Shown here in pieces: positions 1-64,000 of a stretch of DNA of 64,000 nucleotides. The position numbers and the translations under genes are program-made. Origin of the DNA: Oscillospiraceae bacterium (GTDB lineage: Bacteria; Bacillota; Clostridia; Saccharofermentanales; Saccharofermentanaceae); contig CACYMP010000002.1 of the NCBI GenBank assembly GCA_902775565.1, positions 62,001 to 126,000 of the forward strand. Direction: 5' to 3'. Each line of letters starts with the position of its first letter. Within the stretch, counting starts at the first letter, position 1. Below the pieces are notes generated by a model. The model was not told where the DNA came from and did not search any database. It worked only from the letters and a program-made list of their open reading frames with translations.

Positions 1-1
1 T

Positions 2-316
2 GTAACGAGGAGCAACGACTCGCATCATGAGACAGGCATCCTTGACGGACTCACCTTCACCTGCTTTGAGCTGGCACCCGGATCTGTGGCGGCATGCGAA
101 GTCTTCGGCGAGGACGGCAACACGTCAGGCGTTATAAGGGTAACTTGCAGCGGCAGCAAGATCACGGTCAACACGACGGGTTTCGGAAAGAACAAGAGGA
201 TAGTCCTCGCTGACATCGTCAACGTCGTAAGCGTCTCGGAATCAATGCCCGAACAGACGCAGTTCGGCACCATGATCGAATTCTCCGGCAACGAACTGAT
301 AATCGGTCTCGGCTGA
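2..316 (+). CDS. C-terminal part of an unrecognised protein (5' end outside window)
   Basis: The frame is open from the left edge and ends at TGA 314-316, so at least 104 residues of a longer protein are present. An in-frame GTG at 86 has no ribosome site before it and is not a convincing start. The visible part is rich in Gly, Ser, Thr and Val with alternating hydrophobic residues, as in a beta-rich C-terminal domain; no catalytic motif or membrane segment is seen. I do not recognise the family. It converges with the hydrolase gene on the other strand with two bases between the stop codons and no terminator hairpin. Confidence 0.6.
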   Translation, partial: VTRSNDSHHETGILDGLTFTCFELAPGSVAACEVFGEDGNTSGVIRVTCSGSKITVNTTGFGKNKRIVLADIVNVVSVSESMPEQTQFGTMIEFSGNELIIGLG

Positions 317-318
317 TC

Positions 319-1269
319 TTACTGGTTCAGGAAGTCCGTGATATCGCGGAAATAGTCGTCGCGGACAGGTTCGTGCTGCAGTTCATGACGGAAAGATTCA
401 TAACGGCGTGCGCTTATGCGTGCGCCGTATCTTTTCATCATCGAGATTATCTTCTCAACGCCAATCCCGTAACTTCCGACAGGGTCTTCGCTTCCGTATG
501 TAAAAAGGCACGGAGCTTCTGACATATTCTGAAAAGACTTATTGCTCTGGACAAATCCCGCGATCCTGAAAAGGACATTGTAGCCTTCATTCGTGAAATC
601 AAATCCGCACATCGGATCGTTCAGATATATCTGTACTTCCGCCGGTTCAGTGGAAAGCCAGTCGAATGCGGATGCCGGATTTTCTATACGCTTCAGGTAA
701 GGACCGAAGGCGATCTTGCCTATGAGCTTGCCCTTCTTTTCCGCCCTTCCGAAAAGGCAGAACAGCGCCGACAGGAACCTTCCGAAGCCCATCGCCGGAT
801 TAGGTCCGCCCGTCGACGAGAAAACAAACTTTTTAAATTCGCACGCGTATTCGGGCGTTGAGAAAATGTACCTCACGATAAAAGAACCCATCGAATGGCC
901 AAACAGGTAATAAGGAACGTCTTCGCCGAACCTGACACGCGCAAGCCTGTGCATCTCCATGATGTCCCTGACGGTATCGGCCGCGGCGGTCCTGCCCTTG
1001 CCGAAATAACCCTTCGGATAATCCAATTCCTTATTGAGTTCCCAGGTATCCCCGTGACCCATCATGTCGATGCCGCAAACGTGGTACCCCTGATCGTTCA
1101 GGTGCGCGATAAATTCCTCATAGCGGCCCAGGTACTCTGCCATGCCGTGGCAGATCTGCACTACGCCCTTTATCTCTTCGGAATTCGAAGGATAGTAACG
1201 GCCGGCAACTTTTGCGCCGTTGCCGTTTGCCGCGTTGAATGTCACTTTTTCGAATACCGGTTCCGCCAT
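319..1269 (-). CDS. Alpha/beta hydrolase, monoglyceride lipase/lysophospholipase type
   Basis: A 316-residue serine hydrolase of the S33/lysophospholipase group. The nucleophile elbow GHSMGS is followed by a cap region and a C-terminal segment with an Asp in a YGSEDPVG context and a His in a FRHELQHE context, which would complete the triad. An early HGMAEYLGRY stretch supplies the oxyanion region typical of monoacylglycerol lipases. The start at 1269 is chosen because AGAGAGGAA lies 6-7 bases upstream; an ATG 45 bases further out lacks this. No signal peptide is seen, so it is probably cytoplasmic. The substrate (lipid ester or other small ester) cannot be read from the sequence. Confidence 0.85.
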   Translation of the reverse strand: MAEPVFEKVTFNAANGNGAKVAGRYYPSNSEEIKGVVQICHGMAEYLGRYEEFIAHLNDQGYHVCGIDMMGHGDTWELNKELDYPKGYFGKGRTAAADTVRDIMEMHRLARVRFGEDVPYYLFGHSMGSFIVRYIFSTPEYACEFKKFVFSSTGGPNPAMGFGRFLSALFCLFGRAEKKGKLIGKIAFGPYLKRIENPASAFDWLSTEPAEVQIYLNDPMCGFDFTNEGYNVLFRIAGFVQSNKSFQNMSEAPCLFTYGSEDPVGSYGIGVEKIISMMKRYGARISARRYESFRHELQHEPVRDDYFRDITDFLNQ

Positions 1270-1359
1270 TTGAGTTCCTCTCTTTTCGACTGTTATTCTA
1301 ACATCTAAACTCATGCAATAATAATTGAAAATTTCTTATTTAATTCTGACTTAAAACTA

Positions 1360-1365
1360 TATAAT
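1360..1365 (+). promoter_or_regulatory. -10 box of the probable nfnAB promoter
   Basis: A perfect TATAAT lies 45 bases before nfnA, in an AT-rich gap between divergent genes. The region 17 bases upstream (TATTTA) is a poor -35 match, so only the -10 element is well supported. GGGAGGA at about 1395 is the ribosome site of nfnA. Confidence 0.5.
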
Positions 1366-1409
1366 AAAGAACAATAAACACTGAGCTTACTTCCGGGAGG
1401 ATTTGTCCG

Positions 1410-2288
1410 ATGTTTGAGATCGTTGAAAAGAAGCATCTTGGCGCCAATGTCTGGAGCATGAAGGTAGTCGCACCGCTCGTTGCCGGAAAGGCAATGCCCG
1501 GACAGTTTCTCATCGTCCGCGTTGATGATGAGGGCGAGCGCATCCCTCTTACTGTTTGTGATTTCGACCGCGAAAAGGGTTATGTCACGATCGTTTTCGC
1601 CATCGTCGGCGCAGAGACCGAGCGTATGTCATATCTGAGGGAAGGTGACAGATTTGCCGATATCGTCGGTCCTCTGGGAAGGCCCTCAGATCTTACGGAG
1701 CTTCCCGTCGAAGAACTCAAAAAGAAAAAGATCCTTTTTATCGCGGGCGGCGTAGGTACCGCTCCCGTCTATAACCAGCTCAAGTGGCTGCACGACAACG
1801 GCGTTGACGTCGACTGCATCCAGGGCGCAAGGAACAAGGACCTCCTCATTCTCGAAGACGAGATGAAAGCAGTTACGAAGAATCTTTATTTCGCGACCGA
1901 TGACGGTTCGCGAGGCATCCACGGCAACGTCTGTGTCGCTCTCCAGCAGCTCTGGGATGAAGGCATCCGCTATGACCACTGCGTTGTCATCGGACCCGTC
2001 GTCATGATGAAGTTCGCGTGCCAGCTGACCAAGAAGCTCGGCATCCCCACAGTTATTTCGATGAATACCATAATGGTCGACGGCACAGGAATGTGCGGTG
2101 CCTGCAGACTTCTTGTAGGCGGACAGGTCAAGTTCGCCTGCGTTGACGGACCTGAGTTCGACGGCTGGGAAGTCGATTTCGATCAGGCCATGCAGCGCTC
2201 GCGTCTCTACAAGACAGAAGAAGGCAGGCTCATGTTAAAGCTCCACGAAGGCGACACGCACCACGGCGGCTGCGGTGTCTGTTCCTGA
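1410..2288 (+). CDS. nfnA: NfnA-like FAD/NAD-binding ferredoxin:NADP+ reductase subunit
   Basis: A 292-residue protein of the PyrK/NfnA ferredoxin-reductase fold. An N-terminal FAD barrel (about 1-100) is followed by a nucleotide-binding domain with GGVGTAP at 113-119. Near the C-terminus Cys229, Cys232 and Cys244 are placed to hold a [2Fe-2S] cluster. In NfnAB the small subunit handles NADH and passes electrons to the large subunit, which couples reduced ferredoxin and NADH oxidation to NADP+ reduction. The next gene encodes the matching large subunit 30 bases downstream. The protein ends in an unusual Cys-rich GGCGVCS tail. PyrK of dihydroorotate dehydrogenase is the alternative, but no pyrD is adjacent. 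Confidence 0.88.
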   Translation: MFEIVEKKHLGANVWSMKVVAPLVAGKAMPGQFLIVRVDDEGERIPLTVCDFDREKGYVTIVFAIVGAETERMSYLREGDRFADIVGPLGRPSDLTELPVEELKKKKILFIAGGVGTAPVYNQLKWLHDNGVDVDCIQGARNKDLLILEDEMKAVTKNLYFATDDGSRGIHGNVCVALQQLWDEGIRYDHCVVIGPVVMMKFACQLTKKLGIPTVISMNTIMVDGTGMCGACRLLVGGQVKFACVDGPEFDGWEVDFDQAMQRSRLYKTEEGRLMLKLHEGDTHHGGCGVCS

Positions 2289-2318
2289 TTTTCGAGAAAG
2301 CGTTTAAGGAGACTTAAG

Positions 2319-3716
2319 ATGGAAGTAGATGTTTTAAAGAAAGTTCCGGTTTCAGAACAGGATCCCAAGGTCCGCTCAACCAACTTCGACGAGGTCAACC
2401 TCGGTTATACAAAAGAAGAGGCAATGGCTGAGGCAACACGTTGCCTTAACTGCAAGAACGCACGCTGCATCAACGGCTGCCCCGTCAACATCAATATCCC
2501 CGCATTCATCGCGAAGGTAAAGGACGGCGACGTAGAAGGAGCTTACGACGTTATCTCGCAGTCATCCTCACTGCCCGCTGTCTGCGGCCGTGTCTGCCCT
2601 CAGGAAACACAGTGCGAGGCACAGTGCATCCGCGGCATCAAGGGCGAGGCAGTCTCGATCGGACGTCTCGAAAGGTTCGTTGCCGACACGGCTAAGGATA
2701 TGGGCATTAAGCCCCAGCTTCCTGCCGGCATCGTAAAGAAAGGCAAGAAAGTAGCCGTCATCGGCGCAGGTCCTTCAGGACTTACATGTGCCGGCGATCT
2801 CGCAAAACTCGGCTATGATGTCACTATCTTTGAGGCCCTCCACAAGGCAGGCGGCGTTCTCGTTTACGGCATCCCCGAGTTCCGTCTCCCCAAGGAGAAG
2901 GTCGTTGCAAAAGAAGTCGAGAACATCAGATCTCTCGGCGTTAACATTGTTACAGATGCAGTAATCGGAAGGTCTCTGACCATTGACGACCTTTTCGAGA
3001 AGGAAGGCTTCTCGGCCGTATTCGTCGGATCGGGCGCAGGCCTCCCCCGCTTCATGAACATCCCCGGCGAGCAGTCGCTCGGCGTTTTCTCCGCTAACGA
3101 ATATCTGACCAGATCCAACCTCATGGGCGCATTCTCCGAAGATTCAAGAACGCCCATCATGAGAGCCAAGAAGGCCGTTATCGTCGGTGGCGGCAATGTT
3201 GCCATGGATGCGGCGCGCACCGCAAGGAGACTCGGAGCCGAGGTCCACATCGTTTACCGCCGTTCGGAAGCAGAGCTCCCCGCTCGAGTTGAGGAAGTAC
3301 ACCACGCCAAGGAAGAGGGCATAATTTTCGATCTCCTCACCAACCCCGTTGAGATCCTTGCAAATGAGGAAGGCTGGGTAACCGGCTGCAGGTGCATCAA
3401 GATGGAGCTGGGTGAGCCCGATGCTTCAGGCAGAAGAAGCCCGGTCGAGATCCCCGGTTCCGAATTCACGATCGACTGTGACGCCGTCATCATGTCGCTC
3501 GGCACGTCGCCTAATCCTCTTATCAAAACAACTACCGCAGGCCTCGAAGTCAACAAGCGCGGCGGAATCATCGTCAACGAATCGGAGATGACCACCCGCG
3601 AAGGCGTTTTCGCAGGCGGCGACGCTGTTACCGGTGCCGCTACCGTAATCCTCGCCATGGGCGCGGGCAAGTCAGCCGCCAAGGGCATCGACGAGTACCT
3701 GTCCAAGCAGGGCTGA
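2319..3716 (+). CDS. nfnB: NfnB / GltA-type NADPH-dependent glutamate-synthase-like subunit
   Basis: A 465-residue flavoprotein. Two Cys groups, 42/45/50/54 and 89/93/99/103, match the two [4Fe-4S] sites of the GltD/NfnB family. They are followed by an FAD dinucleotide fold (GAGPSGL, about 150-156) and an NADP fold (GGGNVAMDAAR, about 292). Paired with NfnA it would form the cytoplasmic electron-bifurcating transhydrogenase of fermentative clostridia. No glutamate-synthase large subunit is nearby, which favours NfnB over GltD. Ribosome site AAGGAG precedes the ATG. A strong terminator follows 27 bases after the stop. Confidence 0.9.
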   Translation: MEVDVLKKVPVSEQDPKVRSTNFDEVNLGYTKEEAMAEATRCLNCKNARCINGCPVNINIPAFIAKVKDGDVEGAYDVISQSSSLPAVCGRVCPQETQCEAQCIRGIKGEAVSIGRLERFVADTAKDMGIKPQLPAGIVKKGKKVAVIGAGPSGLTCAGDLAKLGYDVTIFEALHKAGGVLVYGIPEFRLPKEKVVAKEVENIRSLGVNIVTDAVIGRSLTIDDLFEKEGFSAVFVGSGAGLPRFMNIPGEQSLGVFSANEYLTRSNLMGAFSEDSRTPIMRAKKAVIVGGGNVAMDAARTARRLGAEVHIVYRRSEAELPARVEEVHHAKEEGIIFDLLTNPVEILANEEGWVTGCRCIKMELGEPDASGRRSPVEIPGSEFTIDCDAVIMSLGTSPNPLIKTTTAGLEVNKRGGIIVNESEMTTREGVFAGGDAVTGAATVILAMGAGKSAAKGIDEYLSKQG

Positions 3717-3743
3717 TAGTTTTTGATTCTTATTCTGCTCACG

Positions 3744-3770
3744 GCCGGCCTTCATCAGGGCCGGCTTTTT
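3744..3770 (+). terminator. Rho-independent terminator of nfnAB
   Basis: GCCGGCC (3744-3750) pairs with GGCCGGC (3759-3765) across an 8-base loop, followed directly by five T. Confidence 0.93.
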
Positions 3771-3797
3771 GTTGGTTTTTCAGCGTTGATTCGGGCA

Positions 3798-3987
3798 AGT
3801 ACCGTCAAAATCCTTTAAAAGGTTATTTTTGTCGGTAGTTTTTCGGGCTTAAAGAGGGTTTTGGAGCTCAGACTACCGCCAAAAACCATAGAATCCTAAT
3901 TCTCGACGGTAGTTTGCTGCCTCATAAGGCTGTTTGGGAGCATAAACTACCGTCAAGATCAGCCGAAATCAAGTTTTTGTAGGTAGT
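3798..3987. repeat. Palindromic element array, family A (three 42-bp units, 74-bp period)
   Basis: Three imperfect inverted repeats occupy 3798-3839, 3872-3913 and 3946-3987. Each is 42 bp and starts every 74 bp exactly. The outer arms are ACTACCG (left) and CGGTAGT (right), with small variations; the next inner bases tend to be YCAAAA on the left and TTTTGNC on the right, while the centre differs between copies. The 32-bp gaps share a short GTTT(T/G)GGAGC-like segment, so the array probably grew by tandem duplication of a 74-bp unit followed by drift. No open frame with a ribosome site runs through it. Confidence 0.85.
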
Positions 3988-3996
3988 CTGTTTGGC

Positions 3997-4188
3997 ACCT
4001 ACAGATAGAAATCGGGTTTTTGCCATTTTCATCTGTAGATTTTCCGTAAAAACGCCTCTTTTGAGCTCTCACCTACAGATTGAAATTGATTCTTTTTAAT
4101 TCTCATCTGTAGGTTTGCCGTTTTACGTGCCAAAAAAACCAAAAACCTACAGATGAAAACACGCTTTTTCGAATTTCAGTCTGTAGGT
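3997..4188. repeat. Palindromic element array, family B (three 44-bp units, 74-bp period)
   Basis: Inverted repeats occupy 3997-4040, 4071-4114 and 4145-4188. Each is 44 bp, again with a 74-bp period. Arms are ACCTACAGAT and ATCTGTAGGT with GAAA/TTTC-rich inner flanks. The family A array ends only 9 bases earlier (junction CTGTTTGGC). The right arm of the third copy has one change (GTCTGTAGGT). From 4189 to the regulator gene I see only AT-rich sequence, a palindrome and a promoter. Confidence 0.85.
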
Positions 4189-4311
4189 CCTCTCTTAAAT
4201 GAACTCAAAAACTCAAAATTACACTTCACAAACAACCACTTTATACACTTATTGCTATATCATCAAAATTTGCGGTTTTGGCCGCAGCTTTTTCTTTATT
4301 ACGGTAGATTG

Positions 4312-4482
4312 TTAACAATTGTTAATATTCCGTTTAATTATCCGTTCACATTTTCGAAACAAATTACCTTTTTGGTAGCAGATTTCGGGTGTATTTTGCG
4401 ATTTTAAGTGAAATTATGGCGGAAATGTGATATAAAAATCGAAAAGTTGTTAACATTTCGTTCACAAATGGTGTACTATAAT
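4312..4482 (+). promoter_or_regulatory. Regulatory region of the HxlR-type gene (palindrome and -10 box)
   Basis: A perfect 14-bp palindrome TTAACAATTGTTAA lies at 4312-4325. A related TTGTTAACA...TTCACAA stretch lies at 4447-4467, just before a perfect -10 TATAAT at 4477-4482. No good -35 box is spaced correctly. HxlR-type regulators commonly bind such AT-rich dyads, so autoregulation is a reasonable guess only. Confidence 0.45.
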
Positions 4483-4521
4483 GCCAGATTTGTTAAAACA
4501 AACCGAAGGAGGAAACAAGAC

Positions 4522-4860
4522 ATGGTTCGCAAGATTAGCAAGATTTATTCAGAAACTGACTTATCCAAAGCAGGATCATATCCTGTTTTCTACGCGCTCA
4601 GCATCGCAGGTCACAGATGCAAGACATCCATCCTCCTGCTGATCAACGAGCTCCAGCAGACTGATTACAACAGCCTTCTCCGTCTCCTTGGCGGCATCAA
4701 CGGTGTTGTTCTCACCAAGATGCTCCGTGAGCTTGAGGCTGACTGCATGATCAAGAAGATTACTTTCGGAACATACGGAAGTAAGGACTATAAGGTCGGA
4801 TATACTCTCACTCTCACCGGTGAGCAGATAATCCCCATTCTCAACTCGATGAATGACTGA
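4522..4860 (+). CDS. HxlR-type winged-helix transcriptional regulator
   Basis: A 112-residue protein. The pattern ILLLINEL...LLRLLGGINGVVLTKMLRELEADCMIKK followed by a GYTLTLTGEQIIPIL segment matches the HxlR winged helix-turn-helix: helices, recognition helix, wing, then the LT-x-x-G-x-x-hydrophobic end. The start at 4522 is set by AGGAGG 8-9 bases upstream; the open frame extends further but with no ribosome site. The N-terminal sensing Cys found in many HxlR proteins is absent. It stands alone between two palindromic regions and has its own terminator. Its target is not apparent. Confidence 0.8.
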   Translation: MVRKISKIYSETDLSKAGSYPVFYALSIAGHRCKTSILLLINELQQTDYNSLLRLLGGINGVVLTKMLRELEADCMIKKITFGTYGSKDYKVGYTLTLTGEQIIPILNSMND

Positions 4861-4938
4861 GTAAGCGGAACTCAAACATTAACGAAGCACCCACATTAAC
4901 TCCGATTACACAGCCAGACATAATTAACCTCTTTAAGT

Positions 4939-4983
4939 AATACGCGCCTGAATCACTGCTCGGTACAGGCGCGTATTGCTTTT
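4939..4983 (+). terminator. Terminator after the HxlR-type gene
   Basis: AATACGCGCCTG (4939-4950) pairs perfectly with CAGGCGCGTATT (4966-4977) across a 15-base loop; GCTTTT follows. Confidence 0.85.
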
Positions 4984-5010
4984 GAAATGCTCTTTAAGAT
5001 GCTATTCAGA

Positions 5011-5160
5011 AATGTCTAAGTGCCTGTCTATGTTAAAGGGCTTATCTTAGACGTTGAGTTAGAATTCAAGGGAAAAGCGGGAAAATCCTATGTATATGTC
5101 TAAGTAGAGATGCTTCACATAGACGTTGACTTGGAATTCCCGGACAGGACATATAGACAG
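5011..5160. repeat. Palindromic/direct repeat family G (GTCTAAG elements)
   Basis: Unit 1 at 5011-5054 has arms AATGTCTAAG and CTTAGACGTT, 44 bp overall. Unit 2 starts with GTCTAAG at 5098, 84 bp after the first, and ends with ATAGACGTT near 5127. Both are followed by a matching tail, GACGTTGAGTTAGAATTC (5051-5068) and GACGTTGACTTGGAATTC (5122-5139). A further TAGAC motif lies near 5154. The second hairpin is shorter and less perfect than the first. The 366-bp gap between genes holds this repeat and two terminators; I see no gene. Confidence 0.65.
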
Positions 5161-5170
5161 CAAGGCAAAC

Positions 5171-5200
5171 AAAAAGCCCCGCTTCGCATTGAAGCGGGGC
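5171..5200 (-). terminator. Terminator of the pgk-tpi gene
   Basis: On the minus strand GCCCCGCTTC (5200-5191) pairs with GAAGCGGGGC (5185-5176) around a 5-base loop, then five T (5175-5171). Confidence 0.93.
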
Positions 5201-5226
5201 AATTCGTTTAAATCATTAAGCAGCTA

Positions 5227-7176
5227 TTAAGCGTTGCAGATAACGGAGAAATCCTCAGCCTTGAGGGAAGCGCCGCCTACGAGGCCGCCGTTGATGTCAG
5301 GCTGAGCGAAGAGACCAGCTGCGTTCTTAGCGTTGCAGGAACCACCGTACTGGATGGTGATAGCTTCAGCGCACTTCTCGCAGTAAAGCTCAGCGATGAC
5401 GCCACGGATGAACTTGCAGACTTCCTCAGCCTGCTCATCTGTAGCTGTCTTGCCTGTGCCGATAGCCCAGATAGGCTCATAAGCGATTGTGATCTGGCAG
5501 AGCTTGTCAGCAGGGATATCCTTGAAAGCGCCAACGATCTGACCCTTGATCCAGTCGAATGTCTCGCCTGCTTCACGCTGTGCAAGAGACTCGCCGCAGC
5601 AGATGATAGGTCTTACGCCGTACTTGAGGAGAGCGAGAGCCTTCTTGTTGACTGTCTCGTCTGTCTCAGCGTTGTACTCACGTCTCTCGGAGTGGCCGAT
5701 GATGCAGTAGTTAACGCCCATCTTAGCGAGCCAGAGAGGTGAGATCTCGCCTGTGAAAGCACCCTTCTCTTCGAAGTGGCAGTTCTGAGCAGCGATCTTG
5801 ATGTTTGTGTAAGCAGCAGCTTCAACTGCAGCAGCGAGAGCTGTAGCAGGAACGCCGAGTGCGATCTTGGATGTTGCATCCTTAACGAGGGGCTTAAGCT
5901 CGTTGATGAGCTTAACAGCGTCTGCAGGGATACCGCAGTTCATCTTCCAGTTGCCTGCAGCAAAAATCCTGCCGACCTTCTTGTCGTTAAGGCAGTCGAT
6001 ACCGGGGAGAACCTTACCCTCGATGTACTCGAGAGAAGCGCCGCCGCCTGTGGAGATGTGAGAAACCTTATCAGCATAGCCGAGCTTCTCGATAGCAGCT
6101 GCGGAGTCACCGCCGCCGATGATGGATGTGCAGTCTGCGTCAGCGATTGCCTGAGCGATAGCCTTTGTACCAACTGCGAACTTCTCGAACTCGAAAACGC
6201 CTGCAGGGCCGTTCCAGATAACTGTCTTTGCGCCCTTGATAGCTTCGGAGAACTTAGCGATCGTCTCAGGTCCGATGTCGAGGCCCTGCCAGCCGTCAGG
6301 GATCTCCATTGTAGGAACTACCTTGCTGTTTGCGTTAGCGTCGAAAGCGTCAGCAACAACTGTGTCTGTAGGAAGAAGAAGCTTAACGCCCTTCTCTTCA
6401 GCCTTAGCGAGGATCTCCTTAGCGAGGTCAACCTTGTCAGCCTCAAAGAGGGAGTCGCCGATCTTGCCGCCCTGAGCACCGATGAATGTATAAGCCATAC
6501 CACCGCCGATGATGATGGTGTCAGCCTTGTCGAGGAGGTTTGTGATTACGCCGATCTTGTCGGAAACCTTAGCGCCGCCGAGGATGGCAACGAACGGTCT
6601 TGCCGGATTGTCGAGCGCGCCGCCGATGAAGTCGATCTCTTTCTTGATGAGGTAACCGCAAGCGGAAGGCAGGAAGTTTGCAAGACCTGCTGTTGAAGCA
6701 TGAGCACGGTGAGCTGTACCGAATGCATCGTTTACATAGAGGTCAGCCATGGAAGCGAGCTCTGCAGCGAACTTAGGATCGTTCTTTGTCTCTTCCTTGT
6801 GGAAACGGACGTTCTCGAGCATAAGGATCTCGCCGTCCTTGAGAGCAGCTGCCTTAGCCTTTGCGTCTTCGCCGATAACGTCAGCTGCGAGTGTAACGGG
6901 CTTGCCGATGAGCTCTGCAAGTCTGTCTGCAGCGGGCTTCATGGAGAACTTTGCCTCAGGACCGTTCTTCGGACGGCCGAGGTGTGATACGAGGATTACC
7001 TTTGCGTTGTTGTCAACGAGGTACTTGATCGTGGGGAGAGCACCCTTGATACGCTTGTCGTCTGTGATCTTTGTTCCTGTCTCTTTGTCGAGCGGTACGT
7101 TAAAGTCAACGCGGACGATAACTCTCTTGCCGGCTACGTTCAGATCTTCAACGCTTTTCTTGTCATACATTGCCAT
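5227..7176 (-). CDS. pgk-tpi: Phosphoglycerate kinase-triosephosphate isomerase fusion
   Basis: A 649-residue fusion of two glycolytic enzymes. Residues 1 to about 399 are a complete phosphoglycerate kinase: VDFNVPLD near the start, [11 protein letters not shown] in the middle and a GGGDSAAA nucleotide loop. From about 405 a full triosephosphate isomerase begins with AGNWKMN and includes the catalytic His in GHSERR and the catalytic Glu in [12 protein letters not shown]. The two join in one open frame with no internal ribosome site visible. Such fusions are known in Thermotoga; in most Bacillota the genes are separate. The gene stands alone with its own terminator, so both activities are made in a 1:1 ratio. 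AGGAG lies 11 bases before the ATG. Confidence 0.95.
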
Positions 7177-7228
7177 GGATCTTCACACTCCTGAATATAT
7201 TATTTTGGTGTTAAACACTAACTGAAAA

Positions 7229-7234
7229 ATTATA
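7229..7234 (-). promoter_or_regulatory. -10 box of the pgk-tpi promoter
   Basis: TATAAT on the minus strand, 53 bases before the start codon; the -35 candidate 17 bases upstream (TTTAAT) is weak. Confidence 0.45.
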
Positions 7235-7280
7235 CTATCTTAACGGACGATATTAAAGACTGAAAATGTTATATAAAATT

Positions 7281-7308
7281 AAATAAAAAGCGCTGATCAC
7301 TCAGCGCT
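7281..7308 (-). terminator. Terminator overlapping the end of the acyltransferase gene
   Basis: AGCGCTGA (7308-7301) pairs with TCAGCGCT (7296-7289) across a 4-base loop, followed by TTTTATTT. The stem includes the last codons and the TGA stop at 7299-7297. Confidence 0.88.
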
Positions 7309-8682
7309 TCCCTTTTTCTTCTTACCCAGCAGGGTCACTATCTCGTGTACTTTGAAGACTTTCTGGCCGTCCACATAGAACCTGAACAGCTCTCCGTCCC
7401 TGTCGTAGATCTCAAAGTATTTTCCGTACGATGCGACCAGGCCCCTCATGGTATCGATCTCGAAAACCTTGCTCTCGACAGCGGCGTCCGGATCGAGCGT
7501 CCTGTTCCTGAAGCCCTTCATCGGCTTGCCCTTCTTATAAGGAATGCCGTTCTCGGCGGGGCAGTCCGTACCGGTGTAGGTTATCTCTTTGTCGGTGATC
7601 GTTATGGTTCCTTTTCCCGTCTTGGCAAAGGTAAATCTGTCATAGACCTTGAAAAGATCCGCATCCATCACCATTTTGAAGTCGCCGGCCTTTAGCTCCT
7701 CGGCGATTATGCCGCGCTCCCATTCAGCCCACTTGTGAAGGTCATCGAAAACGACACACTGCGGATCGGCCTTTTCGAGAAGTCCGGTAGGCAGGTATCT
7801 TACGGCGTTGCCGCACTCGCAGCACTGGATAAGGTCGCGCTTGCCTGAATCAAGGAACCTCATCGTGAACTCATGTCCGCATCTCGGGCATGCGTAAGCG
7901 ACATTCTGAAGTCCCGCAGCAAGGCGTCTGCTCTTGAACTCGACCTTGTGCTCCCTGTTCCAATCGTTCTCATTGTAATTGACAGCGTCGAGGATCTTCT
8001 GCTGGAGCTCTTCGATCGAGGATGCCTTGACCTCGTCGGAATAGATCTTCTTTACGAATTCGGAAGTGATCCTTCCTTTGCGCATTCCGGACTGTGACCA
8101 TCTCGGCCATGTCAGATAAGCTCCGTGGATGTGTTCGATATAGATGGAAGCTCCAGCCTTCTTTGCAAGCCTTGCGATACCGTCATCGAAAGTCACGGAC
8201 TTGCCGTCAACGTGACGGGTAGCCTCAGGGTAAACGATAAGGACGCCGTTACGCTTCATGACCTTCATCATGGCCTTGACGGCAGCGGTATCAACGACGA
8301 ACTGCTTCTTGGGGATCGCGCCTCCGAGCTTGAACCAGTGACCCCATGCAGGTGCCCTGAAAACAAACTCGCCCGTAACGAAGTTGGCCGGCCTAGCCTT
8401 GGTCAGCTTGTTGGTGATCATGGGATCGAGGTAAGACTCGTGGTTTGCGATAACGATGATCGGGCCCTCATGGTTTACGAACTCCATGTCGGGCTTTACC
8501 TTTATGTGTGTAAATGCGCAGACGATCGGGACGATTATGCGTGATCCGAGAAAGCTGAAATAGAACGGTCTCGGGAAACAGCCGATATCATAATCGCGCG
8601 GTGCTTTCGCCCTGTCTCTTGCGGTTGTTGCAGGCTTTTCGCCCGTAGCAGGTGCCGCAGTCGGCTTGGTATTTTCTGACAT
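7297..8682 (-). CDS. PlsC-like 1-acylglycerol-3-phosphate acyltransferase with zinc ribbon
   Basis: A 461-residue protein. The acyltransferase domain spans about 40-240 with NHESYLD (His81, Asp86) and YPEATR (Glu153), the H-x4-D and acceptor motifs of PlsC. After it a Cys pattern (C265, C268, C287/C288, C290) looks like a zinc ribbon, and about 150 further residues form an unrecognised, lysine-rich domain. The first 30 residues are Ala/Thr/Pro-rich and probably disordered. PlsC enzymes are usually about 240 residues, so the zinc-ribbon half is extra and may bind a partner. The gene is monocistronic with its own terminator. Acyl donor and lipid acceptor are not predictable. Confidence 0.85.
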   Translation of the reverse strand: MSENTKPTAAPATGEKPATTARDRAKAPRDYDIGCFPRPFYFSFLGSRIIVPIVCAFTHIKVKPDMEFVNHEGPIIVIANHESYLDPMITNKLTKARPANFVTGEFVFRAPAWGHWFKLGGAIPKKQFVVDTAAVKAMMKVMKRNGVLIVYPEATRHVDGKSVTFDDGIARLAKKAGASIYIEHIHGAYLTWPRWSQSGMRKGRITSEFVKKIYSDEVKASSIEELQQKILDAVNYNENDWNREHKVEFKSRRLAAGLQNVAYACPRCGHEFTMRFLDSGKRDLIQCCECGNAVRYLPTGLLEKADPQCVVFDDLHKWAEWERGIIAEELKAGDFKMVMDADLFKVYDRFTFAKTGKGTITITDKEITYTGTDCPAENGIPYKKGKPMKGFRNRTLDPDAAVESKVFEIDTMRGLVASYGKYFEIYDRDGELFRFYVDGQKVFKVHEIVTLLGKKKKGSAE

Positions 8683-8724
8683 TTATATGTGACTCCGAAG
8701 TATTTTTATTAATTAGGCGCAGTT

Positions 8725-8730
8725 ATTATA
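8725..8730 (-). promoter_or_regulatory. -10 box of the acyltransferase promoter
   Basis: TATAAT on the minus strand 42 bases before the ATG; the -35 region is poorly conserved. Confidence 0.4.
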
Positions 8731-8744
8731 CAGAGTTTGCGGTG

Positions 8745-8785
8745 AAAAATAAAGTGTCCCCGGCTTGCAAATGCAATAGCCGGGG
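8745..8785 (-). terminator. Terminator of the ctsR-mcsA-mcsB-clpC operon
   Basis: On the minus strand CCCCGGC (8785-8779) pairs with GCCGGGG (8764-8758). A second inner stem TTGCA/TGCAA makes a long hairpin, followed by a T-rich tail (8757-8745). Confidence 0.82.
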
Positions 8786-8806
8786 GCATTTCAGGTCAAA
8801 TTTATT

Positions 8807-11494
8807 TTACTGTTCGACTGTTTCTTCAGTCTTGGCTTCTGTCTTTTCGCCTGTCTTGGCGGAAATCTCGCCGCCGTCCTTGATAACGATGACCTTTCCG
8901 CCTTCTTCCGCAGCGCCTGAAGCCAGGAGCGCGTCAGGGTCGTTAGTCTCAACAGCGTCGATTATCGCAATGTGGCCGGGCTTTACGATGCCGTCGAGCA
9001 TTGCTTCGGAGAATCTGTCCTCGACCATCGAGGTGATGACTCTCTTAAGCGGCCTTGCACCGTACTGGGGATCGTAGCCCTTGCGCGCAAGGAGTTCTTT
9101 CGCGCTGTCGGTAAGCTCGATCTCCATGCCGAGATCCTTGATCCTCTTGCCGACCTGGTTCATCAGGATATCGACGATCTTGATGAGTGCCGCCTTGCCG
9201 AGCATACGGAAGAAGATGATCTCATCGACACGGTTGACGAACTCGGGCGAGAACGATTTCTTGAGTTCATCGATGACGAGCTTCTTGGCTTCGTCGTAGG
9301 ACTTGCCGCCGTAGAGGCCTTCTCTCGAGAGCTCGTCCGTATCCTTCTCGTCAGCCATCGAGAAACCGATCTTGCGGCCTTCACTGCCTGTCAGCATCCT
9401 CGCGCCGATGTTGGATGTCATGATGATTATCGTGTTCTTGAAGTCAACGACTCTTCCGTGACCGTCCGTCAGACGTCCGTCGTCAAGCACCTGGAGCATC
9501 GTGTTGAAGATCTCGGGGTGTGCCTTCTCGATCTCATCGAAAAGAACTACTGAATACGGATGTCTTCTGACAGCCTCGGTCAGCTGGCCGCCCTCATCGT
9601 ATCCGACATATCCCGGAGGCGCGCCGATGAGTCTTGATACATCGTGCTTTTCCATATATTCGGACATATCGATCCTGATAAGAGCGTTCTCATTACCGAA
9701 CATGACCTCGGCGAGAGCCTTTGCGAGCTCGGTCTTACCGACGCCCGTGGTGCCCAGGAAAATGAAGGTTCCCGAAGGCTTCTTGTCATCTTTGAGACCG
9801 AGCCTTCCGCGGCGGATAGCCTTGGAGATCGCGGTAACTGCTTCATCCTGGCCGATGACTCTCTTCTGGAGCTCGGATTCGAGGTTCTTTAACTTATCCG
9901 CATCGCTCTCGGTGATCTTCTTGACCGGGATTCCCGTCCACTTGGCAAGAACGTCTGCGATATCGTCGACAGTAAGGGTTCCGGTAAAACCGTTCTTGTC
10001 AGGCTCGGACTTCGACTTCAGCCTTGCAAGACGGGCTTTCTCGGCTTCCTCCTGCTCCTTGTACTGCTGTGCAGCCTCAAACTCCATCGCGTCGGATGCA
10101 GCTTTCTTGGCCTTTTCGAGCTCTGCGATCTTGTCCTCTATCTCCTTCTGTGCCTTTGAATCGGCATAGTTCAGACGCTTTGAAGCCGCAGCCTCGTCTA
10201 CTAAGTCGATAGCCTTGTCCGGCAGGAACCTGTCTGATACATAGCGTGAAGACAGGAGCACGGACTGCTCGAGAACATCATCGGGAATGTGGACCTTGTG
10301 GTGGTCTTCATACTTCGGGCGCAGACCCTTCATGATGGCGATGGCGTCAGGGATCGAAGGCTCTTCGACCATGACCTTCTGGAATCTTCTCTCAAGAGCG
10401 TGGTCCTTTTCGATGAACTTCGTGTATTCATCTAAAGTCGTTGCGCCGATGACCTGGAGCTCGTTCTTTGTAAGCAGCGGCTTCATCAGGTTTGCAGCAT
10501 CCATCGAACCGCCGCCTGAGCTTTCGCCCGCGCCGACGAGAGTATGGATCTCGTCGATGAACAGAATGACGTTAGGATCGGAAACCGCCTCATCGAGCAT
10601 GTTCTTGATCCTCTCTTCGAAATCACCCCTGTACTTGGAGCCTGCGACCATGGAGCCGATCTCCATGCTGTAAACGACCTTGCCTTTTATGATGTCAGGC
10701 ACGTCATCGTTTGCGATCTTGAGAGCCAGACCCTCAGCGATAGCGGTCTTACCTACACCCGGATCGCCTACGAGGCAGGGATTGTTCTTGGTGCGGCGGA
10801 TAAGGATCTGCATGACGCGGTTGATCTCTTCCTCACGTCCGATGACCGGATCGATCTTGCCGTCCTTTGCAAGCTGCGTAAGGTTCTTGCCGAACTTCTC
10901 GAGCGTCTTGTGGCCGCCCTTGCCGCCCCTGTTCTTTCTCTCGGGAGCCGGCCTTCTTCTGTCGCGCTCCTCATCGGAGTCGCCCGCGCCGTCTAACGGC
11001 TCGTCGGAATCATCTGAATCGTCAGACGGACCCATGTTATCGTTGAAGGTGTTGACGAGAGAATTGCGCAGACCTTCAAAGTCTGCTCCCGCATATTCGA
11101 GCGCCTCGAAAATATCAACGTGGTTGCTGACCTTCCTCGAAAGAATGACGAACAGGATATGCTCGGGGCCGACAGCGCCTCTTCCGCCTGTCCTTCGTGA
11201 CAGCTCGGCAGCGTTCGCGAAAACCCTTCTCACATCGATCCTCAGATTCGAGAAAGCCTTGTCTGCCAGAGCTTTCACCGACTCGTCGTCCAACTCGTAA
11301 TCGCCGCTGATGCCGAGCTTTTCGAGGATCGCATTTACGTTGGAAACGTTCTCTTCGATAGTCTCTTTCGCAGGTGAATCGGTAATGCAGATCGCCGCGA
11401 AAATGATGGTGTCCCTGATCAGCGACGTATGCCTTTCATCTGCCAAAAGCTGTGAGTATGCGAGTACTTTAGCCGTATCTTCGGATATCCTCAT
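8807..11494 (-). CDS. clpC: ClpC ATP-dependent protease ATPase/unfoldase subunit
   Basis: An 895-residue Hsp100 protein. The N-terminal double Clp-N repeat is followed by an acidic/basic linker, AAA+ domain 1 (GDPGVGKTA), a coiled-coil middle domain with a UVR-like stretch, AAA+ domain 2 (GTTGVGKTE) and a C-terminal D2-small domain. It unfolds substrates for ClpP, and in Bacillus its adaptors are McsB and MecA. The start at 11494 lies one base after the mcsB stop with GGGAG nine bases upstream; an earlier ATG (11503) overlaps that ribosome site. The C-terminus has an added Lys/Glu/Thr-rich tail. It is the last gene of the stress operon. Confidence 0.95.
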
Positions 11495-11495
11495 A

Positions 11496-12518
11496 TCAAT
11501 CATCTCCCTTCAAAATCTTCTTGATCCTGTCAGCCCTGCGCTTCTGCGAAGTCTGCGTGTTGATCTCGTTCCTGCGCTGCTGCTCCCAGCAGACTTCCTG
11601 CGTGATCGTGTTGAGCATCTTCCATGTGCACTCGAATTCGTGGGAATCGTCGTAATCTCTGTAAAGTCTCAGCCAGCAGATCGATTCCATGACCTCCCTG
11701 CGTGACATGAGCGTCGCGAATCTCATCAGACCGTAAGCCCTTCCGTAAAGATCCTTCATCTGTGTCTTCTTCTTTGTTGCGAACTGCTCGCGGCATGCCC
11801 TCTCAGCCTTGATGATGTCCGAGATCAGCATCTCGCCTCTTTCAAGGAGTTCTTCTTCGGATACGCCGAGCGTGCTGACGCTCGCGATGATGTAAACGCT
11901 CGACTCATTGAGTTCGCCCTGCTCTGCAAAAGGATAGATGTTCCATTCGTACTGGCCGACTCTCTGTCTGAGCGCCGCGATACCGCCTTCAGTCTTTGCG
12001 ATCGCCGGAATGGCAACCGTGTAGAGTATGCGCAGGCCCGTGCCCGTCATCTTGACGCTTGAGGTAAGGAATCCGTACTTCTCTGAGTATGCGATATCAA
12101 GCTTTTTCTCGAGGTCTACCGCCACGTTCTCGGCTTTCTTATAAACACCGATATCGTGACCGGGCGCCTGTGCCTTGATCGTCAGGTGCTCGGTGTTGCC
12201 GACCGCGACACTTAAGCTGTAATCCTCACTGTAGTAGATCGCCTTCTTGTCGGGCGCGTGAAGGAGTGAACCGTCGCGGCCGGAGATCTGCGCCAGCATA
12301 AGTGTTGCGGCATCTCCGCTCGTTACGATGTCAGTCGCTGCTCCGCCCGAGAAAACATTTTTGTCTATCGCGCCATCGACTGCGGCAAGCAGGCTCTTGC
12401 AGTCCTTGTCGTCCATTTTCGAAGGAAAATTGTATCCCTTGACGTTACGTACCAGGCAGGCCTTTGTTGACATGACGACATCTTCGTCGCGGCCTTCTGT
12501 CTCATACCACATCTTCAT
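11496..12518 (-). CDS. mcsB: McsB-like guanido-phosphotransferase homologue, probably catalytically inactive
   Basis: A 340-residue protein in the McsB position and with McsB-like ends, so it is the orthologue by context. The kinase active site is altered. Where Bacillus McsB has SSRIRLARN this protein has STKACLVRN; where it has LNEEDH, with the catalytic Glu, this has VGNTEH; and the Cys of TSCPTN is Ser in FLTSSVK. The GTGLR segment is kept. Loss of both the Glu pair and the Cys suggests it no longer phosphorylates arginine but may still act as an adaptor with McsA and ClpC. The start at 12518 follows GGAGG by 8 bases and overlaps the mcsA stop region (TGAAATG). The comparison is from memory and should be checked by alignment. 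Confidence 0.8.
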   Translation of the reverse strand: MKMWYETEGRDEDVVMSTKACLVRNVKGYNFPSKMDDKDCKSLLAAVDGAIDKNVFSGGAATDIVTSGDAATLMLAQISGRDGSLLHAPDKKAIYYSEDYSLSVAVGNTEHLTIKAQAPGHDIGVYKKAENVAVDLEKKLDIAYSEKYGFLTSSVKMTGTGLRILYTVAIPAIAKTEGGIAALRQRVGQYEWNIYPFAEQGELNESSVYIIASVSTLGVSEEELLERGEMLISDIIKAERACREQFATKKKTQMKDLYGRAYGLMRFATLMSRREVMESICWLRLYRDYDDSHEFECTWKMLNTITQEVCWEQQRRNEINTQTSQKRRADRIKKILKGDD

Positions 12519-12519
12519 T

Positions 12520-13182
12520 TCAGTTTCCTCCGTTTCTTCCCTTAAGTTCATCCCTGAGCTTTGACGCAAGGACGTAGTCTTCGTTCTCCGCAGCAAGCTT
12601 TATACCGTTCTTGAGCTCCTCGTCACTGAGCATGCCGAGGTCTGCTTTTGCAAGCTTTTCGAGCATCTCGGCGCTGCTTACGCTCTCGCTCTCCGCTGCA
12701 TTCGCGGGTTCTTTAACTTCGCTGCTCTCTTTGGTCTCGGGCTCAGCTTTGGCTTCGGATGTCTCTTCCTTTTTCGCTTCGGGAAGCGCGTCAGTCTTTA
12801 TGTTCTTCATCTCCGCGCTCTGGCCGGGAAGCCTTCCGCCGTAGGTGCTCTCGCCCTGCTGCTTGAACATCTCCTTTACGATGTAATCGTTAAAAGTGTT
12901 GTAGCACTCGATGCAGCCGAGACGGCCTCTCTTCTCGAAATCCCTGAGCGTCATGCCGCACTTTGGGCAGGACAGCGCGCTGTTTCCGAAATCGAGTTCA
13001 TTCATCTGCATGATGGTACTCGCGATCTCATCGAACGGCGAAAAAGCCGAACCCAGCATCTCCTCAGGGCTCCTCAAAAATTTGCCGTATCCCATGATCC
13101 TCGCGCAGTTCTCGCAGTACGGGACGTCATTGATCTTGATTATCTTGTTGGTGAGTTCAACTCCGCATCTCGCGCATCTCAT
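12520..13182 (-). CDS. mcsA: McsA, zinc-finger activator/partner of McsB
   Basis: A 220-residue protein with two zinc-finger groups, C3/C6/C23/C26 and C72/C75/C90/C93. A long Glu/Lys/Ala-rich linker (about 120-185) and a C-terminal UVR domain (LxxAxxxEDYxxASxLRDELK) follow. McsA activates McsB and stabilises CtsR in Bacillus. The linker is longer than usual. AAAGGAGAA precedes the ATG. It lies between ctsR and mcsB in the CtsR-controlled operon. Confidence 0.9.
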   Translation of the reverse strand: MRCARCGVELTNKIIKINDVPYCENCARIMGYGKFLRSPEEMLGSAFSPFDEIASTIMQMNELDFGNSALSCPKCGMTLRDFEKRGRLGCIECYNTFNDYIVKEMFKQQGESTYGGRLPGQSAEMKNIKTDALPEAKKEETSEAKAEPETKESSEVKEPANAAESESVSSAEMLEKLAKADLGMLSDEELKNGIKLAAENEDYVLASKLRDELKGRNGGN

Positions 13183-13207
13183 ACTTTTTCTCCTTTATAT
13201 CTGAATT

Positions 13208-13672
13208 CTATTCCGCGATCATCAGTCCGAGCAGCGCGTTCCTGAAAATATCCGCTCTCAGGACTGCCCTTATATCCGAATCAACTTTTGCAAGGGCCCT
13301 GTCAGATACCGCCGCCATGATCGCCGTCCCCTCCTTAGGGGTGATCGCGCCGACGGATACCGCATTTGTCAGCAGCGTCCTTGCCTGCTGCTGTGAAAGA
13401 TCGTCACCGACCGCATCCACGATTGCCTGCAGATAATGCTCGGGGCCCGCATGGCTGACCCTGGTGATCGTTATCTGTCCGCCACCGCCTCTTCTGCTCT
13501 CGACTATATAGCCGTTGCCGCTCGAAAACCTGGTCGACAGTACATACGTTATCTGCGAAGGCACACAGTTCGCCTGCTCGGCAAGCTGGCTACGGCTGAT
13601 GACAGCCTGGCCGTCATTCTCTTCGATCATGTTCTTGATCATCTGCTCTATGACATCAACGAGTCTTGCCAT
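13208..13672 (-). CDS. ctsR: CtsR, repressor of class III heat-shock genes
   Basis: A 154-residue repressor. The N-terminal winged helix (QLAEQANCVPSQITYVLSTRFSSGNGYIVESRRGGGGQI) includes the glycine-rich wing tip RRGGGG that senses heat. The C-terminal domain forms the dimer and in Bacillus is the McsB target. The start at 13672 is fixed by AGGAGG six bases upstream; an ATG 21 bases further out contains that site. It is the first gene of the operon and has its own operator immediately downstream of the -10 box, so it represses itself. Confidence 0.95.
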   Translation of the reverse strand: MARLVDVIEQMIKNMIEENDGQAVISRSQLAEQANCVPSQITYVLSTRFSSGNGYIVESRRGGGGQITITRVSHAGPEHYLQAIVDAVGDDLSQQQARTLLTNAVSVGAITPKEGTAIMAAVSDRALAKVDSDIRAVLRADIFRNALLGLMIAE

Positions 13673-13738
13673 GAAATGCCTCCTTCCGAACATTTTCCGC
13701 GCCCTTTGTGCGTTTGTTTGATGTTATTTGATTTTGAC

Positions 13739-13790
13739 TTTGACTATCTTTGACCAATCAAATTATGATACTCCGCCGTCCGCTTGTCAA
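13739..13790 (-). promoter_or_regulatory. ctsR operon promoter with CtsR operator
   Basis: On the minus strand -35 TTGACA (13790-13785), a 17-bp spacer and -10 CATAAT (13767-13762) form a near-consensus promoter. The CtsR heptad direct repeat GGTCAAA-GAT-AGTCAAA follows at 13755-13739, over the expected transcription start. It matches the known RGTCAAANNNRGTCAAA consensus fully. A third partial heptad (GTCAAAA) continues downstream. Confidence 0.95.
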
Positions 13791-13858
13791 CAGGTTTTTT
13801 GCCCCTTGTCCTGTTGTCTGACTTTGGCGTTTAAGGGTGCGCCGGCTCGGAAATGATG

Positions 13859-13951
13859 GCCTGCAGATGAGAAAAAGAAAAAACGGTTTTCATCTGTAGG
13901 TGCCAGACAGACTACCGCCAAAATCAAGTTTTCGCTGATTTTGACGGTAGT
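13859..13951. repeat. Palindromic elements: one family B unit and one family A unit
   Basis: Family B at 13859-13901 (arms GCCTGCAGAT and ATCTGTAGGT) and family A at 13911-13951 (arms ACTACCG and CGGTAGT) are separated by GCCAGACAG. That 9-base junction is the reverse complement of the A-to-B junction near 3988-3996 apart from one base. The pair is therefore an inverted copy of the A-B boundary in the first array. Confidence 0.82.
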
Positions 13952-13956
13952 TTTCT

Positions 13957-14072
13957 GCCTACTATTAGAAATTTTAAAAGTCTGATTCTAATAGCAGGTC
14001 GGCGTCAAAAACAGCCTAAAAATGCAAAAACCTACTATTAGATTTCGCATTTTTGAAAATCTAATAGTAGGT
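13957..14072. repeat. Palindromic elements, family C (two units, 73-bp period)
   Basis: Units 13957-13999 and 14030-14072 are each 43 bp. The arms are CCTACTATTAG and CTAATAGTAGG; the first copy has one change in its right arm (CTAATAGCAGG). The start-to-start distance is 73 bp. No protein is encoded. Confidence 0.83.
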
Positions 14073-14082
14073 GCTTTTTGGC

Positions 14083-14270
14083 GTACATACGAAACTCGAA
14101 AAAAGTCCGTTTTTATCCGTGCATTTTCATCGAAAACGGCCTCTGAAAGCCTTTGCGCACATATATTTTCTGGAAAAAGTCCGTTTTCGTATGTACATTT
14201 CGCGCTGGGCGGCGCAAAATCGGCCAAAATGCACGTATAAATTCAAAGAAAAAGCGATTTTCGTATGTAC
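14083..14270. repeat. Palindromic elements, family D (three units, 74-bp period)
   Basis: Units 14083-14122, 14157-14196 and 14231-14270 are 40 bp each and repeat every 74 bp. Arms are GTACATAC/GTATGTAC-like but several are degenerate: left arms GTACATAC, GCACATAT, GCACGTAT; right arms ATCCGTGC, GTATGTAC, GTATGTAC. The first two units share AAAAAGTCCG before the right arm. This is the most worn family. The 650-bp gap between ctsR and the DUF1846 gene holds only the promoter, these repeats and a terminator. Confidence 0.72.
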
Positions 14271-14345
14271 GCCCAACGCTGATCAGAATGCCGCGGTTAT
14301 GAAGATGCAACCACCGCCCCACGCCCCAACGCCCACGCGCCCCCC

Positions 14346-14383
14346 AAAAAAAGAAAACCCCGGAGCCTTGAACGGCCCCGGGG
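14346..14383 (-). terminator. Terminator of the DUF1846 gene
   Basis: On the minus strand CCCCGGGGCC (14383-14374) pairs with GGCTCCGGGG (14367-14358), nine of ten pairs, across a 6-base loop. TTTTCTTTTTTT follows. Confidence 0.9.
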
Positions 14384-14409
14384 CGCTGCAATATTGATCT
14401 AAAAGGAAA

Positions 14410-15894
14410 TTACTTGTGATAGAGCTTCTTTGTCTGGTAAACGGGTTCGCATGTAACCTCAATGCCCAGCTTGTGGAGCATGTTGAGATCGACTGATGAG
14501 AGCATCGTCGTTGAGTGAAGGTCGCTGTGCTCGAGCTTGCCGATCTGCTGCATTGCGAGCTCTGCGACCGGGTTCGTGGTGGCGCTGATCGCGAGCGCGA
14601 TAAGAACCTCATCGGTATGCAGACGCGGGTTGTGGTTGCCCATGTGGTTTACCTTAAGATCCGAGATAGGCTCGATAACGTTGGGTGAGATGAGCGGGAT
14701 GCTGTGCGAGATCCCCGCAAGCGTCTTAAGCGCGTTGAGAAGTGCCGCAGAAGCAGGTCCGAGAAGATCGGTGGTCTTGCCTGTAACGATCTGTCCGTCA
14801 GGGAGCTCCAAGGCAACTGCCGGGCCGCCCGTGGATTCGGCTCTGACGAGCGCTGCGCCGATAACGCGGCGGTCTGAGATGTCGATGCCGCTCTTCTTCA
14901 TAAGGAACTCGAGCTTGGTAACGTCGTCGCCTTCGGAAAGGCCCTGGCGCACTGCCGCCCTTGCCTCGTAATAACGTCTGATGATCTCCTGCTTTGAAGC
15001 TTCGCAGCATGCCTCGTCATCCGTGATGGCAAAGCCTGCCATGTTGACGCCCATGTCCGTAGGTGACTTGTAGGGGCTTGTTCCGTAGATCTTCTCGAAA
15101 ATGGCATTAACTACCGGGAAGATCTCTACGTCACGGTTGTAGTTGACGGTGGTCTTGCCGTATGCCTCGAGGTGGAACGGGTCGATCATGTTGACGTCCG
15201 CGAGGTCAGCGGTTGCTGCCTCATAAGCGACGTTAACGGGATGCTGGAGCGGGATGCTCCAAATGGGGAATGTCTCAAACTTGGCGTAACCGGCCTTGAT
15301 GCCGCGCTTGTTCTCGTGATAGAGCTGTGAAAGACATGTGGCCATCTTGCCGGAGCCCGGGCCCGGAGCCGTGACGACAACGAGTTTTCTTGAAGTCTCG
15401 ATGTATTCGTTCTTGCCGTAGCCGTCCTCGCTGACGATCAGCGAGATGTCGGAAGGATAGCCTGCGATGGGATAGTGTCTGTATGTCTTGACGCCGAGGC
15501 TCTTGAGCCTTGACTCGAAATTCTCTGCGAGGTGCTGGCCTGCAAACTGGGTGATGACAACGCTGCCGACGAACAGGCCGAATTCAGTAAATGCATCGAT
15601 GAGACGGAGGACTTCCTGGTCATAGGTGATGCCGAGGTCGCCGCGGCGCTTGTTCTTTTCGATGGCGTCAGCGTTGATGGCGATGACGATCTCGCAGTCG
15701 TCTGAGAGGGCCTTGAGCATCCTGATCTTGCTGTCGGGTTCAAATCCGGGGAGGACCCTCGATGCATGGTAGTCGTCGAAAAGCTTTCCGCCGAATTCAA
15801 GGTAAAGCTTGCCTCCGAACTGGTCGACGCGCTCTCTGATGCGCTCACTCTGTAACTCTACATACTTATCGTTGCTGAATCCGACCTTGAACAT
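14410..15894 (-). CDS. DUF1846 family protein
   Basis: A 494-residue protein matching the conserved DUF1846 family (about 495 residues) from end to end, with the typical [22 protein letters not shown] opening. A GPGSGK loop near residue 180 resembles a P-loop, suggesting phosphate or nucleotide binding. The biochemical role of the family is not settled as far as I know. The start at 15894 follows TGGGGG by eight bases; an in-frame GTG 18 bases upstream overlaps that site. It is a single gene with its own terminator. Confidence 0.88.
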
Positions 15895-15960
15895 AATGAC
15901 TGCCCCCAACACTTAATAGAAGTCATTATAAACTTAAAAACAGTTTTCTAATGTTACAAA

Positions 15961-18900
15961 TTATTCGGCACTCTTTAGGGATTCCGCCATATCGATCTTT
16001 TCGATCTTGGCACGCATTATGAGATTTACTATTGCCGAGAAAGCGAGCACGAATCCGAGAGAATATACGTAGCTCACGAAAACTATCCTTATCTGGTACA
16101 TGATCATGTCCATGGCGATCTGCGCCATGACGTACCTGTGCAGCAGGAACCCCAGAGGAATACCCGCGAGGAATCCGAGCAGGACAAGGATGACGTTCTC
16201 GCGCGTGACGTAGGCGCCGGTCTCCTTGCGGTTGAAGCCCATGACCTTGAGCGTCGCAATCTCTCTTATACGCTCGGTGATGTTGATGTTATTCAGGTTG
16301 AACAAGACGATGAATGCAAGGGCAGCCGCGCAGCTGACGACAAGAACTATGATGTAGTTCATGCGCTCCATCGTATTTGCAAAGCTCTCCCTTGAATCCG
16401 CCGTGGATGCCCAGGTCTTTACGTCGTGATTGTCGGACAGGTAGGACGCTATCTTGTAGGACTCCGCGGCTGTCTTGTGCTCGGTCGCGGCAAGGAGCGT
16501 GCCCGGATTATAGTTCTTGCCGAAGGCCTCCCTGTAGGTCGAAGGTGTCATGAGGATGTAGTGGAATGTGTAGTTCGTGAAAACGGAGCTTACCTTGAGC
16601 TTTACCTCGTGTTCGTCATCGCCGTACATGACGGTGATGTAATCGCCGGCCTTCACGTGATTCTTCTCAGCGAGCTTGCCCGAGACCGCGACCTCGCCGT
16701 CAGAAGGCCACGGCAGAGCCTCGCCTGTCTTGTAGTCATTGATGCCGAAGATCTTTTCGACATCGGGGTCGTCGGAAATGAACATCTCAACGTCTCTTAC
16801 ATAATTCGAGCCGTTGTTCTTTACTGTATCGCTCAGAACTAACGCATAGTCGAATGCGAAATCCATCTTGTCATGCGCTTCCTTCGCCGCGTCCTCGATC
16901 ATCTGCTGCTTATAGGAATCGTCGAACGTGACCTTGAGGTCGTATTTCATGATGGTATCAAACTGGATGTTGACAACGTTGCAGACGGAGTCATACAGAC
17001 CGAAAGCCGTGATAAGGAGCGCGGTGCATCCGGCGATGCCTACGATCATCATCCACATTCTCTTTTTGAAACGGAAAACGTTTCTTGCGGAGACCTTGTG
17101 AAGGAACTTCATTCTCTTCCAGATGAAGCCGATGTATTCGAGAAGGATGCGCTTGCCCGGGAGCGGCGCCTTGGGTCTTATGAGCTCGGCGGGCATTCCC
17201 GTAAGAGCGGACATCGCGGTTACGACCGACACGCCGACCGTGCAGACCAGTGCGACTCCGAGTGTCAGGACGAACAGCGGGACGCTTGTCGTGAAGGACA
17301 GATCGGTGAAGCCGTACATCATCTTATAGACTTCCCAGATGACCCACGGGAAGAGTTTTGTTCCGCCGAGGAAGCCCAGGACTGCGCCCAGAACGGAAGC
17401 AGAACCCGCGTAGATCGCGTATTTCATAACGATCGAAAAGTCGGTATAACCCAAGGCCCTCATCGTGCCGATAATGCCTCTTTCGTCGTTGACCATCCTG
17501 CTCATTGTGGTAGAGCAGACGAGCGCCGCGATCGCGAAAAAGAATATCGGGAAGACCGCCGCGACACCATCAACTATCTTGGCATCGTTATCAAAGCATA
17601 CATAGCCGGTATTCTTGTCACGACCAAGAATATAAGTGTCGGGGTCGTCTGCAGATTCGATCTGCGTGCGGCCGTCTATGACATCCATATATGCCTTGTT
17701 TATCTCGGTTGCGAAATCGTAGTAGCCGTCCCAGAATTCGCGAAGGCCGTCCTCATATTCCTTGCGGCCATCGTCCAGTTCCTTCTGCGCATCGTTCAGT
17801 TTCTTAACGCCGTCGTTATACTTTTTGACTCCGTCGTTATACTTCTTCAAGCCGCTGCTGTACTGCGCCCTGGCGTTCTTGTATTTCTTATAGTTCTTGT
17901 CGTATGCGGCCTTGCCGTCCTTGTATGTCTTATAGCCCGCGTTATATTGCTGCAGATAAGTCTTGTACAGCACCTCGGTCTGGCCCAGCTGCTGCTCCAT
18001 CTGGTCAATCCCTGCGGCCGCCTGCTGCTCGGGCGTCATTGTCTGTCTTGCGTATTCGATGTAAGCACGGCCGTCATCGATTCCCTTCTTCATGGCATCG
18101 AGCTGCTTTTTGGTGCCGGCAAGCGTTTTCTTCGCTTTATCAAGTTCCTTCTTGCCGTCCTTTAACTGCTTGCCTGCTGAGTCGAGCTGCTTTTTGGCAT
18201 CCTCAAGTTTTTTCTTTGAGCTGTCCAGAGTCTTTTTCGCATCGGCAAGCTTCTTGCGGTTGTCGTTGATCTCCTTCTGGCCGTCCTCGATTTCTTTCTT
18301 CGCGTCGTCTAATTCTTTCCGCGCGTCGTTGATCTCTTTCCAGCCATCGTCGATATCAGTGTAGTGGTCTTCAACCTCGTCGGTCATCTTCTTGTATTCT
18401 TCCTTGAGGAGCTTGTCGAAACGCTCTTTTACGACGTCTTCGAGAATTGCCTTATACTTGTTTTCAGCGCCCGGCGCCCAATCCCTGTACTCATCGGAGA
18501 AGATGTAGAGTCCCGTGTTTGCGTAAAGATATGCTTCGGTAAAATACTCCGAATCGAAAGCCTCGGGAAGAGCGCATGCAAAGTAACTGACGCTTCCGGA
18601 GCCTTCGTCCGAAGTGCCTCTCTGGAAATTGAGATAAAGAGGTGACCTGACGGTTCCGACGATCGTGAATTCCCTGATCTTGAACATGTCCAAAGAATCC
18701 TCGCTCGTCTCCTTTGTTATGACAAGTTTCTGCCCGATGCGAGCCGTTGAAAGCTGGTAGCCGTCGATCACGATCTCGTCGGGCTTTTCGGGCATTCTTC
18801 CAGCCTCGAGCTTGAGCTTATTTACATTGTTTGTGATAGATAAAAACCTAACAGTATCGGAGCCCGTGTCATTGCCTAAGAGTGCCGAGCAGTCGACCGT

Positions 18901-19167
18901 GTAAGAACCTTCGACCGTGCAGCCTGTGCGCTTAGCAAGTTCGTCGATATCTTCGCTCTTAAATCCGATCGTCGAAAGAAGCTTGAAGTCGAACATCCTG
19001 TATTCGTTCGCATAGCCGTTTACCGTGTAGACAAACGAAGGCGTCGTGACCTTAAGGCCCGCGAAAAAACCGACTCCCAGAGCTATTATCGCGAAGATCG
19101 CGAGGAAGCGCGGGAGCGTCATTTTGATGGATCTTAAGATGGTCTTTACGTAAGGACTCATTACCAT
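15961..19167 (-). CDS. FtsX-type ABC transporter permease with large extracytoplasmic coiled coil
   Basis: A 1068-residue permease of the MacB/FtsX superfamily. One membrane helix lies near 20-40. A large external domain follows, and about residues 255-470 repeat the pattern DGxKKLxDAKKxLDxAKKxL, a long highly charged coiled coil. A block of three helices (about 540-670) and a second FtsX block at the C-terminus complete it. It overlaps the ATPase gene by 7 bases (start 19167; an alternative ATG at 19161 forms TAATG). Such permeases with their own ATPase act as mechanotransmission systems or lipid/peptide exporters. The substrate is unknown. Confidence 0.87.
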   Translation of the reverse strand: MVMSPYVKTILRSIKMTLPRFLAIFAIIALGVGFFAGLKVTTPSFVYTVNGYANEYRMFDFKLLSTIGFKSEDIDELAKRTGCTVEGSYTVDCSALLGNDTGSDTVRFLSITNNVNKLKLEAGRMPEKPDEIVIDGYQLSTARIGQKLVITKETSEDSLDMFKIREFTIVGTVRSPLYLNFQRGTSDEGSGSVSYFACALPEAFDSEYFTEAYLYANTGLYIFSDEYRDWAPGAENKYKAILEDVVKERFDKLLKEEYKKMTDEVEDHYTDIDDGWKEINDARKELDDAKKEIEDGQKEINDNRKKLADAKKTLDSSKKKLEDAKKQLDSAGKQLKDGKKELDKAKKTLAGTKKQLDAMKKGIDDGRAYIEYARQTMTPEQQAAAGIDQMEQQLGQTEVLYKTYLQQYNAGYKTYKDGKAAYDKNYKKYKNARAQYSSGLKKYNDGVKKYNDGVKKLNDAQKELDDGRKEYEDGLREFWDGYYDFATEINKAYMDVIDGRTQIESADDPDTYILGRDKNTGYVCFDNDAKIVDGVAAVFPIFFFAIAALVCSTTMSRMVNDERGIIGTMRALGYTDFSIVMKYAIYAGSASVLGAVLGFLGGTKLFPWVIWEVYKMMYGFTDLSFTTSVPLFVLTLGVALVCTVGVSVVTAMSALTGMPAELIRPKAPLPGKRILLEYIGFIWKRMKFLHKVSARNVFRFKKRMWMMIVGIAGCTALLITAFGLYDSVCNVVNIQFDTIMKYDLKVTFDDSYKQQMIEDAAKEAHDKMDFAFDYALVLSDTVKNNGSNYVRDVEMFISDDPDVEKIFGINDYKTGEALPWPSDGEVAVSGKLAEKNHVKAGDYITVMYGDDEHEVKLKVSSVFTNYTFHYILMTPSTYREAFGKNYNPGTLLAATEHKTAAESYKIASYLSDNHDVKTWASTADSRESFANTMERMNYIIVLVVSCAAALAFIVLFNLNNINITERIREIATLKVMGFNRKETGAYVTRENVILVLLGFLAGIPLGFLLHRYVMAQIAMDMIMYQIRIVFVSYVYSLGFVLAFSAIVNLIMRAKIEKIDMAESLKSAE

Positions 19168-19862
19168 TCGATAGTATCTACGTTTACCGGATTTTCATTG
19201 ACCACGTTGCTCGTGATCCTGCCGTTCTTTACCTTGATCACCCGGTCCGCCATAGCGGTAAGAGCAGAGTTATGCGTGATAATGACCACGGTCATGCCCT
19301 TAACATTACTCAAGGTCTGAAGGAGCTTGAGTATGGATTTGCCTGTCTGATAGTCGAGCGCTCCGGTGGGCTCGTCGCAAAGCAGGAGCTTGGGGTTTTT
19401 CGCGATCGCTCTTGCTATCGCGACCCTCTGCTGTTCGCCTCCGGAAAGCTGTGCCGGAAAATTGTTCTTACGCTCTGCAAGACCGACCTCGCCCATAAGG
19501 AGATCGCAGTCGATGGGGTCTTTTACGAGCTGTGCCGCCATCTCAACGTTCTCATAAGCCGTAAGGTTCGGAATGAGATTATAGAACTGGAAAACGAAGC
19601 CGACATTGTTTCTCCTGAATAAAGCAAGGTCGTTCGCTCCAAGCTTGGATATCTCTTTGCCGTCGAGGAAGACTTCTCCCGACGTAAGCTTGTCCATGCC
19701 TCCAAGGATGTTAAGAAGCGTTGTCTTGCCGGCTCCCGACTGTCCGACTATTACGCACAGCTCGCCTTTGTCTATGGTGAAACTGCACCCGTCCAATGCG
19801 GTGACGTTGACCGAACCGGTCTTGTAAACTTTCCTGACATCTCTGAATTCAATATAGGACAT
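19161..19862 (-). CDS. ABC transporter ATP-binding protein (LolD/MacB type)
   Basis: A 233-residue ATPase. It has Walker [10 protein letters not shown], the signature LSGGEQQR, Walker [13 protein letters not shown] and the H-loop ITHN. It is the nucleotide-binding partner of the FtsX-type permease encoded next. It starts 10 bases after the metallo-hydrolase stop. Confidence 0.93.
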
Positions 19863-19872
19863 AACTTAAGTT

Positions 19873-20505
19873 TTAAGCTCTCAGTGGCTCGAGGAGCACC
19901 ATGCACTTGTAGTCATCGTTATCCTCGAAAACAGAAGTGTGCCTTATCACCTTTCTGTCTCCTTTAGCCAGCACGAGCTGTTCAAATTCCTCTCTTGTTG
20001 CTATCTCTTTATATCCGAATGTCTTGCCCCTGTAGTGCATCGGAATGACAACTCTCGGGTCTATATCCTTCGTCATGGCAAATGCCTGTCTTGCGTTGAT
20101 CGTGTAAAAGCCTCCGACCGGGATCAGGAGCACGTCGCACCCTCTGAGCTGGTCGAGTTGCGATGCTGTAAGCTCGCATCCGATATCACCCATGTGGACG
20201 ACTTTTTTGCCGTCGATATTGATGATGCTGATGTTGTTTCTTCCTCTCGCGGCTCCCTGAACATCGTCATGGAATGTGCGGATTATCTTTACATCGAACT
20301 TGCCTGGCCATGTATTCTCAGGCGCGCCTACGCCGTCGAAATCGTCATGGTCGTGGTGGTTATGCGAGCATATGACTTCATCTGCAACGAGCCCGTGATC
20401 TTTGAGACCCGGAACTGATCCGTGCCTGTAAGGATCGGTGACTATGGTGTGCCCCGCGTTATCCTCGATAAGAAAACATGCATGTCCGATGAAAGTTATC
20501 TTCAT
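19873..20505 (-). CDS. Metallo-beta-lactamase fold hydrolase (UlaG/UPF0173-like)
   Basis: A 210-residue protein. The metal site reads SHNHHDHDD (H-x-H-x-D-H type), with further His and Asp residues in MGDIG and MHYRG contexts, as in the UlaG/UPF0173 group. It starts with MKITFIGHACFLIED, where the His is typical of that group. Cytoplasmic, no signal peptide. CGGAG lies 6-7 bases before the ATG. The gene sits in an operon with a DUF308 membrane protein and an ABC exporter, but the substrate is not clear. Confidence 0.87.
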   Translation of the reverse strand: MKITFIGHACFLIEDNAGHTIVTDPYRHGSVPGLKDHGLVADEVICSHNHHDHDDFDGVGAPENTWPGKFDVKIIRTFHDDVQGAARGRNNISIINIDGKKVVHMGDIGCELTASQLDQLRGCDVLLIPVGGFYTINARQAFAMTKDIDPRVVIPMHYRGKTFGYKEIATREEFEQLVLAKGDRKVIRHTSVFEDNDDYKCMVLLEPLRA

Positions 20506-20515
20506 AAAAACTCCG

Positions 20516-21202
20516 TCAGAATCCTGTTACGTCGTCACCTTTTGAAGTATCTGTGTCCTCTGTCTTCTCCTCGTCAGAACCCGTATCCTTGACAGGATCC
20601 AATCCTGCGGCCTTGATGACTTTTCTTGCGGCCTTCCTGGCCTGAACTGCAAGTATCGCATTGGCGATGCCGCCTATTGCTCCCACTATGAGCGTGATGC
20701 CGATAATGATCATCATGACCTTGGTGGCGAGGTTACAGAAGATAACCAGGAAACCGAGAATGAGTGCTACCAGACCGACGATCGCCGAGAAGCCCCAGTA
20801 GTTGGCTCCCGCGGGCCTTAAGAAACCGATTGCGGTGAAGATGACCACGATCGCGTAAACGATGATGATAAGGCCCATGATCCAGTTGAGGATGTTGATG
20901 ACGGGCTCGGGTCTGATAACAACAACGATGCCGAAGATCCCTATTGCTGTTCCGAAGATGGCGATGACCCAGTCGAAAAGCTCTTTCTCCTTCTTGATGA
21001 AGAACGTGATGAGCGAGATCACGCCGACAGCGATGAGGATTCCTCCGATCACACGGACAAAGACAGCTGCAACCTGGTCACCCTTGCCTCCGATCGTATT
21101 GATCAGGAAAACCAGTCCGAGGATGAGCATTACGATATCCACTACAATGCTTCCGGCGTTGTACGATTCGATTCCGCTCTTGTTCTTCTTGTTCTTTGCC
21201 AT
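20516..21202 (-). CDS. DUF308 (HdeD-like) multi-pass membrane protein
   Basis: A 228-residue protein with about six hydrophobic helices in pairs between residues 15 and 190, in the DUF308/HdeD pattern. A charged Asp/Glu/Lys-rich cytoplasmic tail closes the protein. HdeD in enterobacteria is linked to acid resistance; the role in Clostridia is unknown. GGGGG lies before the ATG. It is the first gene of the four-gene operon that continues to the ABC permease. Confidence 0.83.
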   Translation of the reverse strand: MAKNKKNKSGIESYNAGSIVVDIVMLILGLVFLINTIGGKGDQVAAVFVRVIGGILIAVGVISLITFFIKKEKELFDWVIAIFGTAIGIFGIVVVIRPEPVINILNWIMGLIIIVYAIVVIFTAIGFLRPAGANYWGFSAIVGLVALILGFLVIFCNLATKVMMIIIGITLIVGAIGGIANAILAVQARKAARKVIKAAGLDPVKDTGSDEEKTEDTDTSKGDDVTGF

Positions 21203-21251
21203 GGAGATCCCCCCTGTCTTTTTGTAAGATCGCGGTCATTAAGACCTTAAT

Positions 21252-21280
21252 ATTATGAACTATGAAAGTCGGCTCTTCAA
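21252..21280 (-). promoter_or_regulatory. Promoter of the DUF308-hydrolase-ABC operon
   Basis: TTGAAG (21280-21275), 17-bp spacer, CATAAT (21257-21252) on the minus strand, 50 bases before the DUF308 start. Confidence 0.6.
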
Positions 21281-21300
21281 TTAAGTATCGGTCTTTTTTA

Positions 21301-21987
21301 TCAAGTGGCTTTCGGATATTCGTTGCAAAGGAGCCTGTAAGGCGGTTCGTCCTCTTCTATCGCGGGGAATCTTCCGACCGGCGGATTGAACCTGTTGTCG
21401 GTGTTGTCGTCATTGCACTGCGAGACCTCGCCGATCAGTATCGGGCCGGTTCCTTTTTCGACCTCAAAATCGTGATAGAGTCCCTGCTGGATGGCGATGC
21501 TCTCGCCCGGTGTAAGGCGTACCTGCGTGCCCGCCGGAACCGTGTATGTGCGGCCGTCGGAATGGACCGTGACATCGCTCTCCTTATCGATGGATTCGTC
21601 GGGGAGCGAGTTGTAGACGCGGATCAGGAGATTGCCGCCTCCGCGGTTTATGATGTCCTCCATCTTGTACCAGTGAAAATGATTCGGCGAGTACTGCCCC
21701 TCCTCGATGAAAAGGAGCTTTTCCGCGTATGGCTTCTTGTACTTTTCAGGCATCTTCTGATTGCCGTTTCTGAGCGTGATGAGCGAGAACCCGACCTTCT
21801 TGAAATCCCCGAGACCGTAGTCCGTGATATCCCAGCCGAGCATATTGTCTCTTATCTCATCGTACTCGTGACCCTTGGTCTTCCATTCTTCCGGCGTGAA
21901 GCTGCAGAACGGCGGAAGGCTCACTTTGAGTTCCTTCATGAACGCTTCCATGCGCTTGAGCGCGGCATTGATCTCCGATCTTTTCAT
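21301..21987 (-). CDS. D-lyxose ketol-isomerase-like cupin
   Basis: A 228-residue protein resembling bacterial D-lyxose/D-mannose ketol-isomerases (single cupin, metal dependent). HFHWYKMEDIINRGGG and a later LYHDFEVE stretch would give the His/Glu/His metal site. It would interconvert D-lyxose and D-xylulose in the cytoplasm. AGGAGG six bases before ATG 21987 sets the start. It is one base from hydF and is the last gene of the metallocofactor operon, with which it has no obvious link. It may be co-transcribed by chance, or the cupin may have another role here. Confidence 0.82.
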   Translation of the reverse strand: MKRSEINAALKRMEAFMKELKVSLPPFCSFTPEEWKTKGHEYDEIRDNMLGWDITDYGLGDFKKVGFSLITLRNGNQKMPEKYKKPYAEKLLFIEEGQYSPNHFHWYKMEDIINRGGGNLLIRVYNSLPDESIDKESDVTVHSDGRTYTVPAGTQVRLTPGESIAIQQGLYHDFEVEKGTGPILIGEVSQCNDDNTDNRFNPPVGRFPAIEEDEPPYRLLCNEYPKAT

Positions 21988-21988
21988 G

Positions 21989-23200
21989 TTAAGCCTCCTT
22001 TTCAAGTTCCTTCATCAGGTCAGGGAAAACCTCGAGTGAACGCTTAAGTATCCCCTTCATGTACGCGATCGCGGTCCCGTAGTTGGTCATGGGGATTCCT
22101 GCGTCTTCCGCGCACTTTGTGCGGTATTTCATCTCGCGGTCATTTAACATGCACGCACCGCAGTGGATTATCATCTTGTACTTCGAAAGGTCATCTGCAA
22201 ACGACAGTCCCGACGTTGTCTCAATGTTGATCTTTTTCCCTGTGTATTCGCCGAGCCACTTAGGGATCTTAAATGTGCCTATATCCTCGCACTGGCGGTG
22301 ATGCGTGCAGCCTTCGGATATCAGCACGGTGTCGCCGTCTTCTAAAGTATCGATCGCCCTGACGCCTTTTACCGCGCCTTTGAGGAACCCTTTGTGTCTT
22401 GCCATCAGGATCGAAAAAGATGTGAGCGTGATGTCTTTCGGAACGACAGGCGCGACCTTGCCGAAGGCCTGACTGTCGGTAACGACGAGCTTCGGTTTCT
22501 CCTTAAGGTCGGCAATAGCGGAAGCAAGCTCGGTATCCTGCGTGATATAAGCCTTTGCGTTCTTATCGAGTATCTCTCTTAGCACTTGCTGCTGAGGAAG
22601 AATTATCCTTCCCTTCGGAGCGGAAGAATCGATCGGGATTACAAGGATCACGGTATCTCCCGGCTCTATCAGATCAGCGATCAGAGGCTCGCCTTCCTGC
22701 TTTGTGCTGCCCAGTTTTCCGATGAGTTCGCGCAGCTCGTTGACGTTCTTTCCCGTGGCCGCGCTGACGCATATCTCGTTGTCTTTGAGACCTTCAGGTT
22801 CCTCTTTCAGATCTGCTTTGTTGTATGCGGTGACGTAAGGAATTCCCTTCTCAGCAAAAAGCTTTATCAGCGCCTTCTCGGTATCACCGATTCCTTCTTC
22901 AAGGTCCACTACGAGCACCGCGACATCGACTTTGTTTAAGATAAGTCTGGTCTTTGAGATACGCTTTTCGCCAAGCTCGCCTTCGTCGTCAAAACCGGGC
23001 GTGTCAATGATCACGACGGGACCCAGAGGGAGCAGTTCCATCGCCTTCGTGACGGGATCCGTCGTCGTTCCCTTCGTGTCTGAGACGACTGCCAGATCCT
23101 GGTTTGTGACTTTGTTTACGAGACTCGATTTACCGGCGTTTCTCCTTCCGAAAAAACCGATGTGGATCCTCTCGCCCGATGGTGTGTCGTTAAGGCTCAT
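21989..23200 (-). CDS. hydF: HydF, [FeFe]-hydrogenase H-cluster maturation GTPase
   Basis: A 403-residue protein. An N-terminal GTPase domain carries the P-loop GRRNAGKSS, the GTTTDP switch and DTPGFD. A dimerisation domain follows, then a cluster-binding domain with C-T-H (about residue 299) and a downstream IHCGAC. This is the C-x-H-x(about 45-50)-H-C-x-x-C pattern that holds HydF's [4Fe-4S] cluster. HydF is the scaffold that carries the 2Fe subcluster to apo-HydA. GGAGG lies nine bases before the ATG. It overlaps the preceding component-1-like gene by 11 bases. HydE and HydG, its usual partners, are not in the window. Confidence 0.93.
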   Translation of the reverse strand: MSLNDTPSGERIHIGFFGRRNAGKSSLVNKVTNQDLAVVSDTKGTTTDPVTKAMELLPLGPVVIIDTPGFDDEGELGEKRISKTRLILNKVDVAVLVVDLEEGIGDTEKALIKLFAEKGIPYVTAYNKADLKEEPEGLKDNEICVSAATGKNVNELRELIGKLGSTKQEGEPLIADLIEPGDTVILVIPIDSSAPKGRIILPQQQVLREILDKNAKAYITQDTELASAIADLKEKPKLVVTDSQAFGKVAPVVPKDITLTSFSILMARHKGFLKGAVKGVRAIDTLEDGDTVLISEGCTHHRQCEDIGTFKIPKWLGEYTGKKINIETTSGLSFADDLSKYKMIIHCGACMLNDREMKYRTKCAEDAGIPMTNYGTAIAYMKGILKRSLEVFPDLMKELEKEA

Positions 23201-24233
23201 TGTAGTAATCCTCCAATCTCATGAGGTCGGGTATCTCTTTGCGGTACAGTCTGCCGCTCATCGCGAAATGAGGCAGTCTGATAAACTTCGCGCTCTTCGG
23301 TGAGATGAGTTCAAACAGCGGATCGCCTATTATGACTTCCGCATCAGATAATGCATCTCTTATCTCATCTTCTCCGTGGCATTTTCTGTCGCAGTCAGAC
23401 AGCAGCCCGTCAGTAATTTCTGTCGTCGCGATGACATTAAAATCAGTGCCGTATCTTTCTTTTATCTGCGCTGCTGTAAAGCCTGATATCACGGGCTCTC
23501 CGACGATGTAATTGCGCGATCTTTCACGCTTGACATTGAAATAATCTCCAAGCAGTTCATATGGGATATCGAACGCATCTTTCATGTATTCCGCAGCCGC
23601 TAATCCGGTTGAAGAAACAACGAGATTCAGCTCCGCAGAAGGCGCATTCAAAACTTCATCAAGCGAAGAATCATATGCCCAGTTTGATACGAGTGTCCTG
23701 CCTTCGGGAATAACAAACTTCGTGTTCGTGTGATCGAGCGGAGTCGAGCCCAAGATGTTGATGCCGCCTTTGGTCTTCTTGTCAGAATGGACGAGCATCT
23801 TTTTCGCAAACGCCAGAAAAGCCTTCGAAGCGCCCATCGTATAGTCGTGCATCGCGTTTGTCTGAACGTAAAAACACGGCAGTCCGGTCCTGTCTTCGAT
23901 TATCTTCGAAATGCCTTTGAAATCGGTTCCGTTAAGATACGGCAAAGGCGAATTGGCAAGCGCAATGAACTTGGGCTTCATATCCTCCGCGGCGCGAACG
24001 ATATCGCTTATGAACTTGTCGTCATTGCCTGTGATCGCGTCGATGTCATTAAGGCCCGAGATGTAGATGAGCGCTTCCTGCTTATACCAGCGCACCTCAT
24101 CGTGCGTGTTGTATGTCGAATTGCAGCCGGACGGATCGTGGATGACCAGCATGCCGCCGAGCTCATAGAGCGCGGATGCAAAACCGGAGACATCACCTGT
24201 ATATACCGGAAGGATCTTGTATGCTTTTTTCAT
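23190..24233 (-). CDS. Nitrogenase component-1-like protein, short subunit of pair 2
   Basis: A 347-residue protein of the NifD/NifK/ChlN/ChlB superfamily. The only early cysteine is Cys37 in IHDPSGC, which corresponds to the GP-x-GC cluster ligand of component 1. It clearly resembles the 309-residue protein at 30308-31237: both have a YxLGGMxVI opening, Cys37 and a following GLxDxDAIxGxD segment. It lacks the N-terminal extension of NifK. The start at 24233 forms an ATGA overlap with the longer partner. No known nitrogenase substrate motif can be assigned. Confidence 0.85.
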   Translation of the reverse strand: MKKAYKILPVYTGDVSGFASALYELGGMLVIHDPSGCNSTYNTHDEVRWYKQEALIYISGLNDIDAITGNDDKFISDIVRAAEDMKPKFIALANSPLPYLNGTDFKGISKIIEDRTGLPCFYVQTNAMHDYTMGASKAFLAFAKKMLVHSDKKTKGGINILGSTPLDHTNTKFVIPEGRTLVSNWAYDSSLDEVLNAPSAELNLVVSSTGLAAAEYMKDAFDIPYELLGDYFNVKRERSRNYIVGEPVISGFTAAQIKERYGTDFNVIATTEITDGLLSDCDRKCHGEDEIRDALSDAEVIIGDPLFELISPKSAKFIRLPHFAMSGRLYRKEIPDLMRLEDYYNEP

Positions 24234-25528
24234 AAGACGCACGCGCACCCCAAGCCCTTTCTCGGAATGATGTCTTCAGTGTCCTTGGGCACGATGAACG
24301 CATCTTCCATTAGCTTTAGAAAAGCCTTGATCCCGGCGTATCCGTAGAGTCCGCCGCCTTCTATCATGTTGACAAAATATTCCGTTCCTTCAAACCACGC
24401 TGCCTTCTGTCCGACGGCCAGTATCTTGCGGTCACTTTCAGAACGCACCGGGCGCCTTCCCTTCACATGCATGGTCGCGCAGAGCATTACGTCAGGCGCG
24501 TTGGAAACAAGCCAGTCAAAGTCTTCCTTCTCATCAGGATCGATCGCATCGAGGTATATCCTCTTAAGATTAAATCCGTGACTAATGAGAAATCTCGCGA
24601 GCGAAAGCGGTCGCGGAACTGCGGTGTAATCTATCGCGATCTCCGTATCTGCCAAAAGCGTCTTAAGGCCGGCTGCAGTTCTGTCGCAGGAAACTCTTCC
24701 GTTAAAGACCGGTACTGCTCCGATCTGTCCCAATGCTTCATCGATCTCATCGTAACCGAACGTGAAAGGCATATATACAAAAGGTCTTCCGATGCGGCTG
24801 CAGAAAGCCTTCGTTCCGAGGACTCCCGCAGGATAAGAGCAGATCACGCTGCTGCATTTTCCTAAGTCATAGTATTCTTCAAGTGTCTTGCAGTCGGCTT
24901 CATCCCTGATATTTACACCCTGTCTTTCAAGAAGGATCCTTATGTCGTTGTCTTTATTCTTTCCAAGCGGCATGTCGCATCCGATAACGGTGACAGAGCC
25001 GTCCTTTTCGCCTTCTGGGATGATGTCGAACATCGCTTTCCTGAGGCGCTGGTCGGGCGTCGTTCCGCGCTTCTGCATGACGGGGTCCATGAACCCCCTG
25101 ACGAACTTTACGGAAGGAAAACGTTTGCCCAGTTCATCGTAGATAAAGTTAATGTCGCATCCCATGAACTTGTGGACGCAGACAGGGAAAACAATAACAA
25201 CAGGCGGCACTTCCGGAAGCGAATTTAAAACGTCCGTAACGCCTTCTATCGTTGACTCTTCGAGGCGCCCTGCAAAGACCATGTCATCCTCTTCGAGAAT
25301 GACGGACGAAAAGCGCGACAGCTCGCCCATTTCCGCAGCGGTCATGACTACGCCTCTCATGCAGTTGTCAGCGCAGATATAGATCTGGTGAGCTTTAGGG
25401 ATCTTGAACCCGATATGCACTATGTTCCATGTGCCGTGCGCGGGTGCGTTGAACTCAAGACCGCCCGTAAACGGCTTTGGAAATGAAGCGTCAGCAATCC
25501 TTATCTTGTCGTTCTCAGTGGTTTGCAT
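24230..25528 (-). CDS. Nitrogenase component-1-like protein, long subunit of pair 2
   Basis: A 432-residue component-1-like protein. Early Cys residues at 52 and 56 (ICADNC) and at 117 and 124 (PVCVHKFMGCD) fall where NifD/NifK carry P-cluster ligands; the second group resembles the C-x-x-x-x-I-G-D-D segment. The C-terminus ends with GCACVL, two more cysteines. It overlaps the TM1266-like gene by 14 bases and the short partner by 4, implying a 1:1 complex. It is a paralogue of, but clearly diverged from, the 436-residue protein of pair 1. Confidence 0.83.
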   Translation of the reverse strand: MQTTENDKIRIADASFPKPFTGGLEFNAPAHGTWNIVHIGFKIPKAHQIYICADNCMRGVVMTAAEMGELSRFSSVILEEDDMVFAGRLEESTIEGVTDVLNSLPEVPPVVIVFPVCVHKFMGCDINFIYDELGKRFPSVKFVRGFMDPVMQKRGTTPDQRLRKAMFDIIPEGEKDGSVTVIGCDMPLGKNKDNDIRILLERQGVNIRDEADCKTLEEYYDLGKCSSVICSYPAGVLGTKAFCSRIGRPFVYMPFTFGYDEIDEALGQIGAVPVFNGRVSCDRTAAGLKTLLADTEIAIDYTAVPRPLSLARFLISHGFNLKRIYLDAIDPDEKEDFDWLVSNAPDVMLCATMHVKGRRPVRSESDRKILAVGQKAAWFEGTEYFVNMIEGGGLYGYAGIKAFLKLMEDAFIVPKDTEDIIPRKGLGCACVL

Positions 25529-25760
25529 AAGTGGTCTTTACGGTAACTCCTTCGAGCCTTCCGATCTTGCCGGAGAGCTCGCTCGTAAGGTCCTGCGGCG
25601 CATCGATCGCGATGCTGATTATGCTGATCCCCTTCTCTCTGTAGGGAATGCCCATACGGCCGATTATGTACTGTGCGGCATCGTGAAGAAGCGCGTTCAT
25701 CTTTTCGACGGACTCCGCGTTCTCAACGATGATGGTTATGCATGCAACTCTTGTTTCCAT
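25515..25760 (-). CDS. TM1266-type putative [FeFe]-hydrogenase system regulator
   Basis: An 81-residue ferredoxin-like (ACT/NikR C-domain-like) protein. It opens with a beta strand RVACITIIVEN and continues through HDAAQYIIGRMGIPYREKGISIISIAIDA, which matches the TM1266 family found beside hydEFG genes. No DNA-binding helix is visible, so it probably binds a ligand or partner. It sits between hypE and the second component-1-like pair, tying the operon to the [FeFe]-hydrogenase system. Confidence 0.87.
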   Translation of the reverse strand: METRVACITIIVENAESVEKMNALLHDAAQYIIGRMGIPYREKGISIISIAIDAPQDLTSELSGKIGRLEGVTVKTTYANH

Positions 25761-25771
25761 AACGGTCCTCC

Positions 25772-26776
25772 TTAGCAGATCCTCGGGAGCAGCTCGTTTC
25801 CGGGCTGCGGCAGATATGTCTTGCCTCCGATCGATGTCGTCATGACGACTCTTCCTTTATTCTCGGCTGTTACTTCTCCGATTACCGCAGCACCCTTTGC
25901 GTGCTCTGTCTGCTTCAGTGCTTCGACTACTTTGTCAGCGTACTCTGCCGGGCAGAACATTACCATCGTTCCCTCGCACGCAAGATACAAAGGCTCCAAG
26001 CCGAGCATTCCCGTAACGCCCCTTACTTCGGGCGCAACAGGGACCGCTTCGGAACTGATGTCTATTCCCACTCCCGACTGGTCGCAGATCTCGTAAAGGA
26101 CAGTGCCTACGCCGCCTCTTGTCGCATCTCTTATAACGTGCATTTCAGGGCAAACCGCGAGCACTGCTTCGACAGCGTCCCACAGGGGTGCGCAGTCACT
26201 CTTAACGTCAGCTTCAATGCCGTATTCGTCACGCGCGAGAAGGATGCATGTTCCGTGTCTTCCGACGTCGCCTGTTACGATTATCTTATCGCCGGGCTTT
26301 GCATTCGCGCCCGAAAGATTAACACCGTCAGCAATGACACCTACTCCCGCGGTGGTAATGAACACCTTGTCCACCTGGCCTTTTCCCGCGACCTTGGTGT
26401 CGCCTGCGACGATCTTTACGCCGGCCTTCCTGCAGGTCTCGCCCATTGCCTGAGCGATCTTCTCGAGATCTTCAACCGGGAAGCCTTCCTCTACGATGTA
26501 GGAGCATGTAAGATACAGAGGCTTTGCGCCCATGCACGCAAGGTCGTTTACCGTTCCGCAGATCGAGAGCTTGCCGATGTTGCCGCCGTTGAATTCCCAG
26601 GGAGATACGATAAATCCGTCTGTGGACATCGCTATCCTTCCTTCGGGCTTTGGCATTACCGCAGCGTCATCTGCTGTGAAATATTCATTTCCCAGATTCT
26701 TTTTGAAAAGCTCCGCGATAAGCTCGGAAGTCTTCCTTCCGCCGCTTCCGTGAGCAAGCGTTATTACATCACTCAT
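25772..26776 (-). CDS. hypE: HypE, carbamoyl dehydratase forming the CN ligand
   Basis: A 334-residue PurM-like ATPase. The N-terminal AHGSGGRKTSELI and the C-terminal PRIC are diagnostic of HypE; the terminal Cys receives the carbamoyl group from HypF and is dehydrated to thiocyanate. HypE then gives cyanide to iron on HypC-HypD. It overlaps hypD by four bases. All parts needed for activity appear intact. Confidence 0.95.
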   Translation of the reverse strand: MSDVITLAHGSGGRKTSELIAELFKKNLGNEYFTADDAAVMPKPEGRIAMSTDGFIVSPWEFNGGNIGKLSICGTVNDLACMGAKPLYLTCSYIVEEGFPVEDLEKIAQAMGETCRKAGVKIVAGDTKVAGKGQVDKVFITTAGVGVIADGVNLSGANAKPGDKIIVTGDVGRHGTCILLARDEYGIEADVKSDCAPLWDAVEAVLAVCPEMHVIRDATRGGVGTVLYEICDQSGVGIDISSEAVPVAPEVRGVTGMLGLEPLYLACEGTMVMFCPAEYADKVVEALKQTEHAKGAAVIGEVTAENKGRVVMTTSIGGKTYLPQPGNELLPRIC

Positions 26777-27819
26777 AAGTCACCTCCGTACATATAGAAA
26801 GCAGAGCATGCGCCTTCGTCAGAAACCATGCACGCTCCGACGGGATGGTCGGGATTGCATGCCTTTCCGAAAAGCGGGCACTGATTCGGCGTTATCTTGC
26901 CCTGCAGTACATCGCCGCATCTGCATGCGGTCTTGTATTCGGGCTTGAGATCGGGAACGCTGTATTTCTTTCTCGCATCAAATTCCGCGTATTCATCACG
27001 GAGCTGCATTCCGGACATGGGTATGACGCCTATTCCGCGCCACTCCGCATCACAGGGCTCCATAAACCTGTCGACCATAGCAACAGCTGCGGGACTTCCC
27101 TCATCCTTTACGACTCTGGGATAGCAGTTGACGAAGAAAGGTTTTCCTTCGCCGAATTTTTTCACGGCGACCGCGAGAGCCGTCAGGAGCTCGCTTCCCG
27201 TAAATCCCGCGATGACTCCCGATACGCCCTTGTCACACATGTCTTTGCATATCTGAGTTCCGGTTATCGCATGAACATGACCGGGATAAAGGAAAGCGTC
27301 GCAGCTCTTTCCCATCGCCTCGTACGCGCCGGGCATGGTCTTGTTCGCGGTAAGGATCGAAAAGTTCTTAAGGCCTGCAGTCATTGCTTTTTTGACCGCG
27401 ATGACATCAGAAGGCGTTGTCGTCTCAAAGCCGACAGACAGGAAAACGACCTGCTCTTCAGGATTTTCCTGCGCGATCTTCACGGCATCGAAAGGAGCGT
27501 AAACCACCTTGATCTTGGCGCCTTTCGCGCGTGCTCCGGCAAGTGACATCTTCGATCCGGGAACTCTTACAAGGTCACCGAAAGTCGTGATCGTGCAGCC
27601 TTTTTCGAGCGCAAGGAATACCGCCTCGTCGATAAAGCTGACGGGCGTTACGCACACGGGGCATCCCGGACCTGAGATGAGATTGATCTTCGGCGAGAGG
27701 ATCCTTCTGATGCCCTGCCTGAAGATCTCGTGCGTATGCGTGCCGCAGACTTCCATTATCCTGAAGTCAGGGCCGTCGTAATTCTCAAGAAAAGATCTTG
27801 CTTCTTCAATGGTGCTCAT
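26773..27819 (-). CDS. hypD: HypD, scaffold for Fe(CN)2CO assembly
   Basis: A 348-residue protein with the family motifs MEVCGTHTH and GPGCPVC near the N-terminus, and a C-terminal Cys cluster (CRCGD, CPLFGKAC, GAC) for a [4Fe-4S] cluster. HypD holds the iron with HypC while CN and CO are added. It overlaps hypC and hypE by four bases each. Confidence 0.96.
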   Translation of the reverse strand: MSTIEEARSFLENYDGPDFRIMEVCGTHTHEIFRQGIRRILSPKINLISGPGCPVCVTPVSFIDEAVFLALEKGCTITTFGDLVRVPGSKMSLAGARAKGAKIKVVYAPFDAVKIAQENPEEQVVFLSVGFETTTPSDVIAVKKAMTAGLKNFSILTANKTMPGAYEAMGKSCDAFLYPGHVHAITGTQICKDMCDKGVSGVIAGFTGSELLTALAVAVKKFGEGKPFFVNCYPRVVKDEGSPAAVAMVDRFMEPCDAEWRGIGVIPMSGMQLRDEYAEFDARKKYSVPDLKPEYKTACRCGDVLQGKITPNQCPLFGKACNPDHPVGACMVSDEGACSAFYMYGGDL

Positions 27820-28028
27820 TTGAGATACTCCTCATTAAGCTTGTCGGTCTCGTTCTTATCGTCGTCAGTGATCTTTGCGATGGCCGCACCTGCGTGTACC
27901 ATTACGTATTCGCCGGGCTCCAAGTCATCTAAGAGCTCTGCCGATACTTCGCGCTTTGCGCCTGAAGCGTCAACGATCGCGACGCCGTCTTTAACGCTTA
28001 TTACCTTTGCTGATAAACCAACACACAT
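27816..28028 (-). CDS. hypC: HypC, iron-carrying chaperone
   Basis: A 70-residue OB-fold protein beginning MCVG. Cys2 is the iron ligand, and a VHAGAAI stretch supplies the conserved His region. It forms a complex with HypD. It begins two bases after hypF. The C-terminal ten or so residues are charged. In [NiFe]-hydrogenase systems HypC delivers the Fe unit to the large subunit; none is present here, so the recipient is open. Confidence 0.94.
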   Translation of the reverse strand: MCVGLSAKVISVKDGVAIVDASGAKREVSAELLDDLEPGEYVMVHAGAAIAKITDDDKNETDKLNEEYLK

Positions 28029-28030
28029 CT

Positions 28031-30307
28031 TTATTTTCCTCCGTCCTTTAATTTATTCATTCCGTAAAACGCCTGACCGATGCTGATTCCGCCGTCGTTC
28101 GGCGGGATCAGGCTGTGGATCAGGACCTTGAATCCTCTGTTCTCCAATGCTTTCTTCGTGATATCCAGAAGCAGCGTATTTTGGTAGCATCCGCCGCTTA
28201 AGCAGGCGGTCCTGACCGTTCCCGCATTCGCCGATGCGAACTCAGCGGCAGCCTCGCCCAAAAGTCTGTGGAACCTGTATGCGAGCTCTCTGGGGTCTTC
28301 ACCCGCAAGACGCCTTATCACGAGATCCCTGACTATCTTGCCGGTCTCTATGTATTCACCCGTGAGCTCGTAATCGCATGCGCAGACGTGGTTATCGCAC
28401 CTCATCGCTTCGAACATCAGCGCGGTCGAAGCCTCGCCTTCAAATGTGTTCTCGTACTTGATCCCGAGTATCGCGGACACGGCATCGAAAAGCCTTCCGG
28501 CAGATGTCGATACGACCGAGTTGAGCTTTCCGTCGTGCATCGCTTTATATGTCTTAAATGTTCCGTTTCTGATAAGGCCGAGCCTGTCTGCCGCTTCCTC
28601 CGCCCTGCTTCCGAAAATGTCTATCAGCATCGACACGGCGATCCTCCAGCCCTCCTTCGAGGCAATATCTCCGCCCGTCTGCAGGAACGGCCTGATCGAT
28701 CCGAGTCTCGTAAACCACGAAGGACTGCACTTGAGCACTTCGCCGCCCCAGATCGTGCCGTCCGTACCATATCCCGTTCCGTCGAAAGAGATGCCTATGC
28801 ATTCGCCGTGGTAATCGTTTTCGGCCATGCACGAAAGGATGTGCGCATAGTGGTGCTGGACTCTTTCCAGAGGGAGTCCCGACTCTTCAGCTGCAAGAGA
28901 GGAATTGTATGAAGGATGCAGGTCGCAGACCGCAAGCTCAGGCTTGGTCTCCAGAAGAGTTTCCATCCTATCAACAGATTCGGTGAGCACATCCTTGCCT
29001 CTTAAGTCGGTGAGATCTCCGATGTAAGAAGACGGATAGAAAAGGTTATTCACACCGATGCAGAAGGTGTTCTTGAGCTCTCCGCCGTATGCGATGACAG
29101 AGCCCTTTAAGTCTTCGCTCATCATGTAAGGGAGCGGTGCGTAGCCTCTCGAGCGCCTGACCATATAGGGTTTTCCGTTGTAGAAATCCATGACCGAATC
29201 GTCCGCCCTGATCCTTATCTTTCTGTTGTGGGTAAGGATGCAGTCGCAGAAACCCGCGATCTCACGGAGCGCATCCTCATCGTCGCGGCAGATCGGAAGA
29301 CCCGAGATATTGCCGCTCGTCATTACGAGAGTATCAGGCATTTCAATGCCGTCATCGTAATCGAAAAGAAGGCTCTGCAAAGGTGCATAAGGCAGCATGA
29401 CGCCGAGCTTGGGATTGCCCGGAGCAACGCTTCTTGCAAGAGTCGAACCGTCTTTTCGGGGGAGCAGGATAATGGGCTTCTGATGGCCTTTTAAGATCTC
29501 TTCCTGAAGAGGTATCGTCTCGCACTGGGCTTTGACGGATTCGATGTTTCTCATCATGACGGCAAACGGTTTTGCCGGACGGTGCTTCAATTCACGCAGC
29601 CTTCTGACCGCATCCTCATCGTACGCGTTGCATGCGATATGGAAGCCTCCGATGCCCTTTATTGCGACAATGCCGCCCTCTGACAGGAGCTTTCTCGTAT
29701 GGACTATCGCGTCACGTCCGCGGCGGTTTTCCGGGTCATTCAGGATGAATACTTCCGGTCCGCAGTCGTTGCAGCAGACGGGCTGCGCGTCATATCTTCT
29801 CGTTGCGGGATCTTCATATTCCGCGGCACACTTTTCGCACATCGGGAATTCCTTCATCGACGTTCTTTCGCGGTCATAGGGAAGGCTGTCCAGGATCGTC
29901 AGCCTCGGGCCGCAGCACGTGCAGTTGATGAACGGATGCAGGTATCTTCTGTTCTTCTTGTCGTAGAGTTCTTCCAGACACTCGTCGCAGACTGCAATGT
30001 CCGGCGAAATGAATATCTCGCCTGATGTTTTCCCGCTCTCGATGATCTCAAAACTGCCGTAAATAGGCGCGTCATCGAGCGTTCTGTTATCTATCTTCAA
30101 GATCGCCGCGCGCTTCGGAGGCTCTTCTTCTATGAGCCTTACAAACTCGTCGACCTTCTTCTCATCGCCCTGAGCAAAGATCTCTACGTAAGGTCCAAGA
30201 TTCGCGACGGTTCCGGTGACTCCGCAGGCAGTCGCATGGCGCGCGACTACTGGGCGCATTCCTACGCCCTGGACTATGCCGTAAACCTTAAGCCTTACCG
30301 TCTTCAT
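28031..30307 (-). CDS. hypF: HypF, carbamoyltransferase for CN ligand synthesis
   Basis: A 758-residue protein with all four HypF parts: acylphosphatase domain (VYGIVQGVGMRP, 1-90), zinc fingers (CDEC...CTCC and CEKC...CNDC, about 110-185), a YrdC-like domain (about 200-390) and a Kae1-like carbamoyltransferase domain with the HHYAH metal site. It transfers carbamoyl from carbamoyl phosphate to the C-terminal Cys of HypE. The gene abuts the short component-1-like subunit with no gap. Confidence 0.96.
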   Translation of the reverse strand: MKTVRLKVYGIVQGVGMRPVVARHATACGVTGTVANLGPYVEIFAQGDEKKVDEFVRLIEEEPPKRAAILKIDNRTLDDAPIYGSFEIIESGKTSGEIFISPDIAVCDECLEELYDKKNRRYLHPFINCTCCGPRLTILDSLPYDRERTSMKEFPMCEKCAAEYEDPATRRYDAQPVCCNDCGPEVFILNDPENRRGRDAIVHTRKLLSEGGIVAIKGIGGFHIACNAYDEDAVRRLRELKHRPAKPFAVMMRNIESVKAQCETIPLQEEILKGHQKPIILLPRKDGSTLARSVAPGNPKLGVMLPYAPLQSLLFDYDDGIEMPDTLVMTSGNISGLPICRDDEDALREIAGFCDCILTHNRKIRIRADDSVMDFYNGKPYMVRRSRGYAPLPYMMSEDLKGSVIAYGGELKNTFCIGVNNLFYPSSYIGDLTDLRGKDVLTESVDRMETLLETKPELAVCDLHPSYNSSLAAEESGLPLERVQHHYAHILSCMAENDYHGECIGISFDGTGYGTDGTIWGGEVLKCSPSWFTRLGSIRPFLQTGGDIASKEGWRIAVSMLIDIFGSRAEEAADRLGLIRNGTFKTYKAMHDGKLNSVVSTSAGRLFDAVSAILGIKYENTFEGEASTALMFEAMRCDNHVCACDYELTGEYIETGKIVRDLVIRRLAGEDPRELAYRFHRLLGEAAAEFASANAGTVRTACLSGGCYQNTLLLDITKKALENRGFKVLIHSLIPPNDGGISIGQAFYGMNKLKDGGK

Positions 30308-31237
30308 TTATCTTCTCCCGCTCAATGCAAAGAAAGGCGCATCGATCCATTTTCCGTTAAAGCCTTCAGCCAGAGGCTTGAGGCACTCGTCAGCGACGAT
30401 CACGTCATAGCCGCCTTTTAAGACGAGCTCAGTAAACTCGTCTTCTTCGGTGATCTTCCTGTCGCCGGCTTCTTTTATCTCATCGTGGAGGGTAAAGAAA
30501 GCCACGATATCGCAATCAACGCCCTTGTCCCTTAATGTCTTTCCGAAAACCTCGTCGTGGCAGACTAAGACCTTTCCCGAAGGAATGCTGCCCGCCATAT
30601 CTGCTGCGATACTGCTGAATATCTCATAAGGCCTGCCCAAAAGCTTCGCGGCCTCGATGCCCGATGCTGAAGCAGCGGTGATCTTTGTCTTTTCACCGAT
30701 GTTCTTATAGTCATCCAAAGTGTTGTCTTCAAAGCCGTTTCCGAACGTCAGCGGGGTCTTGCCGAGGACTATCTTTTCGAGGCTGCCGCCTTCCATAGAG
30801 AACGTCTCGAAAAGAGCCTTATACGCGCGTGCCTCACCTTCGTCGTAAAGCTGCATTCCGTCAGTCGGAATGGCGAGCACCGGGATGGAAGTCTCCTTTT
30901 CGATCATGCGCTTTAGTGCCTTGTAATCGGTCGCGATCGTTGCGGGAACGGGCGTTCCGATCAGCGCCACGAAAGAAGCGTCTATCCGCTCGCACGCATT
31001 TGCTATCTTGGAGACCAGGAGCTTGTCGCGGCCCAATATCGCATCCATATCGCGAAGGCCGGCAGAGAAAACAGCCGAGCGCACATCATGCCATCTGGGC
31101 TCGTCAAAGCCGCAGATGTTGCCCGTGCAGCCGCCCGCGTCGATTATGACGGTCATGCCGCCGAGGCTGTAGAGGACGGATACCGCGCCTGACTGGTCAG
31201 GTGCAAACGGTGTTAATACTTTCCGCAAACCCTTCAT
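30308..31237 (-). CDS. Nitrogenase component-1-like protein, short subunit of pair 1
   Basis: A 309-residue component-1-like protein. The early cysteines are Cys37 and Cys42 (IIDAGGCTGNICGFDEPRW); Cys37 aligns with Cys37 of the 347-residue protein of pair 2. Its shortness suggests only the three-domain core is kept. It overlaps its longer partner by four bases (ATGA). Confidence 0.84.
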   Translation of the reverse strand: MKGLRKVLTPFAPDQSGAVSVLYSLGGMTVIIDAGGCTGNICGFDEPRWHDVRSAVFSAGLRDMDAILGRDKLLVSKIANACERIDASFVALIGTPVPATIATDYKALKRMIEKETSIPVLAIPTDGMQLYDEGEARAYKALFETFSMEGGSLEKIVLGKTPLTFGNGFEDNTLDDYKNIGEKTKITAASASGIEAAKLLGRPYEIFSSIAADMAGSIPSGKVLVCHDEVFGKTLRDKGVDCDIVAFFTLHDEIKEAGDRKITEEDEFTELVLKGGYDVIVADECLKPLAEGFNGKWIDAPFFALSGRR

Positions 31238-32544
31238 GCGCGTACCTCCTTCATGGTCCTGTTAATCTCGTTCATCAGTGCCGTGATGCCCTGGAAACCG
31301 AACGGCTGGACATCGCTGTTCCATGCGATATTCGGTATTTCCGGGCAATAGAAAGCCGCGTCCTTGCCAAGGCTGATGTCCGCAGGCGAAGACGATACGT
31401 CGTAGTAGAGCATCGTCGGATCCATATTGCAGAACACCTTGGTGTCAGGCGAGATCTCTGCAAGCTTGCTTATGTATTTGAACTTTTCGGGCGAGAGTGT
31501 CGCATAGATCTCATCGACTCCGAAACCGTACCTTACGAGCGAGAGCGCCAGCTCGAACGGATCCGCGTTAAGGCACTCGCCGATATTGAATACCAGATCC
31601 GGGAAGGCATCTTTCAGCGAACCGACCGCTTCCTGAGCCTTAACTTCCTCAGCTGAAACGTCAGCCTTGATCCCGACCGCGTTCGCAAACGAACGGTACT
31701 GGAGTGCATTCCTGTCCACGTCGTGGACTCTCGTAAGTTCGATGTAAGGGATGCCCAGGCGGTTGCTCATATCGAGCGCTGCTGCCCTGGCTTCGGGGTT
31801 TGTAACAATGTTAAAGTTAGCGGATGCCATCTTGAGGAACTCTTCGTAAGTGCCGCATGTGGAGATCTGGCGTATGTTCTTCACGCCGGCATCGAAAAGC
31901 ATTTTCTGCAGCTCGCCTTCCTCAAGCGGAGCGAAATTACCGATGATGTTTACGCTCCTGGGATCCTTTTCCATGGGTTCGAGCAGAGAATACAGTGTCT
32001 GTCTGACATGGACCATAGGAGGTCTTCTGCCTTCTCTCGTGAGCGCGTACATGTAGCAGGGGCGCACTCTCGTCCCGTCATCCAGAGCCCTCTCGCACGC
32101 AGAGCAAACCCTCTCCATATCGGTCCCCAGAAGGGCGTCAACGCATGTGATGCATATCATGACAACCTTGGGCTTTTTGCCGTTCTTATCAAGGAATGAC
32201 ACTACTTCGCTGACAGCATCGGGGATCCTCTTAAGGTGCCTTCCGGTCACGAGGTCCGTCTCGTCCATCATGAGGTAGAAAAATCTGTCCTTATATTGGG
32301 GCATCGAGCTTACGATCGATGTGTTCCTGCCACAGCAGCCGGGTGAGACAATGAGCATGACCGACTCGGGAACGGCAAGACCTGCCCTCTTTACGCCGAA
32401 TCCTTCAGCACCCGGAGAGTTATACGCAAGCGTCGCGGGCGAACTGTAGACCAAGCCCTGTCCGCTTAGGAGTTCAGCCGGAATGTTGTCCTTTCCGAGC
32501 TTTGCTATCTCCGATACCGTGTATCTGACTGCTTTCTTCTGCAT
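31234..32544 (-). CDS. Nitrogenase component-1-like protein, long subunit of pair 1
   Basis: A 436-residue component-1-like protein. Cys70/Cys71 (VSPGCCG) and Cys131/Cys134 (ICITCVDALLGTD) match the positions of NifD/NifK cluster ligands; Cys147 and Cys150 follow. A GTD replaces the usual GDD. GAGGG precedes the ATG, which is three bases after the NifH-like gene. Together with the short partner it would form the component reduced by the NifH-like ATPase. Families such as ChlNB/BchNB, CfbD, NflD and methylthio-alkane reductase share the fold; I cannot place it in any of these. Confidence 0.84.
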   Translation of the reverse strand: MQKKAVRYTVSEIAKLGKDNIPAELLSGQGLVYSSPATLAYNSPGAEGFGVKRAGLAVPESVMLIVSPGCCGRNTSIVSSMPQYKDRFFYLMMDETDLVTGRHLKRIPDAVSEVVSFLDKNGKKPKVVMICITCVDALLGTDMERVCSACERALDDGTRVRPCYMYALTREGRRPPMVHVRQTLYSLLEPMEKDPRSVNIIGNFAPLEEGELQKMLFDAGVKNIRQISTCGTYEEFLKMASANFNIVTNPEARAAALDMSNRLGIPYIELTRVHDVDRNALQYRSFANAVGIKADVSAEEVKAQEAVGSLKDAFPDLVFNIGECLNADPFELALSLVRYGFGVDEIYATLSPEKFKYISKLAEISPDTKVFCNMDPTMLYYDVSSSPADISLGKDAAFYCPEIPNIAWNSDVQPFGFQGITALMNEINRTMKEVRA

Positions 32545-32547
32545 CTT

Positions 32548-33297
32548 TTAACCCTCGCCGAGCAGCTTTCGGGCAAGCTCAATGAACCTCTTGGAAGCCT
32601 CGCAGTCAGGCCTTCCCTCGACCGCGGTGTGTCCCATATCCTCGCACTCGTTGATATCATCTGATCTGGGGATCTCGGCTATGACGTCAATGCCGTGTTC
32701 CTTGGCAAACGCATAGACCTTCTCTGTCTCGCCGGGCACGTTCCTGTGATTTAAGATCACACCTCCGACATGCGCATAACCCCTGTCCTCGAAATTCTTT
32801 ACCGCCTGGCAGATATTGTTTGCCGCGTAGAGTGCCATCTTTTCGCCCGAGGTGACGATAAGGACCTGCTCTGCATATCCTTCCCTGATGGGCGCGGCAA
32901 AGCCTCCGCATACAACGTCTCCTAATACGTCATACAGAACCACGTCAGGCTTTCTCTTCTCGAAAAGCTCGAGCTCGTCGAGCAGATTAAATGTAGCGAT
33001 GATGCCTCTTCCCGCGCACCCCAGGCCGGGTGTGGGGCCGCCCGTCTCGATGCAGAGTATCCCGCCAAAGCCTTCAGCGGAGATCTCTTCGGAAGAAGCC
33101 GGTTCGCCGCCTTCCCTCAATATCTCGATAACGGGTTTTAAGGGCTTTCCGCCCAGAAGATTTATCGTTGAATCAGCCTTGGGATCGCAGCCGATCTGGA
33201 TAACGCTCTTGCCGAGCGTCGCGAAAGCGGCTGCAAGGTTTGAAGTCACGGTGGATTTGCCTATTCCGCCTTTGCCGTAAACTGCGATCTTAAGCAT
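32548..33297 (-). CDS. NifH-like ATP-dependent iron-protein reductase
   Basis: A 249-residue protein with every NifH hallmark: P-loop GKGGIGKST (8-16), CDPKADST (37-44), GLGCAGRG with Cys94 and [11 protein letters not shown] with Cys130. The two Cys hold one [4Fe-4S] cluster between two subunits. It is somewhat shorter than NifH (about 290). It would transfer electrons to one or both component-1-like pairs at the cost of ATP. AAGGAG lies before the ATG. First gene of the 12-gene operon. Confidence 0.95.
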
Positions 33298-33419
33298 AAA
33301 AATTCTCCTTTGCCCATGACGGACGCAGGAGTGCCTAAAGAACCTCTTATCGAAAGTTATTTACGACTATTCCCGCTCGGAAAACACCTTGCCGTCAGAG
33401 TCTTCTTTTATCTGTTCTC

Positions 33420-33448
33420 ATTCTAATGTGCGCGCGTATTAGTGTCAA
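33420..33448 (-). promoter_or_regulatory. Promoter of the nifH-like/hyp/hydF operon
   Basis: On the minus strand TTGACA (33448-33443), exactly 17 bp, then TAGAAT (33425-33420). This leaves a leader of about 115 bases before the NifH-like start. No clear operator dyad or riboswitch is seen in the leader. Confidence 0.85.
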
Positions 33449-33550
33449 ACGGTTCCCGGCATTTGTCGGAAATGAGCTCAAAAACATCACGAAACCGTAT
33501 CACGGATAGAGCCCCACCATGTCAAAACAGTGATTTTTTTATGCTTTTCG

Positions 33551-33606
33551 TTGCAAAACTAAAATTTATTGATAAAATCATTTCGGTTGGAGACATAATT
33601 CCAACC
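33551..33606 (+). promoter_or_regulatory. Promoter and leader hairpin of the small membrane protein gene
   Basis: TTGCAA (33551-33556), a 16-bp spacer and TAAAAT (33573-33578). GGTTGG (33585-33590) pairs with CCAACC (33601-33606) in the leader. The 330-bp gap holds this promoter and the divergent operon promoter, nothing else that I can see. Confidence 0.68.
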
Positions 33607-33629
33607 TGCATTTTAAGGAGGATTTATAT

Positions 33630-33887
33630 ATGCCAGGAAAAACACAGGGAATCGTAAGTATGGTATGCGGACTTGTTTCCATCTTCGGAAGCTATTCTTT
33701 CGGTGTTACCATCGCTGTTGCTATCGTTGGTCTCGTTATGAGCAAGAAGGCTACAGAAGCTGGTTATCAGGGAACACCCGTTAAGGTTGGTAAGATCACA
33801 TCCATCATCGGTCTGATCCTTTCGATCATCATGCTCGTTGTTGGTATCGCTCTCGCAGTAGCCGGTGCAGCTCTTCAGAGCAGATAA
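33630..33887 (+). CDS. Small DUF4190-like membrane protein
   Basis: An 85-residue protein with two hydrophobic helices (about 8-36 and 53-80) separated by a short basic loop (KKATEAGYQGTPVKVGK). This is the layout of small DUF4190-type proteins. AAGGAGG precedes the ATG at the best distance, and a strong terminator follows, so expression is likely high. No function can be assigned. Confidence 0.78.
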   Translation: MPGKTQGIVSMVCGLVSIFGSYSFGVTIAVAIVGLVMSKKATEAGYQGTPVKVGKITSIIGLILSIIMLVVGIALAVAGAALQSR

Positions 33888-33917
33888 TCTGAAAGAAGAT
33901 AAAAATCCAACAAAGTA

Positions 33918-33951
33918 CCCCGAAAGTCACGCACTTTCGGGGTGCTTTTTT
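33918..33951 (+). terminator. Terminator of the small membrane protein gene
   Basis: CCCCGAAAGT (33918-33927) pairs with ACTTTCGGGG (33933-33942), five-base loop, then TGCTTTTTT. Confidence 0.93.
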
Positions 33952-33998
33952 ATTATATTTTTTTATGCGATTGTTAAACTATTTGCAGTAACTAACTG

Positions 33999-34004
33999 TA
34001 TAAT
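33999..34004 (+). promoter_or_regulatory. -10 box before the LTA-synthase-like gene
   Basis: TATAAT 35 bases before the ATG. No well-spaced -35 box. Confidence 0.4.
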
Positions 34005-34039
34005 TACTTTGTTAGTGACATATAAGGGGTTTTTTACTG

Positions 34040-36085
34040 ATGAGACGTTTTGAATTCATTTTCTATGTTTTCTTTTACGAGGTAGTGTTCGGTTTCTCTG
34101 TTTACGGCTTCGGCTATTTCTCGGCTATGCCTTTCACTCTGCTCTGGTCGATAATACTCGGTGCTCCGGCAGTAGTCCTTATGATGAACCTGAAAGGGAA
34201 GCTCCTTCCCATCGTCGACGGACTTCTCCGCTGCCTTTATGCAATCCCGTTTCTTGTCGAATACTTCATCTACATGCAGTTCAAGGAACTCTATGACCTC
34301 AACACCATCATGAACGGTGCGGGCGGTGCGCTCACAGGCTTTACCACCACGATCCTGGGCCTCATCTTCAGCCCTCTGGGTCTTTTCCACCTGTTCCTTT
34401 ATTCCATCCCTCTTTCCATCCTCATCATGGATCTTAAGAGAAAGACTTACGATTACACCCAGCCCGAAAAGCAGGTCAAGACAGCTACCGCAGTCCTTAT
34501 CCCCGTTTGTCTGGTATTCAACATAATCATCATCGCATGCATTCCTTCCGCAAGGACCATCGTAGGAGCCGAGTACAACTATCCGAAAGCAGTCCAGGCA
34601 TTCGGTTACATGGAAGGTACGGCATTAGACATTAAGTCGCTCCTTTTCGGTTCAGGCGGAGATTTCCAGAATGTAAAGAACCCCGTCAATCTCCAGACAT
34701 CCAAGCCTGGCGAATCAGTTCCCGACGAGTCCGGTCCTGACGCTTCATTAGCTCCCGGCGAGTCGGTTCCCGTTCCCACACCCACGCCTGCACGTGAGCC
34801 TCAGGTAATGGATATCAACTTCACCGCTCTTTCACAGAAAGGCGGCAAGATCGGCACGCTGGCCACATACTGCGCAAACGTTGAGCCTACATACACCAAT
34901 GCCATGACAGGCAAATTCAAGGGCAAGAACCTCATCATGATCACCGCCGAGGCTTTCACCGCTGAAGCTATCGATCCTGAGCTCACTCCTACCCTTTACA
35001 GACTTGCCACAAAGGGCATCCAGTTCACAGACTCATATGTACCCGCTACCGCAGGTACGACAGGCGGCGAGTTCTCACACATTTTCGGCCTCCTCCCCAC
35101 AACAGGCGGTAAGTCCGTCACCAACATGATCGACAACGGCTGCACCTATTTCACGATGGGTCAGCGCCTCAATGCGGAAGGTTACTACGGTCAGGCATTC
35201 CACAACAACGACTACAAGTACTACAGCCGTAACAAGACCCATAACAAGCTCGGCTACAGCCAGGGCTTCATGGGTATCTACAACGGCATGGAGAAGTGGG
35301 TCAACTACCATCAGTGGCCTGAGAGCGACTACGACATGTTCGTAGGTACCTGCCCGCTCTATCTCACTCAGGAACACTTTAATATCTACTACATGTCCGT
35401 TTCCGGACACAGCGGATATACCAGAGCCGGCAACGCAATGTCCAAGAAACACTGGGATGAGACCGCTTCTCTTGACGGCAAGTATTCCGAGCCGGTACGT
35501 GCATACAAGGCTTGCAACATGGACTTAGACCAGGGCCTCAAATATCTCGTCGACAGACTTGAGGAGTGCGGCAAGGCTGATGATACAGTTATCTGCATCG
35601 TCGCCGACCACTTCCCTTACGGACTCGATCCGGATGCTTCACTCGGAAATATGCCCAAGCTCTCCGAGCTCTACGGATATGAGGTCAAGAACTACGTTCA
35701 GCGTGACCACAACCGCATCATCATCTGGAGCGGCTGCCTTGAGAAGGAAGATCCGATCGTTGTAGATACACCTACATCCAGCATTGATATCCTTCCTACC
35801 CTGATGAACCTTTTCGGCATCAAGTACGATTCAAGACTTCTTCCCGGTCGCGACGTTTTCTCCGATTCAATGCCTCTGGCATTCAACCTCAACTATGACT
35901 GGAAGACAGATCTCGGAACGTACTACAGCTCCAAAGGCGAATTCGTACCTAAGGATGCGAACACTCAGATCCCCGAAGGTTATGTCCAGCAGGTAAAGGC
36001 CATCGTCAGCAACAAGATCAAATACTGCAAGAACATGCTCGGCACGGATTTCATCAAGCAGTGCGTAGGCGACCCGAATAAATAA
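34040..36085 (+). CDS. LTA-synthase-like membrane phosphoglycerol transferase (sulfatase superfamily)
   Basis: A 681-residue protein. Four or five membrane helices lie within residues 1-175. A Pro/Ser/Asp-rich linker (about 215-255) leads to an extracellular alkaline-phosphatase-fold domain. Visible metal-site elements are a Glu in MITAEAF, the nucleophile region TAGTTGGEF (Thr) and VADHFPYG (Asp-His). LtaS-type enzymes take phosphoglycerol from phosphatidylglycerol to build lipoteichoic acid or decorate glycans on the cell surface. The nucleophile motif differs from the usual GN-x-T form, so the product may not be classical LTA. The ribosome site (AAGGGG, about 12 bases away) is weak. Confidence 0.85.
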   Translation: MRRFEFIFYVFFYEVVFGFSVYGFGYFSAMPFTLLWSIILGAPAVVLMMNLKGKLLPIVDGLLRCLYAIPFLVEYFIYMQFKELYDLNTIMNGAGGALTGFTTTILGLIFSPLGLFHLFLYSIPLSILIMDLKRKTYDYTQPEKQVKTATAVLIPVCLVFNIIIIACIPSARTIVGAEYNYPKAVQAFGYMEGTALDIKSLLFGSGGDFQNVKNPVNLQTSKPGESVPDESGPDASLAPGESVPVPTPTPAREPQVMDINFTALSQKGGKIGTLATYCANVEPTYTNAMTGKFKGKNLIMITAEAFTAEAIDPELTPTLYRLATKGIQFTDSYVPATAGTTGGEFSHIFGLLPTTGGKSVTNMIDNGCTYFTMGQRLNAEGYYGQAFHNNDYKYYSRNKTHNKLGYSQGFMGIYNGMEKWVNYHQWPESDYDMFVGTCPLYLTQEHFNIYYMSVSGHSGYTRAGNAMSKKHWDETASLDGKYSEPVRAYKACNMDLDQGLKYLVDRLEECGKADDTVICIVADHFPYGLDPDASLGNMPKLSELYGYEVKNYVQRDHNRIIIWSGCLEKEDPIVVDTPTSSIDILPTLMNLFGIKYDSRLLPGRDVFSDSMPLAFNLNYDWKTDLGTYYSSKGEFVPKDANTQIPEGYVQQVKAIVSNKIKYCKNMLGTDFIKQCVGDPNK

Positions 36086-36112
36086 CCCTGTTCAGCCAAA
36101 CAAGTTAACAAA

Positions 36113-36162
36113 AGGGTGCCTTTTGAAGTGACCTGTTTACTTCAGAAGGCGCCCCTTGTTTT
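36113..36162 (+). terminator. Terminator of the LTA-synthase-like gene
   Basis: A long hairpin: GGGTGCCTTTTGAAGT (36114-36129) with ACTTCAGAAGGCGCCCC (36139-36155), a few mismatches, then TTGTTTT. Confidence 0.82.
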
Positions 36163-36226
36163 AAAATATAATGGGAAGGTACGGTTGCCGACTTCCCCCG
36201 GTTGAAATATTCAATGAATTTTCTCC

Positions 36227-37225
36227 TTATTCAGGTCTCTTGTTCTGTGCCATTACTCCTGCGAGTTCGTGCGGCACGTACGGTTCTTCGAGGTAAGTTA
36301 TCTCTTCTTTTGTAAGAACGAGCTCAACTGCTTTTGCTGCGCCTTCTATGTGATGCATCTTCGTTGCTCCGACAACGGGCGATGTAACCTTTGTAAGGAG
36401 CCACGCGAGCGATACTTCGGTCATTGATACGCCGCGCTTTTCCGCGATCTCCGCGACTCGGCTGATTATCACGTTGTCCTGCTGCTCCGTCTTTTCGTAT
36501 TTGAACTTTGCGTATTTATCCTCTTCGGCACGCTTTGTTCCGCCTTCTCCGGGAAGCCTTGAGAGCCTGCCGCTTGCTAAAGCGCTGTACGGCGTGAGCG
36601 CGATGTTTTCTTCTTTGCAGTAAGGCACCATCTCACGCTCCTCTTCACGGAAGATCAGGTTGTAATGTCCCTGGATCGATACGAACTTAGCAAAGCATTC
36701 CTTCTCAGCAAGCGCATTTGCCTTGGCGATCTGCCAGGCGAAGCAGTTGGAGATACCGATATATCTTGTCTTGCCCGCTTTGACCGCGTTGTTCAGGCCT
36801 TCGAGGATCTCATAGACCGGGGTGTTCCAGTCCCACATGTGATAGATATAAAGATCGACGTGATCCATGCCGAGATTTTTAAGGCTCATGTTGATCATGT
36901 TCTCGATATGCTGCTGGCCGCTGATGCCCTTTTCGATCTCTTCGGGTGTCCTCGGCAGGAATTTTGTCGCAACAACCACATCTTCGCGCTTTGCAAGTTC
37001 TTTCAGCGCGCGGCCCAGGTACTGCTCGCTCGTGCCGCTCTGGTAAGCAATCGCGGTATCAAAGAAATTGACGCCTAATTCCAAGCCTCTCCTGATTATC
37101 GACTTCGACTGCTCTTCATCGAGAGTCCAGCTGTGCTGTCCTTTTCCTGCGTCACCGAAGCCCATGCAGCCCATGCAGATGCGCGATACGTTAAGATCCG
37201 AATTTCCGAGTTTTGTGTATTTCAT
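36227..37225 (-). CDS. Aldo/keto reductase
   Basis: A 332-residue NADPH-dependent reductase of the AKR superfamily with the family's Asp-Tyr-Lys-His set: FFDTAIAY (Asp, Tyr), VVATKF (Lys) and LYIYHMWD (His). The C-terminal part carries the cofactor-binding SPVVGATKMHHIEGAAK. The start at 37225 follows GAGGGACC. It lies 70 bases after the RNA methyltransferase gene on the same strand and may share its transcript. Substrate unknown. Confidence 0.9.
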   Translation of the reverse strand: MKYTKLGNSDLNVSRICMGCMGFGDAGKGQHSWTLDEEQSKSIIRRGLELGVNFFDTAIAYQSGTSEQYLGRALKELAKREDVVVATKFLPRTPEEIEKGISGQQHIENMINMSLKNLGMDHVDLYIYHMWDWNTPVYEILEGLNNAVKAGKTRYIGISNCFAWQIAKANALAEKECFAKFVSIQGHYNLIFREEEREMVPYCKEENIALTPYSALASGRLSRLPGEGGTKRAEEDKYAKFKYEKTEQQDNVIISRVAEIAEKRGVSMTEVSLAWLLTKVTSPVVGATKMHHIEGAAKAVELVLTKEEITYLEEPYVPHELAGVMAQNKRPE

Positions 37226-37295
37226 TTCAGGTCCCTCTCTTTCATGCATTGCAGAGCAGGCTTGTCGGGCAGTTATATGTGAGTTCGTAATATTG

Positions 37296-38489
37296 TTACA
37301 CAGAAGTTTTGGACAAGAGTACGACCGTCTCTATGCTCGAAGTCCAGGGGAACATGTCCACGGGTTCTGCCACGCGCGCTCTGTATCCGCAGGCGGCAAA
37401 CACCTTAAGATCGCGGGCCAGCGTATCGGGATTGCATGATATATAGACTATCTTTTCGGGAGCGAGCTTCTCGCAGGCTTTTATGAATCGCTCGTCGGTT
37501 CCGAGCCTCGTCGGATCCAAGATGACACAGTCGGCCGTCTCACCTGCCTGCGCTAATTCTTCCATATATTCCACGGCATCTGCACAGATGAACTGCGCAT
37601 TCTTCACGTCGTTCGCCCTGGCGTTCTTTACCGCGTCGCCAACGGCTTCCGGGTTGATCTCAACACCCGTGATGCTTTCGACAAAACCCGCGAAAGTCAG
37701 GGTAGTCGTTCCCGTACCGCAATACGCATCTATCACGCGTTCCCTGCCGGTAAAATCCGCAAGGCGCACCGCAGTGCTGTATAAGATCTCGGCCTGGTCA
37801 CGGTTGACCTGATAGAAAGATGTCGGGGATATCCTGAACTTCTTTCCCAGAAGGATATCGGTTATATATCCTTTCCCCGTTACTTTCCTCGTCTCGCTGC
37901 CGAGGATCATGGAATCGTGGCGCTGATTGATGTTTACGAGCACCGTCGTTATCTCGGAATGACGCTTTGTAAGCTCTTTAACGAATGCGGTCTTCTGTCT
38001 GAAAAACTTTGTTCCGGTTACGATGACCACCATAACTTCGCCGGTCTTTTCCGCAACTCTTACAAGGACGCGTCTTAACTCACCTGTACGCGTGACCTCG
38101 TTATAGATGCTGACCTTCATCTTAGCAGCGATATCCGCGCAGTCTCTTATTATCGCTGAGGCGGTCTTATTCTCGATCAGACAGTGATCGACTTTGACGA
38201 TGCGGTGCGAACCTTCTTCATAAGGACCGCATATTATCCTGCCGTTCCTGAGCTTTTTGAATGCTGAATGGACTTTGTTCCTGTAATGGAAAGGATCGCT
38301 GCATACGTTGATGTCATTGACTTTGCAGCCTTTCGGCATCAGCTTCCTGACATATTCGTACTTGTCCGCGCAGCTGTACATATACGTCGTGCCCGCATAC
38401 TTGCAGCCTCCGCAATCTTTGATGGCGGGGCATGTGTTCACGGGTGCCGGCTGTTCAATCTTTCCGGCGCGGTCCTTTCCTTCTTTCAC
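37296..38489 (-). CDS. RumA/RlmD-type RNA (uracil-C5) methyltransferase
   Basis: A 397-residue class I SAM methyltransferase of the TrmA/RlmCD family. The N-terminal Cys set (C20, C26, C29 with a later Cys in DHCLIE) would bind a [4Fe-4S] cluster. The SAM site reads IDAYCGTGTTT, and the catalytic Cys is in ISCNP. The usual DPPRKG loop is DPTRLG here. The TRAM domain found in many relatives is absent. The start is GTG, three bases after folD. Confidence 0.88.
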   Translation of the reverse strand: MKEGKDRAGKIEQPAPVNTCPAIKDCGGCKYAGTTYMYSCADKYEYVRKLMPKGCKVNDINVCSDPFHYRNKVHSAFKKLRNGRIICGPYEEGSHRIVKVDHCLIENKTASAIIRDCADIAAKMKVSIYNEVTRTGELRRVLVRVAEKTGEVMVVIVTGTKFFRQKTAFVKELTKRHSEITTVLVNINQRHDSMILGSETRKVTGKGYITDILLGKKFRISPTSFYQVNRDQAEILYSTAVRLADFTGRERVIDAYCGTGTTTLTFAGFVESITGVEINPEAVGDAVKNARANDVKNAQFICADAVEYMEELAQAGETADCVILDPTRLGTDERFIKACEKLAPEKIVYISCNPDTLARDLKVFAACGYRARVAEPVDMFPWTSSIETVVLLSKTSV

Positions 38490-38492
38490 TTG

Positions 38493-39335
38493 TCAGGCTC
38501 TCTCGCAGCTTTCCACTACGTGCTTGAGCAAAACGGATGTCGTGACCGATCCTACTCCTCCCGGTACGGGCGTTACGGCTTCTGCGATCTCATAAGCCTT
38601 GTCGTAATCGACGTCACCGCAGAGCTTGCCTTCCTCATCGACATTCATTCCGACGTCGATGACGATCTGTCCTTCTCTTAAGTAATCGGGACCGATGGTC
38701 TTCGCGACACCACAGCATGCGACTATTATGTCCGCATTTCTGCACTCTCCGGGAAGATCAACAGTCTTGGTATGGCATACGGTGACAGTCGCGTCTCTCG
38801 CAATGAGCATGAGCGCGACGGGACGTCCGATTACAAGGCTTCTTCCGACCACGACAGCCTTCTTGCCCTTTGTCTCGATCCCGTAATGCTCGATAAGACG
38901 CACTACTGCTTCCGCCGTGCACGGACCTGCGGCGTTTTTGTCACCCGAAAGGATACCCGCCATGTTGCGTATATCCATGCAGTCCGCATCCTTGGAAGGC
39001 TTGATGGCACTTCTCATATAGCTGTCGGAAAGGCCCTTGGGAAGAGGTCTGAACACTAGGATGCCGTGAATGTCATCAGCATCGTTGAGGCTGTCGAATC
39101 CTTTGTCCAGATCGGCCTGTGTTACATCAGCCGGAAGCTCTACGACCCTGACGCCGCATCCTGCGGATTCGAATTTCTTTTTCAGTCCGCGTTCATAAGC
39201 AAGGTCATCTTCCCTTGCGCCGACGCGCAATACTCCCAATGTAGGGACAACGCCCTTTTTGCCGAGTTCTTCTATCTTCGGTGCAAGTGATGCAAGGATA
39301 GCGTCACCTACTTCTTTTCCGCCTAATCTTCTCAT
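38493..39335 (-). CDS. folD: FolD-type methylene-tetrahydrofolate dehydrogenase
   Basis: A 280-residue FolD. The catalytic Lys is kept in the YERGLKKKF segment (Tyr plus six), and the Asp in KDAD, VVGRSLVIGRP and TPVPGGVGSVT are all present. The loop that reads VQLPLP in most FolD proteins is VFRPLP, so the Gln linked with the cyclohydrolase step is missing. The adjacent FchA could supply that step. The start at 39335 overlaps the fchA stop by one base (TAATG) with GGAGGAG just before. Longer upstream frames lack a ribosome site. Confidence 0.92.
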   Translation of the reverse strand: MRRLGGKEVGDAILASLAPKIEELGKKGVVPTLGVLRVGAREDDLAYERGLKKKFESAGCGVRVVELPADVTQADLDKGFDSLNDADDIHGILVFRPLPKGLSDSYMRSAIKPSKDADCMDIRNMAGILSGDKNAAGPCTAEAVVRLIEHYGIETKGKKAVVVGRSLVIGRPVALMLIARDATVTVCHTKTVDLPGECRNADIIVACCGVAKTIGPDYLREGQIVIDVGMNVDEEGKLCGDVDYDKAYEIAEAVTPVPGGVGSVTTSVLLKHVVESCERA

Positions 39336-39958
39336 TAGTTGTCTCCTCCCGTAAGGCTTTTCTTCACGCCCTCGTAAACTGCAGCACACTTGCTGTCGAC
39401 TTCAGCGACTGCCTCAAATGTCGCGGCATTGAGTTCTTCTGCGCGGCTCCTGTTCTTCATGAGCTTGGTGTTGATATAAACATTCATCGCAGCGCCCTTT
39501 GCCGCTGTCTGGAGCATCGTGGCGGCAACGCCAACATCGCTCAACGCGAGCCTTGAACCGATCGTCTCAAGGCGTACGATTATGTCGCAGGCTTCCTTTG
39601 TCTTCATTACGATCTCGTAAGGAGCCGAGCATGCGGTATTGAGTGCGTCCTCGAGCGCCTCGTCTCTTCCGGGTTCGTCCTTGGGGATCGAATATGCTTT
39701 TGCCAGAGGCTCGAAAACCTCCGCATCCTTTTCGATAAGGCTCTCGAAATCCTTTACCAGAGCCGCCGTTTTCTCAAGGATAACATCGATCTCGCCCTGA
39801 TATTCGGCGTACTTCTTCTTGCCTGTGGTAAGATTTGCGACCATTGAAGCAAGCGCTGAAGCTGCTGCTCCCGCCAGTGCGGATGCTCCTCCGCCTCCGG
39901 GTACCGGTGCTCCCGAAGAGAGCTCGCTTAAAAACAGATCAATGCTTTTCTCAGTCAT
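39335..39958 (-). CDS. fchA: FchA-type methenyl-tetrahydrofolate cyclohydrolase
   Basis: A 207-residue all-helical protein of the cyclodeaminase/cyclohydrolase family with APVPGGGGASALAGAAASALASMVANLTTGKKKY near the N-terminus. It converts 5,10-methenyl-THF to 10-formyl-THF. The start at 39958 is set by AAGGAGG eight bases upstream. First gene of an fchA-folD-rumA operon. With FolD it would link formate and methylene-THF. Confidence 0.92.
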   Translation of the reverse strand: MTEKSIDLFLSELSSGAPVPGGGGASALAGAAASALASMVANLTTGKKKYAEYQGEIDVILEKTAALVKDFESLIEKDAEVFEPLAKAYSIPKDEPGRDEALEDALNTACSAPYEIVMKTKEACDIIVRLETIGSRLALSDVGVAATMLQTAAKGAAMNVYINTKLMKNRSRAEELNAATFEAVAEVDSKCAAVYEGVKKSLTGGDN

Positions 39959-40007
39959 AACAATGGCCTCCTTATTTTCCTGCCCTACTATTTTACAAAA
40001 TAATAAG

Positions 40008-40035
40008 CGGACCCGCATCAGTAAATGCGGGTCCG
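40008..40035 (-). terminator. Terminator of the NlpC/P60 gene
   Basis: An 11-bp perfect stem CGGACCCGCAT/ATGCGGGTCCG around a six-base loop; the minus-strand tail is CTTATTATTTTG. Confidence 0.82.
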
Positions 40036-40064
40036 TTAACAAAAATCAGTATTATTGATGGGTG

Positions 40065-41324
40065 TTATCTGATGAGTCTCTTGTATCCCTTGATCTTCAT
40101 CATGTCGATCGGACCGTAGCATACCTTGCCCTTCGAATCCGACGCGTGGATAACCTGGCTTCCTCCGACATAGATCGCTACGTGAGGACAGATGCTTCCC
40201 TTTGAGTAGCATACGACATCGCCCGGCTTGAGTTCCGATCTCGGAACGGATACACCGGAACGCCTCCAGATCTGCGTAGCGCCGTGCGGCACCCTGATAC
40301 CGATCTGTGCATAGCAGTACATTACCAGACCCGAGCAGTCAATTCCGTTTCTTGAAGCTCCTGCGTATTTGTACTTAACGCCGAGCATGGACTGAGCGAT
40401 CGCAACGATAGTCGATCCGTTCTTGCCGGTGATCCTCGGAAGCTTATTTACGTTACCGTATTTGGGCTTCGATGCCGTCTTATTTGATTTGGAAGTCGGC
40501 TTGGCAACGGGCTTTTTTGTAGGACGCGGTGTCGGCGAAGGCGTAGGTGTGGGCGGAGCTTTTCTCGTCGTATAGGACTTCGGAACATAGCCGGTCTTGC
40601 CGTTTGCCGTCGTGATCTTGTACCACTTGTCGCCTACGATCTGGGTAACATAAAGCCTTGCGTGCTTATATACCATCGTGACCTTGGCTGCGTTCGATTC
40701 AGGCTCTTTCCTTACGGTAAGGCTTCCCGTGTCGCACCAGACGACGAACTTGGAGTTGACCTTGACCATGGTGTCCTGGATGTAGGACGTAAGGATGAAT
40801 CCTTCCTTGCCGCTCTCCGTGCGGACCTTTGACCATGTATCGCCCAATGCCGTTCTTATGACAGGCTGGCCTTTGTGTATCGTAGTTACGGTCGGAGCGC
40901 TGTTGTCCGGCTTTGTCTTGAGCGCGGCTGCCACCTTTGCGTAGAACTGTGTATTGTCAGGCGCGAAAAACTCCGGCGCAATGAGTTCGTTCGGATGGTT
41001 GAAATTGTCGTAGGACTGGTAGACGTAAAATTTGGGAATATCGTCGTAGTCAGTGGAGACCTCAGCCTTGCCGGAAGACTTTCCGTCGTCATCGCCGTCT
41101 GCATCCTGCATCTCGTCTTCACTTCCGATGAGAGCCCAATCCTCGATTATCAAGCCATCATCTTCGTCATCTTCGCCGAAAACATTTGCATAGGCCTTGG
41201 ACACGGTGAGCGCAGGACTTGCGCCTGCCCTGACGCCTAACGGGAGGCATATTGCGGGAGCAGCAGCAAAGAACGCTACCGCGATCGCCAGAATATGCTG
41301 TTTCCTGTTATGCCTAAATACCAT
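40065..41324 (-). CDS. Exported SH3-domain NlpC/P60 peptidoglycan hydrolase
   Basis: A 419-residue secreted protein. The signal peptide covers about 1-40 (basic start, hydrophobic core, ending near GVRAGASPA). An acidic stretch (about 48-92) is followed by two bacterial SH3 domains (about 125-255), a Pro/Thr/Lys-rich linker (256-300) and a C-terminal NlpC/P60 domain. Catalytic residues are Cys in DCSGLV, His in PHVAIYVG and His in VIHAS. It should cut gamma-D-Glu-diamino-acid bonds in the cell wall. No Shine-Dalgarno site is visible, and a -10 box lies just 11 bases before the ATG. Confidence 0.92.
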   Translation of the reverse strand: MVFRHNRKQHILAIAVAFFAAAPAICLPLGVRAGASPALTVSKAYANVFGEDDEDDGLIIEDWALIGSEDEMQDADGDDDGKSSGKAEVSTDYDDIPKFYVYQSYDNFNHPNELIAPEFFAPDNTQFYAKVAAALKTKPDNSAPTVTTIHKGQPVIRTALGDTWSKVRTESGKEGFILTSYIQDTMVKVNSKFVVWCDTGSLTVRKEPESNAAKVTMVYKHARLYVTQIVGDKWYKITTANGKTGYVPKSYTTRKAPPTPTPSPTPRPTKKPVAKPTSKSNKTASKPKYGNVNKLPRITGKNGSTIVAIAQSMLGVKYKYAGASRNGIDCSGLVMYCYAQIGIRVPHGATQIWRRSGVSVPRSELKPGDVVCYSKGSICPHVAIYVGGSQVIHASDSKGKVCYGPIDMMKIKGYKRLIR

Positions 41325-41334
41325 AGATATTACG

Positions 41335-41340
41335 ATTATA
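41335..41340 (-). promoter_or_regulatory. -10 box very close to the NlpC/P60 start
   Basis: TATAAT on the minus strand ends 11 bases before the ATG. If used, transcription would begin about 4-5 bases before the start codon, giving a nearly leaderless mRNA. Confidence 0.4.
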
Positions 41341-41396
41341 ACACCGCAAAAATACGGGGGTTACTGTTTGGACCCGCTAATCTGTGGCAGTTTTGA

Positions 41397-41429
41397 ATAA
41401 AAACGCCGGAGAATACTACTCTCCGGCGT
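41397..41429 (-). terminator. Terminator downstream of the NlpC/P60 promoter region, facing left
   Basis: ACGCCGGAGA (41403-41412) pairs perfectly with TCTCCGGCGT (41420-41429). On the minus strand it is followed by TTTTTA. It lies 53 bases after the rpoC stop and is the rpoBC terminator. Confidence 0.93.
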
Positions 41430-41481
41430 AATTATATAATGAATTGTTACCTTAAGGCTTTACATTTACGGGACAAAGGTA

Positions 41482-44400
41482 TTACTTGTTCTCGTATCTG
41501 TCAGAATAATCTGTGCCTTCCTGCTCATCGAGGAGCTCGTTGTGAGCTTCGACCTGATCAAGGTACTCGTTCTCGAAAAGTGCAGCATCACCTGCGTCCT
41601 CACCGTATTCGTGGCCGGTGATGACCTTGCTGTTAGCCTTGATAACAGGAACAGCTGTGATGTCGTTATGCGACTTGACGCCTGTACCTGCAGGGATGAG
41701 AGCACCGATGATAACGTTCTCCTTGATACCGACGAGCGGATCGACCTTGCCCTTGATGACTGCATCTGTGAGGACCTTTGCGGTCTCCTGGAAGGATGCG
41801 GCGGACATGAAGGAGTCGGATGCGCTTGCGGCCTTTGCGATACCAAGAAGGATCGTGTTGCCCTTTGCAGGCTGCAGACCCTGCTCCTCACAGTCTCTGT
41901 TCCTGGAGATGTAGTTATACCAGTCAACAGTTGTACCTGTCATGAAGCCTGTATCACCCGGATCGTCGATCTGGACACGGCGCATCATCTGCTTAGCGAT
42001 GATCTCGATGTGCTTATCGTTGATGTTAACACCACCACCTGAGTAGTAAACCTTTGTGATCTCGCTGATGATGTACTTCTGTACGGCACGGATATCCTTA
42101 ACCTTGAGGATCTCCTTAGGATCGATCTTACCGTCGATGATCTGATCGCCGGCTTCAATGATCTGTCCGTCCTTAACTGTAAGGGTAGCGTGTGAAGGTA
42201 CCTTGTACTCCATCTTCTCGATAGGTGCACCCTTAGCGTCCTTGATAGGCTCAGCGCCGTCAGCAAGAACAGGTGTAACGATGATGGTCTTCTGCTTTGT
42301 CTTCTCGTTCTCAGCGATCTTGACGGATCCGGGTACGGAAGAAATGATACCGTGACCCTTAGGATCTCTTGCTTCGAAGATCTCTGTAACTCGAGGGAGA
42401 CCCTGCGTGATATCTTCGCCTGAACCAGCGATACCACCGGAGTGGAACGTTCTCATCGTGAGCTGTGTACCAGGCTCACCGATGGACTGGGCAGCGATGA
42501 TACCGACAGCCTCACCGACTGCAACAGGACGGCCTGTAGCAAGGTTGATACCGTAGCACTTTGTGCAGACGCCTCTTCTGGAACGGCAGTCGAATACCGA
42601 TCTGATCTTGAGCTTGCCCAGATCTTCGATCTGCTGTCTGGTAAGGATCTTACCTGCAGCTTCTGCGTCAGCGAGCTTAGCATCGATCTTCTTCTGCTGC
42701 TCTGCAAGCTTCTCAGGTGTAACCTCACCCTTGATCTTGACGGAATCAGCGATCTTAGCGCGCTCTTCGTTAGCCTTTTCCTTGGCTGCGTCAACGGAAT
42801 CGCAGATCTCTTCAGCCTTGAGGGCATCGATGAGCTCGTTCTTCTTAACGATGACTTCGCCTGTCTGATAGTTGACGATATCCTCAGCTGCATAACGGCC
42901 ATAGAGACGGTCGTTAAGAGACTTGATAACGTTTGTCTTGTTGTTGGAAACCTCTGTGATCTCCTTGACCCATGTGAAGTCGTCGGTTCCGCAGTCTTCC
43001 TCAGCAACAACGACAGCCTGTGCAACGTCTACGAGACGTCTTGTAAGGTATCCGGATTCAGCCGTCTTGAGAGCCGTATCGGAGAGAGCCTTACGCGCAC
43101 CGTGTGAAGAAATGAAGAACTCGAGAACGTTCATACCTTCACGGAGGTTGGACTTGATCGGGATCTCGATGGTGTTACCTGTCGTATCCTGCATAAGTCC
43201 ACGCATACCTGCGAGCTGCTTGATCTGGTTGTTGGAACCACGCGCGCCGGAGTCAGCCATCATACGGATAGGATTGTAGATGTTGAGGTTATCCATGAGG
43301 GCCTTGGTGATGTCGTTAGTCGTATCTTCCCAGATCTTCGTAACTTCCTTATGACGCTCAGCCTCGCTGTAGAAGCCCATCTCTGCCTCGATATTGATCT
43401 GCTCTACCTTCTCATCACCTTCAGCGATCATCTTATCCTTGATGTCAGGGATGATCATGTCTTCGATACCGATGGAGATACCGCTGATAGTGGAGTACTT
43501 GTAACCCATAGCCTTAACGTCATCGAGGAACTGTGTTGTTCTCTCAAGGCCGTGAACGGCAATGCACTTAGCGATGATCTTTTCGAGCTTCTTCTTGCCC
43601 ATGGCGAACTCGAACTTGATCTCCTTATCGGGATTCTCAGCCTTAGCCTTTGCAGCGCGCTCCTTCTGTATAGCGAGCTTCTCGAAATCGATCTCGAGCC
43701 TGAGGAGATTCTCGGGGTTCTTTCTGTCAACGAAACCAAGATCCTGAGGAACGATCTCGTTGAAGATGAATCTTCCGAGTGTGGACTCGACAAGACCTGT
43801 AACTTCCTCACCGTTGATCTCTCTGGTTACACGAACCTTGATCATGCTGTGGAGCGTGATCTGGTGCTCGTTATAAGCCATCATAGCTTCGTCGAGGGAA
43901 GCAAATGCCATGCCTTCGCCCTTGTCGCCTTCTACTTCCATTGTGAGGTAGTAGCAGCCGAGGATCATATCCTGTGTAGGAACTGTGACCGGCTTACCGT
44001 CCTGAGGCTTCAGGAGGTTGTTTGTGGAAAGCATGAGGAATCTTGCCTCAGCCTGTGCCTCTGCGGAGAGAGGTACGTGAACAGCCATCTGGTCACCGTC
44101 GAAGTCAGCGTTGAAGCCTGTGCAGACGAGCGGGTGGAGCTTGATGGCACGGCCTTCTACGAGCACAGGCTCGAATGCCTGGATAGAAAGTCTGTGGAGC
44201 GTAGGAGCACGGTTGAGGAGTACGGGATGATCCTCGATGATCTCCTCTAAGATGTCCCAAACCTCAGGAACTCTTTCATCAACCTGCTTTCTTGCAGTCT
44301 TGATGTTGAGCTTTTCGTTGATCTCAACAAGCTTCTTGATAACGAAGGGCTTGAAAAGCTCCAATGCCATCTCCTTAGGGAGACCGCACTGATGCATCTT

Positions 44401-45477
44401 AAGCTCAGGTCCTACGATGATAACGGAACGGCCGGAGTAGTCAACACGCTTACCGAGCAGGTTCTGTCTGAAACGTCCCTGCTTACCCTTGAGCATGTCG
44501 GACAGTGACTTGAGCTGTCTGTTGCTCGTAGCGGAAGTGGAACCCTTGACAGGTGTGCCGTGACGGCCGTTGTCGATGAGGGCATCAACAGCTTCCTGAA
44601 GCATTCTCTTCTCGTTTCTTACGATGATCTCGGGAGCGCCGAGGTCAAGAAGCTTCTTAAGACGGTTGTTTCTGCCGATAACTCTTCTGTAAAGGTCGTT
44701 GAGATCGGATGTTGCGTAACGTCCGCCGTCGAGAGGTACCATAGGACGAAGTTCCGGAGGAAGTACCGGAATAACGTCAAGTACCATCCACTCAGGCTTG
44801 TTACCGGAAGCCTTGAAAGCTTCTGCGATCTCAAGTCTCTTGTTGATCTTAAGTCTCTTCTGAGTGCTTACGGAACCTGCCTTCTCAGCGTTGAGTTCCT
44901 CGATGATGCCATCGATATCGATCTCCTGGAGAAGGATCTTGATAGCCTCAGCACCCATTCTTGCATCGAATGAGTTCTTTCCGCACTTAGCCTTGATAGC
45001 CTTGTACTGATCTTCCGTGATGATATCCATCTTGGTAAGACCTGTCTCTTCGAAGTTACCCGGATCGAGAACTATGAACTTGGAGTAGTAAAGAACGCTC
45101 TCAAGCTGCTTAACCGTGAGGTTGAGCAGAGTACCGATCTTGGAAGGCTGGGTCTTGAAGTACCAGATGTGTGATACGGGAGCTGCGAGCTGGATGTGAC
45201 CGAGTCTCTCACGGCGGACCGTGTTCTTTGTGACTTCAACTCCGCACTTGTCGCAGATCATGCCCTTGAATCTGATCTTCTTGTACTTACCGCAGCGGCA
45301 TTCCCATGACTTTGTGGGTCCGAAGATCTTCTCGCAGAAGAGACCGTCTACTTCAGGTCTCTGGGTACGGTAGTTGATCGTCTCGGGCTTCTTGACTTCA
45401 CCGTGCGACCAGCTCTTGATAACTTCGGGAGAAGCGAGCTGGATGCTTATTTTTGTAAGATGATTAGTTTCGTTCAT
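41482..45477 (-). CDS. rpoC: RNA polymerase beta' subunit
   Basis: A 1331-residue subunit. The first zinc site is [20 protein letters not shown]; the catalytic [12 protein letters not shown] is intact; the second zinc site includes [11 protein letters not shown]. Between the EEDCGTD segment and that site there is a lysine/alanine-rich helical stretch (roughly 42650-42800) that I do not recall from Bacillus RpoC and may be a lineage insertion. It follows rpoB by 15 bases. Confidence 0.97.
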
Positions 45478-45492
45478 GTATCGAGCTCTCCT

Positions 45493-48400
45493 TTACATGT
45501 CATCGTCGTCGCCGGAGTCGTCACCGAAATCATCGATGTCCTCTTCCTTGATGTTTCCGAGCTCATCTGCTTCAACGAAGCCGGAGCTGAAAATATCTGC
45601 GGGCGACTCTGCATCCTCGCCGTCGAGTGAGAGGCGGGTGTGCTCGTCCATTTCGCTGTAGGTATCGAGCGATGTCTTATCCTCAGCGATGTATTCCTTA
45701 CCATCCGTGTATGTTCTTACGTCGAGTGCAAGAGCCTTGAGCTCGTTAACAAGGACGTTGAACGATTCAGGAATACCCGGCTCAGGGATATTCTTGCCGC
45801 GGATGATCGCGTCATATGTCTTTGAACGGCCTTCGATATCGTCGGACTTGACCGTGAGGATCTCCTGGAGGGTATGAGCAGCACCGTAAGCCTCGAGTGC
45901 CCAAACTTCCATTTCTCCGAATCTCTGTCCGCCGAACTGTGCCTTACCGCCCAGAGGCTGCTGTGTAACGAGTGAGTAAGGTCCTGTGGATCTTGCGTGC
46001 ATCTTGTCATCGACAAGGTGGTGCAGCTTCATGTAGTACATGACGCCTACTGTTACACGGTTCTCGAAAGGCTCACCGGTACGTCCGTCGTAAAGGATCG
46101 TCTTACCGTCTGAATCGATGCCTGCGAGTTCGAATGCATCAGCGATGTCGTTCTCGTTAGCGCCGTCGAAAACAGGTGTAGCGATCTTCCAGTTGAGAGC
46201 CTTGGCTGCTCTACCGAGGTGAACCTCGAGGAGCTGACCGATGTTCATACGGGAAGGAACGCCGAGCGGGTTGAGGCAGATATCGAGTGTGGTACCGTCA
46301 GGGAGGAAAGGCATATCCTCTTCAGGAAGGATCCTGGAGACGACACCCTTGTTTCCGTGACGTCCTGCCATCTTATCGCCGACAGAGAGCTTACGCTTCT
46401 GGGCAACATATACACGTACACGCTTGTCAACGCCGTTCTTGAGGTTGCCGTTGGTCTCCTTTGTGGAAACAACGACATCGACAACTACGCCGGAACCGCC
46501 GTGAGGAACTCTCTTGGAGGTATCCTTAACGTCTCTTGCCTTCTCACCGAAGATCGCCTTGTAGAGACGCTCTTCAGCTGTCTGGTCTGTCTCACCCTTA
46601 GGTGAAACCTTACCTACGAGGATGTCTCCGTCCTTGACCTCGGCACCGATCATAACGATACCGTTCTCGTCGAGGTTGGAAAGAGCGTCGTCACCGACGT
46701 TCGGAACTTCTCTTGTGATCTGCTCAGGTCCGAGCTTTGTCTCTCTGGCCTCGCACTCATGCTCTTCGATATGGATCGAAGTATAAACGTCGTCTCTTAC
46801 GATCCTCTCGTTAACGAGAACAGCGTCCTCGTAGTTGTAACCTTCCCATGTGGTGAAGCCGATGAGAACGTTTCTTCCGAGAGCGAGCTCGCCTTCGTCC
46901 GTAGCAGGACCGTCAGCGATCGTGTCGCCTGCCTTGACCTTCTCACCGAGGGTGATGATAGGTCTCTGGTTGATGCATGTGCTCTGGTTGGATCTCTGAT
47001 ACTTGGCGAGCATGTAGGTATCTACGCTGCCGTCCTTAGCGGTAACTTCGATCCTGTCAGCGGATACGTAGCTTACGACACCGTCGTGTGCTGCAACAAC
47101 GCAGACACCGGAGTCCTTAGCCGCACGGTATTCCATACCTGTACCGATGATAGGTGCTTCAGGCTTGATAAGAGGTACTGCCTGACGCTGCATGTTCGAG
47201 CCCATGAGAGCACGGTTAGCGTCGTCGTTGCCGAGGAACGGGATAAGGCTCGTGGAAACGGAAACGAGCTGCTTAGGCGAGATGTCCATGTAGTCGATCT
47301 CTTCGGGATCGAGCTGCAGGAACTGGTCTAAGTGACGGCAAACGATCTTCTTGTTCTCGAATCTGCCGTTCTCGTCGATAGGCTCGTTAGCCTGAGCGAT
47401 ATTGTAATCGTCCTCTTCATCAGCAGCCATGTATCTGACTTCGTCAGTGATGACCTTGTTAACCTTATCGTACTTGCGGTAAGGAGTCTCGATGAAGCCG
47501 TACTTGTTGATACGTGCATAGATAGCGAGTGAGGTCATGAGACCGATGTTCTGACCTTCCGGTGTCTCGATCGTACACATACGTCCGTAGTGTGTAGGGT
47601 TGATGTCTCGGACTTCCATTGAAGCGCGCTCTCTGGAAATACCGCCCGGACCCAGTGCGGAAAGTCTTCTCTTGTTCGTAAGCTCAGCCAACGGGTTGTT
47701 CTGGTCTGCGAAAGCAGAGAGCTGGGATGAACCGAAGAACTCACGGAAGGAAGCTGAAAGAGGTCTTGTGTTAACAAGGCTTGTAGCCGTAACAACTTCG
47801 CCTTCCTTTGAAGAGATCTGGGAGATCCTGTCTCTTGTGTTCTTCTCAACACGTGCGATACCTGTGCGGAGCTGGCTCTGGAGGAGCTCACCTACGCTTC
47901 TTACACGACGGTTGCCCAAGTGGTCGATATTGTCGATCTTACCTACGCCGCGGTGGAGACCGAGGAAGTAGGAAACGAATGCATAGATATCGTCAACTGT
48001 AAGGTTCCTGGGCATGAGATCAGCCTTACGCTCAGTGAGCTCAGCCTCGAGCCTTGAAGCGATGTCTGTCTTGCCGCCTTCTCTTACGTTCTCGATGATC
48101 TCGCGGAGAACGCTGACTCTGACATCCTCATTGATAGGAGTATTGTTGATGTCGAAGCCCTTGAGATCCTTCTTCGCGAAGCTGTTCTTGATGTATGTGT
48201 CAGCGTCGACTCTGCCGTTGCCGATGACCTTGAGAGGTGTCTCATCGTACTCGTCCTCATCAGCAGCCCTTACGAGCTTCTTAGGGAAGATGAGGCAGCT
48301 GATAACGCCGGAATCATCGATCTTCTTAGCGATCTCTGCAGTGATGACAGTGTTCTTCTTGACGATGACTTCGCCGTCGTCAGAAGTGATGTCCTCAGCG

Positions 48401-49416
48401 GTCTTCTGACCGATGATCCTGCTTGAGAGGCGGAACTTCTTGTTAACCTTGAAGATACCTACGCGCTCGAGGTCATATCTGAGAGAATCGAAATATGTCT
48501 TATTAAGGATGTTCTTTGCGTTCTCGACTGTGAAAGGCTCGTTGTTGCGGACCTTCTTGAAGAACTCGGCATATGCTGCGGTCTGGGGATCTTCAGCATC
48601 CTTTGTCTCGTCCTTCTCAAGAGTCATCCTGAGGCACTCCTCGTTACCGAACATGCCGGTAATGTCCTCGTTCGTTACGAGACCGAGGCATCTGAGGAAT
48701 ACAGGGAGCGGGATCTTGTGGGACTTGTCGACAACGATATAGATAAGGTTATACTCGTCAGGCTCGCTGCCGGCATCCTTCTTATCCTTTACTGCAGTCT
48801 TGCTCTCCTTCTCGTCTTCCTCGATGAGGATCCAGGATCCCCTGTAAGGAATGAGCTCTGCGGAAAGCAGTCTGTTGCCCATCTTACTTCTGGTCTCGCC
48901 ATAGTAAGCTCCGGGTGATCTTACGATCTGGTTGATAACGACACGCTCAGCGCCGTTGATGATGAATGTTCCCTGATCGGTCATGATAGGGAAATTGCCG
49001 ACGAAAGCCTGCTCATCCGTAACCGTGCCGTCTACCTTGTTGCGGAGACGCAGATTAATGTAGAGCGGAGCAGCATAGTTGCTGTCGTTCTTCTTGCAGC
49101 TGTCGATAATGAAGGACTTTGAATACTTGGGCTGGACCTTCTCCTTCCTGCGGGACGAGCTCTTGCTCTCGTTCTCTTTGCCGGTAGGATCGCACGGGTT
49201 GTCCTGATCGAAGACCTTGTCTACGAAGTAAACTTCATACTTGCCCTGCTCGTCAGTAATCGGCGAAATCTCGTCGAAAATCTGCTGCATTCCCTCTTCG
49301 ATAAACCACTGGTACGATTGCCTCTGGTTATCGATGAGGTTCGGCACTTCGATTACTTCGTTGATCTTGGAATACGACTGCCTCTCTGTCTTGCCTTGTT
49401 TTACGGAATGGACCAT
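45493..49416 (-). CDS. rpoB: RNA polymerase beta subunit
   Basis: A 1307-residue subunit, longer than Bacillus RpoB by about a hundred residues, with charged insertions near residues 80-100 and 205-225. The rifampicin cluster I reads [19 protein letters not shown] followed by [14 protein letters not shown]. Relative to E. coli, Gln513 is Ala (residue 568), Met515 is Ala and His526 is Asn (residue 581). The first and last of these are known resistance positions. AGGTGA lies before the ATG. It has its own strong promoter and is not behind rplJ-rplL. Confidence 0.97.
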
Positions 49417-49562
49417 GACTAACGAATCACCTCACACAAAGCTTAAAAAACCTAAGTTTAAGCAGTTATTACGTTGAAAAAGCCTATTTATTTAACACAA
49501 AAGGCTCTTTCCGTCAAGTTAAAAGGGCATAATGCCCCTAACCCAATATGACGCAGTAAAGA

Positions 49563-49591
49563 ATTATATAGTGAAACGCAAATCTTGTCAA
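49563..49591 (-). promoter_or_regulatory. Consensus promoter of rpoBC
   Basis: On the minus strand TTGACA (49591-49586), 17 bp, TATAAT (49568-49563): a perfect housekeeping-sigma promoter. The leader of about 140 bases contains GGGGCATTATGCCC and an AAGAGCCT...AGGCTTTTT hairpin that might attenuate. Confidence 0.92.
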
Positions 49592-49618
49592 CGGGAAATT
49601 TTCCCGCCAACAAGATTT
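49580..49618. repeat. 39-bp inverted repeat overlapping the rpoB -35 box
   Basis: Arms of 19 bp (49580-49598 and 49600-49618) flank a single central base. They match at 16 of 19 positions, with the three mismatches together at arm positions 10-12. The pattern is AAATCTTGT, three mismatched bases, CGGGAAA. The -35 hexamer lies within it. It could be an operator or the terminator of the foldase gene upstream, but no T-tract follows on either strand. Confidence 0.85.
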
Positions 49619-49652
49619 TCAGTCGTATAAAACTCGTTAAGGCCTTTATTTA

Positions 49653-51200
49653 TTAGCCGTTAACATGGTAAATAAAATTTTTGATGAGATCGGAATTGAT
49701 AACGTACTGAGGTTTGGTCGACTTGAGGGACTCCTTCAGCTTGTTGATGTTCTCAGTGGTCTGATCGTTCTTTGCGTCAACGATCCAGGAAGCTGTTGTC
49801 TTCTCGAAGTAGTAAACAGTAACGGTTCTGTTGTCTTCGGAAGTTACGATGCGGATATCACCCTGCTTGCGGGAAGCGTCAAAGAGCCATTCAGCGAGAG
49901 CCTTCTGCTCTGCTGTAGCTTCCTTGCCGTTATCGCCCTCGAGCATATCTGCCTTTGTCTCGCCGGCAGTATAACCGCCGCTGAGCATCTCGTCCTGATC
50001 AGCTGTGTTCTCTTTAGCTACCTTATAGAAAGAGAGCGGGTCAAGTCCCTGAGGGCAGAGCTGTGCAGCCTTATCGGCAAGTGCCTTGGCATCAGCTGCG
50101 ATCTCCTCGTTTGTACGTGTCTTGCCGTTCTTTGCGTCGTTCTGGAGAGTAAGTGTTCTGTATGTGACAGCCTGCTCTTCGTCGAGCTTTCTTTCGCCGA
50201 ACATTACGACATATGCGCCTGTGTTTGTCTCGATGACTGTCTTGTCACCGGCCTTGCGGTCAGCAGCAAAAAGGTACTCGGCAAGGTTCTTGTCGTAGTA
50301 GGACTCGACATTTGTCTTTGTGAGATCTTCGATCAGCGTAGGATCAGCATCGTTCTCATATTTTGCAAGGGACTCTGTGTCGTTCTTGCCCTTGAGGTAT
50401 GTCATGACAGTGCTCCTGAAAGTCTTGGCATCAGTAGCCTTGTCGGAGATCCACTGTGCATCCTTCTTTGCAGCAGCGATGTCGAGCTTGCCGTCCTTGT
50501 CGTTCTGGGCAACGATGAGGTAGTAATTGAATGTAACCTTCTCAAACTTGGAAGGATCTGCCTTGTACTGTTCTTTTACAGCCTCGTCGGAAGGTGCGAT
50601 CGTATTGTCGAACTGTGAGAGGTATGCCTGGTACTCTTCTGTGAAAAGGCCTCTCTCGATGCACTTTCTGTAGATCCTGGAAGTCATGCCTGTGCCGTAC
50701 TGAGCGGCAATGTATCTGTCAACAGTGTTGTAGCCGTAAAGCTTTGCCATGCCGCGGAGGCTCTCGAGCTCCATCTTTGCGCATCTGGAAGCCTGTGAAA
50801 GCTGACGGAAGCCCTTGGACTCAGCTTCGCGCTCCATCAGGATAAGGTTCACAGCCTCATCTGCGCCCTGGGAAAGGAGCAGCTCACGGTATGTCTGGCC
50901 TGTGCTCTCGTTTACTACTTTATCGAGATTGTCAGAGTTGATCATGCCGTACTGAGCGTACATGCTGTAGATGCTCATGTAGTAGTAGTTGGTCTCAAGG
51001 ACGGAAAGGTCGGCTACCTTTGCAGTTGTGCCGTCTGCCTTGGTCTCTGTAATAGTCATTCCGGGCAGGAGCTGCGGAACGATACCGGAGAAATAAACGA
51101 AATAGCCGACTGCGAATAATGCCATGATGGCAACTGTGATGCCCAGTGCCAGCTTGGCCTTGGACTTGCCGGTTTTAGACTTCTTGGTTGTTTTAGCCAT
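49653..51200 (-). CDS. Membrane-anchored SurA/PrsA-like foldase
   Basis: A 515-residue protein with a basic N-terminus (about 1-16) and one membrane helix (about 17-37), the rest extracytoplasmic. The helical part resembles the SurA N-terminal chaperone domain, followed by a region (about 215-440) of PpiC-like organisation without a clear parvulin active site. Probably a lipid-independent anchored chaperone for exported proteins. It lies upstream of rpoB on the same strand but has its own promoter. Confidence 0.75.
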   Translation of the reverse strand: MAKTTKKSKTGKSKAKLALGITVAIMALFAVGYFVYFSGIVPQLLPGMTITETKADGTTAKVADLSVLETNYYYMSIYSMYAQYGMINSDNLDKVVNESTGQTYRELLLSQGADEAVNLILMEREAESKGFRQLSQASRCAKMELESLRGMAKLYGYNTVDRYIAAQYGTGMTSRIYRKCIERGLFTEEYQAYLSQFDNTIAPSDEAVKEQYKADPSKFEKVTFNYYLIVAQNDKDGKLDIAAAKKDAQWISDKATDAKTFRSTVMTYLKGKNDTESLAKYENDADPTLIEDLTKTNVESYYDKNLAEYLFAADRKAGDKTVIETNTGAYVVMFGERKLDEEQAVTYRTLTLQNDAKNGKTRTNEEIAADAKALADKAAQLCPQGLDPLSFYKVAKENTADQDEMLSGGYTAGETKADMLEGDNGKEATAEQKALAEWLFDASRKQGDIRIVTSEDNRTVTVYYFEKTTASWIVDAKNDQTTENINKLKESLKSTKPQYVINSDLIKNFIYHVNG

Positions 51201-51215
51201 ACAGATTCCCGCCTT

Positions 51216-51244
51216 ATATAATGAAATATATTATTAGTTCGCAA
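51216..51244 (-). promoter_or_regulatory. Promoter of the SurA-like foldase gene
   Basis: TTGCGA (51244-51239), 17 bp, TTATAT (51221-51216) on the minus strand, 16 bases before the start codon; the short distance makes this moderate evidence. Confidence 0.5.
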
Positions 51245-51260
51245 AAAAATGCAAAGATAA

Positions 51261-51938
51261 TTATAATTCGGTGCCTCCGATAATGCAAGGAATCTCATCC
51301 AAAGAGGAGATCACGTGATCGGGGCCCAGTTTGCCTATCTCGTCTTTCGGCATCATGGTCCAGTCGACCAGAGCAAAGGATGCGCCGCAGTCTTTTGCCG
51401 AGAGCAGGTCGGATTTGGCATCTCCGACATAAAGCACGCGGCTCATGTCCGTTATACCAAGGCGCTTTGCTCCCTCAACTATCGGATCGCCGTAAGGCTT
51501 GGATCTCACGGTATCTTCTCCGAAGACCATCGTGTCAAAGTATTTCGCGATGTCCAGAAGCTCGATGGTCACCATCGCGGACGAACGGCGCTTGGCCGTG
51601 ACAATACCCTGGCGGTAGCCGAGAGACTTTATTTTCGCCAGTCCTTCAGTGATGCCGGGGAAAAGAGAGATCGCACCCTCTTTCATTCTTTTCATGTTGT
51701 ATTCGAGATAAGCTTCAGTGAGCCTGTCCGCAGTCTCCCTGTCATGCCTTTCGAAAGAATCGCGCAGGGGCCTGCCGATATAGCTCTTAAGGTCTGCCTC
51801 GCTCCTGGTGCATTCGCCCAGTACGATCTCATATGCTTTCTGAAAAGACTCGACTATGAGAGGTACGGAATCCTGGATCGTACCGTCCAAGTCATACAAA
51901 ATGACATCAATCTTCTTTTCCGGAATCATTATCTTCAC
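51261..51938 (-). CDS. HAD-family phosphatase (phosphoglycolate-phosphatase-like)
   Basis: A 225-residue HAD hydrolase. Motif I is YDLDGT (Asp16, Asp18), followed by a helical cap, motif II IVTAK, a conserved Lys in SKPYGDP, and motif IV VGDAKSD. The layout is that of Gph/PpaX phosphatases acting on phosphoglycolate or pyrophosphate. It overlaps the CNNM gene by 32 bases if the GTG at 51938 is used. The ATG at 51929 is an alternative; neither has a strong ribosome site. Confidence 0.85.
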   Translation of the reverse strand: MKIMIPEKKIDVILYDLDGTIQDSVPLIVESFQKAYEIVLGECTRSEADLKSYIGRPLRDSFERHDRETADRLTEAYLEYNMKRMKEGAISLFPGITEGLAKIKSLGYRQGIVTAKRRSSAMVTIELLDIAKYFDTMVFGEDTVRSKPYGDPIVEGAKRLGITDMSRVLYVGDAKSDLLSAKDCGASFALVDWTMMPKDEIGKLGPDHVISSLDEIPCIIGGTEL

Positions 51939-53277
51939 GCGCGCCGGAACCTGATTCGGAATCTGAATCGACCGCTGCCGGCTTATTGATATGTATCATG
52001 ACTTTGGAGATGGCTCTCTCCTCCATCTTAAGCACCTTGATGTCTAAATTCTCGTAATGGACGACGGGCTTCTCCTTCTCTTCGGGAACCCTGTCGAGAA
52101 GCTGGATGACAAGTCCCGCGATAGTATCGTATTCCTCATCGGAAAGCTCGATATCGAGAACGTCTTCAAGGTCGCTCAGCGTCATGTCGCCCGCGACGAT
52201 ATAATCGCCGTTCGAGAGCTTGACCAGAGGCTGCTCCTCATCGTCGAACTCGTCGGTAATATTGCCTACGAGCTCTTCTAACATATCCTCGATCGTGCAG
52301 ATACCCATCGTTCCGCCGTATTCGTCAACGATAACGGCCATCTGCATTCCGGAGGTCTTCATCTCGCCGAACAATGAAGAGATCTTCCTTGTCTCATGGA
52401 CGAACAAAGGCTCTCTGATGTACTTTTCGAGCACGAAAGGATGCTCGTCATCAGGAGGCATGATACCGATAAGATCCTTGATGTGAAGGATTCCGCGGAT
52501 GTCGTCGATCGTGTCCTCGTAAACGGGGATCCTCGTGTATTTCTCTTCCCTTGCGACTCTCATTACCTCGTCGTACTCAGCATCGATCGGCAGGGAAACG
52601 ATCTTCTTTCTGTGCGTCATGATCGCGGCAACTTCCTTGTCGTTGAACTCGAAAACGTTGTCGATCATTTCCTTCTCGGTATCTTCGATGTTGCCCGATT
52701 CCGAACCGACATCGACCATCATGCGGATCTCTTCTTCCGTTACGCTCTTGTCGGTATGGACGGGCGAGATCTTAAAAGCCTTGAGGATAAGGTTCGTGGA
52801 TGCCGTAAGCAGGGCTACGAACGGCTTTAAGATAACGCCGAAGAAACGGACGACGCCTGTTACGGCAAATGCCCATTTCTCAGGATTGTTCTGTGCAATG
52901 CGCTTGGGAACGAGCTCGCCTAAGACGAGCGAGAAATAAGATAAGACGACCGTTATGATGACCGTCCAGAATGACTCGAGCCACTTGTGCGCGCCTGCGG
53001 AATCAACGAGCAGAGCCAGCTTTGAAGCAAAATTATTCGCAGCAAAAGCGGATGACAGGAATCCTGCGAGCGTAACGCCTACCTGGATCGTTGCCAGGAA
53101 GTTGCCCGGATTGTCGATGAACTTTACGATCCTTTTCGCCTTCTTGTGGCCATCCTCGGCCATCTTGCGCATCTTGGCGTCATTAAGGGAAATGACCGCC
53201 ATCTCCGTGCCGGAGAAGAATGCGTTCACTAATACGAAAAAGAAGACAAGCAGTATTTCAGCTACTGTTTTTCCCAT
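51907..53277 (-). CDS. CNNM/CorC-type membrane protein with CBS pair
   Basis: A 456-residue protein: DUF21 membrane domain with four helices (about 1-190, starting FFFVLVNAFFSGTEMAVIS), two CBS domains (about 205-330, IPVYEDTIDDIRGILHIKDL and VDEYGGTMGICTIEDMLEELVG) and a CorC_HlyC domain (about 345-430). Members of this family export Mg2+ or related ions. A charged Ser/Asp/Gly tail ends the protein. Its start overlaps the gatB stop (TAATG). Confidence 0.9.
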   Translation of the reverse strand: MGKTVAEILLVFFFVLVNAFFSGTEMAVISLNDAKMRKMAEDGHKKAKRIVKFIDNPGNFLATIQVGVTLAGFLSSAFAANNFASKLALLVDSAGAHKWLESFWTVIITVVLSYFSLVLGELVPKRIAQNNPEKWAFAVTGVVRFFGVILKPFVALLTASTNLILKAFKISPVHTDKSVTEEEIRMMVDVGSESGNIEDTEKEMIDNVFEFNDKEVAAIMTHRKKIVSLPIDAEYDEVMRVAREEKYTRIPVYEDTIDDIRGILHIKDLIGIMPPDDEHPFVLEKYIREPLFVHETRKISSLFGEMKTSGMQMAVIVDEYGGTMGICTIEDMLEELVGNITDEFDDEEQPLVKLSNGDYIVAGDMTLSDLEDVLDIELSDEEYDTIAGLVIQLLDRVPEEKEKPVVHYENLDIKVLKMEERAISKVMIHINKPAAVDSDSESGSGAREDNDSGKED

Positions 53278-54716
53278 TATTTCATCTCACCCAAAAGCTT
53301 TTCGAGCGTTGCCCTGACTGCCTGAGGATCTGCCTTGCCCTTGAGAGCCCTCATGGACTGGCCGACCAGGAACTGGAAGTTCTTCTCCTTACCCGCGAGA
53401 TACTCGGATACGGGACCCGGATTGGCATCCAGGATCTCCTTGATCACAGGCTCGATAGCGGATGCATCGGATACCTGCGCAAGGCCGTTCTCCTTAACGT
53501 AGCTTTCCGGATCGACACCGTTCATGAATACTTCCTCGAGGACCTTTTTGCCTGACTTGCGGTTGATCTGTCCGCCCTGGACCATCTTGATGATGACACC
53601 GAGAGCTTTGCCGTCGAACTTCATATCATCGACCGCGACAGCAGCATCCTTGCACAGCTTGAGGAGGTCGGTCATTATCCAGTTGGAGACTTCCTTGGGC
53701 GAACCCGTAAAGTCTGCGGCGGTCTCGAAAACCTTAACCAGCGCGGGGCTTGCGGTAATGATGCCGGCATCGTATTCGGGCAGGCCCATCTGCTCGACAT
53801 AGCGGGCCTTCTTCTGATCGGCGAACTCGGGGAGCTGTGCCTTGATGCCGGAAAGATACTCGTCTGAGATCTCAATGGGCATGAGATCGGGATCAGGATA
53901 GTACTTGTAATCCTGTGCGTTCTCCTTGGATCTCATCGCGTAGGTGTATTCCTTCTCGTCGTCCCAGCGTCTTGTCTCCTGAACGACTTCGTTGCCTTCC
54001 TCGATAAGATCGATCTGGCGCTCCCTCTCATATTCGATCGCGCGTTCGATCGCCTTGAATGAAGCGATATTCTTCATCTCGGTCCTTGTTCCGAATTCCT
54101 TCTGGCCTCTGGGCCTTACGGAAAGGTTAACGTCTGCACGCATGGATCCTTCCTGCATCTTGCAGTCGGAGACTCCGAGATACTGCATGGTGTCGCGGAG
54201 CTTGGCAAGATAAGCGGTGACTTCCTCTGCGCTCCTGAAATCAGGCTCTGATACGATCTCGAGAAGCGGGACTCCGCAGCGGTTGAAATCGACCATCGTC
54301 ATTCCCGTAACGGGATCGTGGACGAGCTTGCCGGCATCCTCTTCCATGTGGATCTCATGGATACCGATAGACTTTGTGCCTTCGCTCGTGGTGATATCGA
54401 CATGACCGTTTCTGCAGATCGGGAAATATAACTGCGATATCTGGTATGCCTTGGGAAGATCCGGATAGAAGTAGTTCTTACGGTCGAACTTGTTCTTTCT
54501 CGTTATCTCGCAGTTAAGCGCAAGTCCTGCCTTAACGGCGAACTCAACAACTTTCTTATTCAGCTGCGGGAGCGTTCCGGGCATTCCGGAGCAGACCTCG
54601 CAGACGTGGGTGTTGGGAGCTCCTCCGAACTTGGTCGAGCATCCGCAGAAGATCTTCGATTCGGTCGACAACTCGCAGTGTACCTCGAGTCCTATAACCA
54701 TTTCATAATCTCTCAT
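53277..54716 (-). CDS. gatB: Asp-tRNA(Asn)/Glu-tRNA(Gln) amidotransferase subunit B
   Basis: A 479-residue GatB. The N-terminal kinase-like domain begins YEMVIGLEVHCELST with Cys residues (FCGCS, HVCEVCSG) for zinc. The C-terminal YqeY-like tail binds tRNA. It activates the misacylated tRNA with ATP and works with GatA and GatC. Last of the gatCAB set, 24 bases after gatA. Confidence 0.97.
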   Translation of the reverse strand: MRDYEMVIGLEVHCELSTESKIFCGCSTKFGGAPNTHVCEVCSGMPGTLPQLNKKVVEFAVKAGLALNCEITRKNKFDRKNYFYPDLPKAYQISQLYFPICRNGHVDITTSEGTKSIGIHEIHMEEDAGKLVHDPVTGMTMVDFNRCGVPLLEIVSEPDFRSAEEVTAYLAKLRDTMQYLGVSDCKMQEGSMRADVNLSVRPRGQKEFGTRTEMKNIASFKAIERAIEYERERQIDLIEEGNEVVQETRRWDDEKEYTYAMRSKENAQDYKYYPDPDLMPIEISDEYLSGIKAQLPEFADQKKARYVEQMGLPEYDAGIITASPALVKVFETAADFTGSPKEVSNWIMTDLLKLCKDAAVAVDDMKFDGKALGVIIKMVQGGQINRKSGKKVLEEVFMNGVDPESYVKENGLAQVSDASAIEPVIKEILDANPGPVSEYLAGKEKNFQFLVGQSMRALKGKADPQAVRATLEKLLGEMK

Positions 54717-54740
54717 ATGTAATTCCTTACCCTGTAACCC

Positions 54741-56189
54741 TTACTGATTCTTTTCCAACGCCGAAGCAAAACCAAGTACAGTTGCTTCTTCGAACGGCTT
54801 TCCGATAAGCTGGAGACCGACAGGAAGCTGTTCGTCTCCGACCTGACCGCACGGAACGGATATTGCGGGAAGTCCCGCGATATTGATGAGTACCGTGCAG
54901 ATATCTCCGAGATACATCTTGAGCGGATCGCTTAAACTCTCTCCCGCCTTGAGCGCCGGCGTCGGAGCAACAGGACCCGCTATGACGTCATACTTTTCGA
55001 AAGCCTTGTCGAAAGACTGCTTGATGAGGTTCTTCGCCTGAAGAGCCTTGTTGTAGTATGCATCGTAGTATCCGGATGAAAGCACGAAGTTTCCGAGCAT
55101 TATCCTTCTCTTGACCTCAAGTCCGAAGCCCTCGCTCCTTGACTTGATGTAAAGCCTTGTAAGATCGATGTCGCCCTCGGGACGGTAGCCGTACTTGATT
55201 CCGTCGTAACGTGACAGGTTCGAGCACGCTTCCGCGCAGGCGATGATGTAATAAGTCGGGATCGCATATTCCGCGATAGGGAAAGAGAACGTCTCAACTT
55301 CAGCGCCCAAGCCCTCTAAGACCTTGATCGCAGCTGTAACCTTCTCCCTTACTCCTGCATCGATACCTTCACCGAAGTATTCCTCGGGAAGACCGATCTT
55401 CTTGCCCTTGAGCGAGAAGCCAGCGAGCACGTCCATATCCACTGTGGCAGCCTGCTCCGAAGAGGACTGGTCCCTGGGATCGGCACCGCAGATGACGTTG
55501 TAAAGAGCTGCCGCGTCTTCGGCGTTCCTTGCGATCGGTCCGATCTGGTCAAGGGATGAAGCGAATGCGACGAGACCGTAACGTGATACGCTGCCGTATG
55601 TGGGCTTGAGTCCGGTTACTCCGCAGAAAGACGACGGCTGTCTGATCGATCCGCCGGTATCCGAACCGAGCGCTACAGGCGCCATGTCTGCTGCAACTGC
55701 AGCGGCAGATCCGCCCGACGAACCGCCCGGAACCCTTCCTGTTCCGTGAGGGTTTACCGTAGGTCCGAAATAGCTGGTCTCAGTGGTGGAACCCATTGCG
55801 AATTCGTCCATGTTGACCTTGCCGATTATAACGAGTCCTGCATCGTTCAACTTATCAACGACTGTAGCGTTATAAGGCGGAACGAAGTTGGAAAGCATTT
55901 TCGAGCCGCAGGTCGTAAGAACGCCCTTGGTACAGATGTTGTCCTTGACCGCAATGGGCACGCCTGCCAGGGGACCTGTCAGCTTGCCTGCGGAAATTGC
56001 AGCATCAACTTCAGCTGCCCTGATGAGTGCCTCTTCCCTGAGGACAGTGATGAACGCGTTGTAATCGCCGTCCCTCTCATCGATCCTTGTAAGATATGCA
56101 TGGGTCGCCTCAACCGAGGAGGTCTTGCCGTCTTTAATTGCTTTGCCGAGTTCCAGTGCGGAAAGGCTGATTATCTCTTCTGTAGTCAT
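54741..56189 (-). CDS. gatA: Amidotransferase subunit A
   Basis: A 482-residue amidase-signature enzyme. The catalytic Lys is in AVKDNI, the two Ser in [13 protein letters not shown] and [10 protein letters not shown]. It releases ammonia from glutamine for GatB. It starts 14 bases after gatC. Confidence 0.97.
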
Positions 56190-56203
56190 GTCATTCCGCC
56201 CCT

Positions 56204-56491
56204 TTAATCAAATGTCCTCGGCACAAGGATCGTGCCGTCTTTCGTCTCCGGAGCGTTCGAAAGGACCGTGTCCCTCATGTCTCCGTTGCTGACTTCATCC
56301 TCACGCATAACGTTGCTCCTGCCGAGCGCGTGGCTCAGCGGTTCAACGCCTGTCGTGTCGAGTTCGTTAAGTTTATCAAAGTAACCAAGAATATCCGAAA
56401 GGCCCTTCTGCATGCCGGCTTCATCCTCAGGTGAAAGCTCGATCCTGCCGAGAGCTTCAAGATATCTTACCAGGTCGGTCGTGATCTCCAT
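56204..56491 (-). CDS. gatC: Amidotransferase subunit C
   Basis: A 95-residue GatC with the helical ARIELSPEDE-like start (here GRIELSPEDE), VEPLSHALG and the C-terminal DGTILVPRTF. It stabilises GatA-GatB. GAGG lies about ten bases before the ATG. The order gatC-gatA-gatB is canonical. Confidence 0.95.
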   Translation of the reverse strand: MEITTDLVRYLEALGRIELSPEDEAGMQKGLSDILGYFDKLNELDTTGVEPLSHALGRSNVMREDEVSNGDMRDTVLSNAPETKDGTILVPRTFD

Positions 56492-56511
56492 TTGCCAAAT
56501 GCCTCTTTCGA

Positions 56512-58107
56512 TTAACGTCTCTTCTTGTTGTTCTTGTCTTTATCTTTGCCGCCTTTGTCATCAGCAGGCTCTTCTTCGGACTCTTCTTCCTCAGCGTCTT
56601 CATCTTCGGAAAGACCGGAATAAGGATCTTCTTCCTCTTCCTCTTCCTCTTCCTCACCGTCCTCGTATTCTTCTTCGTCGTCTTCCTCGTACTCGTCTTC
56701 TTCGTCTTCGTCATCATCTTCAACTACGGGCTTCTTTGAGCTCTTCTTGGAAGAAGATGATTTCTTGGAGGATGACTTCTTTGAATCCTCTTTCTTGCCG
56801 GAATCCATGTAGTTCATTACAAGAAGAACGATGACCGCGATGATTGCGATACCGCCGATAACCAGGAATATTACGAGGAGGACCTTGGACATTCCGTTAG
56901 CGGTAGCTGTGTCGCCATTATCCGTAGGAAGCGCGGAAGGTGCCGTCTCCATAGTAGGTCCGCCGTTCTCTCCTGTCTCCTGGGGAACTGCGGTAGGTGC
57001 GGGCTTAGCTGTAGGGAAAGCCTTATCTGTCTTGAAGCCGTGCTTGTTCTCTTTCATCTCGGCTTCGATCTCTTTGTTGAGAGCCTCGTTGGCAACATCC
57101 TGAAGTTCTGCCTGCTCAAGCTTGACCTTTCCGAGATAACCGACGCAGAAATATCCGTACTCCTCAGCGAAGATAACGCCTACATCGCCTTCTTTGCGCT
57201 CTGCCTTGTATGCCCATTCCTCGAAAGAGGAGACTGTCTCGCCCTTGCGTACGGAAATGGTCGACTGGTCGTAAACAGTGCCGGCCTTCTGTGCTTCTTC
57301 CGCGAGCTTGGGGAGATCAGAAGCTGTCTTGCACTTTGCGAGCATCTCGTTAGCGCCTGTCTCAGCCTTTTTCTTGTCCTCTGCGGATGCGGATGCGCCC
57401 GGAGCATAGAAAAGAGCATATGCGATGTTGGGTACCATCATCTGATCTTCAGGGATCTTGTAATCTGCGGCATACTTCTCCTGATACTTGCCTGCGAGAG
57501 ATGCGTTCTCAAGGATCGCGCGGTAAGCCTTCTCGTCACAGTCAGGTCCGAAATACAGCTTCAGGATCGTGTCGAGGGGAACTCCTGCGGGGTTTGCCTG
57601 CTGCTCGATCCTCTCATTGATCTCGTCATCGATAGCTTTCTTATCCTCATCGCCAAGCTTGATGCCCGCAGCCTTTGCGCGGTTTGCGAGGATATATGTG
57701 CTGTGGAGGTAATCCTCAGCCTGCTTGATGAAATACTGTGCATATGTCTCGCCCTTATCACCGTAAGCTGCGGCAAGATCGAGGTAGCCTTCACCCGTTG
57801 CCGGGAAATAGCCGTATGCCGCATACTGGCTGAGCTGCAGGAAAGTCAGAAGGAAATAGTAGTTTGATTCCGTAACGGGGATCTTCTCTCCTTCGTAAAC
57901 ATATTCGTGATTTAAGAAATCACCGATCTGATTTCCGTACATCGTGTCAAAGCTCAGCTTTGAAATGTCAAACGTAGCCTTTGTCTCTGAAGCGGTTTCA
58001 GAAGGCTGTGATGCTGCGGTTGTCTCGTCTGCGAGGGCTGTTGCCGCGGAAGACATCATGAATGCCGCGCAAACGATCGCGATTACCAGTTTCTTGAGTA
58101 CTTTCAT
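56512..58107 (-). CDS. Exported SurA-like foldase with C-terminal membrane anchor and acidic tail
   Basis: A 531-residue protein. A signal peptide (1 to about 27, cleavage after ALA) leads to an extracytoplasmic SurA/PrsA-like region (45-355), a Pro/Thr-rich linker and one membrane helix (about 408-430). The roughly 100-residue cytoplasmic tail is Lys/Ser-rich first, then almost pure Asp/Glu (about 455-515), then ends in Lys/Asn/Arg. The parvulin active site is not clear. It sits between glf and gatC with gaps of 4 and 20 bases. It resembles the foldase at 49653 in its first domain. Confidence 0.78.
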   Translation of the reverse strand: MKVLKKLVIAIVCAAFMMSSAATALADETTAASQPSETASETKATFDISKLSFDTMYGNQIGDFLNHEYVYEGEKIPVTESNYYFLLTFLQLSQYAAYGYFPATGEGYLDLAAAYGDKGETYAQYFIKQAEDYLHSTYILANRAKAAGIKLGDEDKKAIDDEINERIEQQANPAGVPLDTILKLYFGPDCDEKAYRAILENASLAGKYQEKYAADYKIPEDQMMVPNIAYALFYAPGASASAEDKKKAETGANEMLAKCKTASDLPKLAEEAQKAGTVYDQSTISVRKGETVSSFEEWAYKAERKEGDVGVIFAEEYGYFCVGYLGKVKLEQAELQDVANEALNKEIEAEMKENKHGFKTDKAFPTAKPAPTAVPQETGENGGPTMETAPSALPTDNGDTATANGMSKVLLVIFLVIGGIAIIAVIVLLVMNYMDSGKKEDSKKSSSKKSSSSKKSSKKPVVEDDDEDEEDEYEEDDEEEYEDGEEEEEEEEEDPYSGLSEDEDAEEEESEEEPADDKGGKDKDKNNKKRR

Positions 58108-58111
58108 TCTT

Positions 58112-59218
58112 TCACTCCGTTATCTTTTTGTAGTCGGCTGCGGCATCGGCGATAGTATCGTCCATGTCGTAGTACTTGTATTTTCCGAGTCTTCCGCCGA
58201 ACCAGACCTTCTCGTCAGCAGATGCCAGTTCCTGATACTTGCGGTAAAGATCGTTATTTCTGTCGTTGTTGAGCGGGTAGTAAGGCTCGTCGCCCTTCTT
58301 CCACTCTGCCGGATACTCGCGTGTGACCGCGGTTCCCTTTCCTGTTCCGAACTCAAAATGCTTGTGCTCGATGATCCTCGTGAAAGGTGTCTCGGCATCA
58401 GTGTAGTTGATGACCGCGTTGCCCTGGTAATCGTCGACATCAGGGAGATACTCGGTCTCAAATCTCAAGCTTCTGTATTCAAGTGTTCCGAGCTTGTAGC
58501 CGTAGAACTCGTCGATCATGCCGGAATAGATGATCTTATCGGCAAGGGCAGAAAGCTCCTCCCTGTTCTCGAGGAAATCAACGCCTGTCCTGACTTCGAT
58601 ACCTTCGAGCATGTTCTCGATCCACTTTGTATAGCCTCCGACGGGGATACCCTGGAAGCTGTCGTTGAAATAGTTGTTGTTGTAGGTAAGTCTGACCGGA
58701 AGTCTCTTGATGATGAAAGAAGGAAGCTCTGTTGCCTTCCTGCCCCACTGCTTCTCGGTGTAGCCCTTGATGAGCTTGTTGTAGATGTCCGGGCCGATAA
58801 GGGAGAGAGCCTGCTCTTCGAGGTTCTTCGGCTCATCGATCTTAACGGATGCGATCTGCTCGTCAAGCTTAGCCCTAGCCTCTTCGGGAGTGATGACGCC
58901 CCACATCTTGTTGAACGTGTACATATTGAAGGGCATCGAATAGATCTCACCCTTGAAGTTAGCCACAACGGTATTTGTGTAACGGTTGAACTCCGCAAAC
59001 CTGCACGCGAAATCCCAGACTTCACGGTCACTCGTGTGGAAGATATGCGCACCGTACTTGTGTACGTTGATACCGCCGACGTTCTCCGTATATACGTTGC
59101 CTGCTACCTGATCGCGCCTGTCGATCACCAGACACTTATAGCCGCCGTCTGTCGCAAGGCGTGCAAAAGTAGCGCCATACAATCCTGCGCCAACGATAAG
59201 AAAATCATATTTGCTCAT
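58112..59218 (-). CDS. glf: UDP-galactopyranose mutase
   Basis: A 368-residue flavoenzyme. It has the FAD fold GAGLYGATFA, the GGINVHKYGAHIFHT segment, YTEKQWG and a C-terminal GRLGKYKYYDMDD. It converts UDP-galactopyranose to UDP-galactofuranose for cell-surface glycans. The start at 59218 follows AAAGGA by about 12 bases. Likely first gene of a run reaching to the HAD gene. Confidence 0.95.
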   Translation of the reverse strand: MSKYDFLIVGAGLYGATFARLATDGGYKCLVIDRRDQVAGNVYTENVGGINVHKYGAHIFHTSDREVWDFACRFAEFNRYTNTVVANFKGEIYSMPFNMYTFNKMWGVITPEEARAKLDEQIASVKIDEPKNLEEQALSLIGPDIYNKLIKGYTEKQWGRKATELPSFIIKRLPVRLTYNNNYFNDSFQGIPVGGYTKWIENMLEGIEVRTGVDFLENREELSALADKIIYSGMIDEFYGYKLGTLEYRSLRFETEYLPDVDDYQGNAVINYTDAETPFTRIIEHKHFEFGTGKGTAVTREYPAEWKKGDEPYYPLNNDRNNDLYRKYQELASADEKVWFGGRLGKYKYYDMDDTIADAAADYKKITE

Positions 59219-59409
59219 CAAGAATCGGATCCTTTCGAGAATTTTGCAATAATAAATATACACTAAACGGGCGGTTTTCGCATTAATAATATAAATATTT
59301 TAAATTTGGACGGGTTTTCGGGGGTGATTCGTCTGCCCGCGCCGCGCGCATAGCTTCACCCGGCCCGCCGGGGTATTTTTTGTTGGCTTTGGTAATCAGT
59401 GCAGTAAAA

Positions 59410-59523
59410 TTGCACTTTTTGGCCTGATTTATGCAAGAAAAAGTGCAAATTGGATCAAATTGCAGAAATCCGTGCACTTTTCGGGAGATATTCGACAAAA
59501 AAGTGCAAATGAAAAATGCACGG
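59410..59523. repeat. Palindromic repeat family E (TGCACTTTT elements)
   Basis: TGCACTTTT at 59411 and 59473 alternates with AAAAGTGCA at 59440 and 59499. A first perfect hairpin spans 59410-59448 (TTGCACTTTTT/AAAAAGTGCAA), and a second 59473-59507. A third right arm (GAAAAATGCACGG, 59511-59523) pairs with CCGTGCACTTTTC at 59470-59482, so two foldings are possible. The spacing is about 60-62 bp. Confidence 0.72.
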
Positions 59524-59608
59524 GTTATGCGCACGATGACGATCCACGTATCTTTCGCGAAATAACCTCCCGCCGTGAATCCTTCGCGAATCGATTTTCG
59601 GATTCCTT

Positions 59609-59711
59609 AAAATCTACACTGAAACGGCTGTTTTACTGTAGATTTTTGTGTAAATCCGGCTAATCTACACTTTTTTCTACACTGAACCGATCGTTTCACT
59701 GTAGAGATTTG
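59609..59711. repeat. Palindromic repeat family F (CTACACTGAA elements)
   Basis: Unit 1 at 59609-59646 has 17-bp arms (AAAATCTACACTGAAAC and GTTTTACTGTAGATTTT, 15 of 17 pairs). Unit 2 has CTACACTGAA at 59677 and TTTCACTGTAG ending at 59704. The start-to-start distance is 63 bp. An extra CTACAC at 59665 allows other pairings. The 580-bp gap between glf and the GH3 gene contains these repeats and no gene that I can support. Confidence 0.72.
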
Positions 59712-59797
59712 GGAATCGAGTTCGAAAGTTCATGAAAAGTGTTCTGCTGTCAGATTTCAAATAACCCCGGATATAATACGTGTAGTCTTTCAGACCG

Positions 59798-62098
59798 TTA
59801 TTCGTGGACAAAACCGCTGCATGCGGCGATGAAATTCTCAAATGATGAAGCGTCCGGATATGTCTCCGAGACCGGCATGAACGGCATATAGATGCAGTTG
59901 CTGAGGTAGAGCCCGAAATCTTCTCCGCGGGCTTCGACATCCGCCTTGAGGGCTGATTCGAGCTCCGGGTACTGCGCGATCTTGCCGCAGGGCCATGAAA
60001 TGCCGCATTTGAGCTCTTCCGAGCCCTCGTCGATCCTGATAACGGATGAGACCCTGATATCCTCGCAGTCAAACCCGCACTTTATCTCATATGCGCCTTC
60101 CTCGAGCAGGAAAGCCTTGCGGTCGGCATCGTAATACTTAAGTTCGTCAATATCAAAAACTACGTCAAAAGTCCTGATCTCCCCTGCTTCAAGGAGGAAT
60201 TTGCCGAAGCCGCAAAGGGCGTTCTCGGCACGCGGAACATCGGCTGAGACCTTGTGCGAATATATCTGGAGCGTGACCTTTCCGGATCTTCCGCTCGTGT
60301 TCTTAACTGTAACGGAGCAGTTCACTTTGCCTTCAGCAACGGCAGTTTCCATGCCTTCGATCTCAAAATCAGAATACGACAGGCCGTATCCGAACGGGAA
60401 CATGGGCCTGATCTTTCTCTTCTGATAGCCCCTGTATCCTGCGTAGATGCCCTCGCCGTAAACGCAGCTGAAGCTGTCGGGGTAGCAAAGAAACGACGGG
60501 ATATCCTCGAGCCTTTCGGGGAACGTGACCGGCAGATGCCCTGAAGGATTGGCTTTTCCGCACATGATATCAGCCATTGCGTGCCCGCCTTCCATGCCCG
60601 GATAGAACACCGCGAAAAGGCCGTCGAGCTCGTCTTTGTATGACCCCAGTTCAACGGGGCCGGGCGTGTTGAGGATGAGACAGATCCGTCCCATACCGCG
60701 CTCTTTTATCAGTTTGTCCAGGATGGTGCGTGTGTCTTTGGAAAGCTTGAGATCCGCTCTGTCTGCGCCCTCGCTCGATTCGAGCGTCTCGATAACTACA
60801 GCCGTCGCGCCGGTCTTATATGCTTCGATATCGTCAAAAGCGACGTCTTCAAAACCCGGTATCTTCCTGAGTTCTTCAGCCATGTTGGAAGATCTGTCCG
60901 TAAACACCTGCGCGCTTCCGGTCCCGAAGTCCCTGAACGCGCCGCGTGAAACACCGAAAAATACCGTTTTCGAGCCCTGGGCAAGCGGGAAAAGACCGTC
61001 TTTGTTTATCAGCATAACGATGCCTTCCGAAGCGGCATCGTAAGCGGCCTTGCGGCCTTTGGCAACGTATTCTTCGTCCGTAAAGTCTTCAGGAAGCTTA
61101 ACGTCCGCGAACTTTTCGATAAGTGTCAGTATCCTTCTGCATGCCTCATCCAGGCGCTCTTCGGATACGCGGCCGTCCCTGACCGCATCGATTATGTCTT
61201 TGTGATCCCACGGGCCCGGCATGAACAGGTCGTTGCCCGCTGCCAGCGAATCTCCGGCCTTTCCGATGCATGCACCCCAGTCGGTAACCACCATTCCGTC
61301 AAAGCCCCAGCGGTCTCTTAAAATGTCTGTCAGGAATTCTTTGTTCTCGGTGCACCTGGTTCCGTTTATTGAGACATATGCCGACATGAAGGTCGACGTC
61401 ACCTTCGCGCACTCTTCAAACGCAGGCAGATAAAGCTCTTCGAGCGCTCTTGCGGGAATCTTCTCATCGATTCCGACGCGGTTGATCTCTAAGTTATTGC
61501 AGGCGAAATGCTTGGCATTCGAGGCAACACCTTCATCCTCAACTCCCCTGCACATCTGAGGGGCGAGCGTCTTGGTAAGAACGGGATCTTCGGAATACCC
61601 TTCAAAGAACCTTCCGTTTCTCGGATCCCTTAAGAGATTGCAGTTCGGGGTACCCAGCAAAACACCGGTATTGTAGGCTTTTGCCTCCATGCCGAGTGCT
61701 TTCGAGACTTCGTAAACAACCCCGGGATCCCATGTCGCGCCGAGCAAGATACCAGGCGGATAACAGCCGGGTGCCGACTTGATGTGACCCTTTAGTTCAT
61801 TGAGTTTAAGAGAGATCTTCTCCCTGAGGATCTTTTCGTGAGCGGTGAGTTCATCCGTACGGTAGAAGAGCCTTACCACGCGGAAACACTCCGCAGGCGT
61901 AAAGCCGTCGGTCTCGTCGCCTCTCCTGTCCTGGAAAAACTGCTCGTAATTGATCCCGGTACCGCCGTCCTGCATGTACAGAACGGGGATCTCATATTCA
62001 CCCGCCTTAATGCCTCCGACCGAAAAAGGCGACCGTCCGCAGATCAGTCTTGCCTTATCTTCGAGTGGCATTTGGGTGAGAATGAGATCTATGTTCAT
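59798..62098 (-). CDS. Glycoside hydrolase family 3 (beta-glycosidase-like)
   Basis: A 766-residue GH3 enzyme. The TIM-barrel domain has the nucleophile Asp273 in VVTDWGA and the sugar-binding KHFACNNLE. The C-terminal alpha/beta sandwich and a fibronectin-III-like domain follow (about 590-700). No signal peptide, so it is cytoplasmic and probably acts on imported oligosaccharides. It overlaps the accDA stop by one base (TGATG). GH3 enzymes cleave beta-glucosides, xylosides or N-acetylglucosaminides; the specificity is not clear. Confidence 0.9.
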   Translation of the reverse strand: MNIDLILTQMPLEDKARLICGRSPFSVGGIKAGEYEIPVLYMQDGGTGINYEQFFQDRRGDETDGFTPAECFRVVRLFYRTDELTAHEKILREKISLKLNELKGHIKSAPGCYPPGILLGATWDPGVVYEVSKALGMEAKAYNTGVLLGTPNCNLLRDPRNGRFFEGYSEDPVLTKTLAPQMCRGVEDEGVASNAKHFACNNLEINRVGIDEKIPARALEELYLPAFEECAKVTSTFMSAYVSINGTRCTENKEFLTDILRDRWGFDGMVVTDWGACIGKAGDSLAAGNDLFMPGPWDHKDIIDAVRDGRVSEERLDEACRRILTLIEKFADVKLPEDFTDEEYVAKGRKAAYDAASEGIVMLINKDGLFPLAQGSKTVFFGVSRGAFRDFGTGSAQVFTDRSSNMAEELRKIPGFEDVAFDDIEAYKTGATAVVIETLESSEGADRADLKLSKDTRTILDKLIKERGMGRICLILNTPGPVELGSYKDELDGLFAVFYPGMEGGHAMADIMCGKANPSGHLPVTFPERLEDIPSFLCYPDSFSCVYGEGIYAGYRGYQKRKIRPMFPFGYGLSYSDFEIEGMETAVAEGKVNCSVTVKNTSGRSGKVTLQIYSHKVSADVPRAENALCGFGKFLLEAGEIRTFDVVFDIDELKYYDADRKAFLLEEGAYEIKCGFDCEDIRVSSVIRIDEGSEELKCGISWPCGKIAQYPELESALKADVEARGEDFGLYLSNCIYMPFMPVSETYPDASSFENFIAACSGFVHE

Positions 62099-63795
62099 CA
62101 GTACCTTCGGTATCTTTCGTACCGCTTCTTAGCGAGTTCCTCTCCGTCAAAGCCCTCGTTGCTTCCGATGAATCCGGAAATGCCCTCTTTGAGCTGAGCA
62201 ACAACGGCGTCTATATTATTTTCGCAGAGGTTCTCCGGCTCTGCAATGATCTTGTCGATTATCCTGTTGTCCATCATGTCTTTGGCGGTGAGCTTCATCT
62301 CGGATGCCGCTTCGGACGCTCTCTTGGAATCCTTCCAGAGAATGCTCGCATAGCCCTCAGGCGAAAGGATCGCATAGATCGCGTTCTCGAACATCCAGAC
62401 CTCGTCAGAGACCGCGAGAGCCAGTGCTCCGCCCGAACCTGCCTCGCTTATGATGATCGAGAGCACGGGCACCTTCAAAGATGACATCTCATAGAGGTTT
62501 CTGGCGATGGCTTCACCCTGTCCACGCTCCTCGGCCTCTAATCCGCAGTATGCTCCCGGAGTATCGACAAAGCAGATGACCGGTCTTCCGAACTTCTCCG
62601 CCTGTCTCATAAGTCTTAACGCCTTGCGGTATCCGTCAGGTGACGGCATGCCGAAATTGCGTTCGATGTTCTCTTTTGTATCGTGTCCCTTGGACTCGGC
62701 GATAACAGTGACGGCCTTGCCCGCAAACGTAGCGATTCCGCCCATTATGGCCTTGTCGTCCTTGACGAATCTGTCGCCATGGAATTCCATGAAATCAGGG
62801 AAAAGCTGTCTTATATAATCCTCCGCAACGGGTCTGTCCTTGCCGCGGGAGATCATGACCTTATCCCACGGAGTGAGCTTTCCGCTGCTCTTGGGAAGCT
62901 TTATCTTCGCATTCTTTCCGGGCTTGAAATCTTTCTTGTCCTCATGGAACGCCAGGATGTCGGTCAGGTAATCCTTCATGTCGGTCCTGGTTACGATGTC
63001 GTCCACAAAGCCGTGATCACGCAGGAATTCCGCGCGCTGGAAGCCTTCAGGGAGCTTCTGGCCTATCGTCTGCTCAATGACTCTCGGACCCGCGAAACCG
63101 ATGAGGGCACCGGGTTCCGCAAGGATAATGTCACCCAGCATCGCAAAGCTTGCGGTAACGCCTCCTGTTGTCGGATCAGTAAGTACGGTCACGTAAAGAA
63201 GACCAGCATCAGAATGCCTCTTAATGGCCGCAGACGTCTTCGCCATCTGCATGAGGGAGATTATGCCCTCCTGCATTCTCGCGCCGCCTGAGGCGGTGTA
63301 TATGATGACAGGAAGCCTGTCTTCGGTCGCACGTTCGAACATCCTCGTTATCTTTTCGCCCACGACGCTTCCCATCGAAGCCATCATAAAACGGCAGTCC
63401 ATCACGCCGAGGCATGCCGGATGTCCGTTGATGAGGCCTTTTCCCGTTACTACCGCCTCATCAAGAGAAGTCTTGTCGCGGAGCTTCGCGAGCTTGTCCT
63501 CATAGCCCGGAGTCCCGAGCGGATTGGATTCCACGATGTCCGGATCCCATTCCTCGAATGTGCCGTCGTCCAAGATACTGTCGATCCTCGTAGCCGCAAA
63601 CATGCGGAAATAGTTGCCGCATTTCGGGCATACGAAAAGATTTCTCTTGAGCTCCTCAGAGAAGATAGTTTCTCCGCACTTGGTGCATTTATGGAAAAGT
63701 CCCTGCGGGGTCTGGGGCCCGTTATCCTCGTTTTTCGGGGTGTCGGAGCCGCCTTGCGCAGACTGGGTCTTCTTGAATAAATAACGTAGTTCCAT
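62098..63795 (-). CDS. accDA: Fused acetyl-CoA carboxylase carboxyltransferase beta-alpha (AccD-AccA)
   Basis: A 565-residue fusion. Residues 1 to about 290 are AccD with a zinc ribbon (CTKC...CPKC) and crotonase-like fold; about 305-565 is AccA with IVDTPGAYCG-like FVDTPGAYCGLEAEERGQ. It transfers the carboxyl group from biotin to acetyl-CoA, giving malonyl-CoA for fatty-acid synthesis. In most bacteria accD and accA are separate; fusions occur in some Clostridia and Actinobacteria. It follows accC by 16 bases. Confidence 0.95.
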   Translation of the reverse strand: MELRYLFKKTQSAQGGSDTPKNEDNGPQTPQGLFHKCTKCGETIFSEELKRNLFVCPKCGNYFRMFAATRIDSILDDGTFEEWDPDIVESNPLGTPGYEDKLAKLRDKTSLDEAVVTGKGLINGHPACLGVMDCRFMMASMGSVVGEKITRMFERATEDRLPVIIYTASGGARMQEGIISLMQMAKTSAAIKRHSDAGLLYVTVLTDPTTGGVTASFAMLGDIILAEPGALIGFAGPRVIEQTIGQKLPEGFQRAEFLRDHGFVDDIVTRTDMKDYLTDILAFHEDKKDFKPGKNAKIKLPKSSGKLTPWDKVMISRGKDRPVAEDYIRQLFPDFMEFHGDRFVKDDKAIMGGIATFAGKAVTVIAESKGHDTKENIERNFGMPSPDGYRKALRLMRQAEKFGRPVICFVDTPGAYCGLEAEERGQGEAIARNLYEMSSLKVPVLSIIISEAGSGGALALAVSDEVWMFENAIYAILSPEGYASILWKDSKRASEAASEMKLTAKDMMDNRIIDKIIAEPENLCENNIDAVVAQLKEGISGFIGSNEGFDGEELAKKRYERYRRY

Positions 63796-63811
63796 TACCT
63801 GATTCCGGTCC

Positions 63812-64000
63812 TTACTTTCTGGAGAACTTATCGATAAAATCGATGTCCGTGTTACCGCTTATAAATTCAGGGCTCGTGATGATGCCGTACTGATAGTCGA
63901 TGTTTGTCTTGATGCCCGTGATTATCACTTCGCCGAGAGCCGACTGTGCCTTCTTGATGGCCTCTTCCCTCGTGGGTGCCCATACGGAAAGCTTTGCGAG
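63812..64000 (-). CDS. accC: C-terminal end of biotin carboxylase (AccC), partial
   Basis: The minus-strand frame is open from the right edge to TAA at 63814-63812 (62 residues). The segment LAKLSVWAPTREEAIKKA followed by ITGIKTNIDYQ is the characteristic end of biotin carboxylase. The rest of the gene lies beyond the window. It is the gene before accDA, as expected for an acc operon. Confidence 0.9.
   Translation of the reverse strand, partial: LAKLSVWAPTREEAIKKAQSALGEVIITGIKTNIDYQYGIITSPEFISGNTDIDFIDKFSRK

Follow-up and report, generated by a model that had tools for sequence, protein, structure and literature searches.

Arrays of a short DNA motif, repeated in alternating orientation at distances of whole helical turns, are distributed between the genes of the genome studied here and of its relatives, and several of them adjoin a gene whose protein product has about 269 residues. 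With a little better than an even chance of this being right, genes and arrays may form an undescribed two-part system of Clostridia, in which PD-(D/E)XK-like paralogues and their own helical-turn motif arrays change together over evolution. With somewhat more assurance it is proposed, from sequence comparison, that these multi-copy paralogues recognize, and probably established, arrays of their own motif both at the promoter and at dispersed sites. The geometry of the arrays, their phasing, the linkage of gene and array, the sharing of motifs within a genome and the concerted change of gene-adjacent and dispersed arrays are all directly supported. No description of such arrays was found in open-access papers, and comparison of the array or the protein with Rfam, Pfam, NCBIfam, PHROGs and PDB sequences gave nothing relevant.

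The window, which is the whole stretch of 64 kb analysed (contig C2:62001-126000), belongs to an assembly of 2.61 Mb (G000; 37 contigs, 93.6% complete), whose nearest named relatives are Oscillospiraceae and Saccharofermentans metagenome genomes. All genomes used here are drafts, and many are metagenome assemblies. The arrays of the window and the neighbours of the first one are as follows.

2319..3716, plus strand: nfnB, gene for an NfnB/GltD-like NAD(P)-FeS oxidoreductase (Fer4_20 and Pyr_redox_2), upstream of the array
3743..3766, plus strand: intrinsic terminator-like hairpin 3' of nfnB
3798..3839, no strand: A unit 1 (two inverted copies of the A motif)
3872..3913, no strand: A unit 2
3946..3987, no strand: A unit 3
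3988..3996, no strand: A/B junction CTGTTTGGC, also at other loci of G000; CTGTTTTGC in the orthologous array of the related genome G046
3997..4040, no strand: B unit 1
4071..4114, no strand: B unit 2
4145..4188, no strand: B unit 3
4522..4860, plus strand: HxlR-type winged-helix gene, downstream of the array
13858..14196, no strand: second array, mosaic B-A-C-C-J-J, in the ctsR/clpC region; an array of other motifs is at the orthologous position of G046
59409..59530, no strand: probable third array, motif TTGCACTTTTT in alternating orientation, steps of about 61-62 bp (six turns)

The original prediction had A units beginning at 3798, 3872 and 3946 and B units at 3997, 4071 and 4145, with the two blocks 9 bases apart, and this was confirmed: the start-to-start steps are 74 and 74 bp in each block, and CTGTTTGGC joins A unit 3 to B unit 1. 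Its arm sequences need small corrections: the first A arm is AGTACCG rather than ACTACCG, the right arm of the last A unit is GTAGGTAGT, and AGAT rather than AGGT stands at the end of the right arm of B unit 1. The A/B array was not detected by Tandem Repeats Finder. The array starts 32 bp downstream of the terminator-like hairpin and is therefore probably outside the nfnB transcript; a promoter-like site (4450-4479) lies between it and the HxlR-type gene.

The window has other repeats as well. Between the HxlR-type gene and a single minus-strand gene encoding phosphoglycerate kinase fused to triosephosphate isomerase (5227-7176), positions 5016-5160 hold inverted repeats, TGTCTAAGT.../...TAGACGTTGA(C/G)TT(A/G)GAATTC, which are perhaps a degenerate array of a different kind. 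Inverted-motif repeats AATCTACACTG at 59608-59710 adjoin the TTGCACTTTTT repeats. Downstream of nfnB in relatives that lack 74-bp arrays (L032, L033 and L034, positions 6380-6680), different palindromic repeats are found.

The A arm pair has seven exact occurrences in G000, at five places, and the B arm pair is found at three. Other motifs with identical geometry include C (ACCTACTATTAGAT) and J (GTACATACGAAA/TGCACGTATAAA), plus variants. The two families first described are thus too few: no fewer than six motifs are present in the genome (A, B, C, J and others), and the A/B junction is kept in mosaic arrays, for example B-A-C-C-J-J. Pairs of hairpins with matched arms, sought de novo in 784 kb of G000, numbered nine at 74 bp and four at 148 bp; the Markov-shuffled control yielded two with all distances pooled. 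An unselected 400-kb stretch of the related genome G031 gave eight pairs at 74, two at 73 and three at 148 bp. In 400 kb of G016 the distances were mostly other than 74 bp, and in 800 kb, mainly of Lachnospiraceae neighbourhoods, the 74-bp peak was absent except for one array already known there (L113).

With a covariance model in which two units are separated by 74 bp, about 30 array loci were located in G000 and arrays in 40 of the 85 genomes of the genus; as the model was built on 74-bp pairs, the genus-wide search favours that distance, and only the scans of 784 kb of G000 and of the 400-kb stretches are unbiased for the period. Arrays are present in four of the five genera of the family. 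A search of 342 genomes of the class found them in only 4, of which one lies outside the family (G311, 75-bp steps). Placement is intergenic, 22 arrays being between convergent, 25 between tandem and 7 between divergent genes (the background sample is small, 29 regions). A genome-wide preference for 74-bp spacing and for intergenic location, for which the original prediction proposed a check, was found on both counts, and the number of loci in G000 and of genomes in the genus rules out a local duplication only.

The array outside the family (L253, in G311) has six units with the motif GTACGGATAAAA, which is a motif of arrays in the genus of the window; horizontal transfer or convergence is possible. 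G000 also carries tandem, near-identical two-level palindromes of about 70-74 bp (GTCCGT..GTCTGTGTTT) at C4:113000-113130 and 122190-122330, an element of a different type, and AACGTGGAATGAA, repeated in alternating orientation with a period of about 72 bp, at C2:177990-178115 and 213425-213560. Of the markers of a replication origin, a dnaA gene was not found in the assembly, and GC skew along contigs C1-C4 was without a clear turn.

The partner gene lies outside the window. All three close copies in G000 are beside arrays (C4:99953-100759, C20:35244-36011 and C22:16225), and almost all of the close copies examined have an array immediately 5' of the start codon. At least six inverted motif copies were present in the 420 bp 5' of the start in 29 of 41 close homologues, which include L295, a truncated and uninformative contig-end fragment, compared with 0 of 54 gene bodies and at most five in shuffles. 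Automatic motif words failed at some loci; six lower-scoring close homologues, inspected as sequence, have in-register arrays too. Among class-wide homologues, at least five upstream copies were found in 18 of 29 (two of the 29 being genus members already in the close set) and none in gene bodies. The upstream arrays end tens of bp ahead of the start codon. When 653 ORFs, drawn from about 30% of the genome, were clustered into paralogues, no DNA-binding family emerged, since the partner genes were barely represented among them.

The modal spacing of 42 upstream arrays across Clostridia is 31, 51-54, 61-65, 73-74 or 83 bp. These spacings are quantized in helical turns (R=0.91 at 10.5 bp, offset 0.07 bp, n=42), and remain so without the seven-turn class (n=14, R=0.79, p about 2e-4), which makes an accidental 74-bp duplication very unlikely as the source of the period. 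Gene-adjacent motifs recur in the dispersed arrays of their own genome at 3.09 copies, versus 1.18 in other genomes (permutation p=0.0002); some have no matching dispersed array among those sampled. Protein identity is correlated with motif sharing (Mantel r=0.22, p=0.0005), a correlation that leans on a few near-identical pairs.

The comparison of species shows that position is retained while the motif changes. At four array loci of G000, other species have flanking genes of 80-88% identity, with an array of a different motif at the matching spot. The nfnB arrays of G000 and G046 align without a gap over 378 bp at 48% identity, each with 3+3 units; all arm sequences are different, and the junction CTGTTTNGCAC is kept. 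The partner gene on C4 of G000 and its G046 orthologue are 69% identical and have equal neighbours and different upstream motifs. In G000 both the array of this gene (eight matches) and nfnB block 1 (five matches) carry TACCG(T/A)CAA; in G046 the orthologous gene array (six matches) and nfnB block 1 (five matches) both carry GACCTACAA, and cross-matches between the two motifs number 0 or 1. The gene array and the distant nfnB block 1 have switched motif together between the two genomes. For nfnB block 2 (B in G000, TGACGGATAAAA in G046) a cognate gene was found in neither genome, and none was found for motifs B and C in the 93.6% complete G000 assembly, from which dnaA is missing too.

These results bear on the suggestion that the upstream array is simply an autoregulatory operator, the dispersed arrays being remnants of lost gene copies or the sites of a regulon. 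In its favour, the upstream arrays end shortly before the start codon and their motif is gene-specific. The dispersed arrays, however, are mostly downstream of or between convergent genes and not at promoters, and the gene-less orthologous arrays keep the exact 378-bp layout yet switch motif with the gene, a behaviour not expected of relics. The operator model is thus considered unlikely.

The distance between dyad centres, measured over 64 independent blocks of about 20 genomes, is 74.0, 73.0 or 73.5 bp with few exceptions, and three is the commonest number of units (34 of 64). A distance of 73-74 bp is seven helical turns; three to eight turns are seen elsewhere. Counted from the dyad centre, A/T content peaks at 0, 10, 22, 32, 42 and 52 bp, with troughs between, and does so also in linkers of unrelated sequence; in unconserved linkers the A/T fraction runs from about 0.35 to 0.82, and the period is 10.5 bp. 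At this period the arrays have an AA/TT power of 2.5, which is 15 times that of the flanks (0.17); shuffled sequence gives 0.21. The phasing stops at the outermost arms. The earlier description of conserved arms around a variable centre is supported, except that centre and linkers do not vary freely, as they carry A/T tracts phased at 10.5 bp. In the centre tract A is as frequent as T, which fits double-stranded DNA rather than RNA. Spacing and oscillation together point to phased DNA that is probably wrapped by protein.

The wrapping agent could be DNA gyrase or a general nucleoid protein, the motif being secondary. In E. coli the gyrase motif has flanks with a 10.75-bp period, and BIME-2 elements are strong gyrase sites (PMC6379681). 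The arrays display A/T-G/C phasing of about 10.5-10.75 bp, as gyrase wrapping sites do; this likeness to the gyrase motif and BIME-2, with a period near 10.5 bp and an intergenic location, suggests wrapping (PMC6379681), and placement between convergent genes is in keeping with it. In contrast to those sites, the arrays have a block-conserved sequence motif coupled to a gene, and a sequence-independent wrapper leaves unexplained the presence of one motif per block, its concerted switching with a particular gene and the gene link itself. The probability given to this explanation is low, below that of an operator.

Lower still is that of a functionless satellite, produced by tandem duplication of a 74-bp unit and ordinary recombination. 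Blocks do grow and shrink by whole units in register, and copies of them arise elsewhere, near-identical blocks being found at unrelated places. Within a block, however, linkers and loops are unrelated (identity 0.33 and 0.42) and the arms alike (0.75), the spacing is quantized across many unrelated motifs, and different species have kept the arrays in position and register, with an unchanged number of units.

Within a block, the left arm of a unit resembles the right arm of that unit no more closely than it resembles the arms of other units (per-block p=0.88, 64 blocks), even though detection bias favoured pairing. The idea that paired changes keep the palindromes was not supported by this result, and an imperfect hairpin kept as a structure, as in REPINs, was rejected on the same ground. 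The arms are best read, from their sequences, as a single binding motif that occurs six times with its orientation alternating, since arm likeness within blocks is not unit-specific. Across families the two arms covary, which reflects family identity, the pairing signal being absent within blocks. A loose skeleton, TAC-N5/6-AAAA, is common to most motifs of the genus. That the arrays are structured RNA or hairpin elements, such as terminators or ncRNA, is scarcely credible: array RNA folds far better than shuffles (z=-10.8) and pairs covary across families, but pairing-specific covariation inside blocks is absent, A and T are equally frequent in centre tracts, Rfam has no match above the gathering score, and terminators precede the array in 20 of 54 cases and lie inside it in 1 of 114.

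The partner protein has an N-terminal coiled coil and belongs to a multi-copy, diverging family. It has no sequence match in Pfam, NCBIfam or the PDB, and its PHROG matches are marginal only. The C-terminal 115 residues are homologous to the C-terminus of the PADLOC candidate PDC-S68 (E 3e-23); unlike PDC-S68, of about 1200 residues, the partner has only 269, with the coiled coil, and is linked to arrays. RVRSKSE, PDF and EH.G are invariant in 32 homologues (E166, P196-D197-F198, E212-H213). In an AlphaFold model (pLDDT 89.5, pTM 0.54) the N-terminal part forms a long helix and the C-terminal part a mixed domain, for which Foldseek gave the Bax1 nuclease as the best PDB match, a weak one by E-value (0.015, probability 0.99), followed by other PD-(D/E)XK enzymes with weak E-values. 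The position of the catalytic lysine, unlike that of PD-(D/E)XK nucleases, reads E-H-L-G rather than K. From the conserved residues, the weak structural match and the likeness to PDC-S68, the C-terminal domain is likely to be PD-(D/E)XK-like, and nuclease activity is predicted from sequence and model. In phage and plasmid collections a single distant, near-full-length homologue was found, in an unannotated 4.2-kb 'Bacteriophage sp.' record; plasmids gave matches to the C-terminal domain only, and these weak relatives are annotated as AAA ATPases or RecD/RecQ-like helicases. The family thus has no known mobile vehicle.

The closest parallel is with REP sequences and RAYT genes. REP elements are alternating inverted repeats, intergenic and mosaic with conserved junctions, and have species-specific motifs; the RAYT gene is flanked by its cognate repeat, and gene and repeat diverge together (PMC2817692). 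The arrays resemble REP/BIME elements and RAYT in all of these respects, including a co-diverging cognate gene. They differ in that the partner is PD-(D/E)XK-like and unrelated to RAYT, that the array is upstream only and not on both sides, that the spacing is locked to whole helical turns and that hairpins are not selected at the level of the unit. A Y1/HUH transposase (PF01797) had no match in G000; in the genus it is found in 21 of 85 genomes and in none of most of the array-rich ones (G028, G031, G046, G049, G054), without correlation with arrays. Membership in the RAYT/REPIN group was rejected because this defining transposase is absent. By analogy, the arrays appear to work like REP/RAYT without being a member, recognized in trans by a partner that would be a different enzyme. 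As in CRISPR, conserved and variable parts are regularly spaced; as the original prediction held, the arrays are unlike CRISPR, since the motif is short, only the arms and not whole repeats are conserved, and orientation alternates.

An array block, usually of three dyads, presents six copies of a motif of about 13 bp in alternating orientation at seven-turn spacing. In the mechanism proposed, the phased A/T tracts would allow an oligomeric protein to bind cooperatively along one face of the helix and to wrap the DNA. The most likely binder is the coiled-coil, PD-(D/E)XK-like family of about 269 residues, whose genes have their own upstream arrays. Each paralogue would recognize its own motif, at its own promoter, where binding would lead to autoregulation, and in dispersed chromosomal arrays, which may be maintained, and probably spread, by the cognate protein, as has been proposed for RAYT transposases and REP/BIME. 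Gyrase wrapping could contribute, but leaves the coupling of motif and gene unexplained. The sequences thus lead one to expect that the protein physically binds and wraps the arrays, has nuclease activity and plays a part in dispersal or in chromosome organization.

Taken together, the arrays and the partner gene suggest a new kind of protein-DNA partnership, which spreads through the chromosome and marks it. If the proposal is right, another genome-wide partnership of repeat and protein would stand next to REP/RAYT and CRISPR, and unannotated repeats at assembly breaks in rumen and gut Clostridia would be accounted for. It would also provide a natural experiment, with dozens of protein-array pairs, known motif switches and spacings of three to eight turns. 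It would then be possible to test how a DNA-binding protein shifts its specificity with every one of its sites following suit, and whether intergenic DNA in bacteria is organized by means of sequence-specific wrapped arrays.
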